NCBI RefSeq assembly: GCF_001519065.1
Contig: NZ_KQ954259.1
Coordinates: forward strand, 99,869 to 163,868
From: Novosphingobium sp. FSW06-99
GTDB taxonomy: Bacteria > Pseudomonadota > Alphaproteobacteria > Sphingomonadales > Sphingomonadaceae
DNA: 64,000 bases
Direction: 5' to 3'
The notes beneath the pieces were generated by a model. That model was given only the letters and a program-made list of their open reading frames with translations, had not been told where the DNA came from and searched no databases. A program made the translations under genes and the position numbers. Of the stretch, positions 1 to 64,000 are shown piece by piece. Each line of letters starts with the position of its first letter. Position 1 is the first letter of the stretch.

Positions 1-1
1 G

Positions 2-631
2 GTCAATCCGCTGCTCGGGCCGACCAGCCTGACGCAGCCTTATCAATCGACCACCAACAGCATCAACACCAATCCCATCTCGGGCGCAAACCTGATCGAT
101 CCGGCCAACACCGTATACGGCATCGTCACCGACAACTCGGCGATAATGGTCGCTGCGAAATATACCCTCGACAATGTCCGGTTCTATGCCGGCTTCGAAC
201 ATATTCTGTACAAAAATCCGGCCCACCCGCTGGGCATCGGCGCCACCGCGCAGGGCGGCTATATCCTCAGCGGGGTGGAGGACAACAACCTTGATTCCGA
301 CAAGAACGTCGCGGTGTTCTGGACCGGCGTGAAATACACATACGCCAAAAAGACCGATTTCACCCTGTCGTACTATCACGAATACCAGTACGATTTCCGG
401 ATTCCGCAAACCTGCACCCCCAGCTCGATGCGCGCGTCATGCGCCGGCGCGCTGGATGAAGTGTCGTTCTATGCCGACCATCGTTTCAACCGGCGTTTCG
501 ACACCTTTGCCGGGATTACCTATTCGGCCGTGACCGGTGGGCTGGCCATCGCCATTCCGCATGGGCCGGGCGTTCCCTATTATCACAACAACAACACCGC
601 CCCGGTCGTCGGCGCGCGTTACGCGTTCTGA
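2..631 (+). CDS. porin-like outer-membrane barrel protein (5' end outside window)
   Basis: The reading frame is open from the window edge, so the N-terminus is missing and only about 209 residues are seen. They alternate polar and hydrophobic residues in strand-like blocks and end in ARYAF, the terminal aromatic that the BAM machinery recognises in Gram-negative barrels. The composition and the phrase DEVSFYADHRFNRRFDTFAGI resemble the C-terminal strands of the general Gram-negative porin family (Porin_4-like). It lies 98 bp upstream of the Slam-like gene in the same direction, so the two may be linked. The fold is well supported, the substrate is not known. Confidence 0.7.
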   Translation, partial: VNPLLGPTSLTQPYQSTTNSINTNPISGANLIDPANTVYGIVTDNSAIMVAAKYTLDNVRFYAGFEHILYKNPAHPLGIGATAQGGYILSGVEDNNLDSDKNVAVFWTGVKYTYAKKTDFTLSYYHEYQYDFRIPQTCTPSSMRASCAGALDEVSFYADHRFNRRFDTFAGITYSAVTGGLAIAIPHGPGVPYYHNNNTAPVVGARYAF

Positions 632-729
632 CCCATCGCACCGCCCGTCGTGCACACACCGCGACGGGCGGAACCGGACGTCACTTGGAGCCATATTCGC
701 GATAAAATCCAATATGATCGGCTTGCCCT

Positions 730-2103
730 GTGCAAAGCCTCGTGTCAGTCAGGCGGCGGGGTGATTCTGGGGGACATGGTCTGACACGCAGAAATCTGGT
801 CGGCGCGTGCCAGGCAATTGTTCTGACATCGGCTGTCGTTACCCCCGCCGTCGCGCAAACCGCGCCGACCCAATACAAGGCGGCAGACTTGTTCGCGATG
901 GCGGAGCGCGCGCTGGTTGCGGGCGACAGCAAAACCGCGATCACCATTTTCAGCGCGCTGGAACACGATCCTTCGGTCGATATCCGGTGCGAGGCGCGGT
1001 TTCGCCATGCGCAAGTGCTCGAACGGTCGAAATCCTGGACGCAGGCGGCGCTGTTGCTGCGCGCGATCCTCGATGAAAAGCCCATGGCACAGCCCGCACG
1101 GCTGGAACTGGCCAAAGTGCTGGCCGCGATGGGCCACGAGGGCGAGGCCCGGCGTCAATTGCGCGCCGCGCAGGCAGGTGGCTTGCCGCCGCAAGTGGCC
1201 CGCGCGGTCAACCAGTTTGCCGCCGCGCTGCACGCCGCCAAACCGTTTGGCGGCTCGTTCGAACTGGGCCTGTCGCCCAGCAACAATATCAACCGCGCCA
1301 CATCGTCGCCCACGCTCAATTCGGTGCTCGGCCCGCTCGACCTGTCGCACGACGCCCAGGCGCAATCGGGACTGGGGTTGAACATCGGCGGGCAAGGCTA
1401 TGTGCAGGTTCCCGTCTCGACCAAAGTCGCCCTGACCGCGCGGCTGTCGACGCAGAACCTGCTCTACCGCGACAGCGAATTCAACGATTCCACTTTTGCG
1501 GGCGATGCCGGAACCGTGCTGATCCTGGGCAAATCGCGCATCCGGCTAAGCGTCGGCCCTTCCTACCGGCTCTACGGCGCGCATCCCTATACTATTGCCA
1601 TCAACACCACCGCCGACTGGCAGCACCCGCTGGGCAAACGCGCGCAGATCGACCTGGAAAGCGATTTCAGCAAAGTCACCTACAAGACCAACGCGCTGCA
1701 AGATGGCGATGTGTTTGGCGAAACGCTGTCGATCGAACGCGCGTTCAGCGCGCGCAACGGCGCCAGGCTGTCGCTGTTCGGGCAGCGCACCACCGCCGCC
1801 GATCCTGGCTATGCGCTGATCAACGGCGGCACCGGCCTGCTCGCCTGGCAGGAACTGGGCAAGACCACGGTCTATGCCACCGCCGGCATCAGCCATCTGG
1901 AATCCGACGCGCGGCTGTTTCTCTATACCGACCGCCGTATCGAATGGCTGACCCGTGCGGGCCTGGGCGCGACATTCCGGCAGATCCAGATCAAGGGCTT
2001 TTCCCCCCTGGTGCGCATCAACTACGAACACAATGCCTCGACCGTGGGTATCTATGCCTACCACCGCTTCGGCGCGGACATCGCGATCACCCGCGCCTTC
2101 TAG
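730..2103 (+). CDS. Slam-like (DUF560) outer-membrane protein with N-terminal TPR region
   Basis: About 457 residues: a signal peptide ending near AVAQ (residue 43), an alpha-helical TPR-like region (about 50-160, with repeated ARLELAKVLAAMG-type helices), then a beta-barrel (about 175-457) ending ITRAF. This order matches the surface lipoprotein assembly modifier family (DUF560), whose characterised Neisseria members move lipoproteins or other cargo to the cell surface. In alphaproteobacteria the cargo is generally unknown. The start is uncertain: ATG at 730 has no clear ribosome site, while a GGGGGA lies at 769-774 just before a CTG at 781. The porin-like gene upstream is a possible partner. 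Confidence 0.75.
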   Translation: MQSLVSVRRRGDSGGHGLTRRNLVGACQAIVLTSAVVTPAVAQTAPTQYKAADLFAMAERALVAGDSKTAITIFSALEHDPSVDIRCEARFRHAQVLERSKSWTQAALLLRAILDEKPMAQPARLELAKVLAAMGHEGEARRQLRAAQAGGLPPQVARAVNQFAAALHAAKPFGGSFELGLSPSNNINRATSSPTLNSVLGPLDLSHDAQAQSGLGLNIGGQGYVQVPVSTKVALTARLSTQNLLYRDSEFNDSTFAGDAGTVLILGKSRIRLSVGPSYRLYGAHPYTIAINTTADWQHPLGKRAQIDLESDFSKVTYKTNALQDGDVFGETLSIERAFSARNGARLSLFGQRTTAADPGYALINGGTGLLAWQELGKTTVYATAGISHLESDARLFLYTDRRIEWLTRAGLGATFRQIQIKGFSPLVRINYEHNASTVGIYAYHRFGADIAITRAF

Positions 2104-3674
2104 GCAAAGGCCTTGAACAGGCTGCGCCCCAGCACGCGCGGGTCGTGATCGTGGCGGGTGACCGGGGGGATCGGGCGGCTGACACCCGTCAAGGCATAGA
2201 CCGCAGTTTGGGCGGCGCGCACCGAATATTCGACGGTGAACACGACATCATCGGGGATTTCGACAAACTGGCTGATGAAGCCGAGGTTGGTCGATCCTTT
2301 GGGCACCGGCAGCGGGCGGTCGCCGGGTTTGCGCGGCATGAACATCGCGGTGATATAGGGCAATCGGCACGGCACGCAGGTGGCCTCTTCGAACACCGCG
2401 GAATCGAAATTCAGATGGCCGCACAGTTCGCGCAGGATCTCCGCGCCGCCGCATTCGCTCATCGGTTTGGCCACGAAATCGCCCACCCGGTCAGGATGCA
2501 GCGCATAGCCCCAGAACACCTGCACGCCTTCGGGCTGATCGGGAAAATGCGGTTGATGATACAGCACCACCGACATCAGCCAGCGCGAATCCTTGAACGT
2601 CACCAGCCCGCCGGTGCCCGCCGCGTTGCCGCTGAACGCCTGCATCGCGTCAAAAAAGCGCGGATTGCGGCATGTCACGGTAAAGCTTTCCCACAGGCTT
2701 TCGGGAATCGAGCGGTTGAACGCCGCCGGATTGCCGAATTCGGGGCGCCCTTGCGCGATCTTTTCCCACAGCGCCCAGCCCTGGCTGTCGGCCCGGGTCA
2801 GCTTTGGCGGCGGGGTCTCGTGCGTGCCCAGACTGGTGGCGTCGGTCATCGATCCGTTCTGATAGAACACCAGCGTGTCGTGCCGCGTGTCGATACACTG
2901 TTGCTGCCCGTCGCGCTCGATGGTCAGGCTGGTGACGGTGTGGCGGCGTTCGCCCGACTCGCTATCGGTTTCGATGCTGATATCGGTGACCAGGGTGTTG
3001 CCTTCAAAGCGGACACCCTGCGCAGTCAGCCAGCGTTCGAGCGGCAGCACGATCGAATCATACTGGTTGAATTCGGTCCGCTTGACCCCGCCCAGCGTTT
3101 CGATGCGCGGAAATTCGTTCATGAACCGGTGCAGATAGCGCTTCAATTCGACCGCGCTGTGCCACACCTGAAAGGCAAAGGTGGTCTGCCACATCAACCA
3201 GAACGGCGTTTCGAAAAATGGCGCCGACAACCAGTCGGTGATCGCGCTGTCACCCAGCCGGTCCTCGCTCGCTTCGAGCAGGCGCACCAGTTCCAGCCGG
3301 TCGTGCATCGACAACCCCATATGGCGCACTTCAAGCTTGTGCCGGTGGCGATCGACCAGCCGCGCGCGCGAATGGGCGACATGGTCGGTGTTGAAGGCCA
3401 CCGTGCGCGCACGCACCGACTCGCCCGATGGATCGAGCGCGGGAATGCTGTCGAGCAAGTCCCAGGTGCATTCGTAATGTTCGGTGGTCAGCATCCGCCC
3501 ACCGCGCAGGCTATAGGCGCCATCGGCCAGCCGCGATCCATCGAGCGCACCGCCAAACACGTGAGGGTGCTTTTCGAAAATGGTGATGTCCCGTCCGTTC
3601 ATCCCGGCATCGCGAACGAGAAAGGCCGCGCCTGCCAGGGCGCCAATGCCGCTGCCGATGAAATAGGCCTTCAT
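2100..3674 (-). CDS. ohyA: FAD-dependent oleate hydratase
   Basis: 524 residues. It opens with a Rossmann FAD/NAD-binding segment (GSGIGALAGAAFLVRDAG), followed by RGGRMLTTEHYECTWDLL, the conserved block carrying the catalytic Arg/Glu region of oleate hydratases, and LGFISQFVEIPDDVVFTVEYSVR near the C-terminus. The family adds water to the cis-9 double bond of unsaturated fatty acids to give 10-hydroxy fatty acids, a detoxification or modification step at the membrane. A GGAG lies just before the ATG. The stop overlaps the stop of the convergent Slam-like gene. The start of the divergent aldo/keto reductase is about 180 bp away. Confidence 0.93.
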   Translation of the reverse strand: MKAYFIGSGIGALAGAAFLVRDAGMNGRDITIFEKHPHVFGGALDGSRLADGAYSLRGGRMLTTEHYECTWDLLDSIPALDPSGESVRARTVAFNTDHVAHSRARLVDRHRHKLEVRHMGLSMHDRLELVRLLEASEDRLGDSAITDWLSAPFFETPFWLMWQTTFAFQVWHSAVELKRYLHRFMNEFPRIETLGGVKRTEFNQYDSIVLPLERWLTAQGVRFEGNTLVTDISIETDSESGERRHTVTSLTIERDGQQQCIDTRHDTLVFYQNGSMTDATSLGTHETPPPKLTRADSQGWALWEKIAQGRPEFGNPAAFNRSIPESLWESFTVTCRNPRFFDAMQAFSGNAAGTGGLVTFKDSRWLMSVVLYHQPHFPDQPEGVQVFWGYALHPDRVGDFVAKPMSECGGAEILRELCGHLNFDSAVFEEATCVPCRLPYITAMFMPRKPGDRPLPVPKGSTNLGFISQFVEIPDDVVFTVEYSVRAAQTAVYALTGVSRPIPPVTRHDHDPRVLGRSLFKAFA

Positions 3675-3854
3675 GGGAAATCTCCGGGTTCGAACTGTCA
3701 CCTGCCGCACCCGGCGATGCGCCACCGGCGCCACGCGATCCTTGATGCAGCGCAAACACATTCGGGGCGGCGCAAAACTCATTTCAGTCAGTCCGGCTTT
3801 GCGGCTATCTGCATGGTGTTGAATCGGGACAGCATGTCCCGGCGGGAGAGACCC

Positions 3855-4805
3855 ATGACCCAGCTTCGTGCCATCGGAAAATCCGATCTGACCACCGTGC
3901 CGCTGATCCTGGGCGGCAACGTGTTTGGCTGGACCGCCGATGAGGCCACCAGTTTTGCTGTGCTCGATGCCTTCGTGGCCGGTGGCGGCAGCGTGATCGA
4001 CACCGCAGACGTCTATTCGGCATGGATACCCGGCCATCAGGGCGGCGAATCCGAAACGGTGATCGGCGCATGGTTGCGGCACCGGGGGCGGCGCGACGAC
4101 GTGGTGATCACCACCAAGGTCGGCATGTTGCCGATCGGCGAGGGCAAAGGGCTGCAACCCGCGCATATCGCCACCGCCGTCGAAGCCTCGTTGCAACGCC
4201 TCGGCACCGACTACATCGATCTCTACCTCGCCCATCAGGATGACGACACGCAGGATCAGGGCGCCGTTGCCGAAGCGTTCGGTGCGCTGGTGCGCGCGGG
4301 CAAAGTGCGGGTGATCGGTGCGTCGAATTTCAGCGCCCAGCGGCTGGATAGCGCGATGGCCGCGCAGACCACGCGCGGGCTGGCGCGCTATCAGGCGTTG
4401 CAGAACGAATACAACTTGCTCGAACGCACCGGGTACGAAGGCGCGGTGCAGGATTACTGCGTGGCGCACAGCATTGGCATGACACCGTTTTTCGGGCTGG
4501 CCTGCGGATATCTGACCGGCAAGTATCGCACGCCTGCCGACGTGACCGGCGCGCGCGCCTATCGCGTGGGCAAATATGTCGAAGGCCATGGCCCGCAAGT
4601 GCTGGCCGCGCTCGACACCGTGGCCGCCGCGCATGGCGCCAGCCTGGCGCAGGTCGCGCTGGCGTGGATCGCCGCACAACCGGGTATTGCCGCGCCGATC
4701 GCCAGCGCGACCAGCGTGGCCCAAGTCGAGGATTTGCTGGGGTCGATCCATCTTGCGCTGACGGCCGAGGATCTCGCCTTGCTCGATCAGGCCAGCCGCG
4801 TCTGA
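3855..4805 (+). CDS. aldo/keto reductase
   Basis: 316 residues with an (alpha/beta)8 barrel pattern typical of NADPH-dependent aldo/keto reductases. The expected tetrad is present: Asp in DTADVY, the Tyr of the same motif, Lys in TTKVG and His in LAHQDD. C-terminal ASNFSAQRL and IAAPIASATS match the cofactor-binding end of the family (YajO/Tas-like subgroup). The start ATG follows GGGAGAG at good spacing. The gene is divergent from oleate hydratase and nearly touches the next membrane-protein gene. The physiological carbonyl substrate cannot be read from sequence. Confidence 0.92.
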   Translation: MTQLRAIGKSDLTTVPLILGGNVFGWTADEATSFAVLDAFVAGGGSVIDTADVYSAWIPGHQGGESETVIGAWLRHRGRRDDVVITTKVGMLPIGEGKGLQPAHIATAVEASLQRLGTDYIDLYLAHQDDDTQDQGAVAEAFGALVRAGKVRVIGASNFSAQRLDSAMAAQTTRGLARYQALQNEYNLLERTGYEGAVQDYCVAHSIGMTPFFGLACGYLTGKYRTPADVTGARAYRVGKYVEGHGPQVLAALDTVAAAHGASLAQVALAWIAAQPGIAAPIASATSVAQVEDLLGSIHLALTAEDLALLDQASRV

Positions 4806-6251
4806 GTGTCAATGCCTGACCGGCGTTTCAGCGGGCTACCCGCAGGCGGGATTGTCGCACTGCTGTTCTGGCTGGTGCCGGTGGCGATCGCCTGGGCGAT
4901 ATGCCGCAACACGATCTCGCTGGCCGATCTGGGCTGGCAGTTGCAGCTTGGCCGGCTGATGATGGCGCAGGGCCCGTTCCTGCGCGAACCGTTCGTCGCC
5001 ACGCATCTTGGCGAGGCGCTGGTGCCCAATGCGTGGCTGGCACAGATCGGCTATGCGCACGTGCTCGACGCGATCGGCTGGAAGGGGTTGCGCGCGCTCG
5101 ATGCGGTGATCTGGCTGGCGGGGCCGATCGTGGCGATCATGCCCGCGCTGCGACGGGCGACCCGCCCCTTGTCGTTGCTGGTGGCGCTGGCGATCGGCCT
5201 GGCGGTGGCCCTTCCGTCGGCGACCATCCGGCCGCAGAGCTTTGCCTCGCTCGGGTTCGGGCTGACGCTGGTAGTGTTGTACCAGGTGCGGTCATGGCGC
5301 ACGGCGCTGGCTGTGGGTCTGCCGCTGTTTGTGCTGTGGCAAAACCTGCACCCTTCGGTGCCGATCGCGGCACTGACCATCGGCGCGGTTGCCGCATTGC
5401 GCTGGGTCCGCCACGGCCTTGGCCAGGGCGATCGTCCCCTGGCGCTGACGATGCTGGCGCTGGTGGCCGCCGTGGCCGTACTTGCCACGCCGGCGGGCTT
5501 TGCGATCATCGCCTTTGCGCGCACCAATGCGATGGCCAGCCATACCTTTGGCGCGACTGAATGGCTACCGCTGTGGGACCCTTATCAGCGCTATGCCCTG
5601 TGCACGGTGCTGGCGTCGGGGCTGGTCGTGCTGGCGGTCGCGATCAGGCACCGGCACACGGTCACCGATGGCGAAGTGGTGCCGGTGCTGGTCACTTTTG
5701 CCATGGCTATTAGCGCCGAACGCTTCATGCTGTTCTATGCCATCGCCATCATCCCGCTGCTGGCACGGATGACCATCGGCAGCGCGCCGCCGCGCACGCA
5801 CAGCCTGCGTCGGATCGGCATCGGCCTTGCGACATGCGCCGCACTGGTCGTCGCGGTGTCGCTATGGCTGCCGGTCAGGCCCGAACGCGCCAATGGCCGG
5901 GCGGTGTTCGCCGCGCTCGCCCACACCGCGCCCCGCGGCGTGGTGTTCACCGATCCGGTGCTGGGCGGAGCGGTGATCGATGGCGGCTATCCGGGCTGGA
6001 CGGTGGCGTTCGATGGCCGGTACTATCTCTATCGCAGCGACGAAGCGGCCCTGTCGAACCGCACCAATTCCGACCCCCGCACGCTCGACACCATCGAGCA
6101 CAGATACCACCCCTGTGCCTATGCGCTGATACAGGCGAGCAGCCCGGCGCTGGTCCGCGCGCTCGCCGCGCAACCGGCGATCTGGCACAGGGCCTATGAC
6201 AATGGCACATCGGTGCTGTTTGTGCGCACAGACCGGCCCTTTCACGGTTAA
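4806..6251 (+). CDS. polytopic membrane protein, GT-C-like layout
   Basis: About 481 residues with roughly ten hydrophobic segments and a short C-terminal soluble region. The N-terminal stretch DLGWQLQLGRLMMAQG followed by PNAWLAQIGYAHVLD resembles a recurrent signature in bacterial polytopic proteins of GT-C glycosyltransferase type (an acidic residue and aromatic after helix 1, then a P-N-x-W-L-x-Q motif). The donor and acceptor are unknown and no enzyme activity is proven. GTG at 4806 directly follows the previous stop; ATG at 4812 is an alternative. Probably transcribed with the aldo/keto reductase. Confidence 0.6.
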   Translation: MSMPDRRFSGLPAGGIVALLFWLVPVAIAWAICRNTISLADLGWQLQLGRLMMAQGPFLREPFVATHLGEALVPNAWLAQIGYAHVLDAIGWKGLRALDAVIWLAGPIVAIMPALRRATRPLSLLVALAIGLAVALPSATIRPQSFASLGFGLTLVVLYQVRSWRTALAVGLPLFVLWQNLHPSVPIAALTIGAVAALRWVRHGLGQGDRPLALTMLALVAAVAVLATPAGFAIIAFARTNAMASHTFGATEWLPLWDPYQRYALCTVLASGLVVLAVAIRHRHTVTDGEVVPVLVTFAMAISAERFMLFYAIAIIPLLARMTIGSAPPRTHSLRRIGIGLATCAALVVAVSLWLPVRPERANGRAVFAALAHTAPRGVVFTDPVLGGAVIDGGYPGWTVAFDGRYYLYRSDEAALSNRTNSDPRTLDTIEHRYHPCAYALIQASSPALVRALAAQPAIWHRAYDNGTSVLFVRTDRPFHG

Positions 6252-6330
6252 GCCCCCCTTGCGAAGGACCTGATGCGCTGTCACAACGCGCCCGCCCAAC
6301 CGGCGCCGGGGCGTAACCGCAGGAGTGGCC

Positions 6331-8022
6331 GTGAGCTACGAATACAGCAGCAGCAGTCAGAACTTCACCTTTCCCAACCCGCTGCGCGAACACAATCTGT
6401 TTGTCGCAGGCGCTGCGATGGTGTCCGGACTGACCGGGCTGGTCCTGCTGTTCCAGGCGCGCGCGGCGCTGCACACCGGCGCGCATGTCGAGGCGCTGGT
6501 GGCGGCGGCGGTGGCGTTCCTGCTGGTTTCGATGGGCGGATACCTGCTGTTTCAGGTGTTCAGCCAGTTGCGGTTCTTTTTCGGGCGCGGCCGCCCGCAA
6601 GGGCTGGCCCCGCAATTGCAGCCCGACCAGACCGGCACCAGCAAAGCGGCCGAAACCGCGATCAAGGAAACACTGCGCCAGCAGGCGCTGGAATATCCCG
6701 AACCGTCCGATCCGCTGTCGGGACTGCTTTATTATCTGGTGCCCGATCTGATCTATGCCCCGCGCCCGGTGCGCACCTTTGCCGAACGGCAGTTTCAGGC
6801 GGGCATGCTGACCGTGGCGCTGCTGATCGGGCTGGTGGTCTCGGCCATTCTGGGCGGCGGTGATGGCGGCGGGCGCGTGTCGGGGTGGGTGGCGATCATC
6901 CTGTTCGTGATTTCGGCGCCCAGCCTGCTCAATCCCAGGGCCGGTGCGCGCGCGGAAGTGGGCATCAACGTGCTGTCGGTGCCCAAGATGACCGCGCTGA
7001 TCGCGTTTTCAGTGCTGGGCCCGGTCGCCATCGCGCTGGTCGGCAATGCCCTGCCCCCATCACCGTTCGGCATCGGCGCAACGACGCTGCTGTTGCTGCT
7101 GGTGCTGGCGGGCGTGCTGCACGGCCTGTTCTTTGCCGCGGTGATGCGCCACCGCATGGCCGCGCCCTCGACCAACGTGTCGATGATCCAGGACACCTGG
7201 AACATTTCGGTCAATCCCGCGCTGGTTTCAGCCGAATTCATGCGCGCGATGCAGGATGCGTGGTGGGAAAAAATCCCCAATCGCCGCTATTGCCGCGTCG
7301 ATCCGGTGGTCAATCTGGACCAGCGATCGGGCCAGTTTCAGGGCAGCATCGTCGAGGAAACCCAGCCGGTGCCGTTTGTGATCGACGGCGCCGATGGCGA
7401 TCGCCCGTTTGCCTCGGGCAATCCGGCGATCATCACGCTGATCAACGGCTATGCGCTGGTGCTGACGGTGCTGGCCTGCGTTGCCAGTTACATGCTGGTC
7501 GGTGCGCTGACAGGCGGCGGCGCGGGCATCGGCTCATTGGCGGCGTGCACGCTGTTTGTGTGGGCGCTGGCCAAGGCGGCGTTCGATGTGGCGCGGTTCC
7601 TGACGCTGCGGTTCGATTTCCGGTCAAAGCTGATCTGGATGGACATGAACGGCACGTATGCCGCCGCCGAAGTCGGGCAAGGCAACCGCTATACCTCCAA
7701 CCTCCATTCCAGCAGCCAGGTCGTGCAGATCGAAGGCATGACCTTCCGGCTGTGGATGGCCGAAGTCCATTCGGTGGCGTTCGGCAAGGACGGCCAGCGC
7801 CATATCCTGTCGATGCTGGGCAAACCCGACGAAGCCGCCAGTCTGGCCAAGCGGCTGAAGGATTTCATCACCAGCCAGGCGGTGATGGTCTCGGTCGGCA
7901 GCAGCGGCGATCAGGAACGCGCCGCCCGTGCGGGGATGATGAACGCGCAACTGGGGCTGGGCAACGCGCCGATGCCGTTCGACCGCATTCCGGGGCGGCC
8001 TGAGACCGATCGCGACCGCTGA
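6331..8022 (+). CDS. large multi-pass membrane protein of unknown function
   Basis: 563 residues from GTG 6331, chosen because AGGAG (6321-6325) sits five bases before it; an in-frame GTG at 6325 overlaps that site. About eight hydrophobic segments come in three groups: two near residues 30-80, two or more around 150-260, and a pair around 370-420. They are separated by soluble segments, and the C-terminal about 130 residues are hydrophilic. No enzyme motif was recognised. The soluble loop contains SMIQDTWNISVNPALVSAEF and the C-terminus a beta-rich region. Convergent with the SRAP-like gene. Function not recognised. Confidence 0.75.
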   Translation: MSYEYSSSSQNFTFPNPLREHNLFVAGAAMVSGLTGLVLLFQARAALHTGAHVEALVAAAVAFLLVSMGGYLLFQVFSQLRFFFGRGRPQGLAPQLQPDQTGTSKAAETAIKETLRQQALEYPEPSDPLSGLLYYLVPDLIYAPRPVRTFAERQFQAGMLTVALLIGLVVSAILGGGDGGGRVSGWVAIILFVISAPSLLNPRAGARAEVGINVLSVPKMTALIAFSVLGPVAIALVGNALPPSPFGIGATTLLLLLVLAGVLHGLFFAAVMRHRMAAPSTNVSMIQDTWNISVNPALVSAEFMRAMQDAWWEKIPNRRYCRVDPVVNLDQRSGQFQGSIVEETQPVPFVIDGADGDRPFASGNPAIITLINGYALVLTVLACVASYMLVGALTGGGAGIGSLAACTLFVWALAKAAFDVARFLTLRFDFRSKLIWMDMNGTYAAAEVGQGNRYTSNLHSSSQVVQIEGMTFRLWMAEVHSVAFGKDGQRHILSMLGKPDEAASLAKRLKDFITSQAVMVSVGSSGDQERAARAGMMNAQLGLGNAPMPFDRIPGRPETDRDR

Positions 8023-8025
8023 CCG

Positions 8026-8577
8026 TCACCCCGTCGCGGGCACCAGGTCGAGCGGCGAATGGCCCAACGCCACCAGCCGTTGCGCGCGTTTCCAGTCGGC
8101 TGACAGCCATTCCTGCCAATGGTCGGGCGGCAGGATCAGCGGCAGGCTGACGATCCCGCCCAGCGATCCCTCGGTGGTGACGATCGCATAGCTGGGTATT
8201 TCGCTGTCGCGCCAGATCCCGGCAAACGCGATCACCGGGCAGTCCGGCACGGCCAGCCATTGCGCGCGCCCGCCGCGCGTGGCGCAAAAAGCGGTGGCCG
8301 GGACCAGACAGCGAAATTCGGTGTGGCGCAAAGTGCCGATCCAGAACGGGCTTTCCAGATTGCGCACGTGGGTGACCGCATGCGTCCCGCGCGGCGGCGG
8401 TGGCACACCCCACAGGCGCGGGATCAGATAACGGCTGCCAGTCTTGCCGCGCACCACCACCGGGGCAAAACCGCCGGGGATCACGCTGCCGCGCTGCCAC
8501 ACGTCCCTGCCGGCATCGGCATCGAACGTCGCCGCAATCTGCGCCGCCGGGGCATCGAGGCGATAGGGATGAACCAC
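8026..8577 (-). CDS. SRAP (YedK/HMCES-like) family protein lacking catalytic residues
   Basis: 183 residues from a GTG five bases after the upstream pentapeptide gene's stop. The scaffold is clearly SRAP: PYRLDAPAAQI, VTHVRNLESPFWIGTLRH, RCLVPATAFC, FAFAGIWRDSE and WQEWL. SRAP proteins bind abasic DNA covalently through Cys2, helped by conserved Asn, Glu and His. Here residue 2 is Val, the Asn of the usual T-N-(V/I)-R-N is His70, the Glu after the SF(C/S) block is Ala/Thr (residues 99-100), and the H-P-K-A-M-P loop is replaced by IVSLP (142-146). It probably cannot form the thiazolidine link and may be a binding-only relic. No upstream Cys-containing start exists in frame. Confidence 0.85.
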   Translation of the reverse strand: MVHPYRLDAPAAQIAATFDADAGRDVWQRGSVIPGGFAPVVVRGKTGSRYLIPRLWGVPPPPRGTHAVTHVRNLESPFWIGTLRHTEFRCLVPATAFCATRGGRAQWLAVPDCPVIAFAGIWRDSEIPSYAIVTTEGSLGGIVSLPLILPPDHWQEWLSADWKRAQRLVALGHSPLDLVPATG

Positions 8578-8582
8578 CGCAG

Positions 8583-9266
8583 CTAGCCCAGACGCAGACC
8601 CAGTTGCGCCAGCAATTGCGCAGCCTGATCGCGCGACACCGTGGCGCCCTTGAACAGCGTGGCATCGAACAGCCGCAATCCGCCCAGATCGCACCCGCGC
8701 AAATCAGCCTTGTCAAACCGCGCGCCCGCCAGATTGGCATCGCGCAGGCTGCACGCCTCGAACACCACATCGCGGAAATCGCATTTGCGCAGATCGGCCT
8801 GTTCCAGATCGACGCGGCGCAAGGTCTGTTTGCGGAACGACTGCCCAGGCAATTTGGCGCCGATCAGCAGGCATTCCTCGAACCGCGCGTCGATCAGCGC
8901 GGCATCGGACAAGTCCGCCCCGGTCAGCTTGCACCCGGTAAAACCCGCCCCGGTCAGCCGCGCATTACGCAGCGCGGCGTTGTTGATGTCGCAGGCGTTG
9001 AACACCGCATCGGTCAGATCGGTGCCTATCATCGCCGCAAACGGCGCGCGCACCGATTGCCAGCGGCTTGCCTCCAGCCGCGCGCCCGACAGCGCGATGC
9101 GCCGCATGTCGCAGCGATCGAACTGCCACCCGGTCAGATCGAGGCCCGCCAGATCGGCCTCGGCCAGATCGCACTGGACCAGACGCCAGGGCCCGTCTTG
9201 CGCGATCAGCGCGGCGCAATCGGCGCGGGTCAACGTGCGATCGGTCAGCGTACGGCCGTGGGTCAT
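8583..9266 (-). CDS. pentapeptide-repeat protein
   Basis: 227 residues, of which about 35-210 are tandem A(D/N)Lxx pentapeptides (examples: LAEADLAGLDL, LRNARLTGAGF, LTGADLSDAAL, LRDANLAGARF). These build a right-handed quadrilateral beta helix. Known relatives include gyrase-protecting Qnr/MfpA proteins and many of unknown role. No signal peptide is seen, so it is probably cytoplasmic. Its ATG overlaps the permease stop in an ATGA, and the SRAP-like gene starts just after its own stop, so it sits in the ABC operon by translational coupling. Confidence 0.88.
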   Translation of the reverse strand: MTHGRTLTDRTLTRADCAALIAQDGPWRLVQCDLAEADLAGLDLTGWQFDRCDMRRIALSGARLEASRWQSVRAPFAAMIGTDLTDAVFNACDINNAALRNARLTGAGFTGCKLTGADLSDAALIDARFEECLLIGAKLPGQSFRKQTLRRVDLEQADLRKCDFRDVVFEACSLRDANLAGARFDKADLRGCDLGGLRLFDATLFKGATVSRDQAAQLLAQLGLRLG

Positions 9267-10711
9267 GCGGTCAGCCAGAATGACAGCCCCGCCGCCGCCC
9301 CGCCCAGCGCCAGCGCCACCACCATCACCAGCATGTTGGCCAGGATCGACGCGCCCTGGGTACGGCGGCCAAACGCCTTGCGCGGGGTCGGGCGTTCGAG
9401 CCGCAACTGGATACCCGCCGCCGTGGCCGTGCCAAGCAGGCCAAGCGGCACCAGCGCCACCACCATGATCGGCGCACGGCTGGCCAGACCGAGCGCGATC
9501 AGCGCCAGCAGCGGCGCGGCCATCAGCATCGTCACCACCAGCTTGGCCCGCCGCAGCGTCGCGCGGGCGACCGGCGCGACGGTCAGCAGATCGGGAGTGT
9601 CTTCGCCCGAAATCACCAGCCAGGCCAGATCGCCCGACAGTTGCGTGGTGACGAACACGCCCGCAAACACCAGCGCGGGCAGCAGCACGAACTGGTGTTG
9701 CTGCAACAGCAACAGCATCATCGGCACCAGATAGACCAGCCGCAGCAGCATCGTTGCCAACACTTGCGGGTTGCGCCACACCAGCGCGATTTCCTTGGTC
9801 AGGATCGCGCGCACCAGCGAAGGGGTAAACCGCGCGCGCAGCCCAGACCGCGCCGCGCCGCGATGCAGCAACGGCACCCCGCGCTGCCCCGCCTGTTGGA
9901 ACGCCCTGGCAAAATTGCGCTCGAACAGCCAGCCGGTGATCGCGAACAGCATCAGTGCCCCTGCCACCACCACCAGACCGGCCAAAGGATTGCCGAACCC
10001 CGCGCGCGCCGGCAGGCTGCCCAGCCCGGCCTGGCCAAACCGGTGCGCACGCGCCCAGCCATAGACCAGCGCAAACCCGTTGTGCCGACCGGCATGCCCG
10101 CCAAAGCGGATGGCCTGGCTGGCGATTGCCATTGCCCCGCCAAACAGCGCGATCGTCACTTGCGCCACGCTGCGCGCCGCGCGCGGGCCGGCCAGCCGCA
10201 CGATCACCAGCATGACGCCCAGCCCGCAACACGTTGCCACCAGCACCAGCGCGACCAGCAGAAGCAACGCACCCGCCAGCGCCGGGTGCCCCAGCACGAT
10301 CACCGGCACCAGCGGCGGCAGCACAAAGAACGCTTCGGATATCAGCACGGTGCCCGCGATACCGACCAGTTTCGACCACAGCACGACGCGCGGCGCGATC
10401 GGCGCGCTGAACAACAGATCGAGATCGTCGCTGCCATAGATCGCCGCTTCGGCACGCGACAGCGCCTGGCTGATCCCGAACGTGAACATCACCAGCGCGG
10501 CCAGCGTCATCACCGTCAACGCCGCCGGGCTGGGCCCGATCGGCACGTTGCGCAGCGTCAGCGCGATGCCGATGCCCGCCGCGACAAACACCGCTAACAG
10601 CACGCCAACCACGATCTTGCGCCGCAAGCCGCCTTTCGCATTCGACCGCCAGCCGATGCGCAGATTGTGCGCGATCAGGCCGGGCAGGCTGGCAGGCGCA
10701 AACCGCGTCAT
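9263..10711 (-). CDS. ABC-2-like transporter permease
   Basis: 482 residues with about ten to twelve membrane segments in two clusters (about 30-260 and 310-480), separated by a cytoplasmic linker rich in Arg. The layout is that of large ABC exporter permeases of the ABC-2 type. It starts with ATG in an ATGA overlap with the ATPase stop and ends in an ATGA overlap with the pentapeptide gene, so the four genes form one coupled operon. Substrate unknown. Confidence 0.82.
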   Translation of the reverse strand: MTRFAPASLPGLIAHNLRIGWRSNAKGGLRRKIVVGVLLAVFVAAGIGIALTLRNVPIGPSPAALTVMTLAALVMFTFGISQALSRAEAAIYGSDDLDLLFSAPIAPRVVLWSKLVGIAGTVLISEAFFVLPPLVPVIVLGHPALAGALLLLVALVLVATCCGLGVMLVIVRLAGPRAARSVAQVTIALFGGAMAIASQAIRFGGHAGRHNGFALVYGWARAHRFGQAGLGSLPARAGFGNPLAGLVVVAGALMLFAITGWLFERNFARAFQQAGQRGVPLLHRGAARSGLRARFTPSLVRAILTKEIALVWRNPQVLATMLLRLVYLVPMMLLLLQQHQFVLLPALVFAGVFVTTQLSGDLAWLVISGEDTPDLLTVAPVARATLRRAKLVVTMLMAAPLLALIALGLASRAPIMVVALVPLGLLGTATAAGIQLRLERPTPRKAFGRRTQGASILANMLVMVVALALGGAAAGLSFWLTA

Positions 10712-11442
10712 CGCGCGGTCAGGCGGATGAACGTGTCTTCCAGCGTGGCCTCGTCCGGCCCTGCCAGCGCGCGCAAATCGTCGAGCGTGCCTTCGGCCAG
10801 CAACCGGCCATCGGCGATGATGCCGATGCGATCGGCCATCCTCTCGGCCACTTCGAGAATATGCGTGGTGATGATCACCGTCGCGCCCGCATCGACTTGC
10901 GCGCGCAAGGCATCCTTCACCGCGCGCGCCATCGTGGCATCAAGCCCGGTCAGCGGTTCGTCGAGGATCAGCAGGCGCGGCTGGTGGATCAGCGCACCGG
11001 CCAGCGCGACTTTCTGCTTCATCCCGCGCGAAAACCCTTCGCAACGGGTATCGCGCTGATCCCACAAGTCGAGCCAGCGCAACAGCCGTTCGGCCTCTGT
11101 CGCGGCCAGACGCGGGTCCATGCGCCACAGCCCGGCGACAAACGCCAGATATTCCGCCGGGGTCAGCTTGTCATACAGCATCGGCTCGTCGGGCAGCCAG
11201 GCGGTCACCGCCTTGGCCGCCAGCGGTTCGCGGGCGATGTCATGGCCGAAAATGCTGACTTGCCCCGCATCGGCGTCGAGCAGGCCGGTGACAATGCGCA
11301 GCGTGGTGGTCTTGCCCGCGCCATTGGGGCCAAGCAGCGCATAGAGCTGCCCCGGCGGGATGGTCAGCGACAGATCGCGGATCACCGGTTTGTCAAAGGA
11401 CTTGCGCAAATGCTCGATACGCAACGCCGCCACTTCGCCCAC
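10708..11442 (-). CDS. ABC transporter ATP-binding protein
   Basis: About 244 residues. Walker A GPNGAGKTT, signature FSRGMKQK (a variant of LSGGQ), Walker B LLILDEP and switch His in ITTHILEV are all present, so the ATPase should be active. The GTG at 11442 was preferred because AAGGCGG lies upstream; an in-frame ATG exists at 11475 and a GTG at 11433. It is the first gene of the ABC-permease-pentapeptide-SRAP operon and should energise the permease encoded next. Confidence 0.9.
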   Translation of the reverse strand: MGEVAALRIEHLRKSFDKPVIRDLSLTIPPGQLYALLGPNGAGKTTTLRIVTGLLDADAGQVSIFGHDIAREPLAAKAVTAWLPDEPMLYDKLTPAEYLAFVAGLWRMDPRLAATEAERLLRWLDLWDQRDTRCEGFSRGMKQKVALAGALIHQPRLLILDEPLTGLDATMARAVKDALRAQVDAGATVIITTHILEVAERMADRIGIIADGRLLAEGTLDDLRALAGPDEATLEDTFIRLTAR

Positions 11443-11526
11443 GCACCACCGCCTTGCCCAAATTTGCGTATGCAATCTGTGGCGCGGATCGGCGGTACGC
11501 GCAATCCCCGTGACAATCAGGATCCG

Positions 11527-12165
11527 TTAATCGTGCCTTGGTGGTTGCTGCAAATGCAGACTGGCGATGACATAGCGAACTGCGACAGCCGGAACCAAAT
11601 CACCCACTGCCCTGGGTGCAGCCAACGCAAGCTGGCGCGTTGCATAAGCACACACCGCTTGATCAGCGCTGGCATCGCCGCTGGAATCGCTGACATCGCA
11701 AGCAATGACGCGCCCTGTTTCGCCAAACAGCACGGTTGCCTTTACCGGTCCGCGATAGCTGGCGGGAAGTTGATTGACGTTAAGGTCAAGCTTGACATTG
11801 GTGGTCGGAAAGGTCGCGCCAACGCCCCACGATGTGGCGGCGTGAAAGTCGCCGCTGACCGGCGCCCCATGGGCATCCCGGGCAGGGTCGAATCGCGCAC
11901 GCCTCAACATCAGCTGGCAAGTCGTCTTGTCGAGCACCTCGTACCCGCTTGTTTCAGTGATTGCGCAAGACGTTGCATTTCCTTCGGAAGAGACCCGCAA
12001 CGCCACGGAAACAACCCCGGCGGCGCCCTCACGCAGTGCCGCATCGGGATAGTCCTCGTATGACAGCACTTTGGCGGCATTTCGCAACTTCGGCGGTTGA
12101 ATGATGTCGGTTTGGACAATGCCGGGGGTATCTGCGGCAGCAACCAGAAACAGCACTGCAAGCAT
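11527..12165 (-). CDS. secreted protein with tandem TonB C-terminal-like domains
   Basis: About 212 residues. A short hydrophobic leader (LAVLFLVAAADT) is followed by a clear TonB_C-type domain (about 35-105: DYPDAALREGAAGVVSVALRVSSEG, then a Cys pair and RRARFDPARD). A second, more degenerate copy follows (about 125-205). There is no Pro-rich spacer or normal N-terminal TonB membrane anchor, so it is a periplasmic stand-alone form. A GTG at 12186 would lengthen the leader. Divergent from AMP nucleosidase. Related TonB_C-only proteins are common in sphingomonads, with unproven roles. Confidence 0.72.
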   Translation of the reverse strand: MLAVLFLVAAADTPGIVQTDIIQPPKLRNAAKVLSYEDYPDAALREGAAGVVSVALRVSSEGNATSCAITETSGYEVLDKTTCQLMLRRARFDPARDAHGAPVSGDFHAATSWGVGATFPTTNVKLDLNVNQLPASYRGPVKATVLFGETGRVIACDVSDSSGDASADQAVCAYATRQLALAAPRAVGDLVPAVAVRYVIASLHLQQPPRHD

Positions 12166-12351
12166 GATCGAGCACCCCACAGTCACACAGCCGAGTCGCT
12201 TGCCCAAGTTCTGAAAAATCCGCGCAACTAAGCATCGGTTACCATTGCCAGGGTGCGCCAGCAAGCAAGCGCAGGTTTGGACGCCGACCTGTCCCGATCC
12301 GGCAACAAGGCGCCTTCCCAGCGTCATCATTCGGGGATAGGCCTGCAAGGC

Positions 12352-13800
12352 ATGAGCCATATCGAAGAAACCGTTGCCGCCGCGCTGACCGAACTCAACC
12401 GGCTTTATGATCGCGCCGTCGCCACCTTGCGCGCCGATATCGCCGCGTTTGCCGCCGATGGCACGCTGCCCCCCGCCAGCCGCCGCGACGACGGGTCCTA
12501 TGCCTATCCCGAATTGCGCATCGATCTGCCGCGCGATCCCGACAATGTGTCGACCGGACGCGCGTTCGGGCGGCTGACCCAGCGCGGTACTTATACCACC
12601 ACAGTCACGCGCCCGGCGCTGTTCGCCGACTATCTGCGCGAACAGCTTGCGCTGATTCTCGAGGATTACGACGTTACGCTGACGGTGCACCCGTCGCGAC
12701 AGGAAATCCCCTTTCCCTATGTGCTCGACGGGGCATTCGGTGCGGAAATCGGCGTTGTGCGGCCGGCCGATCTGGCGCGGCATTTTCCCACCACGGAACT
12801 GGCGGCGATCGGCGATGAAATTGCCGATGCCGAATATGTGGTGGGTGACGGGCCGTTGCCGCTGTCGCTGTTCGACGGGTTGCGCACCGATTTCAGCCTG
12901 GCCCGGCTGGCGCATTACACCGGCACGCGGACCGAGGATTTTCAACGCTATATCCTGTTCACCAATTACCACCGCTATGTCGATGAATTCGTCGACTGGG
13001 CCGGGCGGCAACTCGATGGCACGCGCTTTGTCGCGCTGACCGGGGCGGGCGGGCTGGCCATCGACAGCGCCACCGACGATGCGCGCGCGCGGCTGTCCGA
13101 CACCGCCTGGCGGCGCCACCAGATGCCCGCCTATCACCTGGTCGCGCCCGATGGCACCGGCATCACGCTGGTCAACATCGGCGTTGGCCCGTCGAATGCC
13201 AAGACGATCTGCGACCACCTGGCCGTGCTGCGACCCGAGGCCTGGCTGATGATCGGCCATTGCGGCGGCCTGCGCCCCACCCAGCAGATCGGCGACTATG
13301 TGCTGGCCCATGCCTATCTGCGCGACGATCACGTGCTGGATCCGGTGCTGCCGCCCGAAATCCCCATCCCCGCGATTGCCGAAGTGCAAGTCGCGCTGCA
13401 GACCGCTGCCGAACACGTCAGCGGGATCGGCGGCACCGATCTGAAACGGCGGATGCGCACGGGCACCGTGGTGACCACCGACGATCGCAACTGGGAACTG
13501 CGCTTTTCGCATTCGGCACGGCGGCTGAGCCTGTCGCGCGCGGTTGGCATCGACATGGAGTCAGCCACCATCGCTGCGCAGGGCTATCGCTTTCGCGTGC
13601 CCTACGGCACCTTGTTGTGCGTGTCGGACAAGCCGCTGCATGGCGAGATCAAGCTGCCGGGTCAGGCCAACCGCTTTTACGAGGAAGCGATTGCCGCGCA
13701 CCTGGCGATCGGCACCACCGCCTGCGAACTGCTGCGCCAGCAAGGCGGCCGCCTGCATTCACGCAAGCTGCGCGCGTTCAATGAACCGCCGTTTCGGTAA
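12352..13800 (+). CDS. amn: AMP nucleosidase
   Basis: 482 residues. The N-terminal half (about 1-190) matches the AMP nucleosidase N-terminal domain (SRRDDGSYAYPELRI, RPALFADYLREQL). The C-terminal half is a nucleoside phosphorylase fold with GVGPSNAKTICDHL, GHCGGLRPTQQIGDYVLA and the substrate-binding D-M-E-S in GIDMESATIAAQG. The enzyme hydrolyses AMP to adenine and ribose-5-phosphate, controlling adenylate pools in the cytoplasm. Full length for the family. Single gene, divergent from the TonB_C protein. Confidence 0.95.
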   Translation: MSHIEETVAAALTELNRLYDRAVATLRADIAAFAADGTLPPASRRDDGSYAYPELRIDLPRDPDNVSTGRAFGRLTQRGTYTTTVTRPALFADYLREQLALILEDYDVTLTVHPSRQEIPFPYVLDGAFGAEIGVVRPADLARHFPTTELAAIGDEIADAEYVVGDGPLPLSLFDGLRTDFSLARLAHYTGTRTEDFQRYILFTNYHRYVDEFVDWAGRQLDGTRFVALTGAGGLAIDSATDDARARLSDTAWRRHQMPAYHLVAPDGTGITLVNIGVGPSNAKTICDHLAVLRPEAWLMIGHCGGLRPTQQIGDYVLAHAYLRDDHVLDPVLPPEIPIPAIAEVQVALQTAAEHVSGIGGTDLKRRMRTGTVVTTDDRNWELRFSHSARRLSLSRAVGIDMESATIAAQGYRFRVPYGTLLCVSDKPLHGEIKLPGQANRFYEEAIAAHLAIGTTACELLRQQGGRLHSRKLRAFNEPPFR

Positions 13801-13881
13801 AATCCGTTGCGAAATCGCCGCGCGAGCTAATAGCCAAATTGAACCGATTTGTGGATAACGCCCTGCCCCTGGCGTGATAGT

Positions 13882-15345
13882 ATGTCAGCCTTGCTATTGG
13901 CGGCGGGGGGAAGAGTGAAGGACGAACAGGCCATTGCACAGCAAGCCGACGAGATTTTGCTGCACGACCTGAAGGATCGCGTGTTCACCCGGCAACTGGC
14001 CGAAGTCTATCTGCTGATCGACAATGTTTCTTCGGTAAGCAGCAAGCAAATGCCGAAGGCCCCGTTGAGCAACGAACTGTTTACAAGTGCATTTGCCAAT
14101 CCCAACGCCTGGTTGAGCGAAATCTGTGCGATCCCGTGGCCGCCGCACATCAAGCGCGCCGATCGCGACCATCAGGCCGCCAAAGTTGTCTGCGCCCGTG
14201 ATCTATTGAACGAAGCGGCAGCACCGGCCAACGGTGCGACGATTGCCTTTACGCAACTGGTGCTGAACCGGGTGCCCATACTCAACGGACCGGGATGGCT
14301 ATGGCGTCTGTTTCATGCAAAACCAAAACCCGCAACGGCGGAACAGGGCGAACAGCAGACGCAAACACCCTCGCCCATGCTGGCCACCGCGATCAGTTTT
14401 GATCCGGGCGAAATGGCGAGCCTGGCCTATCCCGGCATGGTCTCTGCCGCATTCACGTTCCGGATCCTGACGTTTGTGCTGATTGGCGTGCTGATTTTCT
14501 GGACCGCCATGACCTTCAGCCTGTCGTGGACGGTTGCCGCAGGTAACACCATGCTTGCCGATTTCCGGCAGGCCGCCAGCGAGGTAACCAGCGCACGCCA
14601 GCACATCCTCATCGCCCAGCAACCCGCTGGCGCCAACGGTGCGGCGCAAGCGTCGGCCATTCCCCAGCCAGCCGTACCTTCGGCCAACGAAGCGCAGCAT
14701 GACGCCGCCAGCGAAACGCTCGACCGCCAGACCGGCGTGCCCGGCCTGACCCCCGACGCTTTTTGCGGTGACGCGGACAAATCCACCACCAATCCCTTGC
14801 TGCAATCACTGGCCCATCACAAATTGTGCGAGGATCTGTTGGCGGCCGATACCCATCTGAACGATGCCCAGGCTGATTTGGCGCAGTGGAGCCATCAAGA
14901 ACGCCGGTGGTTCGAATTGGCATGGCTGGCGGCTGTCCGCCCCGGTCGTGATCCGCTGAACCCGGGCGAGGCTGGCCGGATCAATGCCGAATGGATTTCG
15001 GCCTGGTTGCAGGTCATGGGCAATGTCATCCTGCCCATTTTCTATGGCGTGATTGGCGCGGGCGCAGCGGTTGCGCGCAATTTGGCCGGCAAAGTGCGCG
15101 ACACCTTGCTGACGCCCCGGGACGGAATTCTGGCGTGGATCAACATCGGCCTCGGCGGCATCATCGGCGGGTGCATCGGGCTGTTCATCACCCCCGATGC
15201 AACCGGCCAGACCACTGCGCTTGGCCACTTGTCCACCTCTGCCCTGTGTTTTCTGGCCGGGTTCAGCGTCGAAGGGGTCTTTCAGATGCTCGAACGCTTG
15301 GCCTCAACCGCGTTCAGCACACAAAACCCCGCCAAAAAAACCTGA
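13882..15345 (+). CDS. membrane protein of unknown function
   Basis: About 487 residues from ATG 13882. A GTG at 13915 preceded by GGGGGGAAGA is an attractive alternative start. A hydrophilic region of about 160 residues is followed by one membrane segment (ILTFVLIGVLIFWTAMTF). Then come a loop with two Cys separated by about 22 residues (FCGDADK...HKLCEDL) and a C-terminal bundle of about three hydrophobic helices containing ILPIFYGVIGAGAAVARN and FLAGFSVEGVFQMLERL. The last motif recurs in uncharacterised bacterial membrane proteins. No function is proposed. Confidence 0.7.
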   Translation: MSALLLAAGGRVKDEQAIAQQADEILLHDLKDRVFTRQLAEVYLLIDNVSSVSSKQMPKAPLSNELFTSAFANPNAWLSEICAIPWPPHIKRADRDHQAAKVVCARDLLNEAAAPANGATIAFTQLVLNRVPILNGPGWLWRLFHAKPKPATAEQGEQQTQTPSPMLATAISFDPGEMASLAYPGMVSAAFTFRILTFVLIGVLIFWTAMTFSLSWTVAAGNTMLADFRQAASEVTSARQHILIAQQPAGANGAAQASAIPQPAVPSANEAQHDAASETLDRQTGVPGLTPDAFCGDADKSTTNPLLQSLAHHKLCEDLLAADTHLNDAQADLAQWSHQERRWFELAWLAAVRPGRDPLNPGEAGRINAEWISAWLQVMGNVILPIFYGVIGAGAAVARNLAGKVRDTLLTPRDGILAWINIGLGGIIGGCIGLFITPDATGQTTALGHLSTSALCFLAGFSVEGVFQMLERLASTAFSTQNPAKKT

Positions 15346-15423
15346 TGTCACGCATCGTGCGCGCTTTGCAGCGCACGCCCGATTTGCCGGCCCCGAATTT
15401 CCAGCTATCTGGGTGTTCCGGTG

Positions 15424-15951
15424 TTACCGTGACGCGCTGGCCAGGCGCGGACGATTGGCCGGGCTGAACACTTCGGTGCCGATGGTGTCGAGCGCCAGGC
15501 GATAGCTTTTGACCACCAGCGCAAACACCGAAGGGTCGATGCCCCGCCCGGTGATCACGTCCCAGGTCACATTGACCGAGCGGTCGGGGCCAACGGTGAC
15601 CGCGCCAAACCGGTTGTCGCGCACAAAGGCGGCGGCATCGGCGGCGTCGAACGGTTTTTCGGGCTTGAAGCTGGCGCTGAATTGCAACGACTGGCACGAG
15701 GCATGGGTAATCTCGTTGCAGTCATAGAACACTACCTGGGTGGCCCAGCCGCCGATGCTGGCCTTGATCAGCGGATCGCCGCTGTCATCCCGGCCCAGCA
15801 CAGCATCATGCCCGGCGGCCTTGAGCGCGGCGACCACGCTGGCCGGTTCCGCAGCCGCTACCCCGTCAGGGGCAGCGGCCATCGCGGGGACCCCTGCGCA
15901 AAGCGCCAGTGCAGTCAGACCAGAGGCAAGTGTGGCGTAGAGCCGGTTCAT
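15424..15951 (-). CDS. secreted YbjN-domain protein
   Basis: 175 residues with a signal peptide ending near VPAMA. The mature part has the YbjN/type III chaperone-like layout: VVAALKAAGHDAVLGRDDSGDPLIKASIGG, then a Cys-containing FYDCNEITHASCQSLQFSASF and a helix FDAADAAAFVRDNRFG. Family members are small alpha/beta proteins of largely unknown role; secreted forms are frequent in sphingomonads. The ATG at 15951 was chosen so that the signal peptide is N-terminal. Convergent with the unknown membrane protein. Confidence 0.75.
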   Translation of the reverse strand: MNRLYATLASGLTALALCAGVPAMAAAPDGVAAAEPASVVAALKAAGHDAVLGRDDSGDPLIKASIGGWATQVVFYDCNEITHASCQSLQFSASFKPEKPFDAADAAAFVRDNRFGAVTVGPDRSVNVTWDVITGRGIDPSVFALVVKSYRLALDTIGTEVFSPANRPRLASASR

Positions 15952-16056
15952 GGGCAGACATCCTCGGACGAATTTTTTTATATGCCCGGAACGTCTCACA
16001 AACCGCACTGGGCGGCAAGCGGTGATTTTGCGCCCTTTTCGGTACGCCTGGATCGG

Positions 16057-16803
16057 CTATTCGGCGGTCAGAAACGCCACCAGCGCCTGACCCAGATCGG
16101 GAAACGTGACGCTGCTCATGTGTGTGCCCGGGATCGTCACGCGCTGCGCATCGGGCAAGGCCTGCGCCAGCCGGTCGGCGGAACCGTTGTCGTTGTCCTT
16201 GTCGCCGCACAACACCAGCGTGGGCATGGTCACACCCGCCAGCGCCGCCGGGGGTGTATCCTCCATCGTGCCCAGCAACAGCCGCACGGCCTGCCGGTCG
16301 GTCGCCGATGTCTTGAGGAACTGCTGCGCCATATAGGCCGGATCGCCGGGGCGGATCGTGCCGAACCGGTCGATCACGTCGCGAAAGAAATCCTGCCGCC
16401 GCGCCCAGCCCGCCAGCCCTTCCAGCCCCATCCCCGCCAGCACCACCCGACGCGGACGCAGACCGCCGATCACCGCGCGCGCCGCCGTGCGCGAACCGAG
16501 GGAAAAGCCGACCAGATCAAAGGTGTCGAGCCCCAGATGCGCCACCAGCGCAGCCGCGTCGCGCGCCAGCACATCGGGCGGATAGGCCGCCGGGTCATGC
16601 GGCGCGGCGCTGGCCCCATGGGCGCGCAGATCGGGCATCAGGCAGGCAAAGCCCGCCTGCGCCAATTGCGCCGCAGTGCCATAGCGCACCCAGTTGACCT
16701 CTGCCGAGGAAAACAGCCCATGCAGCAGGATCACCGGGCGGCCAGTGCCCATGCGCGTCAGCGCCAGCGGCGCGCCATCGAATCCCGGAAACGTTTCGCT
16801 CAT
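16057..16803 (-). CDS. alpha/beta hydrolase
   Basis: 248 residues with a complete alpha/beta-hydrolase triad: nucleophile Ser101 in GFSLGS, Asp near 198 in CGDKDND and His near 227 in GTHMS, plus the oxyanion HG in LLHGLFSS. It lacks a signal peptide, so it is likely a cytoplasmic esterase or related enzyme. The neighbours (TauE-like permease upstream, YbjN protein downstream) do not point to a substrate. Start ATG at 16803. Confidence 0.9.
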   Translation of the reverse strand: MSETFPGFDGAPLALTRMGTGRPVILLHGLFSSAEVNWVRYGTAAQLAQAGFACLMPDLRAHGASAAPHDPAAYPPDVLARDAAALVAHLGLDTFDLVGFSLGSRTAARAVIGGLRPRRVVLAGMGLEGLAGWARRQDFFRDVIDRFGTIRPGDPAYMAQQFLKTSATDRQAVRLLLGTMEDTPPAALAGVTMPTLVLCGDKDNDNGSADRLAQALPDAQRVTIPGTHMSSVTFPDLGQALVAFLTAE

Positions 16804-16821
16804 CTACGGGGCAATAGCCGG

Positions 16822-17601
16822 TTATCCCAGCAGCTTGTACCCCGAAATCAGCAGCACCACCGCCAGCACCGGGCGCAACACGTGATCGGGCGAGCGAGTC
16901 GAAAGCAGGCTGCCGATAGCGACGCCGGGCAACGATCCGATCAGCAGGTTGACCAGCAACACCCCATTCACATCGCCGATCACCCAATGCCCGAACCCGG
17001 CAATCATCGTCAGCGGCACGGCATGGGCAATGTCGCTGCCGACAATGCCCGCCACGCGCAGCGCGGGATAGAGCAGCAACAGCGCCGTCACCCCGATCGC
17101 ACCCGCGCCCACCGACGACAGCGTGACCGCCACCCCCAGCACGACGCCCAGCGCAATCGTCGGCAGCAGTGTCTTGCGCGGCTCGCGATGGTCGGCCTGC
17201 TTGGTCAGGTTGACCAGTTGCTTCTGGAACAGCGTGGCAAACGCGGTCAGGATCAGCATCACACCCAATGCCACCAGGATCGTGTGATTGGCCCTGGCCG
17301 GGGGATGGCCCAGGCGCGCCAGGATCACCAGGGTGATCACCGCGGCAGGCACGCTGCCGCTGGCCAGGCGCCGCACAATCACCCAGTCGACGGTTGCACG
17401 CGCGCCGTGGACCAGGGTTCCGACGATCTTGGTGGTCGAGGCAAACAGCAAGTCGGTGCCGACCGCCGTAGCCGGTGCGACCCCGAACAGCAGCACCAGC
17501 AACGGGGTCATCAACGACCCGCCGCCAACCCCGGTCAGTCCGACCAGAAAGCCCACCAACAACCCGGCACAGGCGTGAAGAACATCGAGATGGGCGAGCA
17601 T
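16822..17601 (-). CDS. TauE/SafE family membrane permease
   Basis: 259 residues and about eight membrane helices, with duplicated Gly-rich motifs GLTGVGGGSLMTPLL near the N-terminus and SSVGAGAIGVTALLLLYP in the second half, which define the TauE/SafE (DUF81) anion exporter family. These proteins are proposed to export sulfite, sulfoacetate and related organosulfur anions. The ATG at 17601 was chosen because AGGA sits six bases upstream. Likely co-oriented with the alpha/beta hydrolase gene, 18 bp downstream. Confidence 0.9.
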   Translation of the reverse strand: MLAHLDVLHACAGLLVGFLVGLTGVGGGSLMTPLLVLLFGVAPATAVGTDLLFASTTKIVGTLVHGARATVDWVIVRRLASGSVPAAVITLVILARLGHPPARANHTILVALGVMLILTAFATLFQKQLVNLTKQADHREPRKTLLPTIALGVVLGVAVTLSSVGAGAIGVTALLLLYPALRVAGIVGSDIAHAVPLTMIAGFGHWVIGDVNGVLLVNLLIGSLPGVAIGSLLSTRSPDHVLRPVLAVVLLISGYKLLG

Positions 17602-17827
17602 GTCAAATCCTGCGCGAAGCGACGGCAATCGTCACGTGATGATGCAGCGCATAAAGGGCCGACCCGTGGGTGGGCAATGGGGTCCGGCACAAATCTCTAT
17701 TTGTCGGGTTGGGATTCTTTCTATCAGCGCTTGGCGATGCAGTGCGGCACGGTCCTGTCTCGCAAACGGACACCTGCCCCAATCGGTCGCTTGCGCACCG
17801 ACCCGATCAAGCGTTAGAAATCAACGC

Positions 17828-18403
17828 GTGGAACATTTCGGCGCGCCTTGCCTGACCCGGTTGCGGCTTCTGCTGGTTGCCTGCGGTTGCACGGCCGTGC
17901 TGGCGGCAGTCCCTGGCCACGCCGCCACACTGCTGACCCCCTCGTTCTCCGCCACGGCGGTCGAACCGTTGCAGTTCGGCACGATCGTCACATCGGGCGG
18001 CGGCACGGTCACCGTCGCCCCGAACGGTTCGATCAGCGACAACGGGGTGGTCCCGGTCAGTGGCCATCCGGGCGCCCCGGCCGAATTCATGCTGTCCTAT
18101 TCAAAGGCACAGCTGGACCTGTTTGCCTACCAGTTGATCTTCCAGATCACGCTGCAGGCGACCGCGGCGGAAAGCGCGGGCCAGGTTCAGGGCACGTTGT
18201 CGGGCCTGACCACCGATTTGCCGGGTTATTCGGCGATTTCGCCCGGCCAGACGCTGACTTATACGTTGCCTTATTGTGCCAACCCGACGTGCACCGTTAC
18301 GTTTCACGTCGGCGGCACCCTGAATGTGACATCGGGTGGCGGCGGCGCCGTCCTGACGTTTCCGCTGGCGGTCATGGCCAGTGTCACGGCGGTGCTCGAA
18401 TGA
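17828..18403 (+). CDS. DUF4402 pilin-like subunit 1
   Basis: About 191 residues from GTG 17828. A signal peptide ends near GHAA, followed by a DUF4402 beta-sandwich beginning with a strand around PLQFGTIVTSGGGTVTV. It carries a Cys pair (PYCANPTC), likely a disulfide. The family resembles fimbrial subunits and is secreted by chaperone-usher-like systems. First of six tandem DUF4402 genes. Its stop overlaps the next start in an ATGA. The start is uncertain because no good ATG is present. Confidence 0.75.
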   Translation: MEHFGAPCLTRLRLLLVACGCTAVLAAVPGHAATLLTPSFSATAVEPLQFGTIVTSGGGTVTVAPNGSISDNGVVPVSGHPGAPAEFMLSYSKAQLDLFAYQLIFQITLQATAAESAGQVQGTLSGLTTDLPGYSAISPGQTLTYTLPYCANPTCTVTFHVGGTLNVTSGGGGAVLTFPLAVMASVTAVLE

Positions 18404-18945
18404 TCCGGCTGGCGCTCGCCACTGTCGCAGTCGTGCTGGCGACGGCGCCATGCGCACAGGCCGCGCCGTCAACCGCCACCGGCATTGCCACCGCGACGGT
18501 GATCCGCCCGTTGAGCGTGGCCGCCACCGCCGACATGGATTTTGGCACGATCACCCACTTGCCCGGCACCAGTGGCACGGTCACCGTCACGCCCGGCGCG
18601 TCGGGCGCGACATTTTCTGGCGGTGCGGGCGCGGTCTGTGCCGGATCGGACTGCAGCGGCGCCCATGCCGCGCGCTTTGCCGTCAGCGGCGAGCCGCAGC
18701 GCAATTATGCGATCACCCTGCCCGCCAGCGTGATCGCAACCGGGGCAGCCACCGATCCCGGTGCCGTCGCGCCGCCGCTGACGGTCAGCGGCTTGACCAT
18801 CCGCACCGCGAGCGGCACCAGCACCCCGCATCTCGATGCCAGCGGCGCCGATGGTTTTGAAATCGGGGGCACGATCACCCTGCCCGCCAACTTGCCCCCG
18901 GCACGCTATCGCGCCAGCTTTGCGGTGATGGTCACGTATATCTGA
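18400..18945 (+). CDS. DUF4402 pilin-like subunit 2
   Basis: 181 residues: a signal peptide to about CAQA, then a DUF4402 domain with MDFGTITHLPGTSGTVTV and closing strand ASFAVMVTYI. A Cys pair (VCAGSDCSG) is present. Translationally coupled to subunit 1 by an ATGA overlap, so the two Cys-bearing forms seem to be made together. It is followed by 491 bp of AT-rich spacer before the next subunit. Confidence 0.85.
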   Translation: MIRLALATVAVVLATAPCAQAAPSTATGIATATVIRPLSVAATADMDFGTITHLPGTSGTVTVTPGASGATFSGGAGAVCAGSDCSGAHAARFAVSGEPQRNYAITLPASVIATGAATDPGAVAPPLTVSGLTIRTASGTSTPHLDASGADGFEIGGTITLPANLPPARYRASFAVMVTYI

Positions 18946-19436
18946 AGGCCGGACGTTCGATTCGCCCCAGTCGACATCACAGGCGCGCAGGATCGGCAGA
19001 CTTCGGCACACTTTTGCCCGGCGCAGCCCGCGATACACCGGATAATGATCGGCAGCCCCGCAAAATTAACCGGTGAGGCTTTTTCAAGACCCCCAAAAAG
19101 GGTGCAAATTGCGCGCCTTGCTCGTGCATCACGACAAGGGTCGCCATCGCATGATCATGAATAAACATGCTTAAGACGCGTTTATGATTGACAAAAAATC
19201 GGCAATTTCGTCCATAATTATCCAGAAAAGCCGCCCAATTCCGCAGCAATTTAGATCAATTTAAGCATTATTGCCGTGTCGCTAAGTATAAATGCTAGGT
19301 CAACCTTCAAGTCCACCGGTTAGACATTGGACATCGGCGGAAGCGGGCACTTTCAACCCCCCGCGCTTCGCCGAACATTGGGGTACATGGGTGACGGGCG
19401 CAGGGGCTGCCCGTCCCATCGATTGGGGACTTGGTC
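18946..19436. other. AT-rich spacer before subunit 3
   Basis: Only the first 100 bases resemble the surrounding G+C. From about 19040 the stretch is unusually AT-rich for this genome, with homopolymer A/T tracts. No credible gene is visible on either strand. A candidate promoter lies at 19188-19218. This probably carries the regulation of subunit genes 3 and 4. Confidence 0.6.
19188..19218 (+). promoter_or_regulatory. candidate sigma-70-like promoter for subunits 3-4
   Basis: TTGACA (19188-19193) is followed by CATAAT (19213-19218). The spacer is 19 bases, or 17 if the -10 box is read as TCCATA (19211-19216). It lies about 220 bases upstream of the ATG at 19437, inside the AT-rich spacer. 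Sequence match only. Confidence 0.4.
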
Positions 19437-19934
19437 ATGAAGAAGATTCTGCTTTCGACGGTTATCGCGCTGTCGGTCTGTGCACCCGCCTATGCCGCAT
19501 CGGGCAACAGCTCGACCGCAACGGGTTCTGCCACCGCGCTCGTCGTGGCGCCGATCGTGTTGACGCACACGTCGACCGCATCGCTCAATTTCGGCAGCTT
19601 CACCACCGGGACCGGTGGTTCCGTGGTGGTGACCAGCGCCGGCGCGGGTTCGGTAACCGGCGATGTCGGCCTGGTTCCCGGTTCGACCAACGCCGCCGAT
19701 GCCTTTACGGTGACCGGCGACAACAGCCGCAATTTCAGCATCGCCACGACGTCGGGCACGATCACCAACGGCGCCAGCTCGATGGGCTTTACCACCACGC
19801 CTTCGGCGGCGGCCGGCACGACCACCTCCAGCGGCACCGCAGCGTTCACCGTTGGCGGCACGCTGACGGTCGGCACCGGGCTGGCCACGGGCACCTACAC
19901 CGGTTCCTACAGCGCCACGGTTGCCTACGACTGA
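19437..19934 (+). CDS. DUF4402 pilin-like subunit 3
   Basis: 165 residues: MKKILLSTVIALSVCAPAYA signal peptide, then a Cys-free DUF4402 domain with APIVLTHTSTASLNFGSFTTG and the C-terminal strand YSATVAYD. It is closely similar to subunits 4 and 5, so these three are recent paralogues and are candidate main fibre subunits. The first gene after the AT-rich control region. Confidence 0.88.
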   Translation: MKKILLSTVIALSVCAPAYAASGNSSTATGSATALVVAPIVLTHTSTASLNFGSFTTGTGGSVVVTSAGAGSVTGDVGLVPGSTNAADAFTVTGDNSRNFSIATTSGTITNGASSMGFTTTPSAAAGTTTSSGTAAFTVGGTLTVGTGLATGTYTGSYSATVAYD

Positions 19935-20033
19935 TCACGCACGAACGGCCCATCCGGTGCTGCGTGAACCACGGGCACGGGTGGGCCGATCCACGCGCGA
20001 GGTGTCGCCCTTTCCAAACAGGCAACCTGGCTC

Positions 20034-20552
20034 ATGATAACAAACAGCTATTCGGCCGCAGGTCTTGCGGCCCTGGCGGGGCTTGTCTTCGCCGGCGGTG
20101 CGCAGGCCGCATCGTCGAATGCGTCGACCGCCACCGGATCGTCGACCGGAAAAGTCGTCGCGCCGATCGTGTTGACCCATACCACCGGCGCTGCGCTCAA
20201 TTTCGGCAGCTTTTCCATCGGCACCACGGGCGGGAAGGTCGATGTGACCCCCGCCGGTGTCGCGACCGTTACCAAACAGGTGACGTTCGCCCCGGGTGGA
20301 ACCACCCCGGCCGCCGATCAATTTGTCGTGACCGGTGAAAAGAAGACCGCATTCACCATCGCGACAACGGGCGGTTCGGTCAGCAACGGCACCAGCACGA
20401 TGACTTTTACGACAACATCGTCGGTCGCCAATGCCTCCACCGGCAAGGACGGCGTCTACAGCTTTACCGTGGGGGGCAAGCTGACGGTGGCCGGGACGGA
20501 GACTGGCGGTGCCTATTCGGGCAGTTATACCGCAACCGTCGCCTACGACTGA
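20034..20552 (+). CDS. DUF4402 pilin-like subunit 4
   Basis: 172 residues, signal peptide to about GGAQA, then APIVLTHTTGAALNFGSFSIG and a closing strand SYTATVAYD. It is slightly longer than subunit 3, with extra charged residues (VTGEKKTAFTI). Last gene before an intrinsic terminator at 20610-20660, so it is probably the end of a 3-4 transcript. Confidence 0.88.
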   Translation: MITNSYSAAGLAALAGLVFAGGAQAASSNASTATGSSTGKVVAPIVLTHTTGAALNFGSFSIGTTGGKVDVTPAGVATVTKQVTFAPGGTTPAADQFVVTGEKKTAFTIATTGGSVSNGTSTMTFTTTSSVANASTGKDGVYSFTVGGKLTVAGTETGGAYSGSYTATVAYD

Positions 20553-20609
20553 ATGCCAATGCCGTAATTCCGGCAGGATTTTGAATAACAACAAAACAAG
20601 ACGACTGGT

Positions 20610-20660
20610 GGCGGACTGTGCGCATCTCGGTGGGATGCTGCGCGGTCCGCCTTTTGTTTT
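20610..20660 (+). terminator. intrinsic terminator within the pilus locus
   Basis: GGCGGAC (20610-20616) extended by TGTGCGCA pairs with the GCGCGGTCCGCC segment ending at 20651. A U-rich tail TTTTGTTTT follows (20652-20660). It lies between subunits 4 and 5. It separates subunit genes 3-4 from 5-6, chaperone and usher, which would need their own promoter in 20661-20941. Confidence 0.75.
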
Positions 20661-20941
20661 GCCAACGAGGCGGCACCGGAATTCTCTGGTCAACACCTTG
20701 AACCACCCAACCAAAATCCTCTCCGGACCGGGAAGGATCGAAAACGGCCAAAGTTGGCATTCGGAATTTCCCCTAAGAAACATCACTTACGTGTTGTTAA
20801 CCATATTCGCTTAGCAACCGGTTTTGCAGCCAGTTGGTGGGCCGGGGCCATTTTTCATGACCCGCAGGCCTTCCGGCGACCTGTTTCGGGGCAACAAGCG
20901 AAGGGACATCGGGGCCTTCGCACAAGGACGAGGTTACCATC
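20661..20941. other. spacer before DUF4402 subunit 5
   Basis: After the terminator, about 280 bases contain no credible gene. The segment around 20770-20820 is AT-rich (TTACGTGTTGTTAACCATA) and could hold the promoter for subunit 5 through the usher, but no box is confident. Confidence 0.4.
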
Positions 20942-21451
20942 ATGTTCAACACGCGTATTCTTGCAACGGCGGCGATTGTCGCGGCGGTTGCCAATATGTC
21001 TGTCGCCCATGCGGCGTCAGGCAATACCTCCACGGCCACGGGGTCTGCTTCGGCCACGATCATCGCGCCGATCGTGCTGACCCACACATCGGGTTCGTCG
21101 CTCAACTTCGGCAAGTTCACCACCGGCACCGGCGGCACGATCGTCGTCACCAGCGGTGGTACGGCCACGGCAACCGGCGATGTCGGCATTGCGCCGGGTT
21201 CGAGCGGCGCCGCCGATGCGTTCAGCCTGACCGGTGACACCAGCCGCAATTTCGGCATCTCGACAACCGGCGGCTCGATCACCAACGGCAGCAGCTCGAT
21301 GGCATTTACCACCACGCCTTCGGCTGCCAGCGGCACCACCAGCTCGACCGGAACGGCTTCGTTCACGGTCGGCGGCACGCTGACCGTCGGCACCGGCCTG
21401 GTTACCGGCGCCTACACCGGCACCTACACCGCCACTGTCACCTACCAGTAA
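20942..21451 (+). CDS. DUF4402 pilin-like subunit 5
   Basis: 169 residues with signal peptide to about VAHA and the repeated block APIVLTHTSGSSLNFGKFTTG, nearly the same as subunit 3. No Cys. Ends YTATVTYQ. It follows an internal terminator and its own AT-rich spacer, so it may be the first gene of the chaperone-usher transcript. Confidence 0.88.
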   Translation: MFNTRILATAAIVAAVANMSVAHAASGNTSTATGSASATIIAPIVLTHTSGSSLNFGKFTTGTGGTIVVTSGGTATATGDVGIAPGSSGAADAFSLTGDTSRNFGISTTGGSITNGSSSMAFTTTPSAASGTTSSTGTASFTVGGTLTVGTGLVTGAYTGTYTATVTYQ

Positions 21452-21508
21452 GCCGACACCAGGGCCTGGATGACACATTTGGGCTGATCCGGAGGGGGGA
21501 TCGGGATC

Positions 21509-22042
21509 ATGCACACACTCAGACAGGCCCTGGCCACGCTGATCACGCTGATCGGCGGTGGTGTCGGAAACCTCGCGCTGGCCAGTTCGGGCAACACTTC
21601 GGTGGCGTCCGGATCGGCCAGCGCGACGGTTGAAGCGCCGATCCGGCTGGTCGCCACGGGCAACCTGCAATTCGGCACATTTGCCCAACCGAAAACCGGC
21701 GGCTCGATCACCGTCTCGCCCTATAGCGCGGTGTCGACCACCGGAGAACTGGGCAGCGACATGGCGGTCGTGCAATCGACCACGGTGGCGGCGGCCAGTT
21801 TCAGCGTGACGGGCATCGCCAACATGGCATTTGGCGCCAGCGGCGTCAGCAGCGTGACGATCAGCAATGGATCGTCGACCATGACCGTCGGCAACTTCAC
21901 CATCAACAGTGCGTTTTCCGGCGGGACGATCGGCCCCAACGGCACGACCACATTCAACATCGGCGCCACCCTGACCGTATCGGCAGGCCAGGCCGCAGGC
22001 ACATATACCGGGACTTTTCCGATCACCGTCACCTATAACTGA
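21509..22042 (+). CDS. DUF4402 pilin-like subunit 6
   Basis: 177 residues. The signal peptide ends near LALA, followed by SGNTSVASGSASATVEAPIRL and QFGTFAQPKTGGSITV. It keeps the same fold but lacks the LTHT and LNFG match of subunits 3-5, so it is a divergent member. A GGAGGGGGG-like site precedes the ATG. Sits directly before the chaperone gene. Confidence 0.87.
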   Translation: MHTLRQALATLITLIGGGVGNLALASSGNTSVASGSASATVEAPIRLVATGNLQFGTFAQPKTGGSITVSPYSAVSTTGELGSDMAVVQSTTVAAASFSVTGIANMAFGASGVSSVTISNGSSTMTVGNFTINSAFSGGTIGPNGTTTFNIGATLTVSAGQAAGTYTGTFPITVTYN

Positions 22043-22096
22043 CATGGAAAAATCCCCCCGCATCGGCGCGGGCACCTTGACAGGAGTTCACACGAC

Positions 22097-23083
22097 ATGA
22101 CCGTGCAACCGGCGGCCTGCCTCTATCGCCTGCCCCTTGCGCTGATGCTGTGCGCGACCGCGCCGGCCATCGCCATGGCCCAGGTATCGGGCCTCAACGC
22201 CGCCGACAAACCGGCCGCTGCCCCTGCCCCTGCCAGCCTGAAAAGCGATGGCCCGACCACTGCGCAGGCGCCGACCGGTGCGGTTGGCGGCATGGGCGAC
22301 ATCAATCTCTATCCCAAGCGCGTGGTGATCGACGATCACAACCGCGTGGCCAGTGTCGGGGTCTACAACAAGACCGCCAACAACGGCGATTACGAGATCA
22401 CCATCACCGACATGATGATGACCACCGACGGGCGGCTGGTCGAACTGGCCGCGGTCAAGCCCGATGATGCGGGCCGCGCGCGGGTCAAGGCCGCGGGCGA
22501 CATGGTTCGCTGGTCACCGCACCATTTCAGCCTGCCCGGCAACGAATCGCAGATGATCCGCATCATGGCGCGCGTGTCGCCCGATCTGCCGCCGGGCGAA
22601 TATCGCACCCATTTTTCCGCCGTGGCGGTGCCGCCCGGCGATGACGGGCTGACCATCGACGAAGCGACCAAGGGGCAACCCGCCACTGGCGGCATCGGCG
22701 TCAAGATCACGCCGCGTTTCGGCATCTCGATCCCGGTGATCATCCGTGTCGGCGAAACCACGCTGACCGCGGGCCTGAAAGACCTGGCGGTGACCACCAC
22801 GCCCCAGGGGCAAAAGCTGTTGCGCCTGACCATCACGCGCAGCGGCACGCGGTCCTCGTTCGGCGATATTTCGGTGACCGCCCCCGGCGCACCCAAACCG
22901 GTCGCGCTGATCCGTGGTGTCGGGGTCTATCCCGAAGTCGATGAACGCACGGTCACCGTGCCGGTCGATCCCGCGGTGGCGGCGCGCTTTACCGACCACG
23001 GGGCAAAGCTGACCGTCACCTATGTCGATGACGACTACGCGCCGGGCAAGACCCTGGCCAAGACGGACTTCATTGTGCCGTGA
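22097..23083 (+). CDS. PapD-like fimbrial periplasmic chaperone
   Basis: 328 residues: a signal peptide, an Ala/Pro-rich linker (about 35-70), then an Ig-like chaperone. Segments VRWSPHHFSLPGNESQMIRIMA and LPPGEYRTHFSAVAVP match the F1-G1 hairpin and conserved core of PapD-type chaperones, which hold fibre subunits by donor-strand complementation in the periplasm. A second Ig-like domain follows. Directly downstream of six subunit genes and coupled to the usher by overlapping stop and start (TGATG). Confidence 0.87.
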   Translation: MTVQPAACLYRLPLALMLCATAPAIAMAQVSGLNAADKPAAAPAPASLKSDGPTTAQAPTGAVGGMGDINLYPKRVVIDDHNRVASVGVYNKTANNGDYEITITDMMMTTDGRLVELAAVKPDDAGRARVKAAGDMVRWSPHHFSLPGNESQMIRIMARVSPDLPPGEYRTHFSAVAVPPGDDGLTIDEATKGQPATGGIGVKITPRFGISIPVIIRVGETTLTAGLKDLAVTTTPQGQKLLRLTITRSGTRSSFGDISVTAPGAPKPVALIRGVGVYPEVDERTVTVPVDPAVAARFTDHGAKLTVTYVDDDYAPGKTLAKTDFIVP

Positions 23084-25908
23084 TGCGGCCGGAGGCACCA
23101 GCACGGGCCTCCATGATCACCACCACATCGCCCGCCCGCAATCGCGGCGCGGGCCGCTGGTGCGCGGGCATGCTGCCCGCGTCGGCGCTGTTCGCGGTGC
23201 CGGTAACGGCGGTTGCCGCCCCTGCCCCGGCACCCGATCCGGTGCCGCCACAGACCATGTCGCCCCCCAGCACACCGCCACAGGCCGTGCCGGGGCAAGC
23301 CGCCCGCGCCGGGCAGCCGGTGGCCAACACCGCCCCGACGCTGAGCGAAGATGACGAGCTGATCCTCGAGATTCGCACCCAGCATCGCGAAATGACCGAT
23401 ACCATCACCGGGCACGGGTTGCGCGGCGGGGTCTATCTGCCGCTGGGCGATCTGGCGCGGTTTCTCGACTTGTCGATCAGCGTCAGCGACGATGGCCACT
23501 ATGCCAGCGGCTGGTACTTGTCGCCCACGCGCACGATCTCGATCAATCTGCGCGCCGGCACGATCACCCAGGGCGGCAAGGAGGCCCCGCTGCCGCGCGC
23601 CGATTTCGTCGCGCACGACGGCGAACTGTGGATCAAGGCCGATCGGCTGGCCGATATCCTGCCGATCAAGCTGGTGACCGACTTGCGTGCGCAGACGGTG
23701 GTGGTCAAGACGCTCGAACCCTTTCCGTTCGAACAGCGCGCCGCACGCGAAGCCGCGCGCGACCGGCTGGCCAATGCCGGGCACGCGCAGGCCCCGGTCT
23801 ATGAACGCCAGGACGATCCCTATCACGCGTTCGACGTGCCGATTTCCGAAGTCGAGGCCCGCGCCGCCGGTGCCACCGGCATTGCCCCGCATATCGAGGG
23901 CGACTTGCGCGCCTCGGGCGACTTTCTGTTCATGACCGGGCGGATCTATGCCAGCGTGTCATCGACCAGCGGGCTGATCGCCGCCCGCGCCGAACTGGGC
24001 CGCCGCGATCCCGATGCGCAGATGCTCGGCCCGCTGCACGCGACCGAGTTTGAAATGGGCGATATTTCCACCGAATCGATGCCGGTGGGCCTGCGCGGCG
24101 TAACCGGGCGCGGGGTGTTCCTGACCAACGAGCCACTGCAGCATGCTTCGGTGTTCGAAACGATGGATTTTCGCGGCGAACTGCCCGCCGGGTTCGAGGT
24201 TGAACTCTATCGCAACGACACGCTGATCGGTTCGACCAACCAGCCGGTCAATGGCCAGTACGAATTCCTGCACGTGCCGGTCGAATTCGGGCTCAACGTG
24301 TTCCGGCTGGTCTATTACGGCCCGCAGGGGCAGCGCCGCGAGGAAGTGCGCCGGATCAGCGTCGGCGACGGGCGGCTGGCCAAGGGCGCGTTCACCTACA
24401 ACGTCTTCGCGGTGCAAAAGGACGAGACCGTTGTCCCGGTCACCCCGCCGGGGTTCCAGCCCACGCTCGATTATGGCGACTGGCGCGAAGGCTTCATGGT
24501 GCAATACGGGCTGAACAGCGCGGTCACCGTGGTCGGCAGCGGCGCGCTGTACCGGTCGGCAGGGTCAGAACGCTGGCTGGCCTCGACCGGCCTGCGCACC
24601 GGCATCGCGGGCTGGGCGGCCAAGCTCGACGCCTCGATCGGCACCGGCGGCGGCACCGCGATCGAGGAAGGCCTGGCGGGCAAGCTGCTGGGCGCCAGCG
24701 TGGTGATCGCCCATGCCGACTATGCCCGTGGCTATGTCGACGAAGTGCGCTCGCTCAGCGATTTGCCGCTTACCTCGATGACACAGTTCGACTTGTCGAA
24801 GACGCTCCATTTCGGGCTGCATGCGCTGCCGCTGGCGCTGACCTGGCAGCACCTGGCCTATGCCGACGGGCAAGTCACCGATACCGCCGCGTTCCGCCAG
24901 ACATTCACGCTGGGCCGGGTGATGGCGACCAACGTGATCAACTATACCGACACTGCCACACCGGGAACGCAGGCCACCCATTCCACCACCGGCATGTTCG
25001 ACTTGTCGACGTTTGCGGGCAGCCACACGCAATACCGCGCAGAGGCGGCCTATAGCCTGGGCCCGCATCCGGTGCTGACCTCGATCGGTGGCGAAGTGTC
25101 GCACGACTTCGATGCGCGCACCACTGTGCGCGCCTCGCTGACCCAGAATATCAGCGCCAACCAGACGGCCATCGGCCTGTCAGGCACGCGCAAGCTCGGT
25201 GTCTATGCGCTGTCGTTCGATTCAAACTACACCCCGCAATCAAAGGCTTATGCCTTTACCGTGCGGCTAGGTTTCAGTTTCGGGCGCAACCCCTTGAATG
25301 GCAGGATGTTTGTTGCGCGGCCAGGTCTGTCCACCAGCGGCGCGGTGGCCGTGCGCGCGTTTGCCGACGACGATGGGAGTGGCGCGTTTGCGCCGGGCGA
25401 CGCAGCGGTCGGCAAAGTGACTTTCTTCACCGGCAACAGCCACGTCACCTCGGGCAGCGACGGCACGGCGGTGCTGACCGGCACCGGCGACGGCACGCGC
25501 ACGGCGGTGCGCATCGACACCGCCACCCTGCCCGATATCGCGATGGCACCGGCGCGTCCCGGCGTCGAGGTGATCGCGCGGCCAGGGCGCATTCCGGTGG
25601 TCGATTTCGCGATCCAGCAATTGAGCGATGTCGAAGGCACCGCGGTCTATGCCGATGGCACCCACAAGCATGGCGTCGCCGGGCTGAAGCTCGAACTGAT
25701 CGATGCCAAGGGCCATCGCGCGGGCCATGCCCGCAGCGAAAGCGACGGCTTTGTGCTGATCGAACAAGTGCGGCCCGGCGACTATACGCTGGCCATCCAG
25801 CCCGAACAGGCGCGCAATCTGAAAATCCATCTCGTCGGCGAAACGCATATCCATGTCGGTCATAAGGGCAAACTTGTTCGCCCCAAAATCGTGGTCGCGC
25901 CCAATTGA
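23083..25908 (+). CDS. usher-like outer-membrane fibre secretion protein
   Basis: About 941 residues. A signal and Pro-rich linker (about 1-80) is followed by an N-terminal domain (DELILEIRTQHREMTDTI, YLPLGDLARFLDL). A large beta-barrel region with FEMGDISTESMPVGLRGVTGRG comes next, and FSFGRNPLNG is near its end. Two C-terminal domains of a carboxypeptidase-regulatory/SdrD-like type begin with VRAFADDDGSGAFAPGDAAV and VEGTAVYADGTHKHGVAGL. The length and context fit an usher, though the sequence is unlike classical PapC. GTG at 23080 or ATG at 23083 are equal-frame starts; ATG 23113 is possible. Confidence 0.8.
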   Translation: MRPEAPARASMITTTSPARNRGAGRWCAGMLPASALFAVPVTAVAAPAPAPDPVPPQTMSPPSTPPQAVPGQAARAGQPVANTAPTLSEDDELILEIRTQHREMTDTITGHGLRGGVYLPLGDLARFLDLSISVSDDGHYASGWYLSPTRTISINLRAGTITQGGKEAPLPRADFVAHDGELWIKADRLADILPIKLVTDLRAQTVVVKTLEPFPFEQRAAREAARDRLANAGHAQAPVYERQDDPYHAFDVPISEVEARAAGATGIAPHIEGDLRASGDFLFMTGRIYASVSSTSGLIAARAELGRRDPDAQMLGPLHATEFEMGDISTESMPVGLRGVTGRGVFLTNEPLQHASVFETMDFRGELPAGFEVELYRNDTLIGSTNQPVNGQYEFLHVPVEFGLNVFRLVYYGPQGQRREEVRRISVGDGRLAKGAFTYNVFAVQKDETVVPVTPPGFQPTLDYGDWREGFMVQYGLNSAVTVVGSGALYRSAGSERWLASTGLRTGIAGWAAKLDASIGTGGGTAIEEGLAGKLLGASVVIAHADYARGYVDEVRSLSDLPLTSMTQFDLSKTLHFGLHALPLALTWQHLAYADGQVTDTAAFRQTFTLGRVMATNVINYTDTATPGTQATHSTTGMFDLSTFAGSHTQYRAEAAYSLGPHPVLTSIGGEVSHDFDARTTVRASLTQNISANQTAIGLSGTRKLGVYALSFDSNYTPQSKAYAFTVRLGFSFGRNPLNGRMFVARPGLSTSGAVAVRAFADDDGSGAFAPGDAAVGKVTFFTGNSHVTSGSDGTAVLTGTGDGTRTAVRIDTATLPDIAMAPARPGVEVIARPGRIPVVDFAIQQLSDVEGTAVYADGTHKHGVAGLKLELIDAKGHRAGHARSESDGFVLIEQVRPGDYTLAIQPEQARNLKIHLVGETHIHVGHKGKLVRPKIVVAPN

Positions 25909-26021
25909 TGGTCTATGCCATTTCGACTTGCGATCTGTTGCAGTATCGGCGTAGTCCTAACCAAAGATAGTGATCGAGCGCGGGCCCGGCATCAGGTCTC
26001 GTCAGGCAGGAGCAGGCCGTC

Positions 26022-27032
26022 ATGGGTTCCGCAGTTCCGTCGGTACGCAGCATTTCCGATCTGGCGCGCATGGCGGGGGTTTCGGTATCGACCGTGTCGC
26101 GCGCCTTGACCGGCAAGGGCACGCTCAACCAGCTTACCCGCGACCGCATCCGCGCAATCGCCAGCGAACACGGGTTTCGGCTGAATGTCGCGGCGCAGAA
26201 CCTGCGGCTGGGGCGGACCGGGTCAATCGGCGTGTTGCTGCCGCTGGGCCACGAGAAGGCGCAGGCGCTGTCCGATCCGTTCTTTTCTGCAATGCTGGGC
26301 CATCTGGCCAATGCGCTGACCGACCGGGGCTATGACTTGCTGCTGTCGCGCGTGTTGCCGCACGGCGACGACTGGCTGGACGATTTCGTCCGCTCGGGCC
26401 GCACCGACGGGATCATCATGATCGGCCAGTCGGACCAGAGCGACGTGCTCAACCGCGCCGCCGACCATTACCGTCCGATGGTGGTGTGGGGCGCCTATTC
26501 CCCCGACAACCGTTATACCACCGTGGGATCGGACAATTTCGCGGGCGGCGCGCTTGCCGCACGGCACTTGTTGCAACGTGGCTGTCAGCGCCTGGCATGG
26601 TTCGGCCATGCCAGGGCGCCCGAATTCGCCGCGCGCCAGGCCGGATTTCTGTCGGCGCTGCCCGATGACATCCGCAAAGGATGCGCGATCGTGCCGACCC
26701 ACATCACCCCCGAAGGCAGCCGCGCCAATGCCCAGGCCTTTTTCGCCGCCGGCAACCGCCCCGACGGCGTGTTTGCCGCCAGCGACGTCGGCGCGATCAG
26801 CGTGCTCGCCGCGGCGGGCGCATGCGGCATCCGCGTGCCCCAGGACTTGGCCGTGATCGGGTTCGACGACATCGTGCTGGCCCAACTGACCCGCCCGCCG
26901 CTGACCACCGTGCGCCAGGACATCGAATCCGCATCACGCATGCTGGTCGACCTGCTGCTGCGCCGCATGGCCGGCGCAGAAACCCAATCGGTGCAATTCG
27001 CTCCGCAACTGGTGGTGCGCGAATCGGCGTAA
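26022..27032 (+). CDS. LacI-family transcriptional regulator
   Basis: 336 residues. The N-terminal helix-turn-helix is ISDLARMAGVSVSTVSRALTGKG, and the effector-binding domain (about 65-330) has the periplasmic-binding-protein fold (GSIGVLLPLGHEKAQALSDPFF, DGIIMIGQSDQSD). An AGGAG precedes the ATG. It lies next to, and convergent with, a TonB-dependent receptor, a common arrangement for sugar-responsive uptake genes. The effector is unknown. Confidence 0.92.
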   Translation: MGSAVPSVRSISDLARMAGVSVSTVSRALTGKGTLNQLTRDRIRAIASEHGFRLNVAAQNLRLGRTGSIGVLLPLGHEKAQALSDPFFSAMLGHLANALTDRGYDLLLSRVLPHGDDWLDDFVRSGRTDGIIMIGQSDQSDVLNRAADHYRPMVVWGAYSPDNRYTTVGSDNFAGGALAARHLLQRGCQRLAWFGHARAPEFAARQAGFLSALPDDIRKGCAIVPTHITPEGSRANAQAFFAAGNRPDGVFAASDVGAISVLAAAGACGIRVPQDLAVIGFDDIVLAQLTRPPLTTVRQDIESASRMLVDLLLRRMAGAETQSVQFAPQLVVRESA

Positions 27033-27138
27033 ACCTGCGGGTTGGGACTTATTCGATTGTCACGCCCCTGGCCGCCGCGACCTCATGGGACGGGCTGGCC
27101 GTGGCGGCCCGCCCGTCCCCGTCGGTCGTCCAAAGCGC

Positions 27139-29526
27139 TCAGAACGCGGCGTGGAACCGCACGCCGAAGGTGCGCGGGGCGCCCATATAGGCGTTTTCGG
27201 TGCCGGTCTGCAGCGGGGTTTCAAAGACCTGGGTTTCATAGATCTTGTTGGTCAGGTTCTGCACCCAGGCCTCGACCATGAAGCGATGTTCGATCTTGAA
27301 GCCGAGGTTCGCGTTGACCAGCCCGACCGGGCCCTGCACGTTATAGCCCGCCACGTTGTCGAACTGGCTGCCGGTATATTCGTACTGCACCCGCGCGATC
27401 AGATCGACCGAATCGCTCAGCGGTGCGTCGTAATTCACCCCGGCATTGGCATTCACCTTGGGCGCGAAGCGGAACCGCGAACCCGACAGATGCTGGTCGA
27501 TGTTGGGATCGACGCCATATTGCGCATGCGGGATCCAGGTGGCGTCGGCGTTGAGGGTGATCGTCTTGGTCAGCGCAAAGGTGTTTTCGATTTCCGCGCC
27601 GTAATCGACCGCCGAATTGGCATTGAGCACGGTGAACCGCAAACCGACGAACTGCGCGATCTGCAGATTCTTCAGATCGTAGTAATACAACGAAATGTTG
27701 GTGCGTGCGCGGTGGTCGAGATATTGCAGCTTTGTCCCGACTTCGAACGCGTTGATCGTTTCGGGCTTGTACGAGGGATTGAGCGGCGCGGCGGGCCCGG
27801 ATTGCGCGTTGTATTCGATCAGGCCCTTAAGCCCTGCTGGCAACGCGTTGAAATAGGCCGCATTGTTCAGCACCCCGCCAGCCGCGTTCTCGTCCATGTT
27901 GATCCCGCCCGCCTTGAAGCCGCGGTTGTACGTGGCATAGACCATCGCATCGGGGGTGAATTTGTAGTCCACGCCGAATGTGCCCGAAATCGCGCGATCG
28001 GTGTGGCTCTGGTCATAGGCAGGTGACGGACCGAGGTTGAGCAGGGTTGCCCACGATGTCGGATTGGGGTCGAAATAGTTATAGGCGAACGACCCGGTCT
28101 TGTGCTCGATCGAATAGCGCAGACCCGCGATCACGCTGAACCGGTCGGTCACCTTGAAATCGCCATGGGCAAACAGCGCATAGGAATCGGTGGTGCCGTG
28201 CATCGCCTCCTGATCGAGCATGCCCGGGGTCGCTTCGGGCGTGACCGGCGAACCGGTAAACACCACATCCCAGTATTCTTGCGCTTGCGTACCGTTGAAC
28301 AGCGAACGGCCCGACTTGAGCTTTTCCGACGAGACGAACCCGCCCAGCACGATATCGGCATTGAGCGCGGGAATGCGCGTGTTGTAGGTCAGTTCCTGCG
28401 AGGCAAAGACGCTGTGGAAATCCTCGTCATAGGGCAGGATGTCGGCGCCCGAGAAATCCGCATCCTCGTTCAACTGCACCACGTCGAAACGGCGATAGGC
28501 CGTCACCGATTTGAGCGTGCCTGCGCCCAGCGCGGCATCGACCAGCAAAGTCACGCCGGCATCCCTGGTGTGCTGGTACCCGTCCGAATTGAGCGAAACC
28601 TGGAACGCCCCCGGATTGGTCGACGGCAGCTTCAGCCCGCCCAGCAGCGTCAGTTCATCAACCAACGGCGAAGTCGGCCCCGCCGTCACGCGTTCGGTGG
28701 CATAGCAACAATCGCCATGGCTGGACGAATAGTCACCGATCAGCCGCACGGTCACCGTCGAAGTCGGTTCCCACAACACCTGCACTTTGCCCGCGTTGGT
28801 CTGGTTGCCGTCGACCGAGCGCCCGGTGTTGACATCGGTAAAGAACCCGTCGGTGCCCGAGGTCAGTCCCGACACGCGGATCGCCAGATTGCTGGCCAGC
28901 GGGACATTGACCGACGCGCGCAGCGAATAGGTATCGTAATTGCCAAAGCTGCCGTCGATCGTGGCGCCAAGGTCGGTCGTCGATGGCTTGGTCGATGCCA
29001 GCAGCAGTGCGCCCGCCGTGGTGTTCTTGCCAAACAGCGTGCCTTGCGCGCCGCGCAGGATCTGCAGGTTGTCGATATCGAGGAAATCCTGCAGCGCGGT
29101 TGCCGCACGGGTGCGATAGACGCCGTCGATGAACACGCCGACCGAGCCTTCGAACGAGCGACTGATGCCGGCGGTGCCAAGGCCGCGAATGACCAGATCG
29201 GCGCTCGACGAGGAAATGTTGGTAACGCGGAACGTCACGCTGGGGCTGATCGCGCCGATGTTCGACACGTTTTCGACTCGCGCTTCGGCCAGCGCGGCCG
29301 AATTGGCCGCGGTGATCGAGATCGGCACGTTCTGCAGCTTTTCCGAACGGCGCTGGGCGGTGACGACGATTTCCTGAAGTCCGGCTTGCGCCGGTGCCGA
29401 CGTCGCGGCCGCCTGATCGGCGGCAGGCGCATCGGCGGCCGTGGCTGCCGTAGCGGCATGCGCCGGATTGGTGAACGCAACTGCAACGAAAGCGAAAGCC
29501 GTACCGGCCCGCCAGATGCCTTTCAT
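27139..29526 (-). CDS. TonB-dependent outer-membrane receptor
   Basis: 795 residues with signal peptide (about 1-25), TonB-box-like LQEIVVTAQRR (50-60), a plug domain (about 60-170, VGVFIDGVYRTRAATALQDF) and a C-terminal barrel ending GVRFHAAF. It belongs to the sphingomonad-type receptor group that carries the EIVVTAQRR start. The substrate is unknown; location between LacI and AraC regulators hints at a sugar or similar carbon source. The start lies 150 bp from the divergent AraC gene. Confidence 0.93.
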   Translation of the reverse strand: MKGIWRAGTAFAFVAVAFTNPAHAATAATAADAPAADQAAATSAPAQAGLQEIVVTAQRRSEKLQNVPISITAANSAALAEARVENVSNIGAISPSVTFRVTNISSSSADLVIRGLGTAGISRSFEGSVGVFIDGVYRTRAATALQDFLDIDNLQILRGAQGTLFGKNTTAGALLLASTKPSTTDLGATIDGSFGNYDTYSLRASVNVPLASNLAIRVSGLTSGTDGFFTDVNTGRSVDGNQTNAGKVQVLWEPTSTVTVRLIGDYSSSHGDCCYATERVTAGPTSPLVDELTLLGGLKLPSTNPGAFQVSLNSDGYQHTRDAGVTLLVDAALGAGTLKSVTAYRRFDVVQLNEDADFSGADILPYDEDFHSVFASQELTYNTRIPALNADIVLGGFVSSEKLKSGRSLFNGTQAQEYWDVVFTGSPVTPEATPGMLDQEAMHGTTDSYALFAHGDFKVTDRFSVIAGLRYSIEHKTGSFAYNYFDPNPTSWATLLNLGPSPAYDQSHTDRAISGTFGVDYKFTPDAMVYATYNRGFKAGGINMDENAAGGVLNNAAYFNALPAGLKGLIEYNAQSGPAAPLNPSYKPETINAFEVGTKLQYLDHRARTNISLYYYDLKNLQIAQFVGLRFTVLNANSAVDYGAEIENTFALTKTITLNADATWIPHAQYGVDPNIDQHLSGSRFRFAPKVNANAGVNYDAPLSDSVDLIARVQYEYTGSQFDNVAGYNVQGPVGLVNANLGFKIEHRFMVEAWVQNLTNKIYETQVFETPLQTGTENAYMGAPRTFGVRFHAAF

Positions 29527-29676
29527 ACTCTATCCTCTTCGGTCTGTCGCATGCTGTTTCGCACGCTATGGGCGCCCTGGGGTGGCCGTGGGGACAGCCG
29601 TGGAGGGTCGGACGCGGGCTCTGTCTGCGTCATATCACTGGTTAATTCTTGACATTTGACGACATCAACATGACGT

Positions 29677-30741
29677 ATGACGCCTTGTCTTATGGTGTTG
29701 CCGCTTGCCCACACTGCCTCGTTGCAGCAATTCGAGCGCTATGCGCGGATCGCCGGGATCGATCTCGCGGCGATCCTGAGCGATGAACATCGCCAGGTCC
29801 TGATCGAGGCGCGCACCTGCGAGGCGGTTTCCGCCACGGCGCTTGTCGATATTTTCCAGATTGTTGCCATTGCCGCCCGCCGCGAGGATCTGGGCGTGGG
29901 GTTTGCCATGTGGTGCAACCTGCACGGCTATGGCCCGCTCAGCCTGCTGTGGGACCATTGCGCAACGGTCGAACAATTGCTGCGCCTCAGCGGCCGCTAT
30001 CTGCATCTGGAGACCGAGGCGATCGGATCGACCGCCACCTACGAAGGCGACGAGGTCGCGGTGCAACAATTTCTGACTGTGCCGACACTACTGGGCGGCA
30101 GCCAATATCTCGAAACCACGTTGACTGTGCAACTGCGAACCATGCGCCTGATCCTGGGCCAGCAATGGCATCCGTCGCGCGTCGAATTCAACCACCCCGC
30201 CCCTGCGCAGACGGGTTTTCATCGCAGCGTGTTCCGCTGCCCGATGGTGTTTGGGGCCGACCGCACCGCGCTCGTGCTGCACCGCGACGATCTGGCGCGC
30301 GAAGGGCCCAACGGCAATGCGCGGATGACCGCCTATCTCGAACGGCAGCTCGAAGCCGCGCGCGCCGCACGTCGCGGCGATGTGCTGCGCCCGCTCGAAC
30401 GCCTGATCACCGCCCAGCTTGGCGACGGCGGCATGACACTCGAACGCGCCAGCCATGCGCTGGGCATCGGCGCGCGCACGCTGCAACGCGCGCTCGGCGC
30501 GCACGGCATGACATTTTCCGACGTTCTGACCGATGTGCGCCGCCGCATCGCCAGCGACTATTTCGCCTACCAGCGCCGCCCCAACTTGTCGGAACTGGCG
30601 CACCGGCTCGGCTATGGCGAGGCAAGCGCGGCCAGCCGCTTTCTGCGCGAGAATTTCCGCGCGGGCATCCGCACGCTGGGCCGCCGCGCACGCGCCGCGC
30701 GTCTGCAGATCGGCGCTGCGGCGGGTCAGCGCGACAAATAG
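29677..30741 (+). CDS. AraC-family transcriptional regulator
   Basis: 354 residues with a ligand-binding N-terminal domain of the arabinose-binding-associated type (LPLAHTASLQQFERYARIAGID, VGFAMWCNLHGYGPLSL) and an AraC HTH at about 260-340 (GARTLQRALGAHGMTFSDVL, LSELAHRLGYGEASAASRFLREN). ATG 29692 is an alternative start. It is divergent from the TonB receptor, so it is a candidate activator of it. The stop overlaps the convergent phosphatase gene by about 15 bp. Confidence 0.92.
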   Translation: MTPCLMVLPLAHTASLQQFERYARIAGIDLAAILSDEHRQVLIEARTCEAVSATALVDIFQIVAIAARREDLGVGFAMWCNLHGYGPLSLLWDHCATVEQLLRLSGRYLHLETEAIGSTATYEGDEVAVQQFLTVPTLLGGSQYLETTLTVQLRTMRLILGQQWHPSRVEFNHPAPAQTGFHRSVFRCPMVFGADRTALVLHRDDLAREGPNGNARMTAYLERQLEAARAARRGDVLRPLERLITAQLGDGGMTLERASHALGIGARTLQRALGAHGMTFSDVLTDVRRRIASDYFAYQRRPNLSELAHRLGYGEASAASRFLRENFRAGIRTLGRRARAARLQIGAAAGQRDK

Positions 30742-31190
30742 GCGACGATGTGTTTGGCCGCCAGCGCGACATCGTCCCACGCGGTGGCGAAATCGGCCGG
30801 GCCGCCATACCACGGATCGATCACCGCAGTGCCCTCGCGGCCCGGCACCATGTCCATCAGCAGCGCCACTTTGGCCAGCGGGCGGCGCGGCGCGACGGCG
30901 GACAGATCGCGCAGATTGCGCTGGTCGAGCGCAAAGATGTGGCCGAAATGCAGAAAATCCTCGGGCGTCACCTGCCGTGCGCGATGCCGCGACAGATCGA
31001 CGCCATGATGCCGCGCCTCGGCAATCGCGCGCGCATCGGCACTTTCACCGACATGCAGGCCGCTGGTTCCCGCCGAATCGATCGTCAGCGCCAGACCCTG
31101 GGCCACGGCCTCTTCGCGCAAGGCGGCCTCGGCCATCGGCGACCGACAGATATTGCCCAGGCACACGAACAGAACAGCTTTTTGGCTCAT
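30726..31190 (-). CDS. low-molecular-weight protein-tyrosine phosphatase
   Basis: 154 residues starting MSQKAVLFV, with the CX5R motif CLGNICRS (Cys10, Arg16) and the general-acid loop DPWYGG near the C-terminus, all that the family needs for phosphotyrosine hydrolysis. Cytoplasmic. The ATG at 31190 is used rather than an upstream GTG-type start because it yields the canonical short N-terminus. Confidence 0.93.
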   Translation of the reverse strand: MSQKAVLFVCLGNICRSPMAEAALREEAVAQGLALTIDSAGTSGLHVGESADARAIAEARHHGVDLSRHRARQVTPEDFLHFGHIFALDQRNLRDLSAVAPRRPLAKVALLMDMVPGREGTAVIDPWYGGPADFATAWDDVALAAKHIVAYLSR

Positions 31191-31317
31191 CGCGGGATGC
31201 ACGTCCTATGGCCGATGTGGAATCCGAACCCATCAGCAGGTGCATCCTCTCCCCATCACCGAATGAAGCTGTTACGCGACGAAATGTCCAGCGCTTTGCG
31301 CGCCCGGCAAGGTCGCG

Positions 31318-32445
31318 TCAGGAAGCCGCGACCCCGTCGATGGCACGGCGGCCAAGCCCGGGATCATCGGTGAAGAACCCGTCGATCCCTTCGGCGATAT
31401 AGCGCCTGATCTCCGCCACGCTGCCATCGGGATTGCGCGCGTTGGCCCCGGCATCGTTGCGGAAATCGGCGGCCAGGAACTGGTTTTCGGGGCGGAAGGT
31501 ATAGCATCCGACCAGCAGCCCCGAACGATGGGCATCGGCAATCATCGGGTGCGCCTCGCCCAGCTTGCCATCGGTTCCGAGCGGCATCAGCGTGCGCGTC
31601 CACGGCGCCACCCAGTCGGCATAGCGGGCAATCTCGGCCAGTCCGTCGGGGCTGATCATGTCGGCATACGTCGTCGTGCCGCCGGCCTTCACCACATCGG
31701 CCGGGTGCATCGCGCCATCGTCGATCAATTGCATCAGCTGCACATTGGGCCGATCGCCCAGCACGCCGTGCAGCAGCTTCAGATTGGCGATCTCGAACGA
31801 CTGGACGATGACCGGTGCGGTGGCGAGATATTTCGATTCGTTGAGCGCCTTGATGAAGCGATCCTCCATCGGATAGCCGATGCCCGCAAAATAGGTCGAA
31901 TGCTTGATTTCCGGGATAAGGCCGACCGTGCGCCCGCGCGCGGCGGATTCGGCGGCCAGGAAATCGGCGATTTCGGCAAATGTCAGCACGCGGAACATGC
32001 CGTCATACGAATGGCTTTCCACCCGCAGCCCTTCGCCCACCATGCGCTCTTTGGCGCGCAGCGTGCGCAGTTCGTCGAGCGTGAAATCCTCGGTAAACCA
32101 GCCGGTCTGCGACACCCCGTCGATCACCTTGGTGGTCTTGCGGCGGGCGAATTCGGGGTGGGCCGACACATCGGTGGTTTCGGCAATGTTGTTTTCGTGC
32201 CGCGCGACCAGCACGCCGTCCTTGGTCACCACCAGATCGGGCTCGATATAATCGGCGCCATCGGCAATCGCCTTGGCATAAGACCCCAGCGAGTGTTCGG
32301 GCCGCAGCGCACAGGCCCCGCGATGGCCGAGCAGCACCGGCCTGGCCGGGCGCGCCGCCGCGCGCGCCGTGCCGCCAAGCCCGGTCAGCAGTGCCGCCGC
32401 CACGCCGCCGGTGGCCGCCAGGAGATCACGCCGGGCAATTTTCAT
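31318..32445 (-). CDS. glpQ: exported glycerophosphodiester phosphodiesterase
   Basis: 375 residues. The N-terminus ARRDLLAATGG is a twin-Arg-like signal, and the mature part has LGHRGACALRPEHSLGSYAKA (catalytic His and Arg), YIEPDLVVTKDGVLVARHE (metal Glu and Asp) and TDDPGLG at the end. It hydrolyses glycerophosphodiesters to glycerol-3-phosphate in the periplasm. Gene symbol by family; not confirmed here. Stands alone between the phosphatase and nitrilase genes. Confidence 0.9.
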   Translation of the reverse strand: MKIARRDLLAATGGVAAALLTGLGGTARAAARPARPVLLGHRGACALRPEHSLGSYAKAIADGADYIEPDLVVTKDGVLVARHENNIAETTDVSAHPEFARRKTTKVIDGVSQTGWFTEDFTLDELRTLRAKERMVGEGLRVESHSYDGMFRVLTFAEIADFLAAESAARGRTVGLIPEIKHSTYFAGIGYPMEDRFIKALNESKYLATAPVIVQSFEIANLKLLHGVLGDRPNVQLMQLIDDGAMHPADVVKAGGTTTYADMISPDGLAEIARYADWVAPWTRTLMPLGTDGKLGEAHPMIADAHRSGLLVGCYTFRPENQFLAADFRNDAGANARNPDGSVAEIRRYIAEGIDGFFTDDPGLGRRAIDGVAAS

Positions 32446-32456
32446 GGGTCATTTCC

Positions 32457-33377
32457 TCAGGTCAGATCGACAATCGTTACATGCGGCAAAGGCTCGGCAC
32501 CGGGCTGTTCGGCCCAGTCGCGCGCGTTGAGCACGCCCCCATCGGCGCGCAACGTTGCAATTTGGAGAAGGTTGAGATCGGCATAGACCCATTGCGCCCG
32601 GCTTTCCTCACCCATCGCCAGCACGCCGTCTTCGGGCATCGCGATATCTTGCCCGGCATGGCTGTCGGGCGGGCCATAGATCCCTGCCGCGCCCCGGTTG
32701 TGGTCCATCGCGGGCGACCAGTCGACATCGCCGATGGTCGGGCTGTGCACCGCATAACATTGCCCCTCCAGCGCGCGGGCCTGGCTGCCCAGCCGCACGC
32801 GCCAGTATCCGCGCATGGTTTCGGTGCAACTGGGCACCAGCAGCACTTCGGCGCCCGCCTCGACCGCCGCACGCGCCAGCAGGGGGAATTCGCTGTCATA
32901 ACAGATCAGCACCGCCAGCCGCCCGAGCGGGGTGATGAACAGGTTGATGCCCTGCCCGCCGACGATCCCCCACTCCTCGCGCTCAAAGCGGGTCATCATC
33001 AGCTTGTCCTGATACCCCGCACGGCCATCGGGCGCGAACAACCGCGCGGTGTTGACGAAACGTCCGTCACCCAGCTTGCGCGGGGCGCTGCCGGCCAGCA
33101 GCCAGATACCGTGCGCGCGCGACAGATCGGCGTGCAACGCGTCGATGCGCGGCAACAACGCCGACACGGTTTCGATCGATCCCTGCAAGTCGCCCATCGT
33201 CACGGGATCGAGACTGGCCAGTTCCATCGCCGCATATTCGGGAAACACCGCCAGCACCGCGCCGCCCGCCGCGGCTTCGGCCACCCAGCGCGACAGCTTT
33301 GCCGCATAGGCATCCCAGTCGGCCAGCGCCTCGATCGGGTATTGCGCGGCAGCCACGCGCCAGGTGGACACTACCAT
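32457..33377 (-). CDS. nitrilase-superfamily carbon-nitrogen hydrolase
   Basis: 306 residues with the Glu-Lys-Cys triad: Glu in VFPEYAAMEL, Lys in YQDKLMMTRFE and Cys in LICYDSEFP. It cleaves C-N bonds in an unknown amide or nitrile substrate. Overlaps the end of the acetyltransferase gene by a few bases, so the minus-strand genes from NTF2-like protein to here are probably co-transcribed. Confidence 0.92.
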   Translation of the reverse strand: MVVSTWRVAAAQYPIEALADWDAYAAKLSRWVAEAAAGGAVLAVFPEYAAMELASLDPVTMGDLQGSIETVSALLPRIDALHADLSRAHGIWLLAGSAPRKLGDGRFVNTARLFAPDGRAGYQDKLMMTRFEREEWGIVGGQGINLFITPLGRLAVLICYDSEFPLLARAAVEAGAEVLLVPSCTETMRGYWRVRLGSQARALEGQCYAVHSPTIGDVDWSPAMDHNRGAAGIYGPPDSHAGQDIAMPEDGVLAMGEESRAQWVYADLNLLQIATLRADGGVLNARDWAEQPGAEPLPHVTIVDLT

Positions 33378-33958
33378 TGGCGCAACCAGTACTGCATGGG
33401 CTTGAGCGTCTCGTCCACGTCGCCATGGTCCTTCCAGCCGAGCTGAGCAATCAGCCCGGCCACCGGTGCATAGCCGCGTTTGGTCCAGAACGCATCATGG
33501 GGAACGTATGCGGCCGGCCGCGCGGGATGATCGTCGGGGCGGATAACCGCGGCAAAGCAGGCGGCGTTTGCGCCACAGGCCTGCGCCTGTGCCTCGCGAT
33601 GGTCGAAAAACGCGTGGCCCACGCCCTGCCCCCGGTATTCGGGCAGCAGCACGCTTTCGCCAAAATAGAACAGGCGCTCGACTTCGATGCCGCGCGCGGT
33701 GAACGGATCGCGAAATTCCGCCTTTTGATGCGCCATCGGTGCCGCCGTGGCCGCGCCCACGATACGCGGACCGTCGAATGCGGCAACCAGCACGGCATCG
33801 GGCGCCCCTGCAAATTCGCGCAAGTAGTCCGCCTCGTAATCGGCATCGCCGTCATAGAGATAGGGCCAGTCGGCAAACACGCGAATGCGCAGGGCGGCCA
33901 GATCGCCCAGCGCCGCGCCCAGTTCGTCACCAGTCAGCGGGCGAACCGCGACGGTCAC
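33371..33958 (-). CDS. GNAT-family N-acetyltransferase
   Basis: 195 residues from GTG 33958, giving MTVAVRPLTGDEL. The GNAT core is ESVLLPEYRGQGVGHAFFDHRE, with the acetyl-CoA pyrophosphate loop Q/R-x-x-G-x-G/A in the RGQGVG block, then a small C-terminal part. The start overlaps the previous gene's stop in a GTGA. Substrate unknown. Confidence 0.88.
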   Translation of the reverse strand: MTVAVRPLTGDELGAALGDLAALRIRVFADWPYLYDGDADYEADYLREFAGAPDAVLVAAFDGPRIVGAATAAPMAHQKAEFRDPFTARGIEVERLFYFGESVLLPEYRGQGVGHAFFDHREAQAQACGANAACFAAVIRPDDHPARPAAYVPHDAFWTKRGYAPVAGLIAQLGWKDHGDVDETLKPMQYWLRQW

Positions 33959-34362
33959 GCCACTTGCGCCGTCCAGTCGGCCAGATTGTAATACATCGTC
34001 AGGCGGGAGATGCGCCCGCCGTCGATCGCCAGGAACGCCCCGGCAGGCAGGACATACGTCTGCCCGGCCGCGTCGGGCAGGCCCTCGTCGGTGGCGATAT
34101 AGGCGCCGTGCACCACGAATTCGGCGGCCGCGCGGCTGCCGTCTTCGTTCACCATCAGCGCGATGTCCGCCAGCCGTTCCTTGTAGCAGCGTTCCATATG
34201 CGCCAAAAACGCGGTGAACGCGGCCTTGCCCGACTGACGACTGCCCTGGTTGATATCGTGCGCCACGTCGTCCGACAGGCAATCGAGCATGGTCTGCCAG
34301 TCGCCGGCGTTGAAGGCGGCATAATAGCGTTCAAGCAGGGCAAGCGTGGCGGCGCGGCTCAT
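33955..34362 (-). CDS. NTF2/SnoaL-like protein
   Basis: 135 residues with the classic NTF2-like opening (LERYYAAFNAGDWQTMLDCLSDD) and conical beta-sheet strands (EFVVHGAYIATDEGLPD, YVLPAGAFLAIDGGRISRLTMYYN). Members act as small-molecule isomerases or as binding proteins; here the function is unknown. First gene of a likely operon with the acetyltransferase and nitrilase-family hydrolase. Confidence 0.88.
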   Translation of the reverse strand: MSRAATLALLERYYAAFNAGDWQTMLDCLSDDVAHDINQGSRQSGKAAFTAFLAHMERCYKERLADIALMVNEDGSRAAAEFVVHGAYIATDEGLPDAAGQTYVLPAGAFLAIDGGRISRLTMYYNLADWTAQVA

Positions 34363-34494
34363 AGATCGGATCCTTTTGGCGTGGGCGTTGCCTGCGCCTC
34401 ATAAAAGGGCGATGCGGCCGCGCGCCACGCCAAAGTGACGCGATCAGAAAAATGCATGGCGGGGTGGCGCAAACGCAGCCCCGCCCGCACGGGA

Positions 34495-35094
34495 TCAGCC
34501 GAACAGCTTGGTCGCGGTTTCGGCGACTCGCTTGCCCAGATAGCGCGCGCTGTCGAGTTCAACCGCGCTCGGCTGGCGGCTGCCGTCGGCGCCGGTGATG
34601 GTGGTCACGCCATAGGGCGCGCCGCCCTTCACTTCTTCGGTGCCAAGCTGCCCCTGGAAACCATAGTCGAGCCCGACAATCGTCATGCCAAAGTGCAAGA
34701 GGTTGGTCAGGATCGAAAACAGCGTGGTTTCCTGGCCGCCGTGCTGGCTGCCGGTCGAGGTGAACGCCGCGCCGACTTTGCCGTTGAGCGCGCCGCGCGC
34801 CCACAGACCACCGGCCTGATCGAGGAAAGCCGCCAGTTGCGAGGTGATCCGGCCAAACCGCGTGCCGGTGCCGACGATGATCGCATCGTAGTCTTCGAGT
34901 TCAGCCACCGTGGCGATCGGCGCCGCCTGGTCGAGCTTGAAATGCGCCGCCGTGGCGATTTCGGTCGGCACGGTTTCGGGCACGCGCTTGACATCGACAT
35001 GCGCGCCGGTGGCGCGGGCGCCCTCGGCAATCGCATGGGCGAGCGTTTCAACATGGCCATAGCTGGAATAGTAGAGAACCAGGACTTTGCTCAT
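34495..35094 (-). CDS. wrbA: NAD(P)H:quinone oxidoreductase WrbA
   Basis: 199 residues with the flavodoxin-like FMN loop [12 protein letters not shown], the WrbA-specific GTRFG and [13 protein letters not shown] segments and the C-terminal DYGFQGQLG. The enzyme reduces quinones by two electrons in the cytoplasm using FMN, protecting from redox cycling. It is divergent from purC across 326 bp. Confidence 0.96.
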
Positions 35095-35420
35095 CGGGGG
35101 GATTCCTTGGTTGGTGCGATGGGGTTGGTGTGATGGGGGCTGGATAGCCGCTCCCGGCTAGCGTGTGCAGTTGTATAAAGAGCGACATTCTGTTCGAATT
35201 AATTGAACGTTTCGGGCATATTCCCACTCCCTGCCCAACGCGATTGCGCTCCTGCCCATTTTCGCCTATGCGCCCACCCTCGCGAACGCCCCGGCAGGGC
35301 ATCAGGCGTGCCTGCCCTTTGCCGGCCGCACCCGTTTTGCCGGGGTTTTTTGATCAGCCCCGTTTTGATTGGTGCGAAAAGGCGATACCGTCTGCACTCG
35401 CTGCCACAGGAAGATTGCCC
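35095..35420. other. divergent promoter region between wrbA and purC
   Basis: Contains no credible gene. At 35192-35208 an inverted repeat, GTTC-(AATTAATT core)-GAAC, surrounds the centre AATTAATT. Such symmetry is a candidate operator or promoter element for wrbA or purC; nothing further can be said from sequence alone. Confidence 0.45.
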
Positions 35421-36206
35421 ATGTCCCGTCGCCGCCAGATCTATGAAGGCAAGGCCAAGATCCTTTACGAAGGGCCCGAGCCTGGCACGCTGATCCAGTA
35501 TTTCAAGGATGATGCCACCGCGTTCAACGCGCAAAAGCGCGGCACGATCAACGGCAAGGGCGTGATCAACAACCGTATCAGCGAATATGTGTTCACCCGG
35601 CTGGCGCATATCGGCATCCCGACTCACTTCATCCGCCGGCTGAACATGCGCGAACAGCTTGTGCGCCAGGTGGAGATCATCCCCATCGAGGTCGTGGTGC
35701 GCAATGTCGCCGCCGGATCGATTTCCAAGCGGCTGGGCATTCCCGAAGGCGAACCGTTGCCGCACACGCTGATCGAATATTACTACAAGGACGATGCGCT
35801 GGGCGACCCGATGGTGGCCGAAGAGCACATCGCCTGCTTCGGCTGGGCCAACAACGAGGAAATGCACGACATTTCGTCGATGGCGATCCGCGTCAACGAT
35901 TTCCTGAGCGGCATGTTTGCCGCGATCGGCATCCGCCTGGTCGATTTCAAGCTCGAATTCGGGCGCATCTGGGATGGCGACTATGCGCGCGTGATCCTGG
36001 CCGATGAAATCAGCCCCGACGGCTGCCGCCTGTGGGACATCGCCACCGGTGAAAAGCTCGACAAGGATCGGTTCCGCCGCGATCTGGGGGGCGAGGAAGA
36101 AGCCTATCAGGAAGTCGCGCGGCGCCTTGGCCTGCTCGACAACGAAGGCGGCCCGTCCGAAGTGCTCGACCTGGGCGCCCACCGGAAACTGCGCACCAAG
36201 AAGTAA
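35421..36206 (+). CDS. purC: phosphoribosylaminoimidazole-succinocarboxamide synthase
   Basis: 261 residues, standard length. Motifs [35 protein letters not shown] and the metal/ATP segments DFKLEFGR and DEISPD are complete. The enzyme joins aspartate to CAIR in step 8 of inosine monophosphate synthesis. AGGAAGATTGCCC precedes the ATG, with AGGA as ribosome site. PurS and purQ, the other purine genes in the window, are 9 kb away on the same strand. Confidence 0.97.
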
Positions 36207-36254
36207 GAGGTCTGATCCGGTTCGATTACCGGATTGACTGAACCCGCCTGCTTG

Positions 36255-36287
36255 ATACCCCTGCTGCTGACGCGGCGGGGGTATTTT
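36255..36287 (+). terminator. putative terminator after purC
   Basis: ATACCCC (36257-region) pairs with GGGGTAT around a GCTG/CGGC-rich core, followed by TTTT. It lies only a few bases before the ATG of the PDZ-GAF protein at 36290, so it may attenuate read-through from purC. The U tract is short. Confidence 0.45.
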
Positions 36288-36289
36288 GC

Positions 36290-38104
36290 ATGGAGCGGGC
36301 AGAACAAGCGCAGGCTGGCCTGTTCACCGGCTGGCGCGGCGTGTTGCTGGCGATTTTCTGCCTGACCATGGTGGCAACCGGTTGCGCCGAAATGGTCGCG
36401 ATGGCGGGGCGCTATGGCCTATTTGGCGATGCACAGGCCGGGCGCCTTGGCATCGGCTATCACACTCCACCGCAATCGCTGGGCTGGGTGGTGATCGACC
36501 GGGTCGATCCCGGCGGCGGCGCGGCGCGGGCCGCCATTGCCGTGGGCGACAGGGTGCATTGTGCCGATTCTCTGGTGCTGTCGAGCAATCCGCCACCGGG
36601 CACGATTGCCGTGCTGACCGTGCGCCATGCCGGTCGAAACCGGGTTGCCCGCGTTCAATATCAAGCACTTGCCCCGGCAGGCCCGCAATTCTGGCAAGCA
36701 TTGGAACGCACCGAGATCGGTGGCAGCCTGTTTGCGCTGGCACTGGGGGCGCTGGTGCTGTGGCGCGGGTGGGGCAGTCTGCCGGCATTGCTGCTCGGGC
36801 TGGGGCTGATCGGCAGTGCCGGCAGCGATACCTTGCCATGGTGGATGCTGGGGTCACCGCTGACCGGGCCGGGGCTGGTCCTGATCGTCGTGCGCAACAT
36901 GGCCATGATTGGCCTGCCGCTGTTTCCGATCGTGCTCTACCACGCGCAAGTGCGTGCCCTGCCGCGCGGTTGGTGGATCGCGACCGGTGTTGTCGGGGTT
37001 ATGGCCGCGCTGGCGCAGATTTCGCTGGTGCTGGAGCCGTGGCTGGCCTGGCTCGCCCCGCGTCCGCTGCGCAATGCCGAACTGGCCATTACGCTGATCA
37101 TCGTGGCGATTGCCTGCTGGTGGAGCTGGCGCGGTACGCGCGACGGCATCGCCAGCGAACGTCGCCGCTTTGGCATCTTGTTGCTGGCAGGCGGCCTGCT
37201 GCTGGCGGGCAATGCGTTCTGGATGATCAATTCCGATGGCCTCGATCTGTTGGGACCGACGGCGCGCCCATGGCTGGCGACGATCAACCTGCTGCTCGTG
37301 CAGATCGCATTCCCGCTGACGCTGACGTATGCGATGCTGCGCCATCGCGTGGTCGATCTGGGCTTTGTGCTCAACCGTACGGTGGTGTTCGCGACATTCA
37401 GCGCAATCCTGCTTGGCAGTTTTGGCCTGATCGAATGGGGCGTGGAACACCTGCTGCCCGAACAATGGGTAAGGGCCAGCGTGTGGATCGATGCGGGCGC
37501 GGCGGTCCTGGTCTATCTGGCGTTTCACCGCGTGCACGGTGCGGTAGAGCGGCGGGTCGAACACGTGTTTTTTCGCCACTGGATGGCGAACGAGAACGTC
37601 TTGCGCCGGTTTGTCGCCTCTGCCGCGCATTTTGAGGATACCCGCTCACTGGCACGCGCCTTCGCCGATGAACTGTCACGGTTTGGCGGGGATGCACGGG
37701 TGGCGATCTATCGCCGCAACGAAGGCGTGCTCGACCGGGTGGGCGGCACCTGGGATAGCGCGCCGCGCCATTTTCGCGACGACGATCCCGCGTTTGCGCT
37801 GATGCGCGCCGAACGCGCGCCGCTCGATCTGGGCGAAACACAGACCGACCTGCCCGGCATGCTGGCACTGCCGATGCTCGATCATGGCGTGCTGGCGGGG
37901 CTGGTGCTGCTGGACCTAAAGGGCAACGGCGCGCTGTGGCGCCCTGATGAAGTTGCGCTGCTGGGCTGGGCCACGCACGAAGTGGGGCTGGCGCTGGCGG
38001 CGCTGCACGCCGGGCTGATCGACACCGAAAACCGCCTGTTGAAGGCGCAACTTGCCCGCCTGACCGGGATCATCGGCGATCGGCTGGATCGCGTCGGCGC
38101 CTGA
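36290..38104 (+). CDS. PDZ / multi-pass membrane / GAF sensor-like protein without output domain
   Basis: 604 residues: one N-terminal membrane segment, a PDZ-like region (about 45-125: VIDRVDPGGGAARAAIAVGD), then seven to eight membrane helices (about 145-415). A conserved junction VVDLGFVLNRTVVFATF and VFFRHWMANENVLRRFV comes next, and a GAF-type domain (about 440-590). Similar junctions occur in sensor kinases, but no kinase, GGDEF or other output domain follows the GAF. It may signal through a partner. ATG at 36290. Confidence 0.78.
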   Translation: MERAEQAQAGLFTGWRGVLLAIFCLTMVATGCAEMVAMAGRYGLFGDAQAGRLGIGYHTPPQSLGWVVIDRVDPGGGAARAAIAVGDRVHCADSLVLSSNPPPGTIAVLTVRHAGRNRVARVQYQALAPAGPQFWQALERTEIGGSLFALALGALVLWRGWGSLPALLLGLGLIGSAGSDTLPWWMLGSPLTGPGLVLIVVRNMAMIGLPLFPIVLYHAQVRALPRGWWIATGVVGVMAALAQISLVLEPWLAWLAPRPLRNAELAITLIIVAIACWWSWRGTRDGIASERRRFGILLLAGGLLLAGNAFWMINSDGLDLLGPTARPWLATINLLLVQIAFPLTLTYAMLRHRVVDLGFVLNRTVVFATFSAILLGSFGLIEWGVEHLLPEQWVRASVWIDAGAAVLVYLAFHRVHGAVERRVEHVFFRHWMANENVLRRFVASAAHFEDTRSLARAFADELSRFGGDARVAIYRRNEGVLDRVGGTWDSAPRHFRDDDPAFALMRAERAPLDLGETQTDLPGMLALPMLDHGVLAGLVLLDLKGNGALWRPDEVALLGWATHEVGLALAALHAGLIDTENRLLKAQLARLTGIIGDRLDRVGA

Positions 38105-38118
38105 ACGCCCGGTCAAGC

Positions 38119-40119
38119 TCAATGGTTTGACGGGATGTGGAAATTGATCGTTTCGGCCCTGGCCGAACAGGCCAGCTTGCCCGACGGGCGGAAACTGGCG
38201 TCATAGCGGAAATCGCGCGCCATCGCCGTGGCCCCGTCGACGAACACGAACGGCGGATAGGCGATGATGGTGCGCGGAGCGACCGGGTGGCCGTTGGCGG
38301 CAATGTCGAATTCTTCGCGCACCCAGCCTTCGAAACCCATCCGCAGCGCATCCACCGGATAATCGTTGTCGGACCCGCCATAACGCAGGCGCGGGATATC
38401 CCCGACCAGCGCGCATTGCTCCTCGGCCAGTCCGGTGCGCCCAAACAACGCCTGTGCTTCATCAAGATGGCCGTCTGACGCCGCCAGACCGGCAAGCCGC
38501 AGCAACGCCACCTGGCGCAACGGCGATGCCCCGTCCAGCCGCGCATCATCGGCAATCTGGTGCAACACGGCAATTTCGCGCGGTGAATACCGGTGGCGCC
38601 AATGGTCGCGCAGAGCCTCCAGCCGCACGGTGCCTTGCGCAAGCGCATCGCCCGCGATGGCAGGCGTGTCCGCGGCATCGAGCAGTGACACTTCGCGCCC
38701 GTCACTCTGGCCCCGCAGCCCGGCAAGATGATCGAGAATCATCGCGCGCATGGCCGCCGCCGACGCGCGGCGGGGCATGTCGGCATCGGCCAGCAGGGCG
38801 ATGGCATGGTCGATATCGGTCTGTTGCCCCGGTCGTATGACCGGGTCTACCGTCAGCGCGGCCAGCAGAACGGTACCCGCGCCGATCCGGTCGCCCGCAG
38901 ATTCCAGCGCCCCGGCACGTTGGCGCAACGCGTCGGCGGCGCCGAGGGCGGTCATCCCCGGTTGCCGTGCGTTGTCCGTCAGCGGGGCCGCCCACTGCCT
39001 GATCCTTTTGAAAAACGGCGTCGCAACGCCGGGCAGACCGCCGCCCGATCGCGTGCAGTGCAACTCGACGCGGATCAGCGCGCGATAGAACGGGGGCAAC
39101 CGGGCGACGCTTTCAGGTTGCCAGACCCAGCCGCGCACTGCCTGCGCAAAGGCGCGGGCGATCGCATAGTTGCCGCGTGTGAATACGGTCTGCGCATTGC
39201 CCACGCTGCCGTCGTCGCGAATGGTGAATTCCACCACCGCGCTGTCGTCCGGGCGCAACCCGATCTCTTCATCGCAATCAGGCACGCGCATCACGCGGGC
39301 GCTGGCGAATGGCGATTCGGCAATACGGCCCGCCCCGGTAAAGGCCAGCAATTCGCGCGCACGATCGCGCCGCCCGGCCAACAGGGCGGCCTGCGCCGCA
39401 TCCGACCGCAGGCTGACATCGTTCAGCGTTACCCGGGTGGTCAGGCCCCCCGACAGCGTCAGCGCCTTTTCCGCCTCTTTCGCAGCGTCGTCATAGCGCC
39501 CCATGTTCATCAGGATGCGCGCGCGCACCGTGCGCACCCCCGCCTCGCTGCGGGTGCGCGCATGCCCGTTCGGCACGGCATCGACGATCGCCTGGGCCCG
39601 GTCGGTCAGCGCCAGCGCGGCGCCGTCGCCATCAAACCCGGTCACCATCGCCAGACCGGTCAACGCATCGACGCGATCGCCTTGTCCCGGCAGGGCCAGC
39701 ACATGCCGGTACGCCGCCGCCGCGTCATCATGATCGTAACGGCTCATCTCCAGCCGGGCCAGCGCCAGCCAGCCCAGGGCGGCATCGGGGGCCATTGTCG
39801 GCCCGGCCGCTTCGACCACGGGCAGCCCAGCGCGAACCCATGCCTCGCCTTGCGCCACGTCGCCGGTCGCGATGCGACACAGCCCCCGGCGCAGCGTGAT
39901 CATCGCCGCGGGCAGCGACCCCGGCTTTACCCGCGGATCGGCTGCCAGCCGGGCAAAGATCGGTTCCGCCTCGGTACAATGCCCCTGATCGACCGCCGCG
40001 CTGGCCGCATCGAAATCGGCCTGCAGCGTGGGTGCTGCCGGCGGCGTGGTTTCGGCCATGGCAGGGCTGGCGATCAGGACAAGACAGGGCGGTATCAGAT
40101 CGCAAAGGCGTGCGCGCAT
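38119..40119 (-). CDS. secreted TPR protein with two TonB C-terminal-like segments
   Basis: 666 residues from ATG 40119, preceded by AGGATTTT. The signal peptide ends near PAMA. Helical TPR-type repeats occur around 30-270 and 400-560. Two TonB_C-like beta segments occur: VVEFTIRDDGSVGNAQTV...WVWQPE (about 310-350) and DALRMGFEGWVREEFDIAANG (about 600-650), each ending a helical block. So the protein looks like two TPR-plus-TonB_C units joined. Periplasmic; function unknown. Divergent from the thioredoxin-like gene. Confidence 0.72.
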   Translation of the reverse strand: MRARLCDLIPPCLVLIASPAMAETTPPAAPTLQADFDAASAAVDQGHCTEAEPIFARLAADPRVKPGSLPAAMITLRRGLCRIATGDVAQGEAWVRAGLPVVEAAGPTMAPDAALGWLALARLEMSRYDHDDAAAAYRHVLALPGQGDRVDALTGLAMVTGFDGDGAALALTDRAQAIVDAVPNGHARTRSEAGVRTVRARILMNMGRYDDAAKEAEKALTLSGGLTTRVTLNDVSLRSDAAQAALLAGRRDRARELLAFTGAGRIAESPFASARVMRVPDCDEEIGLRPDDSAVVEFTIRDDGSVGNAQTVFTRGNYAIARAFAQAVRGWVWQPESVARLPPFYRALIRVELHCTRSGGGLPGVATPFFKRIRQWAAPLTDNARQPGMTALGAADALRQRAGALESAGDRIGAGTVLLAALTVDPVIRPGQQTDIDHAIALLADADMPRRASAAAMRAMILDHLAGLRGQSDGREVSLLDAADTPAIAGDALAQGTVRLEALRDHWRHRYSPREIAVLHQIADDARLDGASPLRQVALLRLAGLAASDGHLDEAQALFGRTGLAEEQCALVGDIPRLRYGGSDNDYPVDALRMGFEGWVREEFDIAANGHPVAPRTIIAYPPFVFVDGATAMARDFRYDASFRPSGKLACSARAETINFHIPSNH

Positions 40120-40166
40120 GTCCAAAATCCTTGCCGTGGGCAGACAGGCCCTGCACTCTGGCGAAC

Positions 40167-40655
40167 ATGGTGCAGACTGCAACCTCAATTCGGACCTGTC
40201 TGGCACGATCTCTGGCCGCACTCGTGCTGCTGTGCCCGCATGCGCTGTTGGCCGATCCGGTCGCCGCGCCGCCGCCCAACGCGCTGATTCTGTTCGGGGC
40301 ACACTGGTGCGCGCCGTGCACTGGCGAATTGCGCGATCTCGGCACCATTTTCGTCCGGCTGGGCCTGCTGACGGGCGACCCCAAACCGCAACTCGTGCTG
40401 GCATGGATCGACCGGCCCGTAGCGCCATCGACGGTGGCCCGTGCGCTGGCCACCGCCCATGATCCGCCCCGCGTGGTGATCGCCGCGCCCGCCGCGGCAT
40501 CGGCCTGGGCAGAGGCGCAGATGGCGGACGCACACGGATTGCCGTTTGCCGCCATGACCGACCGCACCGGCACGATCTGCGCGGTGCGCGCAGGCGCCGT
40601 ACAAGCCGCCACAATCGCCGACTTGTGGGCAAACTGCCACCGCCAACCCGAGTAA
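40167..40655 (+). CDS. thioredoxin-like secreted protein
   Basis: 162 residues from ATG 40167, with a hydrophobic leader ending near LLADP. It contains GAHWCAPCTGEL, a WCxxC redox motif in a thioredoxin-like setting, followed by an alpha/beta region. It is likely to act on disulfides in the periplasm, but it lacks the usual cis-Pro context recognisably. Followed at 3 bp by the M16 peptidase gene, so probably co-transcribed. Confidence 0.72.
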   Translation: MVQTATSIRTCLARSLAALVLLCPHALLADPVAAPPPNALILFGAHWCAPCTGELRDLGTIFVRLGLLTGDPKPQLVLAWIDRPVAPSTVARALATAHDPPRVVIAAPAAASAWAEAQMADAHGLPFAAMTDRTGTICAVRAGAVQAATIADLWANCHRQPE

Positions 40656-40658
40656 TCC

Positions 40659-43493
40659 ATGACCCGACCGTTTCCGCTGCGCCCCCTGCTGGTGCTGTTC
40701 ATCCTGCTGTTGACCGCCAATGCACCCGCCCCCACGCTCGACCAGGTGCTGGCGCACAGCGATGTCACGCCCGATCCGGCATTCCGCATCGGCACGCTGG
40801 CCAATGGCATGCACACGATCATCCGCCACAATGCGACCCCCGCGGGCACGGCGATGGTGCGCCTGGTGGTGCAGACCGGGTCGCTCGACGAACGCGAGGA
40901 TCAGCGCGGGCTGGCGCACTTTGTCGAACACATGGCGTTCGAAGGCAGCACCCATGTGCGCGAAGGCGAAATGATCAAGCTGTTGCAGCGCGATGGCCTG
41001 GCGTTTGGCGCCGATACCAATGCCTTTACCACATTCGAGCGCACGACCTATCAACTCGATCTGCCGCGCGCCGATCCGGCACTGCTCGACACCGCGCTGA
41101 TGCTGATGCGCGAAACCGCCAGCGAACTGGCCTTTGCGCCCGGCGCGGTGGCACGCGAACGCGGGGTGGTGCTGTCGGAAATGCGCGAAGGCCATGGCGT
41201 CGCGCTGACCGACTGGCAGGACATGGCGCAATTTCTCTATCCGCAGGCGACCTATGTGAACCGCCGACCGATCGGCACAGAGCCGGTCGTGGCGAGTGCC
41301 GATGCCGCCACGCTGGCCGCATTCTGGCGCGCGCATTACCGGCCCGAACGCACCACGCTGGTGATTGTCGGCGATTTCCCGGTGGCGGCGATGGAGGCCG
41401 CGGTGGCGGCACACTTTGCCGACTGGCAAGCCGATGCGGCGCCAGCGCCGTCGCGCCCCGATCCCGGCACGGTCGATCCCGACCGCGCCGATCACGTCGA
41501 CATCCACCTCGACCCGGCGCTGAGCGAGCGCGTCACCGTGTCGCGCCATGGCGCCTGGCTGGACGAGCCCGATACGATCGCCATCCGCCGCCGCGCGCTG
41601 TTGCGGCTGATCGGGTATCGCGTGATCAACCGCCGGTTCCAGAGCCTGGCGCGGCGCATCGATCCGCCGTTCCGCGCCGCCGCGTTCGGCACCGGCACGG
41701 TGTTCCATATTGGCCGCACCACCAATCTGGTCATCGACAGCCGCGATGGCGCGTGGCGCAAGGGGCTGGTGGCCGCCGCCGCCACGTTGCGCCAGGCGCT
41801 GGCGCAAGGATTTACCCACGCCGAAATCGACGAACAGCTTGCCACTCTGCGCACCGGGTTCGAAAACGCGGCGGCAGAGGCCGACACGCGATCGAACGGC
41901 GCGCTGGTGGCGGCGGCGCTGGCGCTGGTCAATGAGGACAAAGTTCCGGCTTCGCCTGCCGATGCGCTGGCGCGGTTCAACGCCTTTGCGCCGACAATCA
42001 CCCCGGCAATCGTGCTGGCGGCGTTGACCGAAGACGCCGTGCCGTTGACCGCGCCGCTGATCCGGTTTCAGGGGCGGCGCGCGCCAGCGGGCGGCGATGC
42101 CGCCTTGCGCGCAGCCTGGGCCGAAGGGCAGACCGCGCCCGCGCAGGCGTTTGCACAAGTGGCAGGCGCATTCGGCTATGATGCGTTCGGTATGCCCGGG
42201 ACAGTGGCAAGCGACCGGCGCGATCCGGCGCTGGGCATCCGCGAAGTACGGTTTGCCAATGGCGTGCGGCTCAATCTGCGCCACACCGATCTCGATCGGG
42301 ATCGCGTGCGGATCAGCCTGGCCGTGGCGGGGGGCGAGGCGATGGCCACGCGCGCGCATCCGCTGGCGGTGGCGATGGTGCCGATGCTGGCGCAAGGCGG
42401 GCTGGGCAAATACAGCGCGGACGATCTGCAAACGCTGCTGGCGGGCCATTCGGTTGGCGGCTCGCTGGCGGTCGACGGCGATGCTTTTGTCGGCGGGGCA
42501 ACCACCACGCCGCGCGATCTGGCGCTTGAATGCCGTTATCTCGCCGCACTGATCACCGATCCGGGCTATCGTCCCGAAGCCGAACGCAGCTATCACGAAT
42601 CGGTCGCCAATCTGCTGATCCAGCGCGATGCCACCCCGCAGGGCGCGCTTGGCGCCGAACTGGGCGGGATCGTCACCGACCATGACCCGCGCTTTTCGCT
42701 GGCCCGGCCGGCGGCCTATCAGGCGCTGACGTTCGCGCAATTGCGCCAGACGATTGCCGACCGGCTGGCACATGGCGCAATCGAGATCGGCATGGTCGGC
42801 GATCTGGACGAGACCGCCGCGATTGCCGCCGTCGCCCGCACGTTCGGCGCACTGCCCGCGCGAGAGGCGGAATTCCGCGTCGATCCCGTCGCGCTCGATC
42901 GCCGCTTTACCGCGTGGCGCGGCACATTGGCGGTGTGGCACAAGGGCCCGGCGGATCAGGCGATTGTGCGGCTGGAATGGCCCACCACCGACGATTATGA
43001 CGAACGCCAGACTCTGACGCTCGACCTGTTGCAGGATATCGTCACGATCGCGGTGCAGGACACCCTGCGCGAGACGATGGGCAAGACCTATTCGCCCGGC
43101 GCATCGTCGAACCAGTCGGATTTCTGGCCCGGCTGGGGCACCTTCGCGATCGAGGCGGCGGTTGCCCCGGCCGACATCGCCGCCACGCGTGCCGCCATCC
43201 GCAAGACCGTTGCCACGCTGATCGCGGCGCCCGCCGATCCTGATCTGATCCGGCGCGCCCGCGCGCCGCTGGTGCAACGCTATGACAACGGGTTGAAAGG
43301 CAATGGCGGCTGGCTGTCGCTGGTGGCCCGCGCACAAGGTCGGCCCGAACGGATTGCCCGCTTTCTGGCAGCGCGCGATATGATACAGACGATCACGGCG
43401 GGCGAAATCCAGGCCGCTGCCGCCCGGTTTGTGCCACCCGATCGCGCGGTCGAAGTGCTGGTGGTGCCCGCTGGCGACCAACAGGCGAAATAG
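40659..43493 (+). CDS. M16-family zinc peptidase
   Basis: 944 residues, signal-like leader to about 22. Inverted zinc motif HFVEH (His87, Glu90, His91) and a downstream Glu in ERGVVLSEM complete the metal site. A second M16-type half follows after residue 500 without the HXXEH motif, as in full-length two-domain M16 proteins. Likely periplasmic or exported, degrading peptides or small proteins. It begins 3 bp after the thioredoxin-like gene and precedes an amidase. Confidence 0.92.
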   Translation: MTRPFPLRPLLVLFILLLTANAPAPTLDQVLAHSDVTPDPAFRIGTLANGMHTIIRHNATPAGTAMVRLVVQTGSLDEREDQRGLAHFVEHMAFEGSTHVREGEMIKLLQRDGLAFGADTNAFTTFERTTYQLDLPRADPALLDTALMLMRETASELAFAPGAVARERGVVLSEMREGHGVALTDWQDMAQFLYPQATYVNRRPIGTEPVVASADAATLAAFWRAHYRPERTTLVIVGDFPVAAMEAAVAAHFADWQADAAPAPSRPDPGTVDPDRADHVDIHLDPALSERVTVSRHGAWLDEPDTIAIRRRALLRLIGYRVINRRFQSLARRIDPPFRAAAFGTGTVFHIGRTTNLVIDSRDGAWRKGLVAAAATLRQALAQGFTHAEIDEQLATLRTGFENAAAEADTRSNGALVAAALALVNEDKVPASPADALARFNAFAPTITPAIVLAALTEDAVPLTAPLIRFQGRRAPAGGDAALRAAWAEGQTAPAQAFAQVAGAFGYDAFGMPGTVASDRRDPALGIREVRFANGVRLNLRHTDLDRDRVRISLAVAGGEAMATRAHPLAVAMVPMLAQGGLGKYSADDLQTLLAGHSVGGSLAVDGDAFVGGATTTPRDLALECRYLAALITDPGYRPEAERSYHESVANLLIQRDATPQGALGAELGGIVTDHDPRFSLARPAAYQALTFAQLRQTIADRLAHGAIEIGMVGDLDETAAIAAVARTFGALPAREAEFRVDPVALDRRFTAWRGTLAVWHKGPADQAIVRLEWPTTDDYDERQTLTLDLLQDIVTIAVQDTLRETMGKTYSPGASSNQSDFWPGWGTFAIEAAVAPADIAATRAAIRKTVATLIAAPADPDLIRRARAPLVQRYDNGLKGNGGWLSLVARAQGRPERIARFLAARDMIQTITAGEIQAAAARFVPPDRAVEVLVVPAGDQQAK

Positions 43494-43500
43494 GACCCCG

Positions 43501-44910
43501 ATGACCGACTGTGCCGATATTCCCGCCACCGCGCTGGCTCCGGCCTTTGCCAGCGGCGCGCTGTCGCCGGTCGAGGTGATCACGGCGGTGCTGGACCGCG
43601 CGGCGGCGTGGGACGGCGATCTGGCGGCGACTTATGCGCTCGATCGCGAAGGCGCGCTGGCGGCGGCGCACGCGGCCGAAGCGCGCTGGCGCAGCGGCAC
43701 CGCACTCGGCCCGCTCGACGGCGTGCCGGTCACCGTCAAGGAAATGATCGCCACCAGGGGCGTGCCCACGCCGATGGGCACGGCGGCCAGCGACCTGACC
43801 CCGGCCCCCGACGATGCCCCCACCCCGGCGCGCCTGCGCGAGGCGGGCGCGGTGATCTTTGCCAAGACCACGGCGCCCGATTTCGGCATGCTGTCATCGG
43901 GCCTGTCGAGCTTTCACCCGCTGACCCGCAATCCCTGGAACCTGGCGCGCACGCCCGGCGGGTCGAGCAGCGGCGCGGGCGCGGCGGCGGCGGCCGGTTA
44001 TGGCCCGCTGCACGTGGGCACCGATATTGGCGGGTCGATCCGCCTGCCGGCCGGATGGTGCGGCATATTCGGGCTGAAACCGTCGAACGGGCGCGTGCCG
44101 ATCGATCCGCCCTATCTGGGCAGGGTGGCCGGGCCGATGACCCGCACCGTGGCCGATGCCGCGCTGATGATGACCGCGATCACGCGGCCCGACGCGCGCG
44201 ATTTCACCAGCCTGCCCTGGGCAGACCTGCCGTGGATGGATCTGGACCGCGATGTGACGGGCCTGCGCATCGGCGTGATGACCGACGCCGGGGCGGGCAC
44301 GCCCACCCAACCGGCAGTGCGTGCCGCGATCGAGACCGCCGCGCGCGTGTTCGAGGCAGGCGGTGCCATGGTCGAACCGGTGGCACCGTGGCTGACCCCG
44401 GCGATGTTCGACGGGTTCGACACCTTTTTCCGCACCCGGTTCTGGGCGGTGACGCGCGATCTGCCGCCCGAACGCTATGACCGCATCCTGCCCTACATCC
44501 GCGCCTGGGTCGAAGGCGGGGCCACCGCCAGCGGGCTCGATCTCTACAACGGCTATCAGCAGTTGATGGCGATCCGCGAAACCGGGGTGCGTTTCAGCCA
44601 GCGGTTCGACTATGTGCTGTCGCCGGTCGCGCCGATGCCCGCCTTTGCCGCCGAACTGCCCGGCCCCAACAACGATCCGGCGCGCCCGTTCGACCATATC
44701 GCCTTTACCATGCCCTACAACATGACCGAGCAACCCGCCGCCTCGATCGATTGCGGACAGACCGCCGATGGCCTGCCGATCGGCTTGCAGATCATCGGGC
44801 GACGGTTCGACGATCTTGGCGTGCTGCGCCTGTCACACTGGTTCGAATGCGCACGCGGGCCCTGGCGAGCGTGGCCACGGCCTTGCCCTTCGGCGCGGGT
44901 GGAGGCATAG
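43501..44910 (+). CDS. amidase-signature family protein
   Basis: 469 residues with the Ser-cisSer-Lys triad: Lys80 in VTVKEM, Ser within TPGGSSSGAGA (about 155-157) and nucleophile Ser179 in DIGGSIRLPAG. The family hydrolyses amides; related members include glutamyl-tRNA amidotransferase subunit A but this one is alone, so it is an amidase of unknown substrate. The start lies directly after the M16 stop. Confidence 0.92.
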   Translation: MTDCADIPATALAPAFASGALSPVEVITAVLDRAAAWDGDLAATYALDREGALAAAHAAEARWRSGTALGPLDGVPVTVKEMIATRGVPTPMGTAASDLTPAPDDAPTPARLREAGAVIFAKTTAPDFGMLSSGLSSFHPLTRNPWNLARTPGGSSSGAGAAAAAGYGPLHVGTDIGGSIRLPAGWCGIFGLKPSNGRVPIDPPYLGRVAGPMTRTVADAALMMTAITRPDARDFTSLPWADLPWMDLDRDVTGLRIGVMTDAGAGTPTQPAVRAAIETAARVFEAGGAMVEPVAPWLTPAMFDGFDTFFRTRFWAVTRDLPPERYDRILPYIRAWVEGGATASGLDLYNGYQQLMAIRETGVRFSQRFDYVLSPVAPMPAFAAELPGPNNDPARPFDHIAFTMPYNMTEQPAASIDCGQTADGLPIGLQIIGRRFDDLGVLRLSHWFECARGPWRAWPRPCPSARVEA

Positions 44911-44943
44911 GGCGCGCGACTCCTTGATGAAAGAGTGCGAACG

Positions 44944-45174
44944 ATGAAAGTGCGTGTCCATGTCAGCCTGAAGAACGGCGTGCTCGATCCGCAGGGCCGC
45001 GCCATCCACCACGCGCTCGAAGGCATGGGCTTTGCCGGCATCAACGATGTGCGCGCGGGGCGGCTGATCGAACTGGACGTGGCCGACACCGTCACCGACG
45101 CCGCGCTCGACGACATGTGCCGCAAACTGCTCGCCAACCAGGTGATCGAAAACTACCGTATCGAAAAGGCCTGA
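44944..45174 (+). CDS. purS: phosphoribosylformylglycinamidine synthase subunit PurS
   Basis: 76 residues, complete small subunit: MKVRVHVSLKNGVLDPQGRA, then the conserved helix/strand VRAGRLIELDVA and the end NYRIEKA. It bridges PurQ and PurL in the complex that converts FGAR to FGAM in purine synthesis. Three bases separate it from purQ, so they form one operon. Confidence 0.96.
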   Translation: MKVRVHVSLKNGVLDPQGRAIHHALEGMGFAGINDVRAGRLIELDVADTVTDAALDDMCRKLLANQVIENYRIEKA

Positions 45175-45177
45175 ACG

Positions 45178-45858
45178 ATGGGATTTACCGCCGCCGTCAT
45201 CACCTTTCCCGGATCGAACTGCGACCGCGACATGGCCGTGGCGGTCGAAACGATCACCGGCGGCACGGTCCACCGCGTATGGCACGGCGATGCCGCGTTG
45301 CCCGACGGGCTTGATTTCATCGCGCTGCCGGGCGGATTTTCCTATGGCGACTATCTGCGTTCGGGCGCGATGGCGGCGCGTTCGCCGATCATGCAGGCGG
45401 TGATCGAACAGGCCGCGCGCGGCGTGGCGGTGCTGGGCGTGTGCAACGGATTTCAGGTGCTGACCGAGGCCGGACTGTTGCCCGGCGCCCTGCTGCGCAA
45501 CGCGGGCCAGCGGTTTGTCTGCCGCGAAGTCGCGCTGACCGTGGGTACCAGCCAGTCGCTGTTCACCAGCGGCTATTTCAAGGATCAGCGCATCACCGTG
45601 CCGGTGGCGCACCACGACGGCAACTATTTTGCCGATGAAGCCACGCTCGACCGTCTCGAGGCCGAAGACCGCGTGGCGTTCCGCTATGCCGAACCGGTCA
45701 ACGGATCGCAGCGCCAGATCGCCGGTGTGCTGAACACTGCGGGCAATGTGCTGGGCATGATGCCCCACCCCGAACGCATGATCGAACCCGCCCAGGGCGG
45801 CAGCGATGGCCGGGTGCTGTTCGAAAGCGTGCTGCGCGCGGTAGGCGTTACCGCCTGA
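45178..45858 (+). CDS. purQ: phosphoribosylformylglycinamidine synthase glutaminase subunit
   Basis: 226 residues: class I glutamine amidotransferase with nucleophile Cys89 in GVCNGFQVL and the C-terminal H-P-E of [10 protein letters not shown]. It supplies ammonia to PurL in the FGAM step. Directly follows purS. No purL is in the window. Confidence 0.97.
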
Positions 45859-45874
45859 TCGTAAACTTTGCTGC

Positions 45875-48283
45875 CTAAGCCAACGCACCGCGTGCGGATC
45901 GGGCTTTCGCGCCGACCGGCTTTGCCGCCACCAGGTCATAGGCCTGCGCGGCGGGCATCGGACGGCCGAACAGATAGCCCTGGATCTTGCGGCAGCCGAG
46001 CTGGCGCACCATCGCCAGTTCTTCCTCGGTTTCGACCCCTTCGGCGGTGGTCGACATTTCCAGGCTGTCGGCCATCGCCACCACCGCGCGCACGATGGCC
46101 AGGCTTTCGGCGTTGAAGCGCGCCGCCCCCTGGACAAAGCTGCGGTCGACCTTGATCGTCGAAAAGCGGATCTTGCGCAAATAGCCGAGCGAGGAATAGC
46201 CGGTTCCGAAATCGTCGAGCGCCACCCCGCAGCCCAGCGCGATGATGCGGTTGAGCGTTTCCAGCGCCACCGTGCCGTCGCGCAGAAACACGCTTTCGGT
46301 TACTTCGATTTCCAGCCGGTGCGGCGGCAATCCGCTGGCCGCGAGCGCCGACACCACGGTGTCGGCAAAGCCCGCTTCGAGCAGTTGTTCGCCCGAAACA
46401 TTGACCGCGATCTTGATCGGATCGGGCCAGCGTGCCGCTTCGAGGCAAGCCGTGCGCAGTGCCCATTCACCGATCGGCACGATCAGCCGCGCATCTTCGG
46501 CCACCGGGATGAACCGCGCCGGGCTGACATGGCCATGGTCGGCACTGTGCCACCGCGCCAGCGCTTCGAAACTGAGCACCTGGCCCGAGGTCGCATCGAC
46601 CACCGGCTGATAGACCAGCGTGAATTCCTTGCGTTCAAGCGCGTGGCGCAGCGCGAATTCAAGCTGGCGACGCTGTTCGGCATCGGTGTGGAGCGAGGGT
46701 TCATAGCAGAAATGCGTGCCCCCGCCTTCGTCCTTGGCGCGATAGAGCGCCAGATCGGCGTTGCGCATCAGCGTTTCGACCGTGGCACCATCGCGCGGCC
46801 CGATCGCCGAACCGACACTGGCACCGATGTACAAAGTGTGATGGTCGACCAGATAGGGCTGTGACAGGCCCGCGATGATGCGCTGGGCGACGGCATGGAT
46901 CGTTTCGCTGTCGGCGCCCTGACCCAGCACCACGCCGAATTCATCGCCGCCCAGCCGTCCGCACAGCCCGGCATCGCCGACATAGCTGCCCAACCGTTCG
47001 GCCACGCGTTCAAGCAATTTGTCGCCGATCAGGTGGCCAAGCGTATCGTTGACCGCCTTGAACCGGTCGAGATCGATCATCAGGAACGCACAACGGCTGC
47101 GGAATTGATCGGCACGGCGCATCGCGGTGTCGAGCGCTTCGGTCAGTTGCAGGCGATTGGGCAGCCCGGTCAGGGTGTCGAACCGGGCGAGATAGGCAAT
47201 CTGTTCCTCGCTTTCGCGGCGCTCTGTGACATCGGAGCCGACCCCGCGAAAACCCACAAAAGCGCCGTTTTCATCAACCCGCGGGCTGGCCGACAGTTCC
47301 CACCAGCGGTGCTGCCCCTTCAGCGTGACCCGCACCATCAGGTTCGAGAAACTTTCGCGCCGCTTCATCCGTTCGGCCAGATCGTGCAGCGAGGAATGGA
47401 AAAATCCGGTCTCCCAGCTTTCGCCCGCAACCAGTTGGATCAGCGGTTTGGCCTCGACATCATCGGGTTCCTCCCCCAGCGCAAAGGCAAAGCGCGGTGA
47501 CACATTGCGCACGCGGCGCGTGGCATCGACTTGCCACAACCAGTCTGCCTCACCCTCTTCGAATTCGCGAAGCAACAGCGAAACCACTTCGCCTTTGTCG
47601 AGCAAACTGGCCTCGGCCAGCTTGCCATCGAGGAAATTGCGTGCCGTCTCGAACGCGCCGACCGCGACGAATACCTGAAAACACGCCGCAACTGCTGCGG
47701 CGATCGCCTCGCCATGGGCCATGAAGGCGCCGATCCCGGCCAGGCCGAGAATCGCCACAAACGCCTGCGCGCCCAGCGGGACGGCGGCAAAGGCAAAGCC
47801 CATGCCCGCCATCTGCATCGCCATGATCGCCCAGATCACCCCGGTTTCGGTCTTGCCGAGCCAGGGCACGAATACCACGATCGGCAGGGCCCAGACCAGG
47901 GCCAGCCCCGCCGAACCCAGTGCCTGCAGGCGGATCTGTCGCAAACCGACGCGGCGCTGGTCGATCGGGCACAATTTGCGATCGAACAGCAGCGTGGCGA
48001 TCACCGCCATCACCAGCAAGACCAGCCAGCCGATGGCAAGCATCGCCCCGACCGAATCGCGCAACACCTGCACCATCAGCATCGCGCCCAGCGCATGGGC
48101 CAGCACACGCGGCACGATCAGCCGCGACAGGCCCGCGAATTGCAGGCTGCGCAGCCGCCCCCAGTCGCCTTCAGCGGGATCGGTCAGCCCCAGCACCGCG
48201 CTCCACGCCAACCGCGCCGGCAACGCCGGTTTGGCATGGTCGGCAAGATAGGCGACGGAGCGGGTGCGCGGTAAGCTGTTCAC
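45875..48283 (-). CDS. membrane GGDEF-EAL cyclic-di-GMP signalling protein
   Basis: 802 residues. Hydrophobic helices (about 55-210), then a PAS/PAC-type domain (about 250-355: ADWLWQVDATRRVRNVSPRFA, VGFRGVGSDVTERRESE), GGDEF with intact LGGDEFG (445-449) and EAL with EALARWH near 550. The usual RxxD inhibitory site before GGDEF is not seen. Both enzymatic sites look possible, so it could make or break c-di-GMP. The start ATG at 48283 is not certain. Confidence 0.92.
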   Translation of the reverse strand: MNSLPRTRSVAYLADHAKPALPARLAWSAVLGLTDPAEGDWGRLRSLQFAGLSRLIVPRVLAHALGAMLMVQVLRDSVGAMLAIGWLVLLVMAVIATLLFDRKLCPIDQRRVGLRQIRLQALGSAGLALVWALPIVVFVPWLGKTETGVIWAIMAMQMAGMGFAFAAVPLGAQAFVAILGLAGIGAFMAHGEAIAAAVAACFQVFVAVGAFETARNFLDGKLAEASLLDKGEVVSLLLREFEEGEADWLWQVDATRRVRNVSPRFAFALGEEPDDVEAKPLIQLVAGESWETGFFHSSLHDLAERMKRRESFSNLMVRVTLKGQHRWWELSASPRVDENGAFVGFRGVGSDVTERRESEEQIAYLARFDTLTGLPNRLQLTEALDTAMRRADQFRSRCAFLMIDLDRFKAVNDTLGHLIGDKLLERVAERLGSYVGDAGLCGRLGGDEFGVVLGQGADSETIHAVAQRIIAGLSQPYLVDHHTLYIGASVGSAIGPRDGATVETLMRNADLALYRAKDEGGGTHFCYEPSLHTDAEQRRQLEFALRHALERKEFTLVYQPVVDATSGQVLSFEALARWHSADHGHVSPARFIPVAEDARLIVPIGEWALRTACLEAARWPDPIKIAVNVSGEQLLEAGFADTVVSALAASGLPPHRLEIEVTESVFLRDGTVALETLNRIIALGCGVALDDFGTGYSSLGYLRKIRFSTIKVDRSFVQGAARFNAESLAIVRAVVAMADSLEMSTTAEGVETEEELAMVRQLGCRKIQGYLFGRPMPAAQAYDLVAAKPVGAKARSARGALA

Positions 48284-48331
48284 CCGCGCAGTCTAGCCGG
48301 GAAAGCTTGCCCAATCGTAAGAGTCTGACTC

Positions 48332-48355
48332 GAAACGCGCAAAAAAGCGCGTTTC
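48332..48355. repeat. perfect hairpin between glmS and the GGDEF-EAL gene
   Basis: GAAACGCGC (48332-48340) is perfectly complementary to GCGCGTTTC (48347-48355) around A6, preceded by GAGTC-T-GACTC (48321-48331). It sits downstream of glmS on the minus strand. No U-tract makes a classic terminator unlikely, but it may stabilise or end the glmS transcript. Confidence 0.55.
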
Positions 48356-48387
48356 AAAGTCGGCACCGGCCGGTTCTCCGGACCGGA

Positions 48388-50211
48388 TCATTCCACGGTG
48401 ACCGATTTGGCCAGGTTGCGCGGCTGATCGACATCGGTGCCTTTGGCCACCGCGACGTGATAGGCCAGCAACTGCACCGGCACGGCATAGACCAGTGGCG
48501 CGATCAGCGGGTGCACTTTGGGCATCTCGATCGTGGCAAGGCAGCCCTCGCCCGCTTCGGCCAGGCCTTCGGCATCCGAAATCAGCACGATCTTGCCGCC
48601 ACGCGCACGCACTTCCTGCATGTTCGACACGGTCTTTTCAAACAACGGCCCCGACGGCGCCAGCACGATCACCGGCACTTTTTCGTCGATCAGCGCGATC
48701 GGCCCGTGCTTCATTTCGCCGCTGGCATAGCCTTCGGCATGGATATAGCTGATTTCCTTCAATTTCAGCGCGCCTTCAAGCGCCAGCGGATAGTCCGGCC
48801 CACGCCCGAGATAGAGCACGTCGCGCGCCGGGGCGATCAGCGGGGCGATCGCCGCGATCTCTTCGTCGTGCGCCAGCGCGGCGTTCAGCGCGGCGGGCGT
48901 CTCGTCAAGCTGGCCGACGATCTCGGCCTCTTCGGCGTGGCTGATCAGCCCGCGCTTGACCGCCAGATGCACCGCCAGCGCGGCCAGCACGGCCAACTGG
49001 CAGGTAAACGCCTTGGTCGAGGCAACACCGATTTCGGGCCCGGCATGGGTCGGCAGCAGCAAGTCGGCCTCGCGCGCCATCGTGCTGGTGGGCACGTTGA
49101 CGACCACCGCGATGGTCTGCCCGGCGGCCTTGCAATGACGCAGCGCGGCCAGCGTGTCGGCGGTTTCGCCCGATTGCGAGATAAAGATGGCCAGGCCGCC
49201 CGGTTCGAGCACGGGGTCGCGATAGCGGAATTCGCTGGCGACATCGATATCGACCGGCAGGCGGGCAAAGCGTTCGAACCAGTATTTGGCGACCATCCCG
49301 GCATAATAGCTGGTGCCACAGGCGACGATGGTCACCCGGCGAATGCTGGTCAGATCAAAATCGATCTGCGGCAACGACACGACTTGTTCATAGCGGCGCA
49401 GATAGGACCGCAGCGTCTGGGCCACCACGATCGGCTGTTCGTAGATTTCCTTCTGCATGAAATGGCGGAAATTGCCCTTTTCAATCGCTGCCGCCGTGGC
49501 GCCCGAGGCGACGATCGCGCGCGTCACCGGGGTGTTGGTGGCATCAAAGACATCCGCCCCGTCGCGGGTGATCACCACCCAGTCGCCTTCTTCAAGATAC
49601 GTCACCCGCTGGGTCAGCGGTGCCAGCGCCAGCGCGTCAGAGCCCAGGAACGTTTCGCCATCGCCATAGCCGACCACCAGCGGCGATCCCAGTCGCGCGC
49701 CGATCAGCATGTCGGGATGGCTGCGAAATGCGATCGCCAGCGCAAACGCACCGCGCAGGCGCGGCAGCACCGCCTTGACCGCGTCTTGCGGCGACAGGCC
49801 CGCCTCGACTTGTTCGGAGACCAGATGGGCGACCACTTCGGTGTCGGTTTCGCTTTCAAAACTGCGTCCGCGCGCGATCAGTTCTTCGCGCAGCGCGCGA
49901 AAATTTTCGATGATGCCGTTGTGCACCAGCGCCACTTCGTCGGTGGCATGGGGGTGGGCGTTGTTGGTGGTGGGGGCGCCATGGGTGGCCCAGCGGGTGT
50001 GGGCGATGCCGATCGTGCCCGGCGCGGGATTGCGCGCCAGTTCAACCACCAGATTGTTGAGCTTGCCCTCGGCGCGGCGGCGGATCAGGTGCCCGTCTTC
50101 GACGGTGCAGACCCCGGCGCTGTCATAGCCGCGATATTCCATCCGGCGCAGGCCGTCGACCAACCGGTCGGCCACCTGATCCTTGCCCACAATACCGATA
50201 ATTCCGCACAT
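48388..50211 (-). CDS. glmS: glutamine--fructose-6-phosphate aminotransferase (isomerising)
   Basis: 607 residues, full length. N-terminal glutaminase with nucleophile Cys2 (MCGIIGIVG), GIAHTRWATHG and two SIS domains (ACGTSYYAG, ISQSGETADT, GRGPDYPLALEGALKLKEISY). It forms glucosamine-6-phosphate, the first step to UDP-GlcNAc; glmU lies nearby. No ribozyme-like leader is obvious upstream; only 25 bp separate it from the PIN-domain gene, which shares its strand. Confidence 0.97.
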   Translation of the reverse strand: MCGIIGIVGKDQVADRLVDGLRRMEYRGYDSAGVCTVEDGHLIRRRAEGKLNNLVVELARNPAPGTIGIAHTRWATHGAPTTNNAHPHATDEVALVHNGIIENFRALREELIARGRSFESETDTEVVAHLVSEQVEAGLSPQDAVKAVLPRLRGAFALAIAFRSHPDMLIGARLGSPLVVGYGDGETFLGSDALALAPLTQRVTYLEEGDWVVITRDGADVFDATNTPVTRAIVASGATAAAIEKGNFRHFMQKEIYEQPIVVAQTLRSYLRRYEQVVSLPQIDFDLTSIRRVTIVACGTSYYAGMVAKYWFERFARLPVDIDVASEFRYRDPVLEPGGLAIFISQSGETADTLAALRHCKAAGQTIAVVVNVPTSTMAREADLLLPTHAGPEIGVASTKAFTCQLAVLAALAVHLAVKRGLISHAEEAEIVGQLDETPAALNAALAHDEEIAAIAPLIAPARDVLYLGRGPDYPLALEGALKLKEISYIHAEGYASGEMKHGPIALIDEKVPVIVLAPSGPLFEKTVSNMQEVRARGGKIVLISDAEGLAEAGEGCLATIEMPKVHPLIAPLVYAVPVQLLAYHVAVAKGTDVDQPRNLAKSVTVE

Positions 50212-50236
50212 TTTTCAATGCCTTCTCAAGAGAAAA

Positions 50237-50605
50237 CTACAATGTATAGGGCACCCGGATGCCCGGCATGGTGGCCGGAAAGGCCCTGGTGTTGCGCGTG
50301 ACCAGAATGCGCCCCGAAGTCTGGGCAGAGGCCAGCACGACCGCTTCGGCGAGATCGAGCCCCCGCCACGATCCGCGCAACATCGCGGCCCGCCGGGCGA
50401 TCTCTTCGCTGAGGTCGATCACGCTGAAACAGGCGAGAAACCCTTCGATCCGCGCGGTATCATCGGGCGCGGCGGCGGTGATCAGATCGATCCACGTCAA
50501 CCGGCTGATGAAGCGCCGTGCCACGCGCAGCAATTCGCCCTCTGCCCCGGCAATCCCGCGCAGCGCGTCGATCAGGATATCGCGATCGAACACCGCCTCG
50601 CTCAT
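50237..50605 (-). CDS. PIN-domain (VapC-like) toxin
   Basis: 122 residues with a PIN-like layout: acidic residues Asp7/Asp9 in VFDRDILID, Asp40 in RLTWIDLI where the family often has Glu, Glu87 in LDLAEAVVLASA where Asp is usual, and RNTRAFP at the place of the usual R-N-x-x-D-F. So the acidic set is atypical but mostly present. The start overlaps the antitoxin stop by four bases (ATGA). As a VapC-family RNase it would cleave RNA; the substrate is unknown. Confidence 0.78.
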   Translation of the reverse strand: MSEAVFDRDILIDALRGIAGAEGELLRVARRFISRLTWIDLITAAAPDDTARIEGFLACFSVIDLSEEIARRAAMLRGSWRGLDLAEAVVLASAQTSGRILVTRNTRAFPATMPGIRVPYTL

Positions 50606-50802
50606 GGTTCGCCCGATCCGAAGGGTACCGGACGATCCTTCCAGATGCCGAAATAGCGCTCGATCCCGCTGGCGCGCGCCGCCTCGCGATAGCCGGCCAC
50701 TGCCTCGCGCAGCAGCGCGGCGCGCGACGCACCGCGTTCGGCCGCGCGCCCGTCGAGCCAGTGCAGATCGTCATCGGGCAAGTCGGCAAGAATGCGAGTC
50801 AT
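50602..50802 (-). CDS. ribbon-helix-helix antitoxin of the VapC-like toxin
   Basis: 66 residues. The N-terminal strand and two helices (MTRILADLPDDDLHWLDGRAAERGASRAALLREAVAGY reads as a ribbon-helix-helix layout) would bind DNA, and the C-terminal part would wrap the toxin. The start lies two bases from a perfect palindrome at 50804-50821, so it likely represses its own promoter with the toxin. Confidence 0.8.
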   Translation of the reverse strand: MTRILADLPDDDLHWLDGRAAERGASRAALLREAVAGYREAARASGIERYFGIWKDRPVPFGSGEP

Positions 50803-50803
50803 G

Positions 50804-50834
50804 ATGATATCGCGATATCATATACTGATATCAT
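50804..50834 (-). promoter_or_regulatory. palindromic operator for the VapBC-like pair
   Basis: ATGATATCGCGATATCAT (50804-50821) is a perfect 18-base palindrome, and a second TGATATCA palindrome (50826-50833) follows. It overlaps the region immediately before the antitoxin ATG. On the minus strand a TTGACA lies just upstream, at a distance where a -10 box would fall in the palindrome, so transcription may start very near the ATG. Confidence 0.7.
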
Positions 50835-50850
50835 GTCAAGCGGACCGCTA

Positions 50851-51291
50851 TCACTTGTTGGCTTTGTACCAGGCGAACGTGAACGCCGTCTGTCCGGGCC
50901 CGTGCGCCGCCAGATGCGCCAGCCGGTCCATCCCTTCACCTACCGAGGGCACCACCCCCGCCACGACCGGCCACAGCACCATCGACGGTGCCAGCGGCAC
51001 AAACCAGTCGGCGCGTCGCGCCAGCACTGCGCGATGGTCAGCCTGGCGATAGACAAACCGTTCCAGCGCAGGAACATCGCGCCACACGGTCAGGTTGATC
51101 ACCAGATCGGGATCGTTGCGCGCCAGGTCGGCGGCGGTGCGGTCGTCGGCGTCGTTGACCAGCCGCCACACAAAGCCGTCCGCCGCCTCGGCCATGGCGT
51201 TGACTTTGCCGATCGCGGCAAAGAACGCGGCGTTTGCGGCATCGCCGTGCGGCCGCGCAAACCGCGCAATGTTGAATTGCGCGATCGGCAT
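50851..51291 (-). CDS. DUF3291 family protein
   Basis: 146 residues from ATG 51291, which overlaps glmU's stop in TGATG (a GTG start at 51294 is also in frame). The AQFNIARFARPHGDA opening, WRLVNDADDRTAAD and the end AFTFAWYKANK match DUF3291 members, small monooxygenase-like (dimeric alpha/beta) proteins without known function. The linkage to glmU may be coincidental. Confidence 0.82.
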   Translation of the reverse strand: MPIAQFNIARFARPHGDAANAAFFAAIGKVNAMAEAADGFVWRLVNDADDRTAADLARNDPDLVINLTVWRDVPALERFVYRQADHRAVLARRADWFVPLAPSMVLWPVVAGVVPSVGEGMDRLAHLAAHGPGQTAFTFAWYKANK

Positions 51292-52676
51292 CACCCCTGG
51301 CTTTTCTTGTCGGCTTTTTTCTTCTTCATCGCGTCGTGAAACCGGTCGGCCCAGCCGGGCTTGACCAGTTGTTCGGCGCGCACCAGCCGCAGTTCGCCAT
51401 CGGACACATCGCGGCTGACCGCGCTGCCGGCCGCCACGATCGCATCGGCACCGATCCGCACCGGGGCGATCAGCGCCGAATTCGACCCGATGAAGGCGCG
51501 TTCGCCGATCACCGTGCGGTATTTGAAATAGCCGTCATAATTGCAGGTGATCGTGCCCGCGCCGATATTGGCCTGCGCGCCGATGTCGGCATCGCCCAGA
51601 TAGGACAAGTGGTTGGCCTTGGCCCCTTCGCCCAGGCGCGCGTTCTTGACCTCGACGAAATTGCCGACGCGGCTGCCTTTGCCCAGATCGGCGCCGGGCC
51701 GCAGGCGGGCAAACGGGCCGACCGAGGCGCCGCCGGCGACATGCGCGCCTTCGATATGGCAAAAGGCATGGATCACCGCATGATCGTCGATCACCGCGCC
51801 GGGGCCGAACACCACGTTCTGTTCGATCGTCACATCGCGGCCGACCACGGTATCCCAGGCAAACCACACTGTTTCGGGCGCCACCAGCGACGCGCCATCG
51901 GCCATCGCGACCAGTCTGCGGCGTGCCTGCCAGCGCGCCTCGGCAGCGGCGAGTTCGGCGCGGCTGTTGATCCCGGCCACTTCATGATCGTCATCGGTCA
52001 CCACCACCGCCGCGCGGCGGCCATCGGCCAGCGCAATATTGACGATGTCGGGCAAGTAATATTCGCCTTGCGCATTGTCATTGCCGACCCGCGCCAGCAG
52101 CGCAAACAGGTCTTCGGCGCGCGCCGCCAGCAGGCCCGAATTGCACAGCCGACACGCGCGCTCGGCCGCAGTCGCATCCTTGAATTCGACCATCTTGCGC
52201 ACCAGACCATCCTCGGCAATCACGCGCCCATAGGCCAGCGCATCGTCGGGTTCGAAGCCGAGCACGACCACCGCCGGGCTATCGTCGGCATGCAGGCGGT
52301 CGAGCATCGCACGCATCGTCTCGGCGCGCACAAACGGCACATCGCCATAGAGCACCAGCACATCGCCCGAAAACCCGTCGAGCGCGCCCTGCGCCTGTTG
52401 CACCGCGTGCCCGGTGCCATGCTGCGGGTCCTGCACCGCGATCGTTGCCTTATCACCGACCGCGCGTTCCAACTGGTCGCGGCCACTGCCAACCACCACC
52501 ACCTGGCGTTCGGGCGCGAGCGTGGCGGCGCTGTCCATCAGGTGCAGCAGCATCGGGCGCCCGGCAATCGGGTGCAACACTTTGTGAAGATCGCTTTTCA
52601 TGCGTGTGCCCTTGCCCGCGGCAAGGATAACGATGGCAAGTGGGGCGGCGTCGGTTGCGGAAACAGGCTGGGTCAT
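51291..52676 (-). CDS. glmU: bifunctional UDP-N-acetylglucosamine pyrophosphorylase/glucosamine-1-phosphate acetyltransferase
   Basis: 461 residues. Uridyltransferase part with ILAAGKGTRMKSDLHKVLHP, QDPQHGTGHAV and VLYGDVPF, then a left-handed beta-helix acetyltransferase with NFVEVKNARLGEG, LSYLGDADIG and IGAGTITCNYDGY. It makes UDP-GlcNAc from GlcN-1-P. The ATG at 52676 follows AAGGACTGCGGCC. Divergent from gph by 62 bp. Confidence 0.97.
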   Translation of the reverse strand: MTQPVSATDAAPLAIVILAAGKGTRMKSDLHKVLHPIAGRPMLLHLMDSAATLAPERQVVVVGSGRDQLERAVGDKATIAVQDPQHGTGHAVQQAQGALDGFSGDVLVLYGDVPFVRAETMRAMLDRLHADDSPAVVVLGFEPDDALAYGRVIAEDGLVRKMVEFKDATAAERACRLCNSGLLAARAEDLFALLARVGNDNAQGEYYLPDIVNIALADGRRAAVVVTDDDHEVAGINSRAELAAAEARWQARRRLVAMADGASLVAPETVWFAWDTVVGRDVTIEQNVVFGPGAVIDDHAVIHAFCHIEGAHVAGGASVGPFARLRPGADLGKGSRVGNFVEVKNARLGEGAKANHLSYLGDADIGAQANIGAGTITCNYDGYFKYRTVIGERAFIGSNSALIAPVRIGADAIVAAGSAVSRDVSDGELRLVRAEQLVKPGWADRFHDAMKKKKADKKSQG

Positions 52677-52738
52677 GGCCGCAGTCCTTGCCAGCATTTT
52701 CTTGCAGTTTCCAGAACGCTCGGGCAGTCGTGGCGACG

Positions 52739-53422
52739 ATGGATGATTTTCCCTATGACGTGGTCGGGTTCGATCTCGACGGCACCCTGCTTGATACGAT
52801 GCAGGACCTTGGCCATGCGCTCAACCACACGCTGTCGCTGATCGGCCGCCCGGCGATCCCGATCCCCGAAGTGCGCGGCCTGATCGGCGGCGGCACCGGC
52901 CAGATGCTGCGCGCGGGCCTGGCACGCACCGGCGGCATTGACGAAGCCAGCCTGCCCGACCTGACCGCCAGGCTGATTGCATTCTATGCCGACAACATCG
53001 CGCGCCACACCGCGCTCTATCCCGGTGGAGAGGCGATGCTGGCCGGGCTGGAGGCACGCGGCGTGCGCATCGCGGTGGCCACCAACAAGCGCGAGGATCT
53101 GGCCCGGCGGGTGTTCGACGAACTGGGCCTGACCCACCGCCTGGCCACGATCATCGGCGGCGACACCCTGGGCGAAGGCCGCGCCAAGCCCAAACCCGAC
53201 ATGCTGATCGAAATGGTCCGCCGCACCGGCGCCCGCCGCGCAGCATTCGTCGGCGACACCACCTACGACATCGGTGCCGCGCGCGCCGCCGGGCTGCCGG
53301 TGGTTGCGGTCAGTTTCGGGTTCAACGACATGCCCCCGCACGAACTGGGCGCCGACGCGGTAATCGACCATTTCGACGCGCTGATCCCCACGCTGCAACG
53401 CCTTGGCCAGGCAGCCGCCTGA
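52739..53422 (+). CDS. gph: phosphoglycolate phosphatase
   Basis: 227 residues, HAD type: DxD nucleophile motif FDLDGTLLDT, motif II ATNK, Lys in AKPKPD and acidic motif GDTTYD. It dephosphorylates 2-phosphoglycolate arising from DNA repair. Start ATG 52739 is chosen over an upstream GTG because the HAD core then begins eight residues in. Divergent from glmU. Confidence 0.94.
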   Translation: MDDFPYDVVGFDLDGTLLDTMQDLGHALNHTLSLIGRPAIPIPEVRGLIGGGTGQMLRAGLARTGGIDEASLPDLTARLIAFYADNIARHTALYPGGEAMLAGLEARGVRIAVATNKREDLARRVFDELGLTHRLATIIGGDTLGEGRAKPKPDMLIEMVRRTGARRAAFVGDTTYDIGAARAAGLPVVAVSFGFNDMPPHELGADAVIDHFDALIPTLQRLGQAAA

Positions 53423-53441
53423 CGGTTACCCACAATCCCCC

Positions 53442-53469
53442 TTTTCATCCGCGCCGCGCCCGCTATATG
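53442..53469 (+). promoter_or_regulatory. candidate promoter of tRNA-Gln
   Basis: TTTTCA (53442-53447) and TATATG (53464-53469), 16 bases apart, about 12 bases before the tRNA 5' end. Sequence match only. Confidence 0.45.
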
Positions 53470-53481
53470 CGCGCATTCCGT

Positions 53482-53556
53482 TGGGGCGTCGCCAAGTGGT
53501 AAGGCACCGGTTTTTGGTACCGGCATTCGCAGGTTCGAATCCTGCCGCCCCAGCCA
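53482..53556 (+). tRNA. tRNA-Gln (anticodon TTG)
   Basis: Full cloverleaf read by hand. Acceptor TGGGGCG (53482-53488) pairs with CGCCCCA (53546-53552), followed by discriminator G and encoded CCA. Anticodon stem CCGGT/ACCGG surrounds loop TTTTGGT, giving TTG. T loop TTCGAAT. Reverse-strand ORFs over it (with GRIRTCECRYQ) are an artefact of the tRNA sequence. Confidence 0.96.
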
Positions 53557-54307
53557 GCAAGCCATGAATGTGTCGGAATGCGTGAGGTCTGACACGAGCT
53601 GGCATTGGCTGCTGCCGCGTCGGCAAAGCTGCCACCCAGCACAATTCGCCACTTGGCCAAGACTTTAGTCGCCCTGATCGCCCACACTCAGGCGGTATAG
53701 GTGATGTAAAAGGCCGAACTCCATTTATGACGGGACCGGCCATCAGGAATGACCGGCAGGGGGGACGAACCGGAACGGCAGGTTCCGAAACCCACTGGGC
53801 CATAAGCTGCTGTTCCCTCGGTTGGCGCCACAGGCGGCTCCCGACCAGACTCAGTCGTTCATTAGTTGGCCCGTGAATGTCTGGTCTCGCTGAAACCGAC
53901 CATTCAGATGCAATGGGGCAGTTGCGTATGTGTGTGAGCCGCGGAACTGCTCGTCAGTCGCTTCGCGTTTAAGCCTCGAGCTGTGCCCTGAGAGTCCAGT
54001 TGAACCCCCGCGATCGTCGCGTACAGGGTAGGGATGGCAAAATTTCGGGTATGCGCTCTTGTGTAATGGCTCGGCATATACCATTTTCTACGCAAATACC
54101 GGCGTTTTGCTGGTCTATACGAGCTTGAAGAGGAAAACCGGACAAGGGTGGCGCACTGCCATCATCGCGTGGATCGCGCCAATTGGACTGATCACCGGAA
54201 CCATCGTGTTCAACGCCAGCATTCACGTTCATCTGAGTGCCCCAGCAACGGAGATTACCATGGTAGCACACGTAGATTCAAAGGTGCACGGTGAAGCGAG
54301 CGCGAGC
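53557..54307. other. region after tRNA-Gln with no convincing gene
   Basis: About 750 bases with mixed composition and no reading frame that looks real on either strand. Short frames (53969-54271 minus, 54059-54328 plus) lack ribosome sites and family resemblance. It may be a relic or untranslated DNA of an integrated segment. Confidence 0.5.
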
Positions 54308-54412
54308 GGTGGTCCTGGTTGGCGCTGATCCACGCAAATGATGGGGTAACCCACTCACGGTTTTTCTAATCAAGGTATCGCGCGGCGGGTTCAATTCCTG
54401 CCACCACCGCCA
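54308..54412 (+). other. tRNA-like 3' fragment
   Basis: The last 28 bases have exact tRNA geometry: T stem GCGGG (54385-54389), loop TTCAATT, stem CCTGC (54397-54401), acceptor strand CACCACC (54402-54408), G, then CCA (54410-54412). A GGTGGT at 54308-54313 can pair with six of the seven acceptor bases, but the interval (105 bases) and missing D and anticodon arms make a complete tRNA unlikely. A GGG-GTAA-CCC hairpin lies inside. Best read as a tRNA remnant, possibly from an integration event. Confidence 0.55.
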
Positions 54413-54418
54413 GCTTTC

Positions 54419-54450
54419 GGGAGCCCGCCTGACTAGCGGGCTCCCTTTAT
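54419..54450 (+). terminator. strong intrinsic terminator after the tRNA-like end
   Basis: GGGAGCCCGC (54419-54428) and GCGGGCTCCC (54436-54445) form a perfect 10-bp stem with a seven-base loop, then TTTAT. It is placed exactly as for a functional stable RNA gene. Confidence 0.85.
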
Positions 54451-54653
54451 ATTACCTGGAGCAGATGTTTCCGACCAACTTACGATGTTTCGATCCGGCT
54501 CCGGACTGTCAGCTCAAACCGGAACAGGTCAGTAGGAGACTTGACCACTGGCAGTCGGCTCCGAGCCAATTTCGTCCTCCGGATGGTGATTGTTGCTGCT
54601 TCAAAGCGGATGGCGCGACCTAACGTTCAAAGGCTTGGCAGGCTGATTTTCAG

Positions 54654-55592
54654 TTATCCCAAAAGGCTCGCATTAGCGGGAGGCAGATCGTCAACATATT
54701 GAGCCGCGAAGAGTTTGGTTACGGACTCCCCTGGCTCCCTGCCGAAGCGGTTTTTGATGAAGCGCTCTTGGGATGTGTCACGGGCGCCTACAAAGTATCT
54801 CGCCCTACCAACAACCTTCTGATTCACCTTGCGGACCAACTCCTTTTGAAGCGCACAAATTTGGTTGTAGGTCTGCTTGTTGTTCGTTGCGACGAATAGC
54901 TTTGTTGGGCTGATCGGCATGGCAATGTGTCCGTCAGGTTTGCCTATGCCGTTGGAGATGATAACCGGCTCGTCTGATATGAGGAACGCCCCGCTGTAGA
55001 TCTCTAGCACGCTCCAGTTCATTTCGATGATATGCTGGCCGATCTCCTCATTCTGGATTGCGGCAGGGAGCATGTGAAATGCGGCCTTTTCTGGCAGCGT
55101 GGGATCATTGATAGCTATCCATTCCTCGTAGGTCGGTGGATCTTCCGGCTGTTTCATCTCATCGTATTTCGCCTGAGCCTGGACGTTCGGTCCAAGGCGG
55201 TTGTAGGTGGCGCTGAACCCAGCCTTATAAGCAGCTAGGTTGTCTGGGGTGCGTATGGTGAGAGATTGGATGAGGACTATCCACGCGCTACGCTGATCGG
55301 AATCCAGTTGGTGGAATTGGTCCCTATCGAGCAACATTTTGTGGGCGATGGAGGCGCGATCATCAATCGTCTTCATCAGCGTTTGCTCGATCACTTGAGC
55401 GTTTTCAGGCGGGAGCATTGGCATCTCATATAGGCGCCGTTGGAACCCCACTGCGCTGGGTGGCCTAAAGTCAGACACGACTTTGCCGATAACGGGCTGG
55501 GTATAGCGATACAGTTTGCCGCCTACGGTCCACTGCTCGAGAAGGAACTGTGGGATGTAGTGGTGGTCTATCGGAGGGTTATTTGAGGTCAT
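54654..55592 (-). CDS. DUF4238 protein A
   Basis: About 312 residues from ATG 55592 (55598 also in frame). It begins DHHYIPQFLLEQW, the H-x-x-P-x-F-L-L start that defines DUF4238, and contains PISPTKLFVATNNKQ near residue 230, shared with the neighbouring gene. No signal peptide or membrane segment. The function of DUF4238 is not known. Base composition is visibly lower in G+C than the flanks, suggesting horizontal transfer. Confidence 0.82.
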   Translation of the reverse strand: MTSNNPPIDHHYIPQFLLEQWTVGGKLYRYTQPVIGKVVSDFRPPSAVGFQRRLYEMPMLPPENAQVIEQTLMKTIDDRASIAHKMLLDRDQFHQLDSDQRSAWIVLIQSLTIRTPDNLAAYKAGFSATYNRLGPNVQAQAKYDEMKQPEDPPTYEEWIAINDPTLPEKAAFHMLPAAIQNEEIGQHIIEMNWSVLEIYSGAFLISDEPVIISNGIGKPDGHIAMPISPTKLFVATNNKQTYNQICALQKELVRKVNQKVVGRARYFVGARDTSQERFIKNRFGREPGESVTKLFAAQYVDDLPPANASLLG

Positions 55593-55750
55593 GCCCACTC
55601 TTTACCACGAGGCATTAGAAAGCAAAAAGTCCTCAGTCTTTAAGGCCGCAGGCTGCTACGATCGGGCGTTCCGCCATCCGGCGGCACCCGACCAAATTAT
55701 GACGCCGTCCGCTTCAGCCATAGCGTCCATTTTTGGTGGAAAGTGGGCAT

Positions 55751-56065
55751 TCAGTTAACTCGCTTGAGGCTAAAGCCATCGGGCGTTTCGCTCTGGACCG
55801 ATGCTTCCTCAGCCACGCTCGAGGCAATGTTGCGCGTCATCTGGACGCCTATCACCTCTATCTCAGCCCATGCTGGATGATGCTCAAACACATTCCAAAG
55901 GATGTTTAGGGGATCGGAACCGGGATTGAACACAGCACTATTCTGATCGATGCGGGCCGAATGTTGTTCGAACCAGATGCGGTTATCGACAGTATCGATA
56001 ATCCAAACTGCATCCGACACACCGCCCGTGTAGGAAGGCTCAAAGACAACCAAGACTTTCATCAT
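55751..56065 (-). CDS. small protein of unknown function between DUF4238 genes
   Basis: 104 residues, MMKVLVVFEPSYTGGVSDAVWIIDTVDN onwards, with predicted strands and the helix LNILWNVFEHHPAWAEIE. A GAAGGGGATG ribosome site precedes the ATG, which favours a real gene. No family recognised. Flanked by two DUF4238 genes on the same strand and equally low in G+C. Confidence 0.55.
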   Translation of the reverse strand: MMKVLVVFEPSYTGGVSDAVWIIDTVDNRIWFEQHSARIDQNSAVFNPGSDPLNILWNVFEHHPAWAEIEVIGVQMTRNIASSVAEEASVQSETPDGFSLKRVN

Positions 56066-56162
56066 CCCCTTCTATCGCGCGGACGAATTGCCGCAAGTGG
56101 GGCGCGATCGGACAGTCGAATTTGTCCACGTGACCTAGCACGCGACATGATGGGGTTGACCG

Positions 56163-57110
56163 TCATTCAGGGCAATTTGGTTGTCCCTTGCCCACTGGAC
56201 CCGGTGCGGGCGGTTGTTTCTTTTTGCGCAGGTGGTTCTCGACGAAGCGCAATTGTGCGTCATTGTTGCCGATCACGATGTCGACCGCCCGCGCCACAAC
56301 GTCACGGTTTACCCGGCGCACAAGCTCCTCGTGTTGCATTTGCAAAACGGTCTGTGCCTGCTGTTCAACGTTTGTTGCGAGGAACAACTTCGTGGGGGAT
56401 ATTGGAACGGTGAGAATGCACTTTGCATCCTTTAAACCGGATGAGGTCAAGAACGGGCGGTCGCAAGTCAAGAGCGTATGCCGGGCTTTTATGACTTCGA
56501 CCACGTGCCAGCGCATATTTATTATATGTGAGCCAATGCCCTCATGGTCGATTAATCCCGGGAGAATTGTTTTGTGAAAATTATCAAGGATATGTGGCTC
56601 ATGCCGCTGCATATACTGATAAAGCGTGCTTGGATCCTCCGCCTTGCGAAAGGCATCATACTCAGCGTCGGGCCTGCTTAGCAGGTTTTGGAGCGTGTTG
56701 TTCGCAAGCGCCGAGACTTCGCGGAGGCCAAATGGGCAGCGCAGATGCATAGACATAACGAAGCGAGCCCAAGCGATACGATGTTTTTCCCCTAAGGACG
56801 CACCGTCGCCATTAAGGAGTAGATCGCGTGCCAAGGATGCAGACGTGTCAACTGGCTTGAAGAACTGATCTTCTATATAGTCAGATATATCGTCCGGAAC
56901 TCCGTAATGGGTATATAAATCTTCTTCATAGCCGATAGCCTGAGGGTGATACCGTTTAGCCACGACCTTGTCATACGGCCTTGTGTAGGCGGTTACCCGT
57001 CCATCGCATTCATCGACCCATGCGCTCGTATAAAATGACGGGTTGAAATGGTGCTTTCGAGATTTTTGACGCACCCGCGCATTCACGTCCCCAGCCTTCA
57101 CAACGATCAC
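56163..57110 (-). CDS. DUF4238 protein B
   Basis: 315 residues. KHHFNPSFYTSAW near residue 19 is the DUF4238 start and PISPTKLFLATNVEQQ near residue 240 matches protein A, so these are diverged paralogues rather than a tandem duplication. It has no membrane segments. Composition is again lower in G+C than the flanking genes. Function unknown. Confidence 0.85.
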   Translation of the reverse strand: MIVVKAGDVNARVRQKSRKHHFNPSFYTSAWVDECDGRVTAYTRPYDKVVAKRYHPQAIGYEEDLYTHYGVPDDISDYIEDQFFKPVDTSASLARDLLLNGDGASLGEKHRIAWARFVMSMHLRCPFGLREVSALANNTLQNLLSRPDAEYDAFRKAEDPSTLYQYMQRHEPHILDNFHKTILPGLIDHEGIGSHIINMRWHVVEVIKARHTLLTCDRPFLTSSGLKDAKCILTVPISPTKLFLATNVEQQAQTVLQMQHEELVRRVNRDVVARAVDIVIGNNDAQLRFVENHLRKKKQPPAPGPVGKGQPNCPE

Positions 57111-57608
57111 CGCCCGGCCAGTATCCGCTCTATGGCCGCTGGATTGGCGGCGATCTTGTCGAAGGCGCTTTTGGTCATGGCGTCATTCACGTTCAAAAAC
57201 TGTCTTTCAGTCGCTTAGTCAGTGCGGCCAAGCCATTGCGCTCGGCTTAGGTGAGGTTGGCGCGTTCATTCTTGCAGAGCACCGTCGGGAGGAATACCGG
57301 CATATTATCCCCTGTCGAAACAGGTTATCATGCGGTAGTCACCTTTCCAACTCCCGAAGGCTTTCGATGCCCCGTAACGGCTGTAAATGGGGCATAAGCC
57401 GCCAATCGTCACCACATGGGGAATGACCGCAAAGTCCCAGACCCCGTCTTTCCGGTGTACTGCGACCGTGGTGAACGACCGACAGGTTTCGATGGTTTGA
57501 CCTCCGGCCCTGAATGTCGGCTTTGAGGGCGGATGCTCCACTAAAGCCTGGCCGCACTGCTCGCGCGGCACCAATGCGCAATTTGAACGGCAACGACCGC
57601 AAACAGAA
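57111..57608. other. boundary region with a possible small relic gene
   Basis: Almost 500 bases between DUF4238 B and the MocR-like gene. One minus frame (57305-57574, 89 residues, ending SWKGDYRMITCFDRG) is open but matches nothing I recognise and has no ribosome site. It may be a relic. The rest holds nothing convincing. Confidence 0.35.
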
Positions 57609-59018
57609 TCAGATCAACGGCACCGCCCTGCCCGCGCGGTGATGCAGCATCGCGTCCAGCACGCTGAGTGCGCGGGCCAGCCGTGGTCTGTCGAGGCTGC
57701 CGCCGATGGACAGGCGCACGGCCTGGCGATCATCGGCGGGACCGGCGCGGAACTGTTCGCTTGAAACGCACGAAAGGCCCATCGTCTGCAGTGCGTTGAC
57801 CAATTCGAAAGGCCGTGTTTCGCCATCGAGCGGGACCCAGATGTGATAGCCACCGCGTGCCGCACGATACGAACCCGCAGGCAGGATCTCTGTCACCAGC
57901 GCCTGGCGCGCCAGACATTCCTGGCGCACTTCATCGACCAGCGCTGCCCACGTGCCGTTGCGCAACCACAGCGTGCAGACCGCGGTGTTGAGCGGGGGCG
58001 GCATGATCGTCGTTTCATGGGTGTCGGTCGCCAGACGCAGGGCATCGCGAAGTTGCGGCGCGCGAAGATAGGCGATCCGCAGTGCCGGCGAGATCAGCTT
58101 TGACAGGCTGGCAATGTGCCAGGTCCGTTCGGGCGCCAGTGCCGCCAGCGGTTGCAGGTTCAGTTGGCCGAGGCGGGAATAGGGATCGTCCTCGATGATC
58201 AGGACATCATGCCGCCGCGCAATCTCGACAATGCGCATGCGGCGCTCGGGCGTCAAAGTCGCCGTGGTCGGGTTTTCGTTTTCGGGAACCAGATAGATTG
58301 CGCGAACAGCCGTCCGCGCGCAGGCATCCGCAAAAGAATCCGGATCGATGCCGTGATCATCGGCGACCAGGGGAATGATCAGGACATTGCGCCGCCGGCA
58401 TATGGCAGACCAGCCCGGATAGACGAACGGGCCCGTGCACACCGCATCGCCGGGTTCAAGAATGGCGCTGGCGATGGCGTGCAACGCGGTCTGGGCTCCG
58501 CTGGTAACCAGCACGGTGTCCTCACCCGCCTCGATCCCGGCAGCCGCGAGCCACTCCGCGCCGGCCAGGCGATCTTCGGCAGCACCGCCGGCAGGCTGGT
58601 ACTGCATCCTGTTGGCGGCAGCCGGGCCCTGCAATACTTCATGCAATGTTCCAGCAAACCGCGTCGCAAACATGCTGCCCACCGGGATCGGCGGCAGGTT
58701 CATCCCGGTGTCGAACGGGGGCACTTCGGCGGAGGGGCCAAACGGGGCCGGCTCGCGGACAAAACTGCCGCGGCGCCCTTCGGCATCGATCAGGCCCTGA
58801 CGGCGCGCCTCTGCATAAGCGCGCGAAGCGGTGCCCGCGTCAATCCCCAGTGCATCGGCCAAGGCGCGTTGCGGCGGCAGCCGGCTGCCCACCTGCAACC
58901 GGCCGGATTCCAGATCACGCCTGATCGCGCTGCAAATCGCGAGATAGACCGGACCATCGTCCTGATCGATCACGGGGAGCCAGTTTTGTTTCGAACTTTG
59001 CATTGACTTTGTATGCAT
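57609..59018 (-). CDS. MocR-type (GntR HTH + aminotransferase-fold) regulator
   Basis: About 469 residues from ATG 59018, which has GGGG five bases upstream; ATG 59003 lacks one. An N-terminal GntR-type wHTH (about 20-85: AICSAIRRDLESGRLQVGSRLPPQRALADALGIDAGTASRAYAEA) is fused to an aminotransferase-fold domain (about 110-465) with the Schiff-base Lys in SLSKLISPALR. Family members such as PdxR bind PLP and control nearby genes. Divergent from the DUF983 gene. Confidence 0.9.
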   Translation of the reverse strand: MHTKSMQSSKQNWLPVIDQDDGPVYLAICSAIRRDLESGRLQVGSRLPPQRALADALGIDAGTASRAYAEARRQGLIDAEGRRGSFVREPAPFGPSAEVPPFDTGMNLPPIPVGSMFATRFAGTLHEVLQGPAAANRMQYQPAGGAAEDRLAGAEWLAAAGIEAGEDTVLVTSGAQTALHAIASAILEPGDAVCTGPFVYPGWSAICRRRNVLIIPLVADDHGIDPDSFADACARTAVRAIYLVPENENPTTATLTPERRMRIVEIARRHDVLIIEDDPYSRLGQLNLQPLAALAPERTWHIASLSKLISPALRIAYLRAPQLRDALRLATDTHETTIMPPPLNTAVCTLWLRNGTWAALVDEVRQECLARQALVTEILPAGSYRAARGGYHIWVPLDGETRPFELVNALQTMGLSCVSSEQFRAGPADDRQAVRLSIGGSLDRPRLARALSVLDAMLHHRAGRAVPLI

Positions 59019-59077
59019 GCAAACCCCATATGATGCAACAAGTGATTCCCGGCATTCCCCGCAGACGGACATGCGCC

Positions 59078-59506
59078 ATGACACGTGAGACTATCAACGC
59101 CTACAGCAAGAGCCAGCGGATCTTCTATTGCGGCGCCAAGGGGCTGTGCCCCTGCTGCGGAGAGGCGAGCATGTTTCGAAAATGGCTGAAGCTGCAAACC
59201 AGATGCCCCAAGTGCGGCCTCGATTACAGCTTTGCCGCACCCGATGACGGCCCGGCGTTCTTTTCGCTGTGTCTTGTCGCGTTTCCACTGTCGTTTTTTG
59301 TGGTGTGGCTGCAAATAACCTTTGATCCCCCGTACTGGGTTCACCTGCTGACATCATTCCCGTTGATGGGGATCGGGTGCGTCGTGCCGCTGCAATATAT
59401 CAAGGGCTGGCTGGTCGCCTCGCAATACGTGAACAAGGCGATGGAGGCCGGAACCGAGAAACTCTGGGCCGACCTGGAGGCACGGGCCGCACACAAACAT
59501 GATTGA
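59078..59506 (+). CDS. DUF983 membrane protein
   Basis: 142 residues. Two Cys clusters (CPCC at 24-27 and CPKC at 43-46) flank the opening, followed by two membrane helices (about 62-115). This is the DUF983 signature (G-L-C-P-x-C-G-E and C-G-L-D with DDGPA), of unknown function, possibly metal binding. The ATG at 59078 gives the canonical N-terminus. Divergent from the MocR-like gene. Confidence 0.88.
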   Translation: MTRETINAYSKSQRIFYCGAKGLCPCCGEASMFRKWLKLQTRCPKCGLDYSFAAPDDGPAFFSLCLVAFPLSFFVVWLQITFDPPYWVHLLTSFPLMGIGCVVPLQYIKGWLVASQYVNKAMEAGTEKLWADLEARAAHKHD

Positions 59507-59837
59507 GGCGATGGCGCGCGGCGCCGCGCCCGGCACGATGCAATTGGGGTTGGCGCGCGACTTCGTTGCCAAATACTTCGTGGCGATCCAGCGCGCCGAT
59601 CTTGCCTACATGGTTAGCCGCGGCAAAGCCGACGATTTTGTTGAAATGCAGGCCGCGCTCGGGTTGCTGGACGCGCACATGGACACAATCGCGCGCTATG
59701 AAGACGCGCTTGCCCAATATGCCGACCCGGCGTTTTGGGACCAGTCCCTGTCCGGAGGTTCGCTGGCCACTCACGACAACGGCGAGATGGCTCGCAATGT
59801 GCTGTCTGGCAGGCCCGCATTCTACCACCGGGATTAG
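59499..59837 (+). CDS. small helical protein of unknown function
   Basis: 112 residues, mostly helical (LGLARDFVAKYFVAIQRADLAYMV, ALGLLDAHMDTIARYEDALAQYAD). It overlaps the DUF983 stop by about eight bases, so it is probably made from the same mRNA. No recognised family and no signal peptide. Ends with PAFYHRD just before the TPP riboswitch region. Confidence 0.6.
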   Translation: MIEAMARGAAPGTMQLGLARDFVAKYFVAIQRADLAYMVSRGKADDFVEMQAALGLLDAHMDTIARYEDALAQYADPAFWDQSLSGGSLATHDNGEMARNVLSGRPAFYHRD

Positions 59838-59950
59838 GGTCCGCGCATGGCCCCCATGCGGTGCCCCGTGCCCCGGCCAACGTGCGCGCCGGCCACTCCA
59901 CGAAACCTCTTTCCATCGCTGCGACAACCGACTAGATGCCCCCATGCACC

Positions 59951-60045
59951 CCGGGGGGCCGCTGACGCGCGGCTGAGAGGTGGTCAGCAGACCACGACCC
60001 GCTGAACCTGATCCGGTTGACACCGGCGTAGGGAGGGCTCGCGGC
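59951..60045 (+). ncRNA. TPP (THI-element) riboswitch
   Basis: Carries the hallmark stretches CTGAGAGG (59973-59980), GACCCGCTGAACCTGATCCGG (59996-60014 region) and ACACCGGCGTAGGGA (60021-60034). These form the two sensor arms that bind thiamine pyrophosphate. It precedes the TonB-dependent receptor gene by about 50 bases, implying repression of the operon when TPP is high. Boundaries are approximate. Confidence 0.95.
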
Positions 60046-60094
60046 TGGTCCCCAACAGGCTGGTTCGTCGTCCCTCCAGTGGAGTGGACGCGTT

Positions 60095-62395
60095 ATGATT
60101 GCCCGTTGTTACCCCCGTATTGCAGGCGCCGCGCTGGCGCTGCCCGGCTTGTTGCTGGCGTCTTCTGCGATGGCAGAGGGCCCGGCCGATGGCGGCGATG
60201 CCGCCGACATCAAGGTTGTCGGCCATGTCGATCCCGAAGGGCTGCTGCCCGACCAAAGCGCGCCCAGGGCGGTCAGCGCGATTTCCGCCGATTTCATCAC
60301 CAAGCAGGCGCCGACGCTGAACGCGTTTCAACTGGTCGGCCTGTTGCCGGGCGCGAACGTGTCGTCGAGCGACCCTTATGGCCTGTCGGTCAGTTCCAGC
60401 CTGACCTTGCGCGGACTGGGGCAGGACGAGATCGGCGTGCTGATGGAAGGCGCGCCGCAAAACGACATCGGCTATTACTATGCCTATCCCGCGCAATTCG
60501 CCGACAACGAGAACGTGCGGCAGGTCACCCTGACCCAGGGGGCGGTCGATATCGATTCGCCGGTGGTCGGCAATGCCGGCGGGCTGTTGTCGCTGTCGCT
60601 CGACGATCCCAAGGCGCGCAGCGGCGGGCTGGTCGATCTGTCGCTGGGATCATACAACGAAGAGCGCGCGTTCATGCGCTTTGACACCGGCACGCTGGGC
60701 ACGACCGGGCTCAAGGCGTTTGTGTCCTATTCGATCAACCATGCCGACAACTGGCGCGGCGCGGGCTTTGACACGCGCCAGCACCTGGATGCCAAGCTGC
60801 TGGACGAATGGGGCAACGGCAACCGCGCCAGCATTTCGCTGTCGTTCAACCTGGGCGACACGTCGACGTATCCCAGCCCCACGCTGGCGCAGTGGCAGGC
60901 CAGTGGGCGCGGTTTCAACTATGATGCCGCCTATACCGACGGCGACACCAATTACTGGCGGCTCTATCGCAGCCCGTTCCGCAACATCTATCTTGCCGCT
61001 CCGGTCCATCTGACGCTGAATGAGCATCTGTCGTTCGACACATCGTCCTATCTCCAGCTCGGCTATGGCAATTCGCCCTATGGCACGCAGTTGAGCACCA
61101 CCGGCAACTACCAGGGCACCGAACTGTTGACCCAGCCGATCAACCTGCCCGGCGCCGAAGGCGGCGTGGCGACCGTGCTGGGCAATTACACCGGGCAACA
61201 GTTTCGCGCAGGCGACGTGGCCAAGCTGATCTGGCAGACCGGCGCACAACGCCTGACCGCCGGGCTGTGGCTCGACTATGGCACCGATCACGACATCCAG
61301 TCCTATTCATCGATCGGCGCCGATGGCGTTCCGTTCGACCAGTGGGGCTATCAAAGCAAGGCCATCCACACCGCCGATGGGCAGTTGCTGGCCTATGAGA
61401 ACGAGCGCACGGTCACGGTCACCAAGGCGTTTTTTGTGGCCGACAGCATCGCCGTGACCCCGCGTCTGACCGTTGATCTGGGCTTCAAGGGCGTCGATGT
61501 GCTGCACAATGGCGAAAACTATCTGCCCGGGCCGCAATCGGGTGTGCATTTCGCCAGCTTTGCCGCATTGCCGCGCGCGGCGGTGCATTACCGGGTGGAT
61601 GACCGCCAGCAGGTGTTCGCCAATATTGCCACCAGTTTCCGCGCGCCCGACGAATATACGCTGTACAACACGTATTATGACGGCGCGCTGGCAGGCACGG
61701 GGACGACCGCGCTCAAGAACGAATATTCGGTCTCCGAAGAGCTGGGCTACCGCTATATCGACCCCAGCTTTTCGGCCTCGCTGACCGCGTTTCACTATCA
61801 TTTCCGCAATCGCCAACTGGCGACGGTGATCGATTCGGGGGGTGCGCTGATCAATTCGACGCTCAACGCCGGCAGCCAGACATCCTATGGCGTGGACGGC
61901 GAGCTGGACTATCGCCCCGCCAAGGGCGTCAGCCTCTATGTCTCGGGCGAATATCTGCACGCGCGGCTCGACAGCGATCTGCCGGTCGATGGCGATGTTC
62001 TGCCGACCACCGGCAAGCACGCGGTATCGAGCCCCACCGTGCAGTTCGGCCTGGGCGGGACATATGACGATGGCCGCCTGTTCGGCAGCGGCGCGCTCAA
62101 ATATGTCGCGCGCCAATATTCGACGTTCATGAACGACGAGAGCATTCCGGGCTATGCCACGCTCGATCTGGCGATCGGCGTGCATCTGGCCGGGCTGATC
62201 GATGCCAAACGCACCGATCTGCGGCTCAACGTGATCAACGCGACAAACCCGCATGTGCTGTCGGGTGTCGAGGCGATCAGCACCAACGCACAAGACACCT
62301 TTGGCCGCAACGGCACGCTGATCGCGGGCACGGCACCGGCCTATTATGTGGGCAGCGGCCGCGCCTTTGTGGCGACGATCGCGCGCGCGTTCTGA
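60095..62395 (+). CDS. TonB-dependent receptor, probable thiamine uptake
   Basis: 766 residues. Signal peptide to about SAMA, short linker, plug domain (about 45-170: VSSSLTLRGLGQDEIGVLMEG) and barrel ending FVATIARAF. The riboswitch immediately upstream and a PnuC-like transporter downstream argue that it imports thiamine or a derivative across the outer membrane. The substrate is inferred from regulation, not from the barrel sequence. Confidence 0.9.
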   Translation: MIARCYPRIAGAALALPGLLLASSAMAEGPADGGDAADIKVVGHVDPEGLLPDQSAPRAVSAISADFITKQAPTLNAFQLVGLLPGANVSSSDPYGLSVSSSLTLRGLGQDEIGVLMEGAPQNDIGYYYAYPAQFADNENVRQVTLTQGAVDIDSPVVGNAGGLLSLSLDDPKARSGGLVDLSLGSYNEERAFMRFDTGTLGTTGLKAFVSYSINHADNWRGAGFDTRQHLDAKLLDEWGNGNRASISLSFNLGDTSTYPSPTLAQWQASGRGFNYDAAYTDGDTNYWRLYRSPFRNIYLAAPVHLTLNEHLSFDTSSYLQLGYGNSPYGTQLSTTGNYQGTELLTQPINLPGAEGGVATVLGNYTGQQFRAGDVAKLIWQTGAQRLTAGLWLDYGTDHDIQSYSSIGADGVPFDQWGYQSKAIHTADGQLLAYENERTVTVTKAFFVADSIAVTPRLTVDLGFKGVDVLHNGENYLPGPQSGVHFASFAALPRAAVHYRVDDRQQVFANIATSFRAPDEYTLYNTYYDGALAGTGTTALKNEYSVSEELGYRYIDPSFSASLTAFHYHFRNRQLATVIDSGGALINSTLNAGSQTSYGVDGELDYRPAKGVSLYVSGEYLHARLDSDLPVDGDVLPTTGKHAVSSPTVQFGLGGTYDDGRLFGSGALKYVARQYSTFMNDESIPGYATLDLAIGVHLAGLIDAKRTDLRLNVINATNPHVLSGVEAISTNAQDTFGRNGTLIAGTAPAYYVGSGRAFVATIARAF

Positions 62396-62397
62396 TC

Positions 62398-63549
62398 ATG
62401 GCACGCCCGGCGATCGATCATGGGCCCGACGGCGGCCATCTGGTGCATGGCATGGGCCTGACGCTGGAGGCGCCAGCCTGGCCAGCCATCACCGTGGCCG
62501 AGGCACAGGCCGTGCTCGCCCGGTTTCCCGCCGCCGGGCCGCTGGTTGCGCTGCACTGGCATTCGCCGCGCCCGTTTTCTGCCGCCGCGCTGGTCGAAAC
62601 GGGCGCAGGCGCGTTCATCCTGAAACGCCATCACCAGCATGTGCGCACCCCGGCGACGCTGGCGCCCGAGCACCGGTTCATGGCGCATCTGCGCGCCGCC
62701 GGATTGCCTGTGCCCGACATCGTGATGGCGGATACCGGGGCCAGCGCCATCGGGCAGGACGCCTGGACCTATGAACTGCATCGCACCGGCGCGGGTCTGG
62801 ATCTCTATCGCGATCGCCATTCGTGGACACCGTTCCTGCACCAGGGCCATGCCCATGCCGCGGGTGTGGCGCTGGGCCGCATGCATCTGGCCGCGCAGGG
62901 TTTCAACGCGCCCGACCGCGGTCCGCAACCCCTGATCGCCAGTTTCACGATTCTGCCGTCGCCCGATCCGCTGGCAGCGGCAGAGGCCTATGTCGCCGCG
63001 CGTCCGGCGCTGGGCGCGTTTCTGGCCGACAAGCCGTGGCGGCCGGATCTGGCGCGGCTGTTGGGCGCACTGGGGGACGGTTTGCCCGCACGGCTGGCGC
63101 AGGCCCCTCGGCTGTGGACGCACAACGACTGGCACCCCTCCAATCTGTTGTGGTCGACCGATGGCGCCGTCAGCGCGGTGTTCGATTTCGGACTGGCGAC
63201 GCAGACGTGCGCGCTGCACGATCTGGCCACCGCCATCGAGCGGACGGCGATTTCCTGGCTGCAATTGCGCGAAGGCCGGGCGGATGACGCGGGCGCGCTG
63301 GCGCTGTTGGGCGGGTATCGCACGGTCATGCCGTTGACCGGGGACGATATCGCCACCCTTGCGCGTCTGCTGCCGCTGGTTCATGTCGAATTCGCGCTGT
63401 CGGAAGTCGATTATTTCGCCGGCATCCTGGGCGATACGGCGCAGGCCCTGATCGCCTGGCAGGACTATTGCCTTGGCCACGCCGAATGGTTCCTGTCGCC
63501 GCAGGGACGCGATTTCGTGCAACGGTTGCAAGCGGGCGCAACGGCGTAA
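62398..63549 (+). CDS. phosphotransferase of the choline/aminoglycoside-kinase family
   Basis: 383 residues, starting two bases after the receptor gene. Lys76 in FILKRHH is the probable ATP-binding Lys, and the catalytic loop THNDWHPSNLLW has His242, Asp244 and Asn249, with DFG-like VFDFG at 262-265. In the TPP-controlled operon it may phosphorylate thiamine, as ThiK does in E. coli, but a different substrate is possible. TAATG overlap with the next gene. Confidence 0.82.
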   Translation: MARPAIDHGPDGGHLVHGMGLTLEAPAWPAITVAEAQAVLARFPAAGPLVALHWHSPRPFSAAALVETGAGAFILKRHHQHVRTPATLAPEHRFMAHLRAAGLPVPDIVMADTGASAIGQDAWTYELHRTGAGLDLYRDRHSWTPFLHQGHAHAAGVALGRMHLAAQGFNAPDRGPQPLIASFTILPSPDPLAAAEAYVAARPALGAFLADKPWRPDLARLLGALGDGLPARLAQAPRLWTHNDWHPSNLLWSTDGAVSAVFDFGLATQTCALHDLATAIERTAISWLQLREGRADDAGALALLGGYRTVMPLTGDDIATLARLLPLVHVEFALSEVDYFAGILGDTAQALIAWQDYCLGHAEWFLSPQGRDFVQRLQAGATA

Positions 63550-64000
63550 TGTCCGCCCTCGAAATCTGCGCCGTCGCGATCAGCTTGCTGGGCATATGGC
63601 TGACGGCGCGGCGCGCGATGCTGTGCTGGCCGGTCAACCTCGTGGCCTGTGCGCTCTATTTCAAACTGTTTTTCGACGTGCGGCTCTATGCCGACATGGT
63701 GTTGCAGGCGCTGTTCGGTCTTGCCGTGGTCTATGGCTGGATCATCTGGGCGCGGGGCAAGGCCGAGACGGGCGCGATCGTGGTCGAACCGTTGCCGCCC
63801 GCCCGGGCGGGCGCCGGCTTGCTGGCCGGGGCCACCGGCGCGCTGGTGATCGGCTGGTTCACCAGCCATTATACCAATGCGGCGCTGCCGTGGATCGATT
63901 CCGCGCTCAGCAGCTTCAGCCTGGTCGCCCAATACTGGACGGCGCGGCGTCATGCGGCCAGTTGGCTGCTGTGGATCGTGCTCGACACGATCTATGTCGG
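63549..64000 (+). CDS. pnuT: PnuC-family transporter, PnuT-like (3' end outside window)
   Basis: About 150 residues are visible, beginning MSALEICAVAISLLGIWLTARR, with CWPVNLVACALYFKLFFDVRLYADMVLQALFGLAVVYGW and near the edge WLLWIVLDTIYV, the PnuC hallmark. PnuC proteins move NMN/NR; the TPP riboswitch indicates the thiamine-specific PnuT group instead. ATG overlaps the preceding stop. Confidence 0.88.
   Translation, partial: MSALEICAVAISLLGIWLTARRAMLCWPVNLVACALYFKLFFDVRLYADMVLQALFGLAVVYGWIIWARGKAETGAIVVEPLPPARAGAGLLAGATGALVIGWFTSHYTNAALPWIDSALSSFSLVAQYWTARRHAASWLLWIVLDTIYV

What the first reader, a model, noticed from the sequence alone, without database searches (positions are those of the whole stretch)
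8026..8577. SRAP protein with all four catalytic positions lost
The protein has a clear SRAP scaffold, but the Cys2 that forms the abasic-site adduct is Val, the active-site Asn position is His70, the Glu is Ala/Thr and the H-P-K-A-M-P His loop is shortened to IVSLP. Loss of every active residue with a conserved fold suggests a repurposed, DNA-binding or scaffold role, rather than random decay. The reading frame is intact and coupled to an operon.
Basis: partly seen in the sequence, partly recalled or inferred. Interest (0 to 1): 0.62.

Follow-up and report, generated by a model that had tools for sequence, protein, structure and literature searches.

The report
Abasic-site crosslinker without its cysteine
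A bacterial gene keeps the shape of a protein that normally glues itself to damaged DNA but has lost the glue residues; its relatives seem to have lost them at least three separate times while the rest of the protein stayed conserved, which points to a second job that needs no permanent bond.

Summary
Window 8026-8577 (minus strand) encodes a 183-residue SRAP-fold protein (Pfam SRAP 37.6 bits; model pLDDT 91, only SRAP chains above Z 5). Cys2 is Val, the active-site Asn is His70, the Glu is Ala99 and the His loop has no His. Orthologues at 77% and 70% identity start the same way, so it is no sequencing error. Of 81 Sphingomonadales family sequences read, 72 lack Cys2. A tree without the catalytic columns needs three losses; one loss is rejected (p-AU 0.0001). 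The sister of the window clade, L044, keeps all four residues and is 77% identical to Cys-less L042. Arg72, aligned with a proposed DNA contact, is invariant (81 of 81). The predicted mature N-terminus stays at the old Cys2 place in 69 of 72 Cys-less sequences. The gene ends a four-gene operon behind an MfpA/Qnr-like pentapeptide-repeat gene, a pair kept in 10 of 20 window-clade loci. Best reading: a non-crosslinking SRAP that still binds single-stranded or abasic DNA, at most through a transient Schiff base. DNA binding and chemistry are untested. New variant of a known kind.

The parts
8026..8577 (-). Cys-less SRAP-like gene, 183 aa, GTG start
8572..8574 (-). codon 2, Val in place of the crosslinking Cys
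8368..8370 (-). codon 70, His in place of the active-site Asn
8362..8364 (-). codon 72, Arg kept in 81 of 81; aligned with Arg86 of 1zn6
8281..8283 (-). codon 99, Ala in place of the catalytic Glu
8583..9266 (-). pentapeptide-repeat gene, MfpA/Qnr-like fold, stop 5 nt before the SRAP-like start
9263..10711 (-). ABC permease-like gene (weak match to PF16962, below its cut-off), ATGA overlap with the pentapeptide gene
10708..11475 (-). ABC ATPase gene, ATGA overlap with the permease gene

Best explanation
A conserved, non-crosslinking SRAP protein. SHOWN by computation: SRAP sequence and predicted fold; loss of Cys2, Asn, Glu and His; at least three losses in this Sphingomonadales subfamily; purifying selection afterwards; invariant Arg72; predicted mature N-terminus at the Cys2 place; an operon with an MfpA/Qnr-like pentapeptide gene. 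INFERRED: the protein still docks on single-stranded or abasic DNA but cannot close the thiazolidine ring, so it covers a lesion or fork reversibly, at most through a slow Schiff base of the Val2 amine. The pentapeptide partner, of a fold whose known members mimic DNA (recalled), would act on the same DNA or topoisomerase machinery. Most near genomes also carry a Cys2-bearing SRAP for the permanent bond.
For: Fold and family. Shared losses: Cys2 kept in 9 of 81, Asn in 10, Glu in 36, loop His in 9. Repeated loss: three changes, 0% of 200 bootstrap trees with one; one clade rejected, p-AU 0.000124. Selection: omega 0.25 window-L034, 0.17, 0.22 and 0.10 in other window-clade pairs. Arg72 81 of 81. 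N-terminus: residue 2 allows Met removal in 62 of 63 Cys-less sequences with the usual start, against 24 of 63 at position 3 and 42 of 71 annotated genes of one Novosphingobium replicon; in 7 of 8 with a start one codon later residue 2 is large, so Met itself would sit there. YedK C2A binds AP-DNA much as wild type in a crystal and forms a Schiff base (PMC9436759, passages). Pentapeptide gene upstream in 10 of 20 window-clade loci, 0 of 61 others. A Cys2 SRAP read directly in 11 of 15 near genomes that hold a Cys-less copy.
Against: No DNA binding, abasic binding or partner interaction was or could be tested. Arg72 may be structural. The window clade also lost the Glu-Trp hairpin next to the lesion site. 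Omega is 0.445 for window-L035, while intact pairs have 0.054 (L050-L086) and 0.139 (L049-L053), so constraint is looser. Ten of 20 window-clade loci gave no pentapeptide hit (L047 has a shortened frame), and 7 of the 10 positives seeded the profile used. No LexA-type box in the 400 nt before any of 81 family genes.
Confidence: 0.5

Rival explanations
1. The N-terminal amine still works: the protein forms a Schiff base with abasic sites through Val2 (Thr2 or Pro2 in relatives) and cuts the strand or traps the site briefly, as an amine-based AP lyase.
For: Mature N-terminus predicted at the Cys2 place in 69 of 72 Cys-less sequences. YedK C2A and C2S form a Schiff base and C2A shows lyase activity (PMC9436759, passages). 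Glu is kept in 24 of 38 main-branch sequences.
Against: The window protein lacks Glu; in YedK C2A E105Q the lyase rate falls 25-fold. Glu is kept in only 1 of 20 window-clade members. A pocket that admits nothing longer would explain the N-terminus as well.
Confidence: 0.18
2. A protein-binding scaffold: DNA binding is gone, and the SRAP shell now holds or regulates the pentapeptide protein or the Cys2-bearing SRAP.
For: Operon pairing with the pentapeptide gene across differing flanks; loss of the Glu-Trp hairpin in the window clade; a second SRAP in most near genomes.
Against: Arg72 and the R-C-L-V-P block are kept. L040 and others lack the pentapeptide gene beside the SRAP-like gene, and the other two Cys-less branches have none within 2.5 kb.
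Confidence: 0.2
3. A decaying gene kept by chance in a few lineages.
For: All four catalytic positions vary freely; omega up to 0.445; the His loop and hairpin shrink.
Against: Open frames in 81 of 81, 22 invariant columns in 64 diverse sequences, omega well under 1, three losses with the shell kept each time.
Confidence: 0.08
4. Catalysis by relocated residues, for example Cys98 in the F-C-A-T-R stretch of the window and its two nearest relatives.
For: Cys98 lies next to the lost Glu place and is shared by window, L034 and L035.
Against: A Cys at this place also occurs in a canonical SRAP that keeps Cys2 and Glu (L031), and no other window-clade member has it.
Confidence: 0.04

Closest known systems
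E. coli YedK / human HMCES (SRAP domain, PF02586)
   Same: Predicted fold over the whole length (Z 19-20 against YedK and HMCES chains), the W-G, x-x-R and R-C-L-V-P blocks, and an N-terminus placed at residue 2.
   Different: Cys2, called invariant in PMC9436759 (passage), is Val; Asn, Glu and His are gone; the Glu-Trp hairpin and the His loop are shortened.
YedK C2A laboratory mutant (PDB 8d2m)
   Same: A SRAP shell with another N-terminal residue; the mutant's amine still makes a Schiff base (PMC9436759, passages).
   Different: The mutant keeps Glu105 and His160, the window protein does not; the window form is natural and conserved.
L044 (Sphingomonadales J_51) and eight other Cys2-keeping members of the subfamily
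   Same: Same S-P-F-W-I-G-x-L subfamily; L044 shares 146 of 190 aligned residues with Cys-less L042.
   Different: L044 keeps Cys2, Asn, Glu and His; its 352 nt of upstream DNA show no pentapeptide frame.
MfpA / Qnr pentapeptide-repeat proteins (operon neighbour)
   Same: Four-sided beta-helix with a C-terminal helix in the model; PDB matches to MfpA, HetL and Qnr.
   Different: Far below the family cut-offs (Qnr 52.9 of 240 bits, MfpA 43.8 of 360); action on gyrase untested.

Membership tests
SRAP (PF02586) by sequence and fold | Score above the curated cut-off | tested here: met
   37.6 bits against 27.1
SRAP (PF02586) by sequence and fold | SRAP fold | tested here: met
   Model pLDDT 91.3; SRAP chains at Z 19.0-21.1, next unrelated row 2.5
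Crosslinking SRAP enzyme (YedK/HMCES type) | Cys at residue 2 | tested here: not met
   Val2, as in L034 and L035
Crosslinking SRAP enzyme (YedK/HMCES type) | Active-site Asn, Glu and His | tested here: not met
   His70, Ala99, no His in the loop
Crosslinking SRAP enzyme (YedK/HMCES type) | Mature N-terminus at residue 2 after Met removal | tested here: inconclusive
   Predicted from Val2 by the general Met-removal rule (recalled); not measured
Crosslinking SRAP enzyme (YedK/HMCES type) | Thiazolidine crosslink with AP-ssDNA | not testable with these tools
   Needs purified protein
SOS-regulated gene | LexA box upstream (GTTCN7GTTC type, recalled for alphaproteobacteria) | tested here: not met
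   None within 400 nt upstream of any of 81 family genes; one hit in the whole window, at 55917, far from the operon
Qnr/MfpA (operon neighbour) | Score above the family cut-off | tested here: not met
   52.9 of 240 and 43.8 of 360 bits; the pentapeptide-repeat fold itself is met

The most novel reading that the evidence does not exclude
In Sphingomonadales an abasic-site crosslinking enzyme has been turned at least three times into a non-crosslinking form that keeps its N-terminal amine in the reactive pocket (Thr, Pro, Val, Ala or Ser, or a re-set start Met). These would be reversible Schiff-base guards or lyases of abasic sites that work beside the permanent crosslinker, and in the window clade they are tied to an MfpA-like DNA-mimic protein.
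Probability: 0.27. Interest if true: 0.78.

Novelty: new variant of a known kind. Interest (0 to 1): 0.6.

Why it matters
Cys2 is called invariant and required for the crosslink in PMC9436759 (passages), and Cys, His and Glu are called absolutely conserved in PMC3765255 (passages). A conserved natural subfamily without Cys2, arisen repeatedly, with an intact sister 77% identical to a Cys-less member, separates what the fold does from what the crosslink does. It offers natural mutants for asking why a cell would hold an abasic site reversibly. The searches listed no paper whose title or abstract start describes Cys-less SRAP proteins; I read passages only of two SRAP papers, and most subscription papers are not in that library.

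Tried and rejected
Sequencing error or wrong start: rejected by L034 and L035 and by the absence of Met-Cys upstream. Single ancestral loss: rejected, p-AU 0.000124; but some deep forks are weak (85/31 and 90/74), so three is the best count and not a certain one. A first quick tree with the catalytic columns also gave three changes, with starred branches forcing two. Phage origin: no relative in the viral-contig scan; three phage records hold SRAPs at 31-36% identity. Rfam: no match; promoter-like sites: 0; terminator-like sites: 3 against 3.2 in shuffles. LexA boxes: none upstream. A NEIL3 parallel (N-terminal Val as Schiff-base former) is recalled; the paper opened for it does not contain the word valine, so it carries no weight. 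NCBIfam: no match for 3 of 3 SRAP-like proteins given.

Results against my reading. N-terminus rule: L054 (Ile2) and L051 (N-terminus one residue later, start unclear) do not fit and L080 has no start codon in place. The sequences are related, so 62 of 63 is not 63 independent draws; parsimony gives 17 changes at this place. The active site is not lost uniformly: L080 and L108 keep the loop His, L066 keeps Asn, and Glu is kept in 24 of 38 main-branch, 2 of 14 Sphingopyxis-like and 1 of 20 window-clade sequences. One pentapeptide gene lies about 6 kb from a main-branch member (L106), outside the 2.5 kb tested; some of the 61 loci have little upstream DNA.

Rows dropped. Five rows (L098, L104, L113, L057, L063) and three of six outgroup rows (L001, L030, L032) were left out of the careful tree. 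A3, used for the model, holds 64 of 81 sequences. The genome scan kept 80 of 245 relatives, best first by likeness to the window, so Cys2-keeping forms may be under-counted. The count of 128 of 195 genus genomes was made by hand, and the Cys2 state of most was not read. Codon positions of V2, H70, R72 and A99 were worked out by hand from the start at 8577.

Full report
What is there. The window lies on contig C9 of genome G000, whose nearest named relatives are Novosphingobium and other Sphingomonadales. Window 8026-8577, minus strand, is an open frame with a GTG start, 183 residues. It matches Pfam SRAP at 2.2e-9, 37.6 bits against a cut-off of 27.1. A profile of it and relatives finds solved SRAP structures (2aeg at 1.7e-23, then 2f20, 1zn6, HMCES and 2bdv). 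The AlphaFold model made with 64 family sequences has mean pLDDT 91.3 and pTM 0.90. Only SRAP chains match well, Z 19.0-21.1, aligned from model residue 2 in 14 of the 15 SRAP rows; the next row has Z 2.5.

The active site. Against the intact sister L044, Cys2 is Val, the Asn two places before the conserved Arg is His70, the Glu is Ala99, its Trp neighbour is Thr100, and the His loop reads G-G-I-V-S-L-P. PMC9436759 (passages only) calls Cys2 invariant, finds Glu105 the most important residue after Cys2, gives His160 a role in ring opening and finds N75A only modestly impaired. So the window protein should make no stable thiazolidine crosslink. This is inference from that paper, not a measurement.

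Not an error, not alone. L034 (77%) and L035 (70%) share Val2, the His at 70 and the F-C-A-T-R stretch. The species-genome scan gave 80 named loci. With the window that is 81 sequences: Cys2 in 9, Asn in 10, Glu in 36, loop His in 9. Seven (L043, L044, L049, L050, L053, L071, L086) keep all four; L046 and L052 keep Cys2, Asn and Glu but not the His. In the genus search 128 of 195 genomes have a match at E 1e-55 or better (hand count), followed by a gap to 1.4e-40, where G009's copy, a canonical Cys2 SRAP (L028, L136), comes next; the Cys2 state of most of the 128 was not read.

Repeated loss. On a careful tree of 79 rows without seven catalytic columns, the 67 Cys-less rows fall in three groups: 38 (main Novosphingobium branch with Sphingobium-like rows), 12 (Sphingopyxis-like), and 17 with the window, whose sister is intact L044 (100/98). 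Three changes are needed, starred branches force three, and 0% of 200 bootstrap trees need only one. Holding the 67 rows together costs 49.3 log-likelihood units, p-AU 0.000124. L044 and Cys-less L042 share 146 of 190 aligned residues. Some deep forks are weak and the sampled intact forms are few.

Selection. Nei-Gojobori omega is 0.25 for window-L034, 0.445 for window-L035, 0.17 for L039-L057 and 0.22 for L045-L047. The median over pairs with dS under 0.7 is 0.19 in the window clade (6 pairs), 0.29 in the Sphingopyxis-like branch (35) and 0.33 in the main branch (33). Two intact pairs have 0.054 (L050-L086) and 0.139 (L049-L053) at higher dS. Constraint is real but looser than in the intact form. 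Twenty-two columns are invariant in 64 diverse members. One of them is Arg72, which aligns with Arg86 of 1zn6 (counted by hand), an Arg that PMC3765255 says could contact DNA (passages).

The N-terminus. In crosslinking SRAPs Met1 is removed and Cys2 becomes the N-terminus (PMC9436759). By the general rule that Met is removed before Gly, Ala, Ser, Thr, Cys, Pro or Val (recalled), the mature N-terminus is predicted at the Cys2 place in 78 of 81 sequences, 69 of the 72 Cys-less ones. Of 63 Cys-less sequences with the usual start, 62 have such a residue 2 (Thr 40, Pro 12, Ala 5, Val 3, Ser 2), against 24 of 63 at position 3 and 18 of 63 at position 4, and 42 of 71 annotated genes on a Novosphingobium replicon (Fisher p 8e-9 if sequences were independent, which they are not; 17 parsimony changes at this place). 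Eight sequences start one codon later; in seven residue 2 is large, so Met itself would sit at the Cys2 place; L051 is the exception. Either a free amine at this place or a pocket that admits nothing longer seems to be under selection. YedK C2A uses this amine to form a Schiff base.

Surroundings. The gene is the last of four on the minus strand: ABC ATPase 10708-11475, ABC permease-like 9263-10711 (weak Pfam match), pentapeptide-repeat 8583-9266, SRAP-like 8026-8577. The first two junctions are ATGA overlaps and the last gap is 5 nt. A pentapeptide gene of this family lies within 2.5 kb upstream in 10 of 20 window-clade loci and 0 of 61 other loci (the profile was seeded with 7 of the 10). 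A further shortened frame stands before L047. Of five newly read genomes outside the named set, three have it. Beyond the pair the flanks largely differ between groups: window/L034/L036, L039/L041/L057 and L045/L047 each share their own neighbours. PLSDB's table for Novosphingobium sp. EMRT-2 lists the pair as pentapeptide repeat-containing protein and DUF159 family protein, 5 nt apart. L040 has the ABC pair directly upstream and no pentapeptide hit. Intact L044 shows no pentapeptide frame in its 352 nt of upstream DNA. The partner model is a four-sided beta-helix with a C-terminal helix, pLDDT 92.8, near MfpA, HetL and Qnr chains but far below the Qnr and MfpA cut-offs.

Division of labour. 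Fifteen of the genomes G000-G024 have a Cys-less copy. In 11 of these I read a second SRAP that starts Met-Cys and keeps an H-D-R-x-P loop. G005 has further SRAP places that I did not read; G002 and G019 show no other; in G000, the window's own genome, the second gene is interrupted by a repeated element, so no uninterrupted Cys2 SRAP was found there.

How it most likely works. The shell, the Arg and the N-terminus remain; the thiol and the acid-base residues are gone. The simplest reading is a reversible binder of single-stranded or abasic DNA that shields a lesion or fork without a permanent bond, perhaps with a slow Schiff base. Glu-keeping relatives of the main branch are better candidates for a true lyase. 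The partner suggests action near topoisomerases or forks; this is inference. Interest is moderate to high because the loss is repeated and conserved and because intact sisters allow clean comparisons.

Noticed in passing
L001 (G000 C8:172405-173195): The only Cys2-bearing SRAP gene found in the window's own genome is interrupted before the His loop by an element of about 270 bases with inverted ends of about 32-36 bases; five other copies at 91-98% identity lie on five contigs, which looks like a miniature inverted-repeat transposable element.
   Followed up: partly
window 8583-9266, - strand: An MfpA/Qnr-like pentapeptide-repeat gene closes an ABC-transporter gene pair; its family lies beside Cys-less SRAP genes of one clade in the loci examined.
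   Followed up: partly
L055, L060, L061, L062, L069, L070, L072, L075; L049, L052, L053, L054: A gene read as thiC (name recalled from its sequence) clusters near the SRAP-like gene in 29 loci; of the 12 rows shown, 8 main-branch loci have it divergent and 4, three of them with Cys2, have it on the same strand.
   Followed up: no
L080, L108, L066, L042, L085, L090, L046, L052: Intermediate active sites: the first six lack Cys2 but keep His, Asn or Glu; L046 and L052 keep Cys2 but lack the His. The order of loss could be worked out with more sequences.
   Followed up: no
window 6325-8022, + strand: A 565-residue protein convergent with the SRAP-like gene matches no Pfam or NCBIfam family; relatives lie beside L034, L036 and L040.
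   Followed up: no
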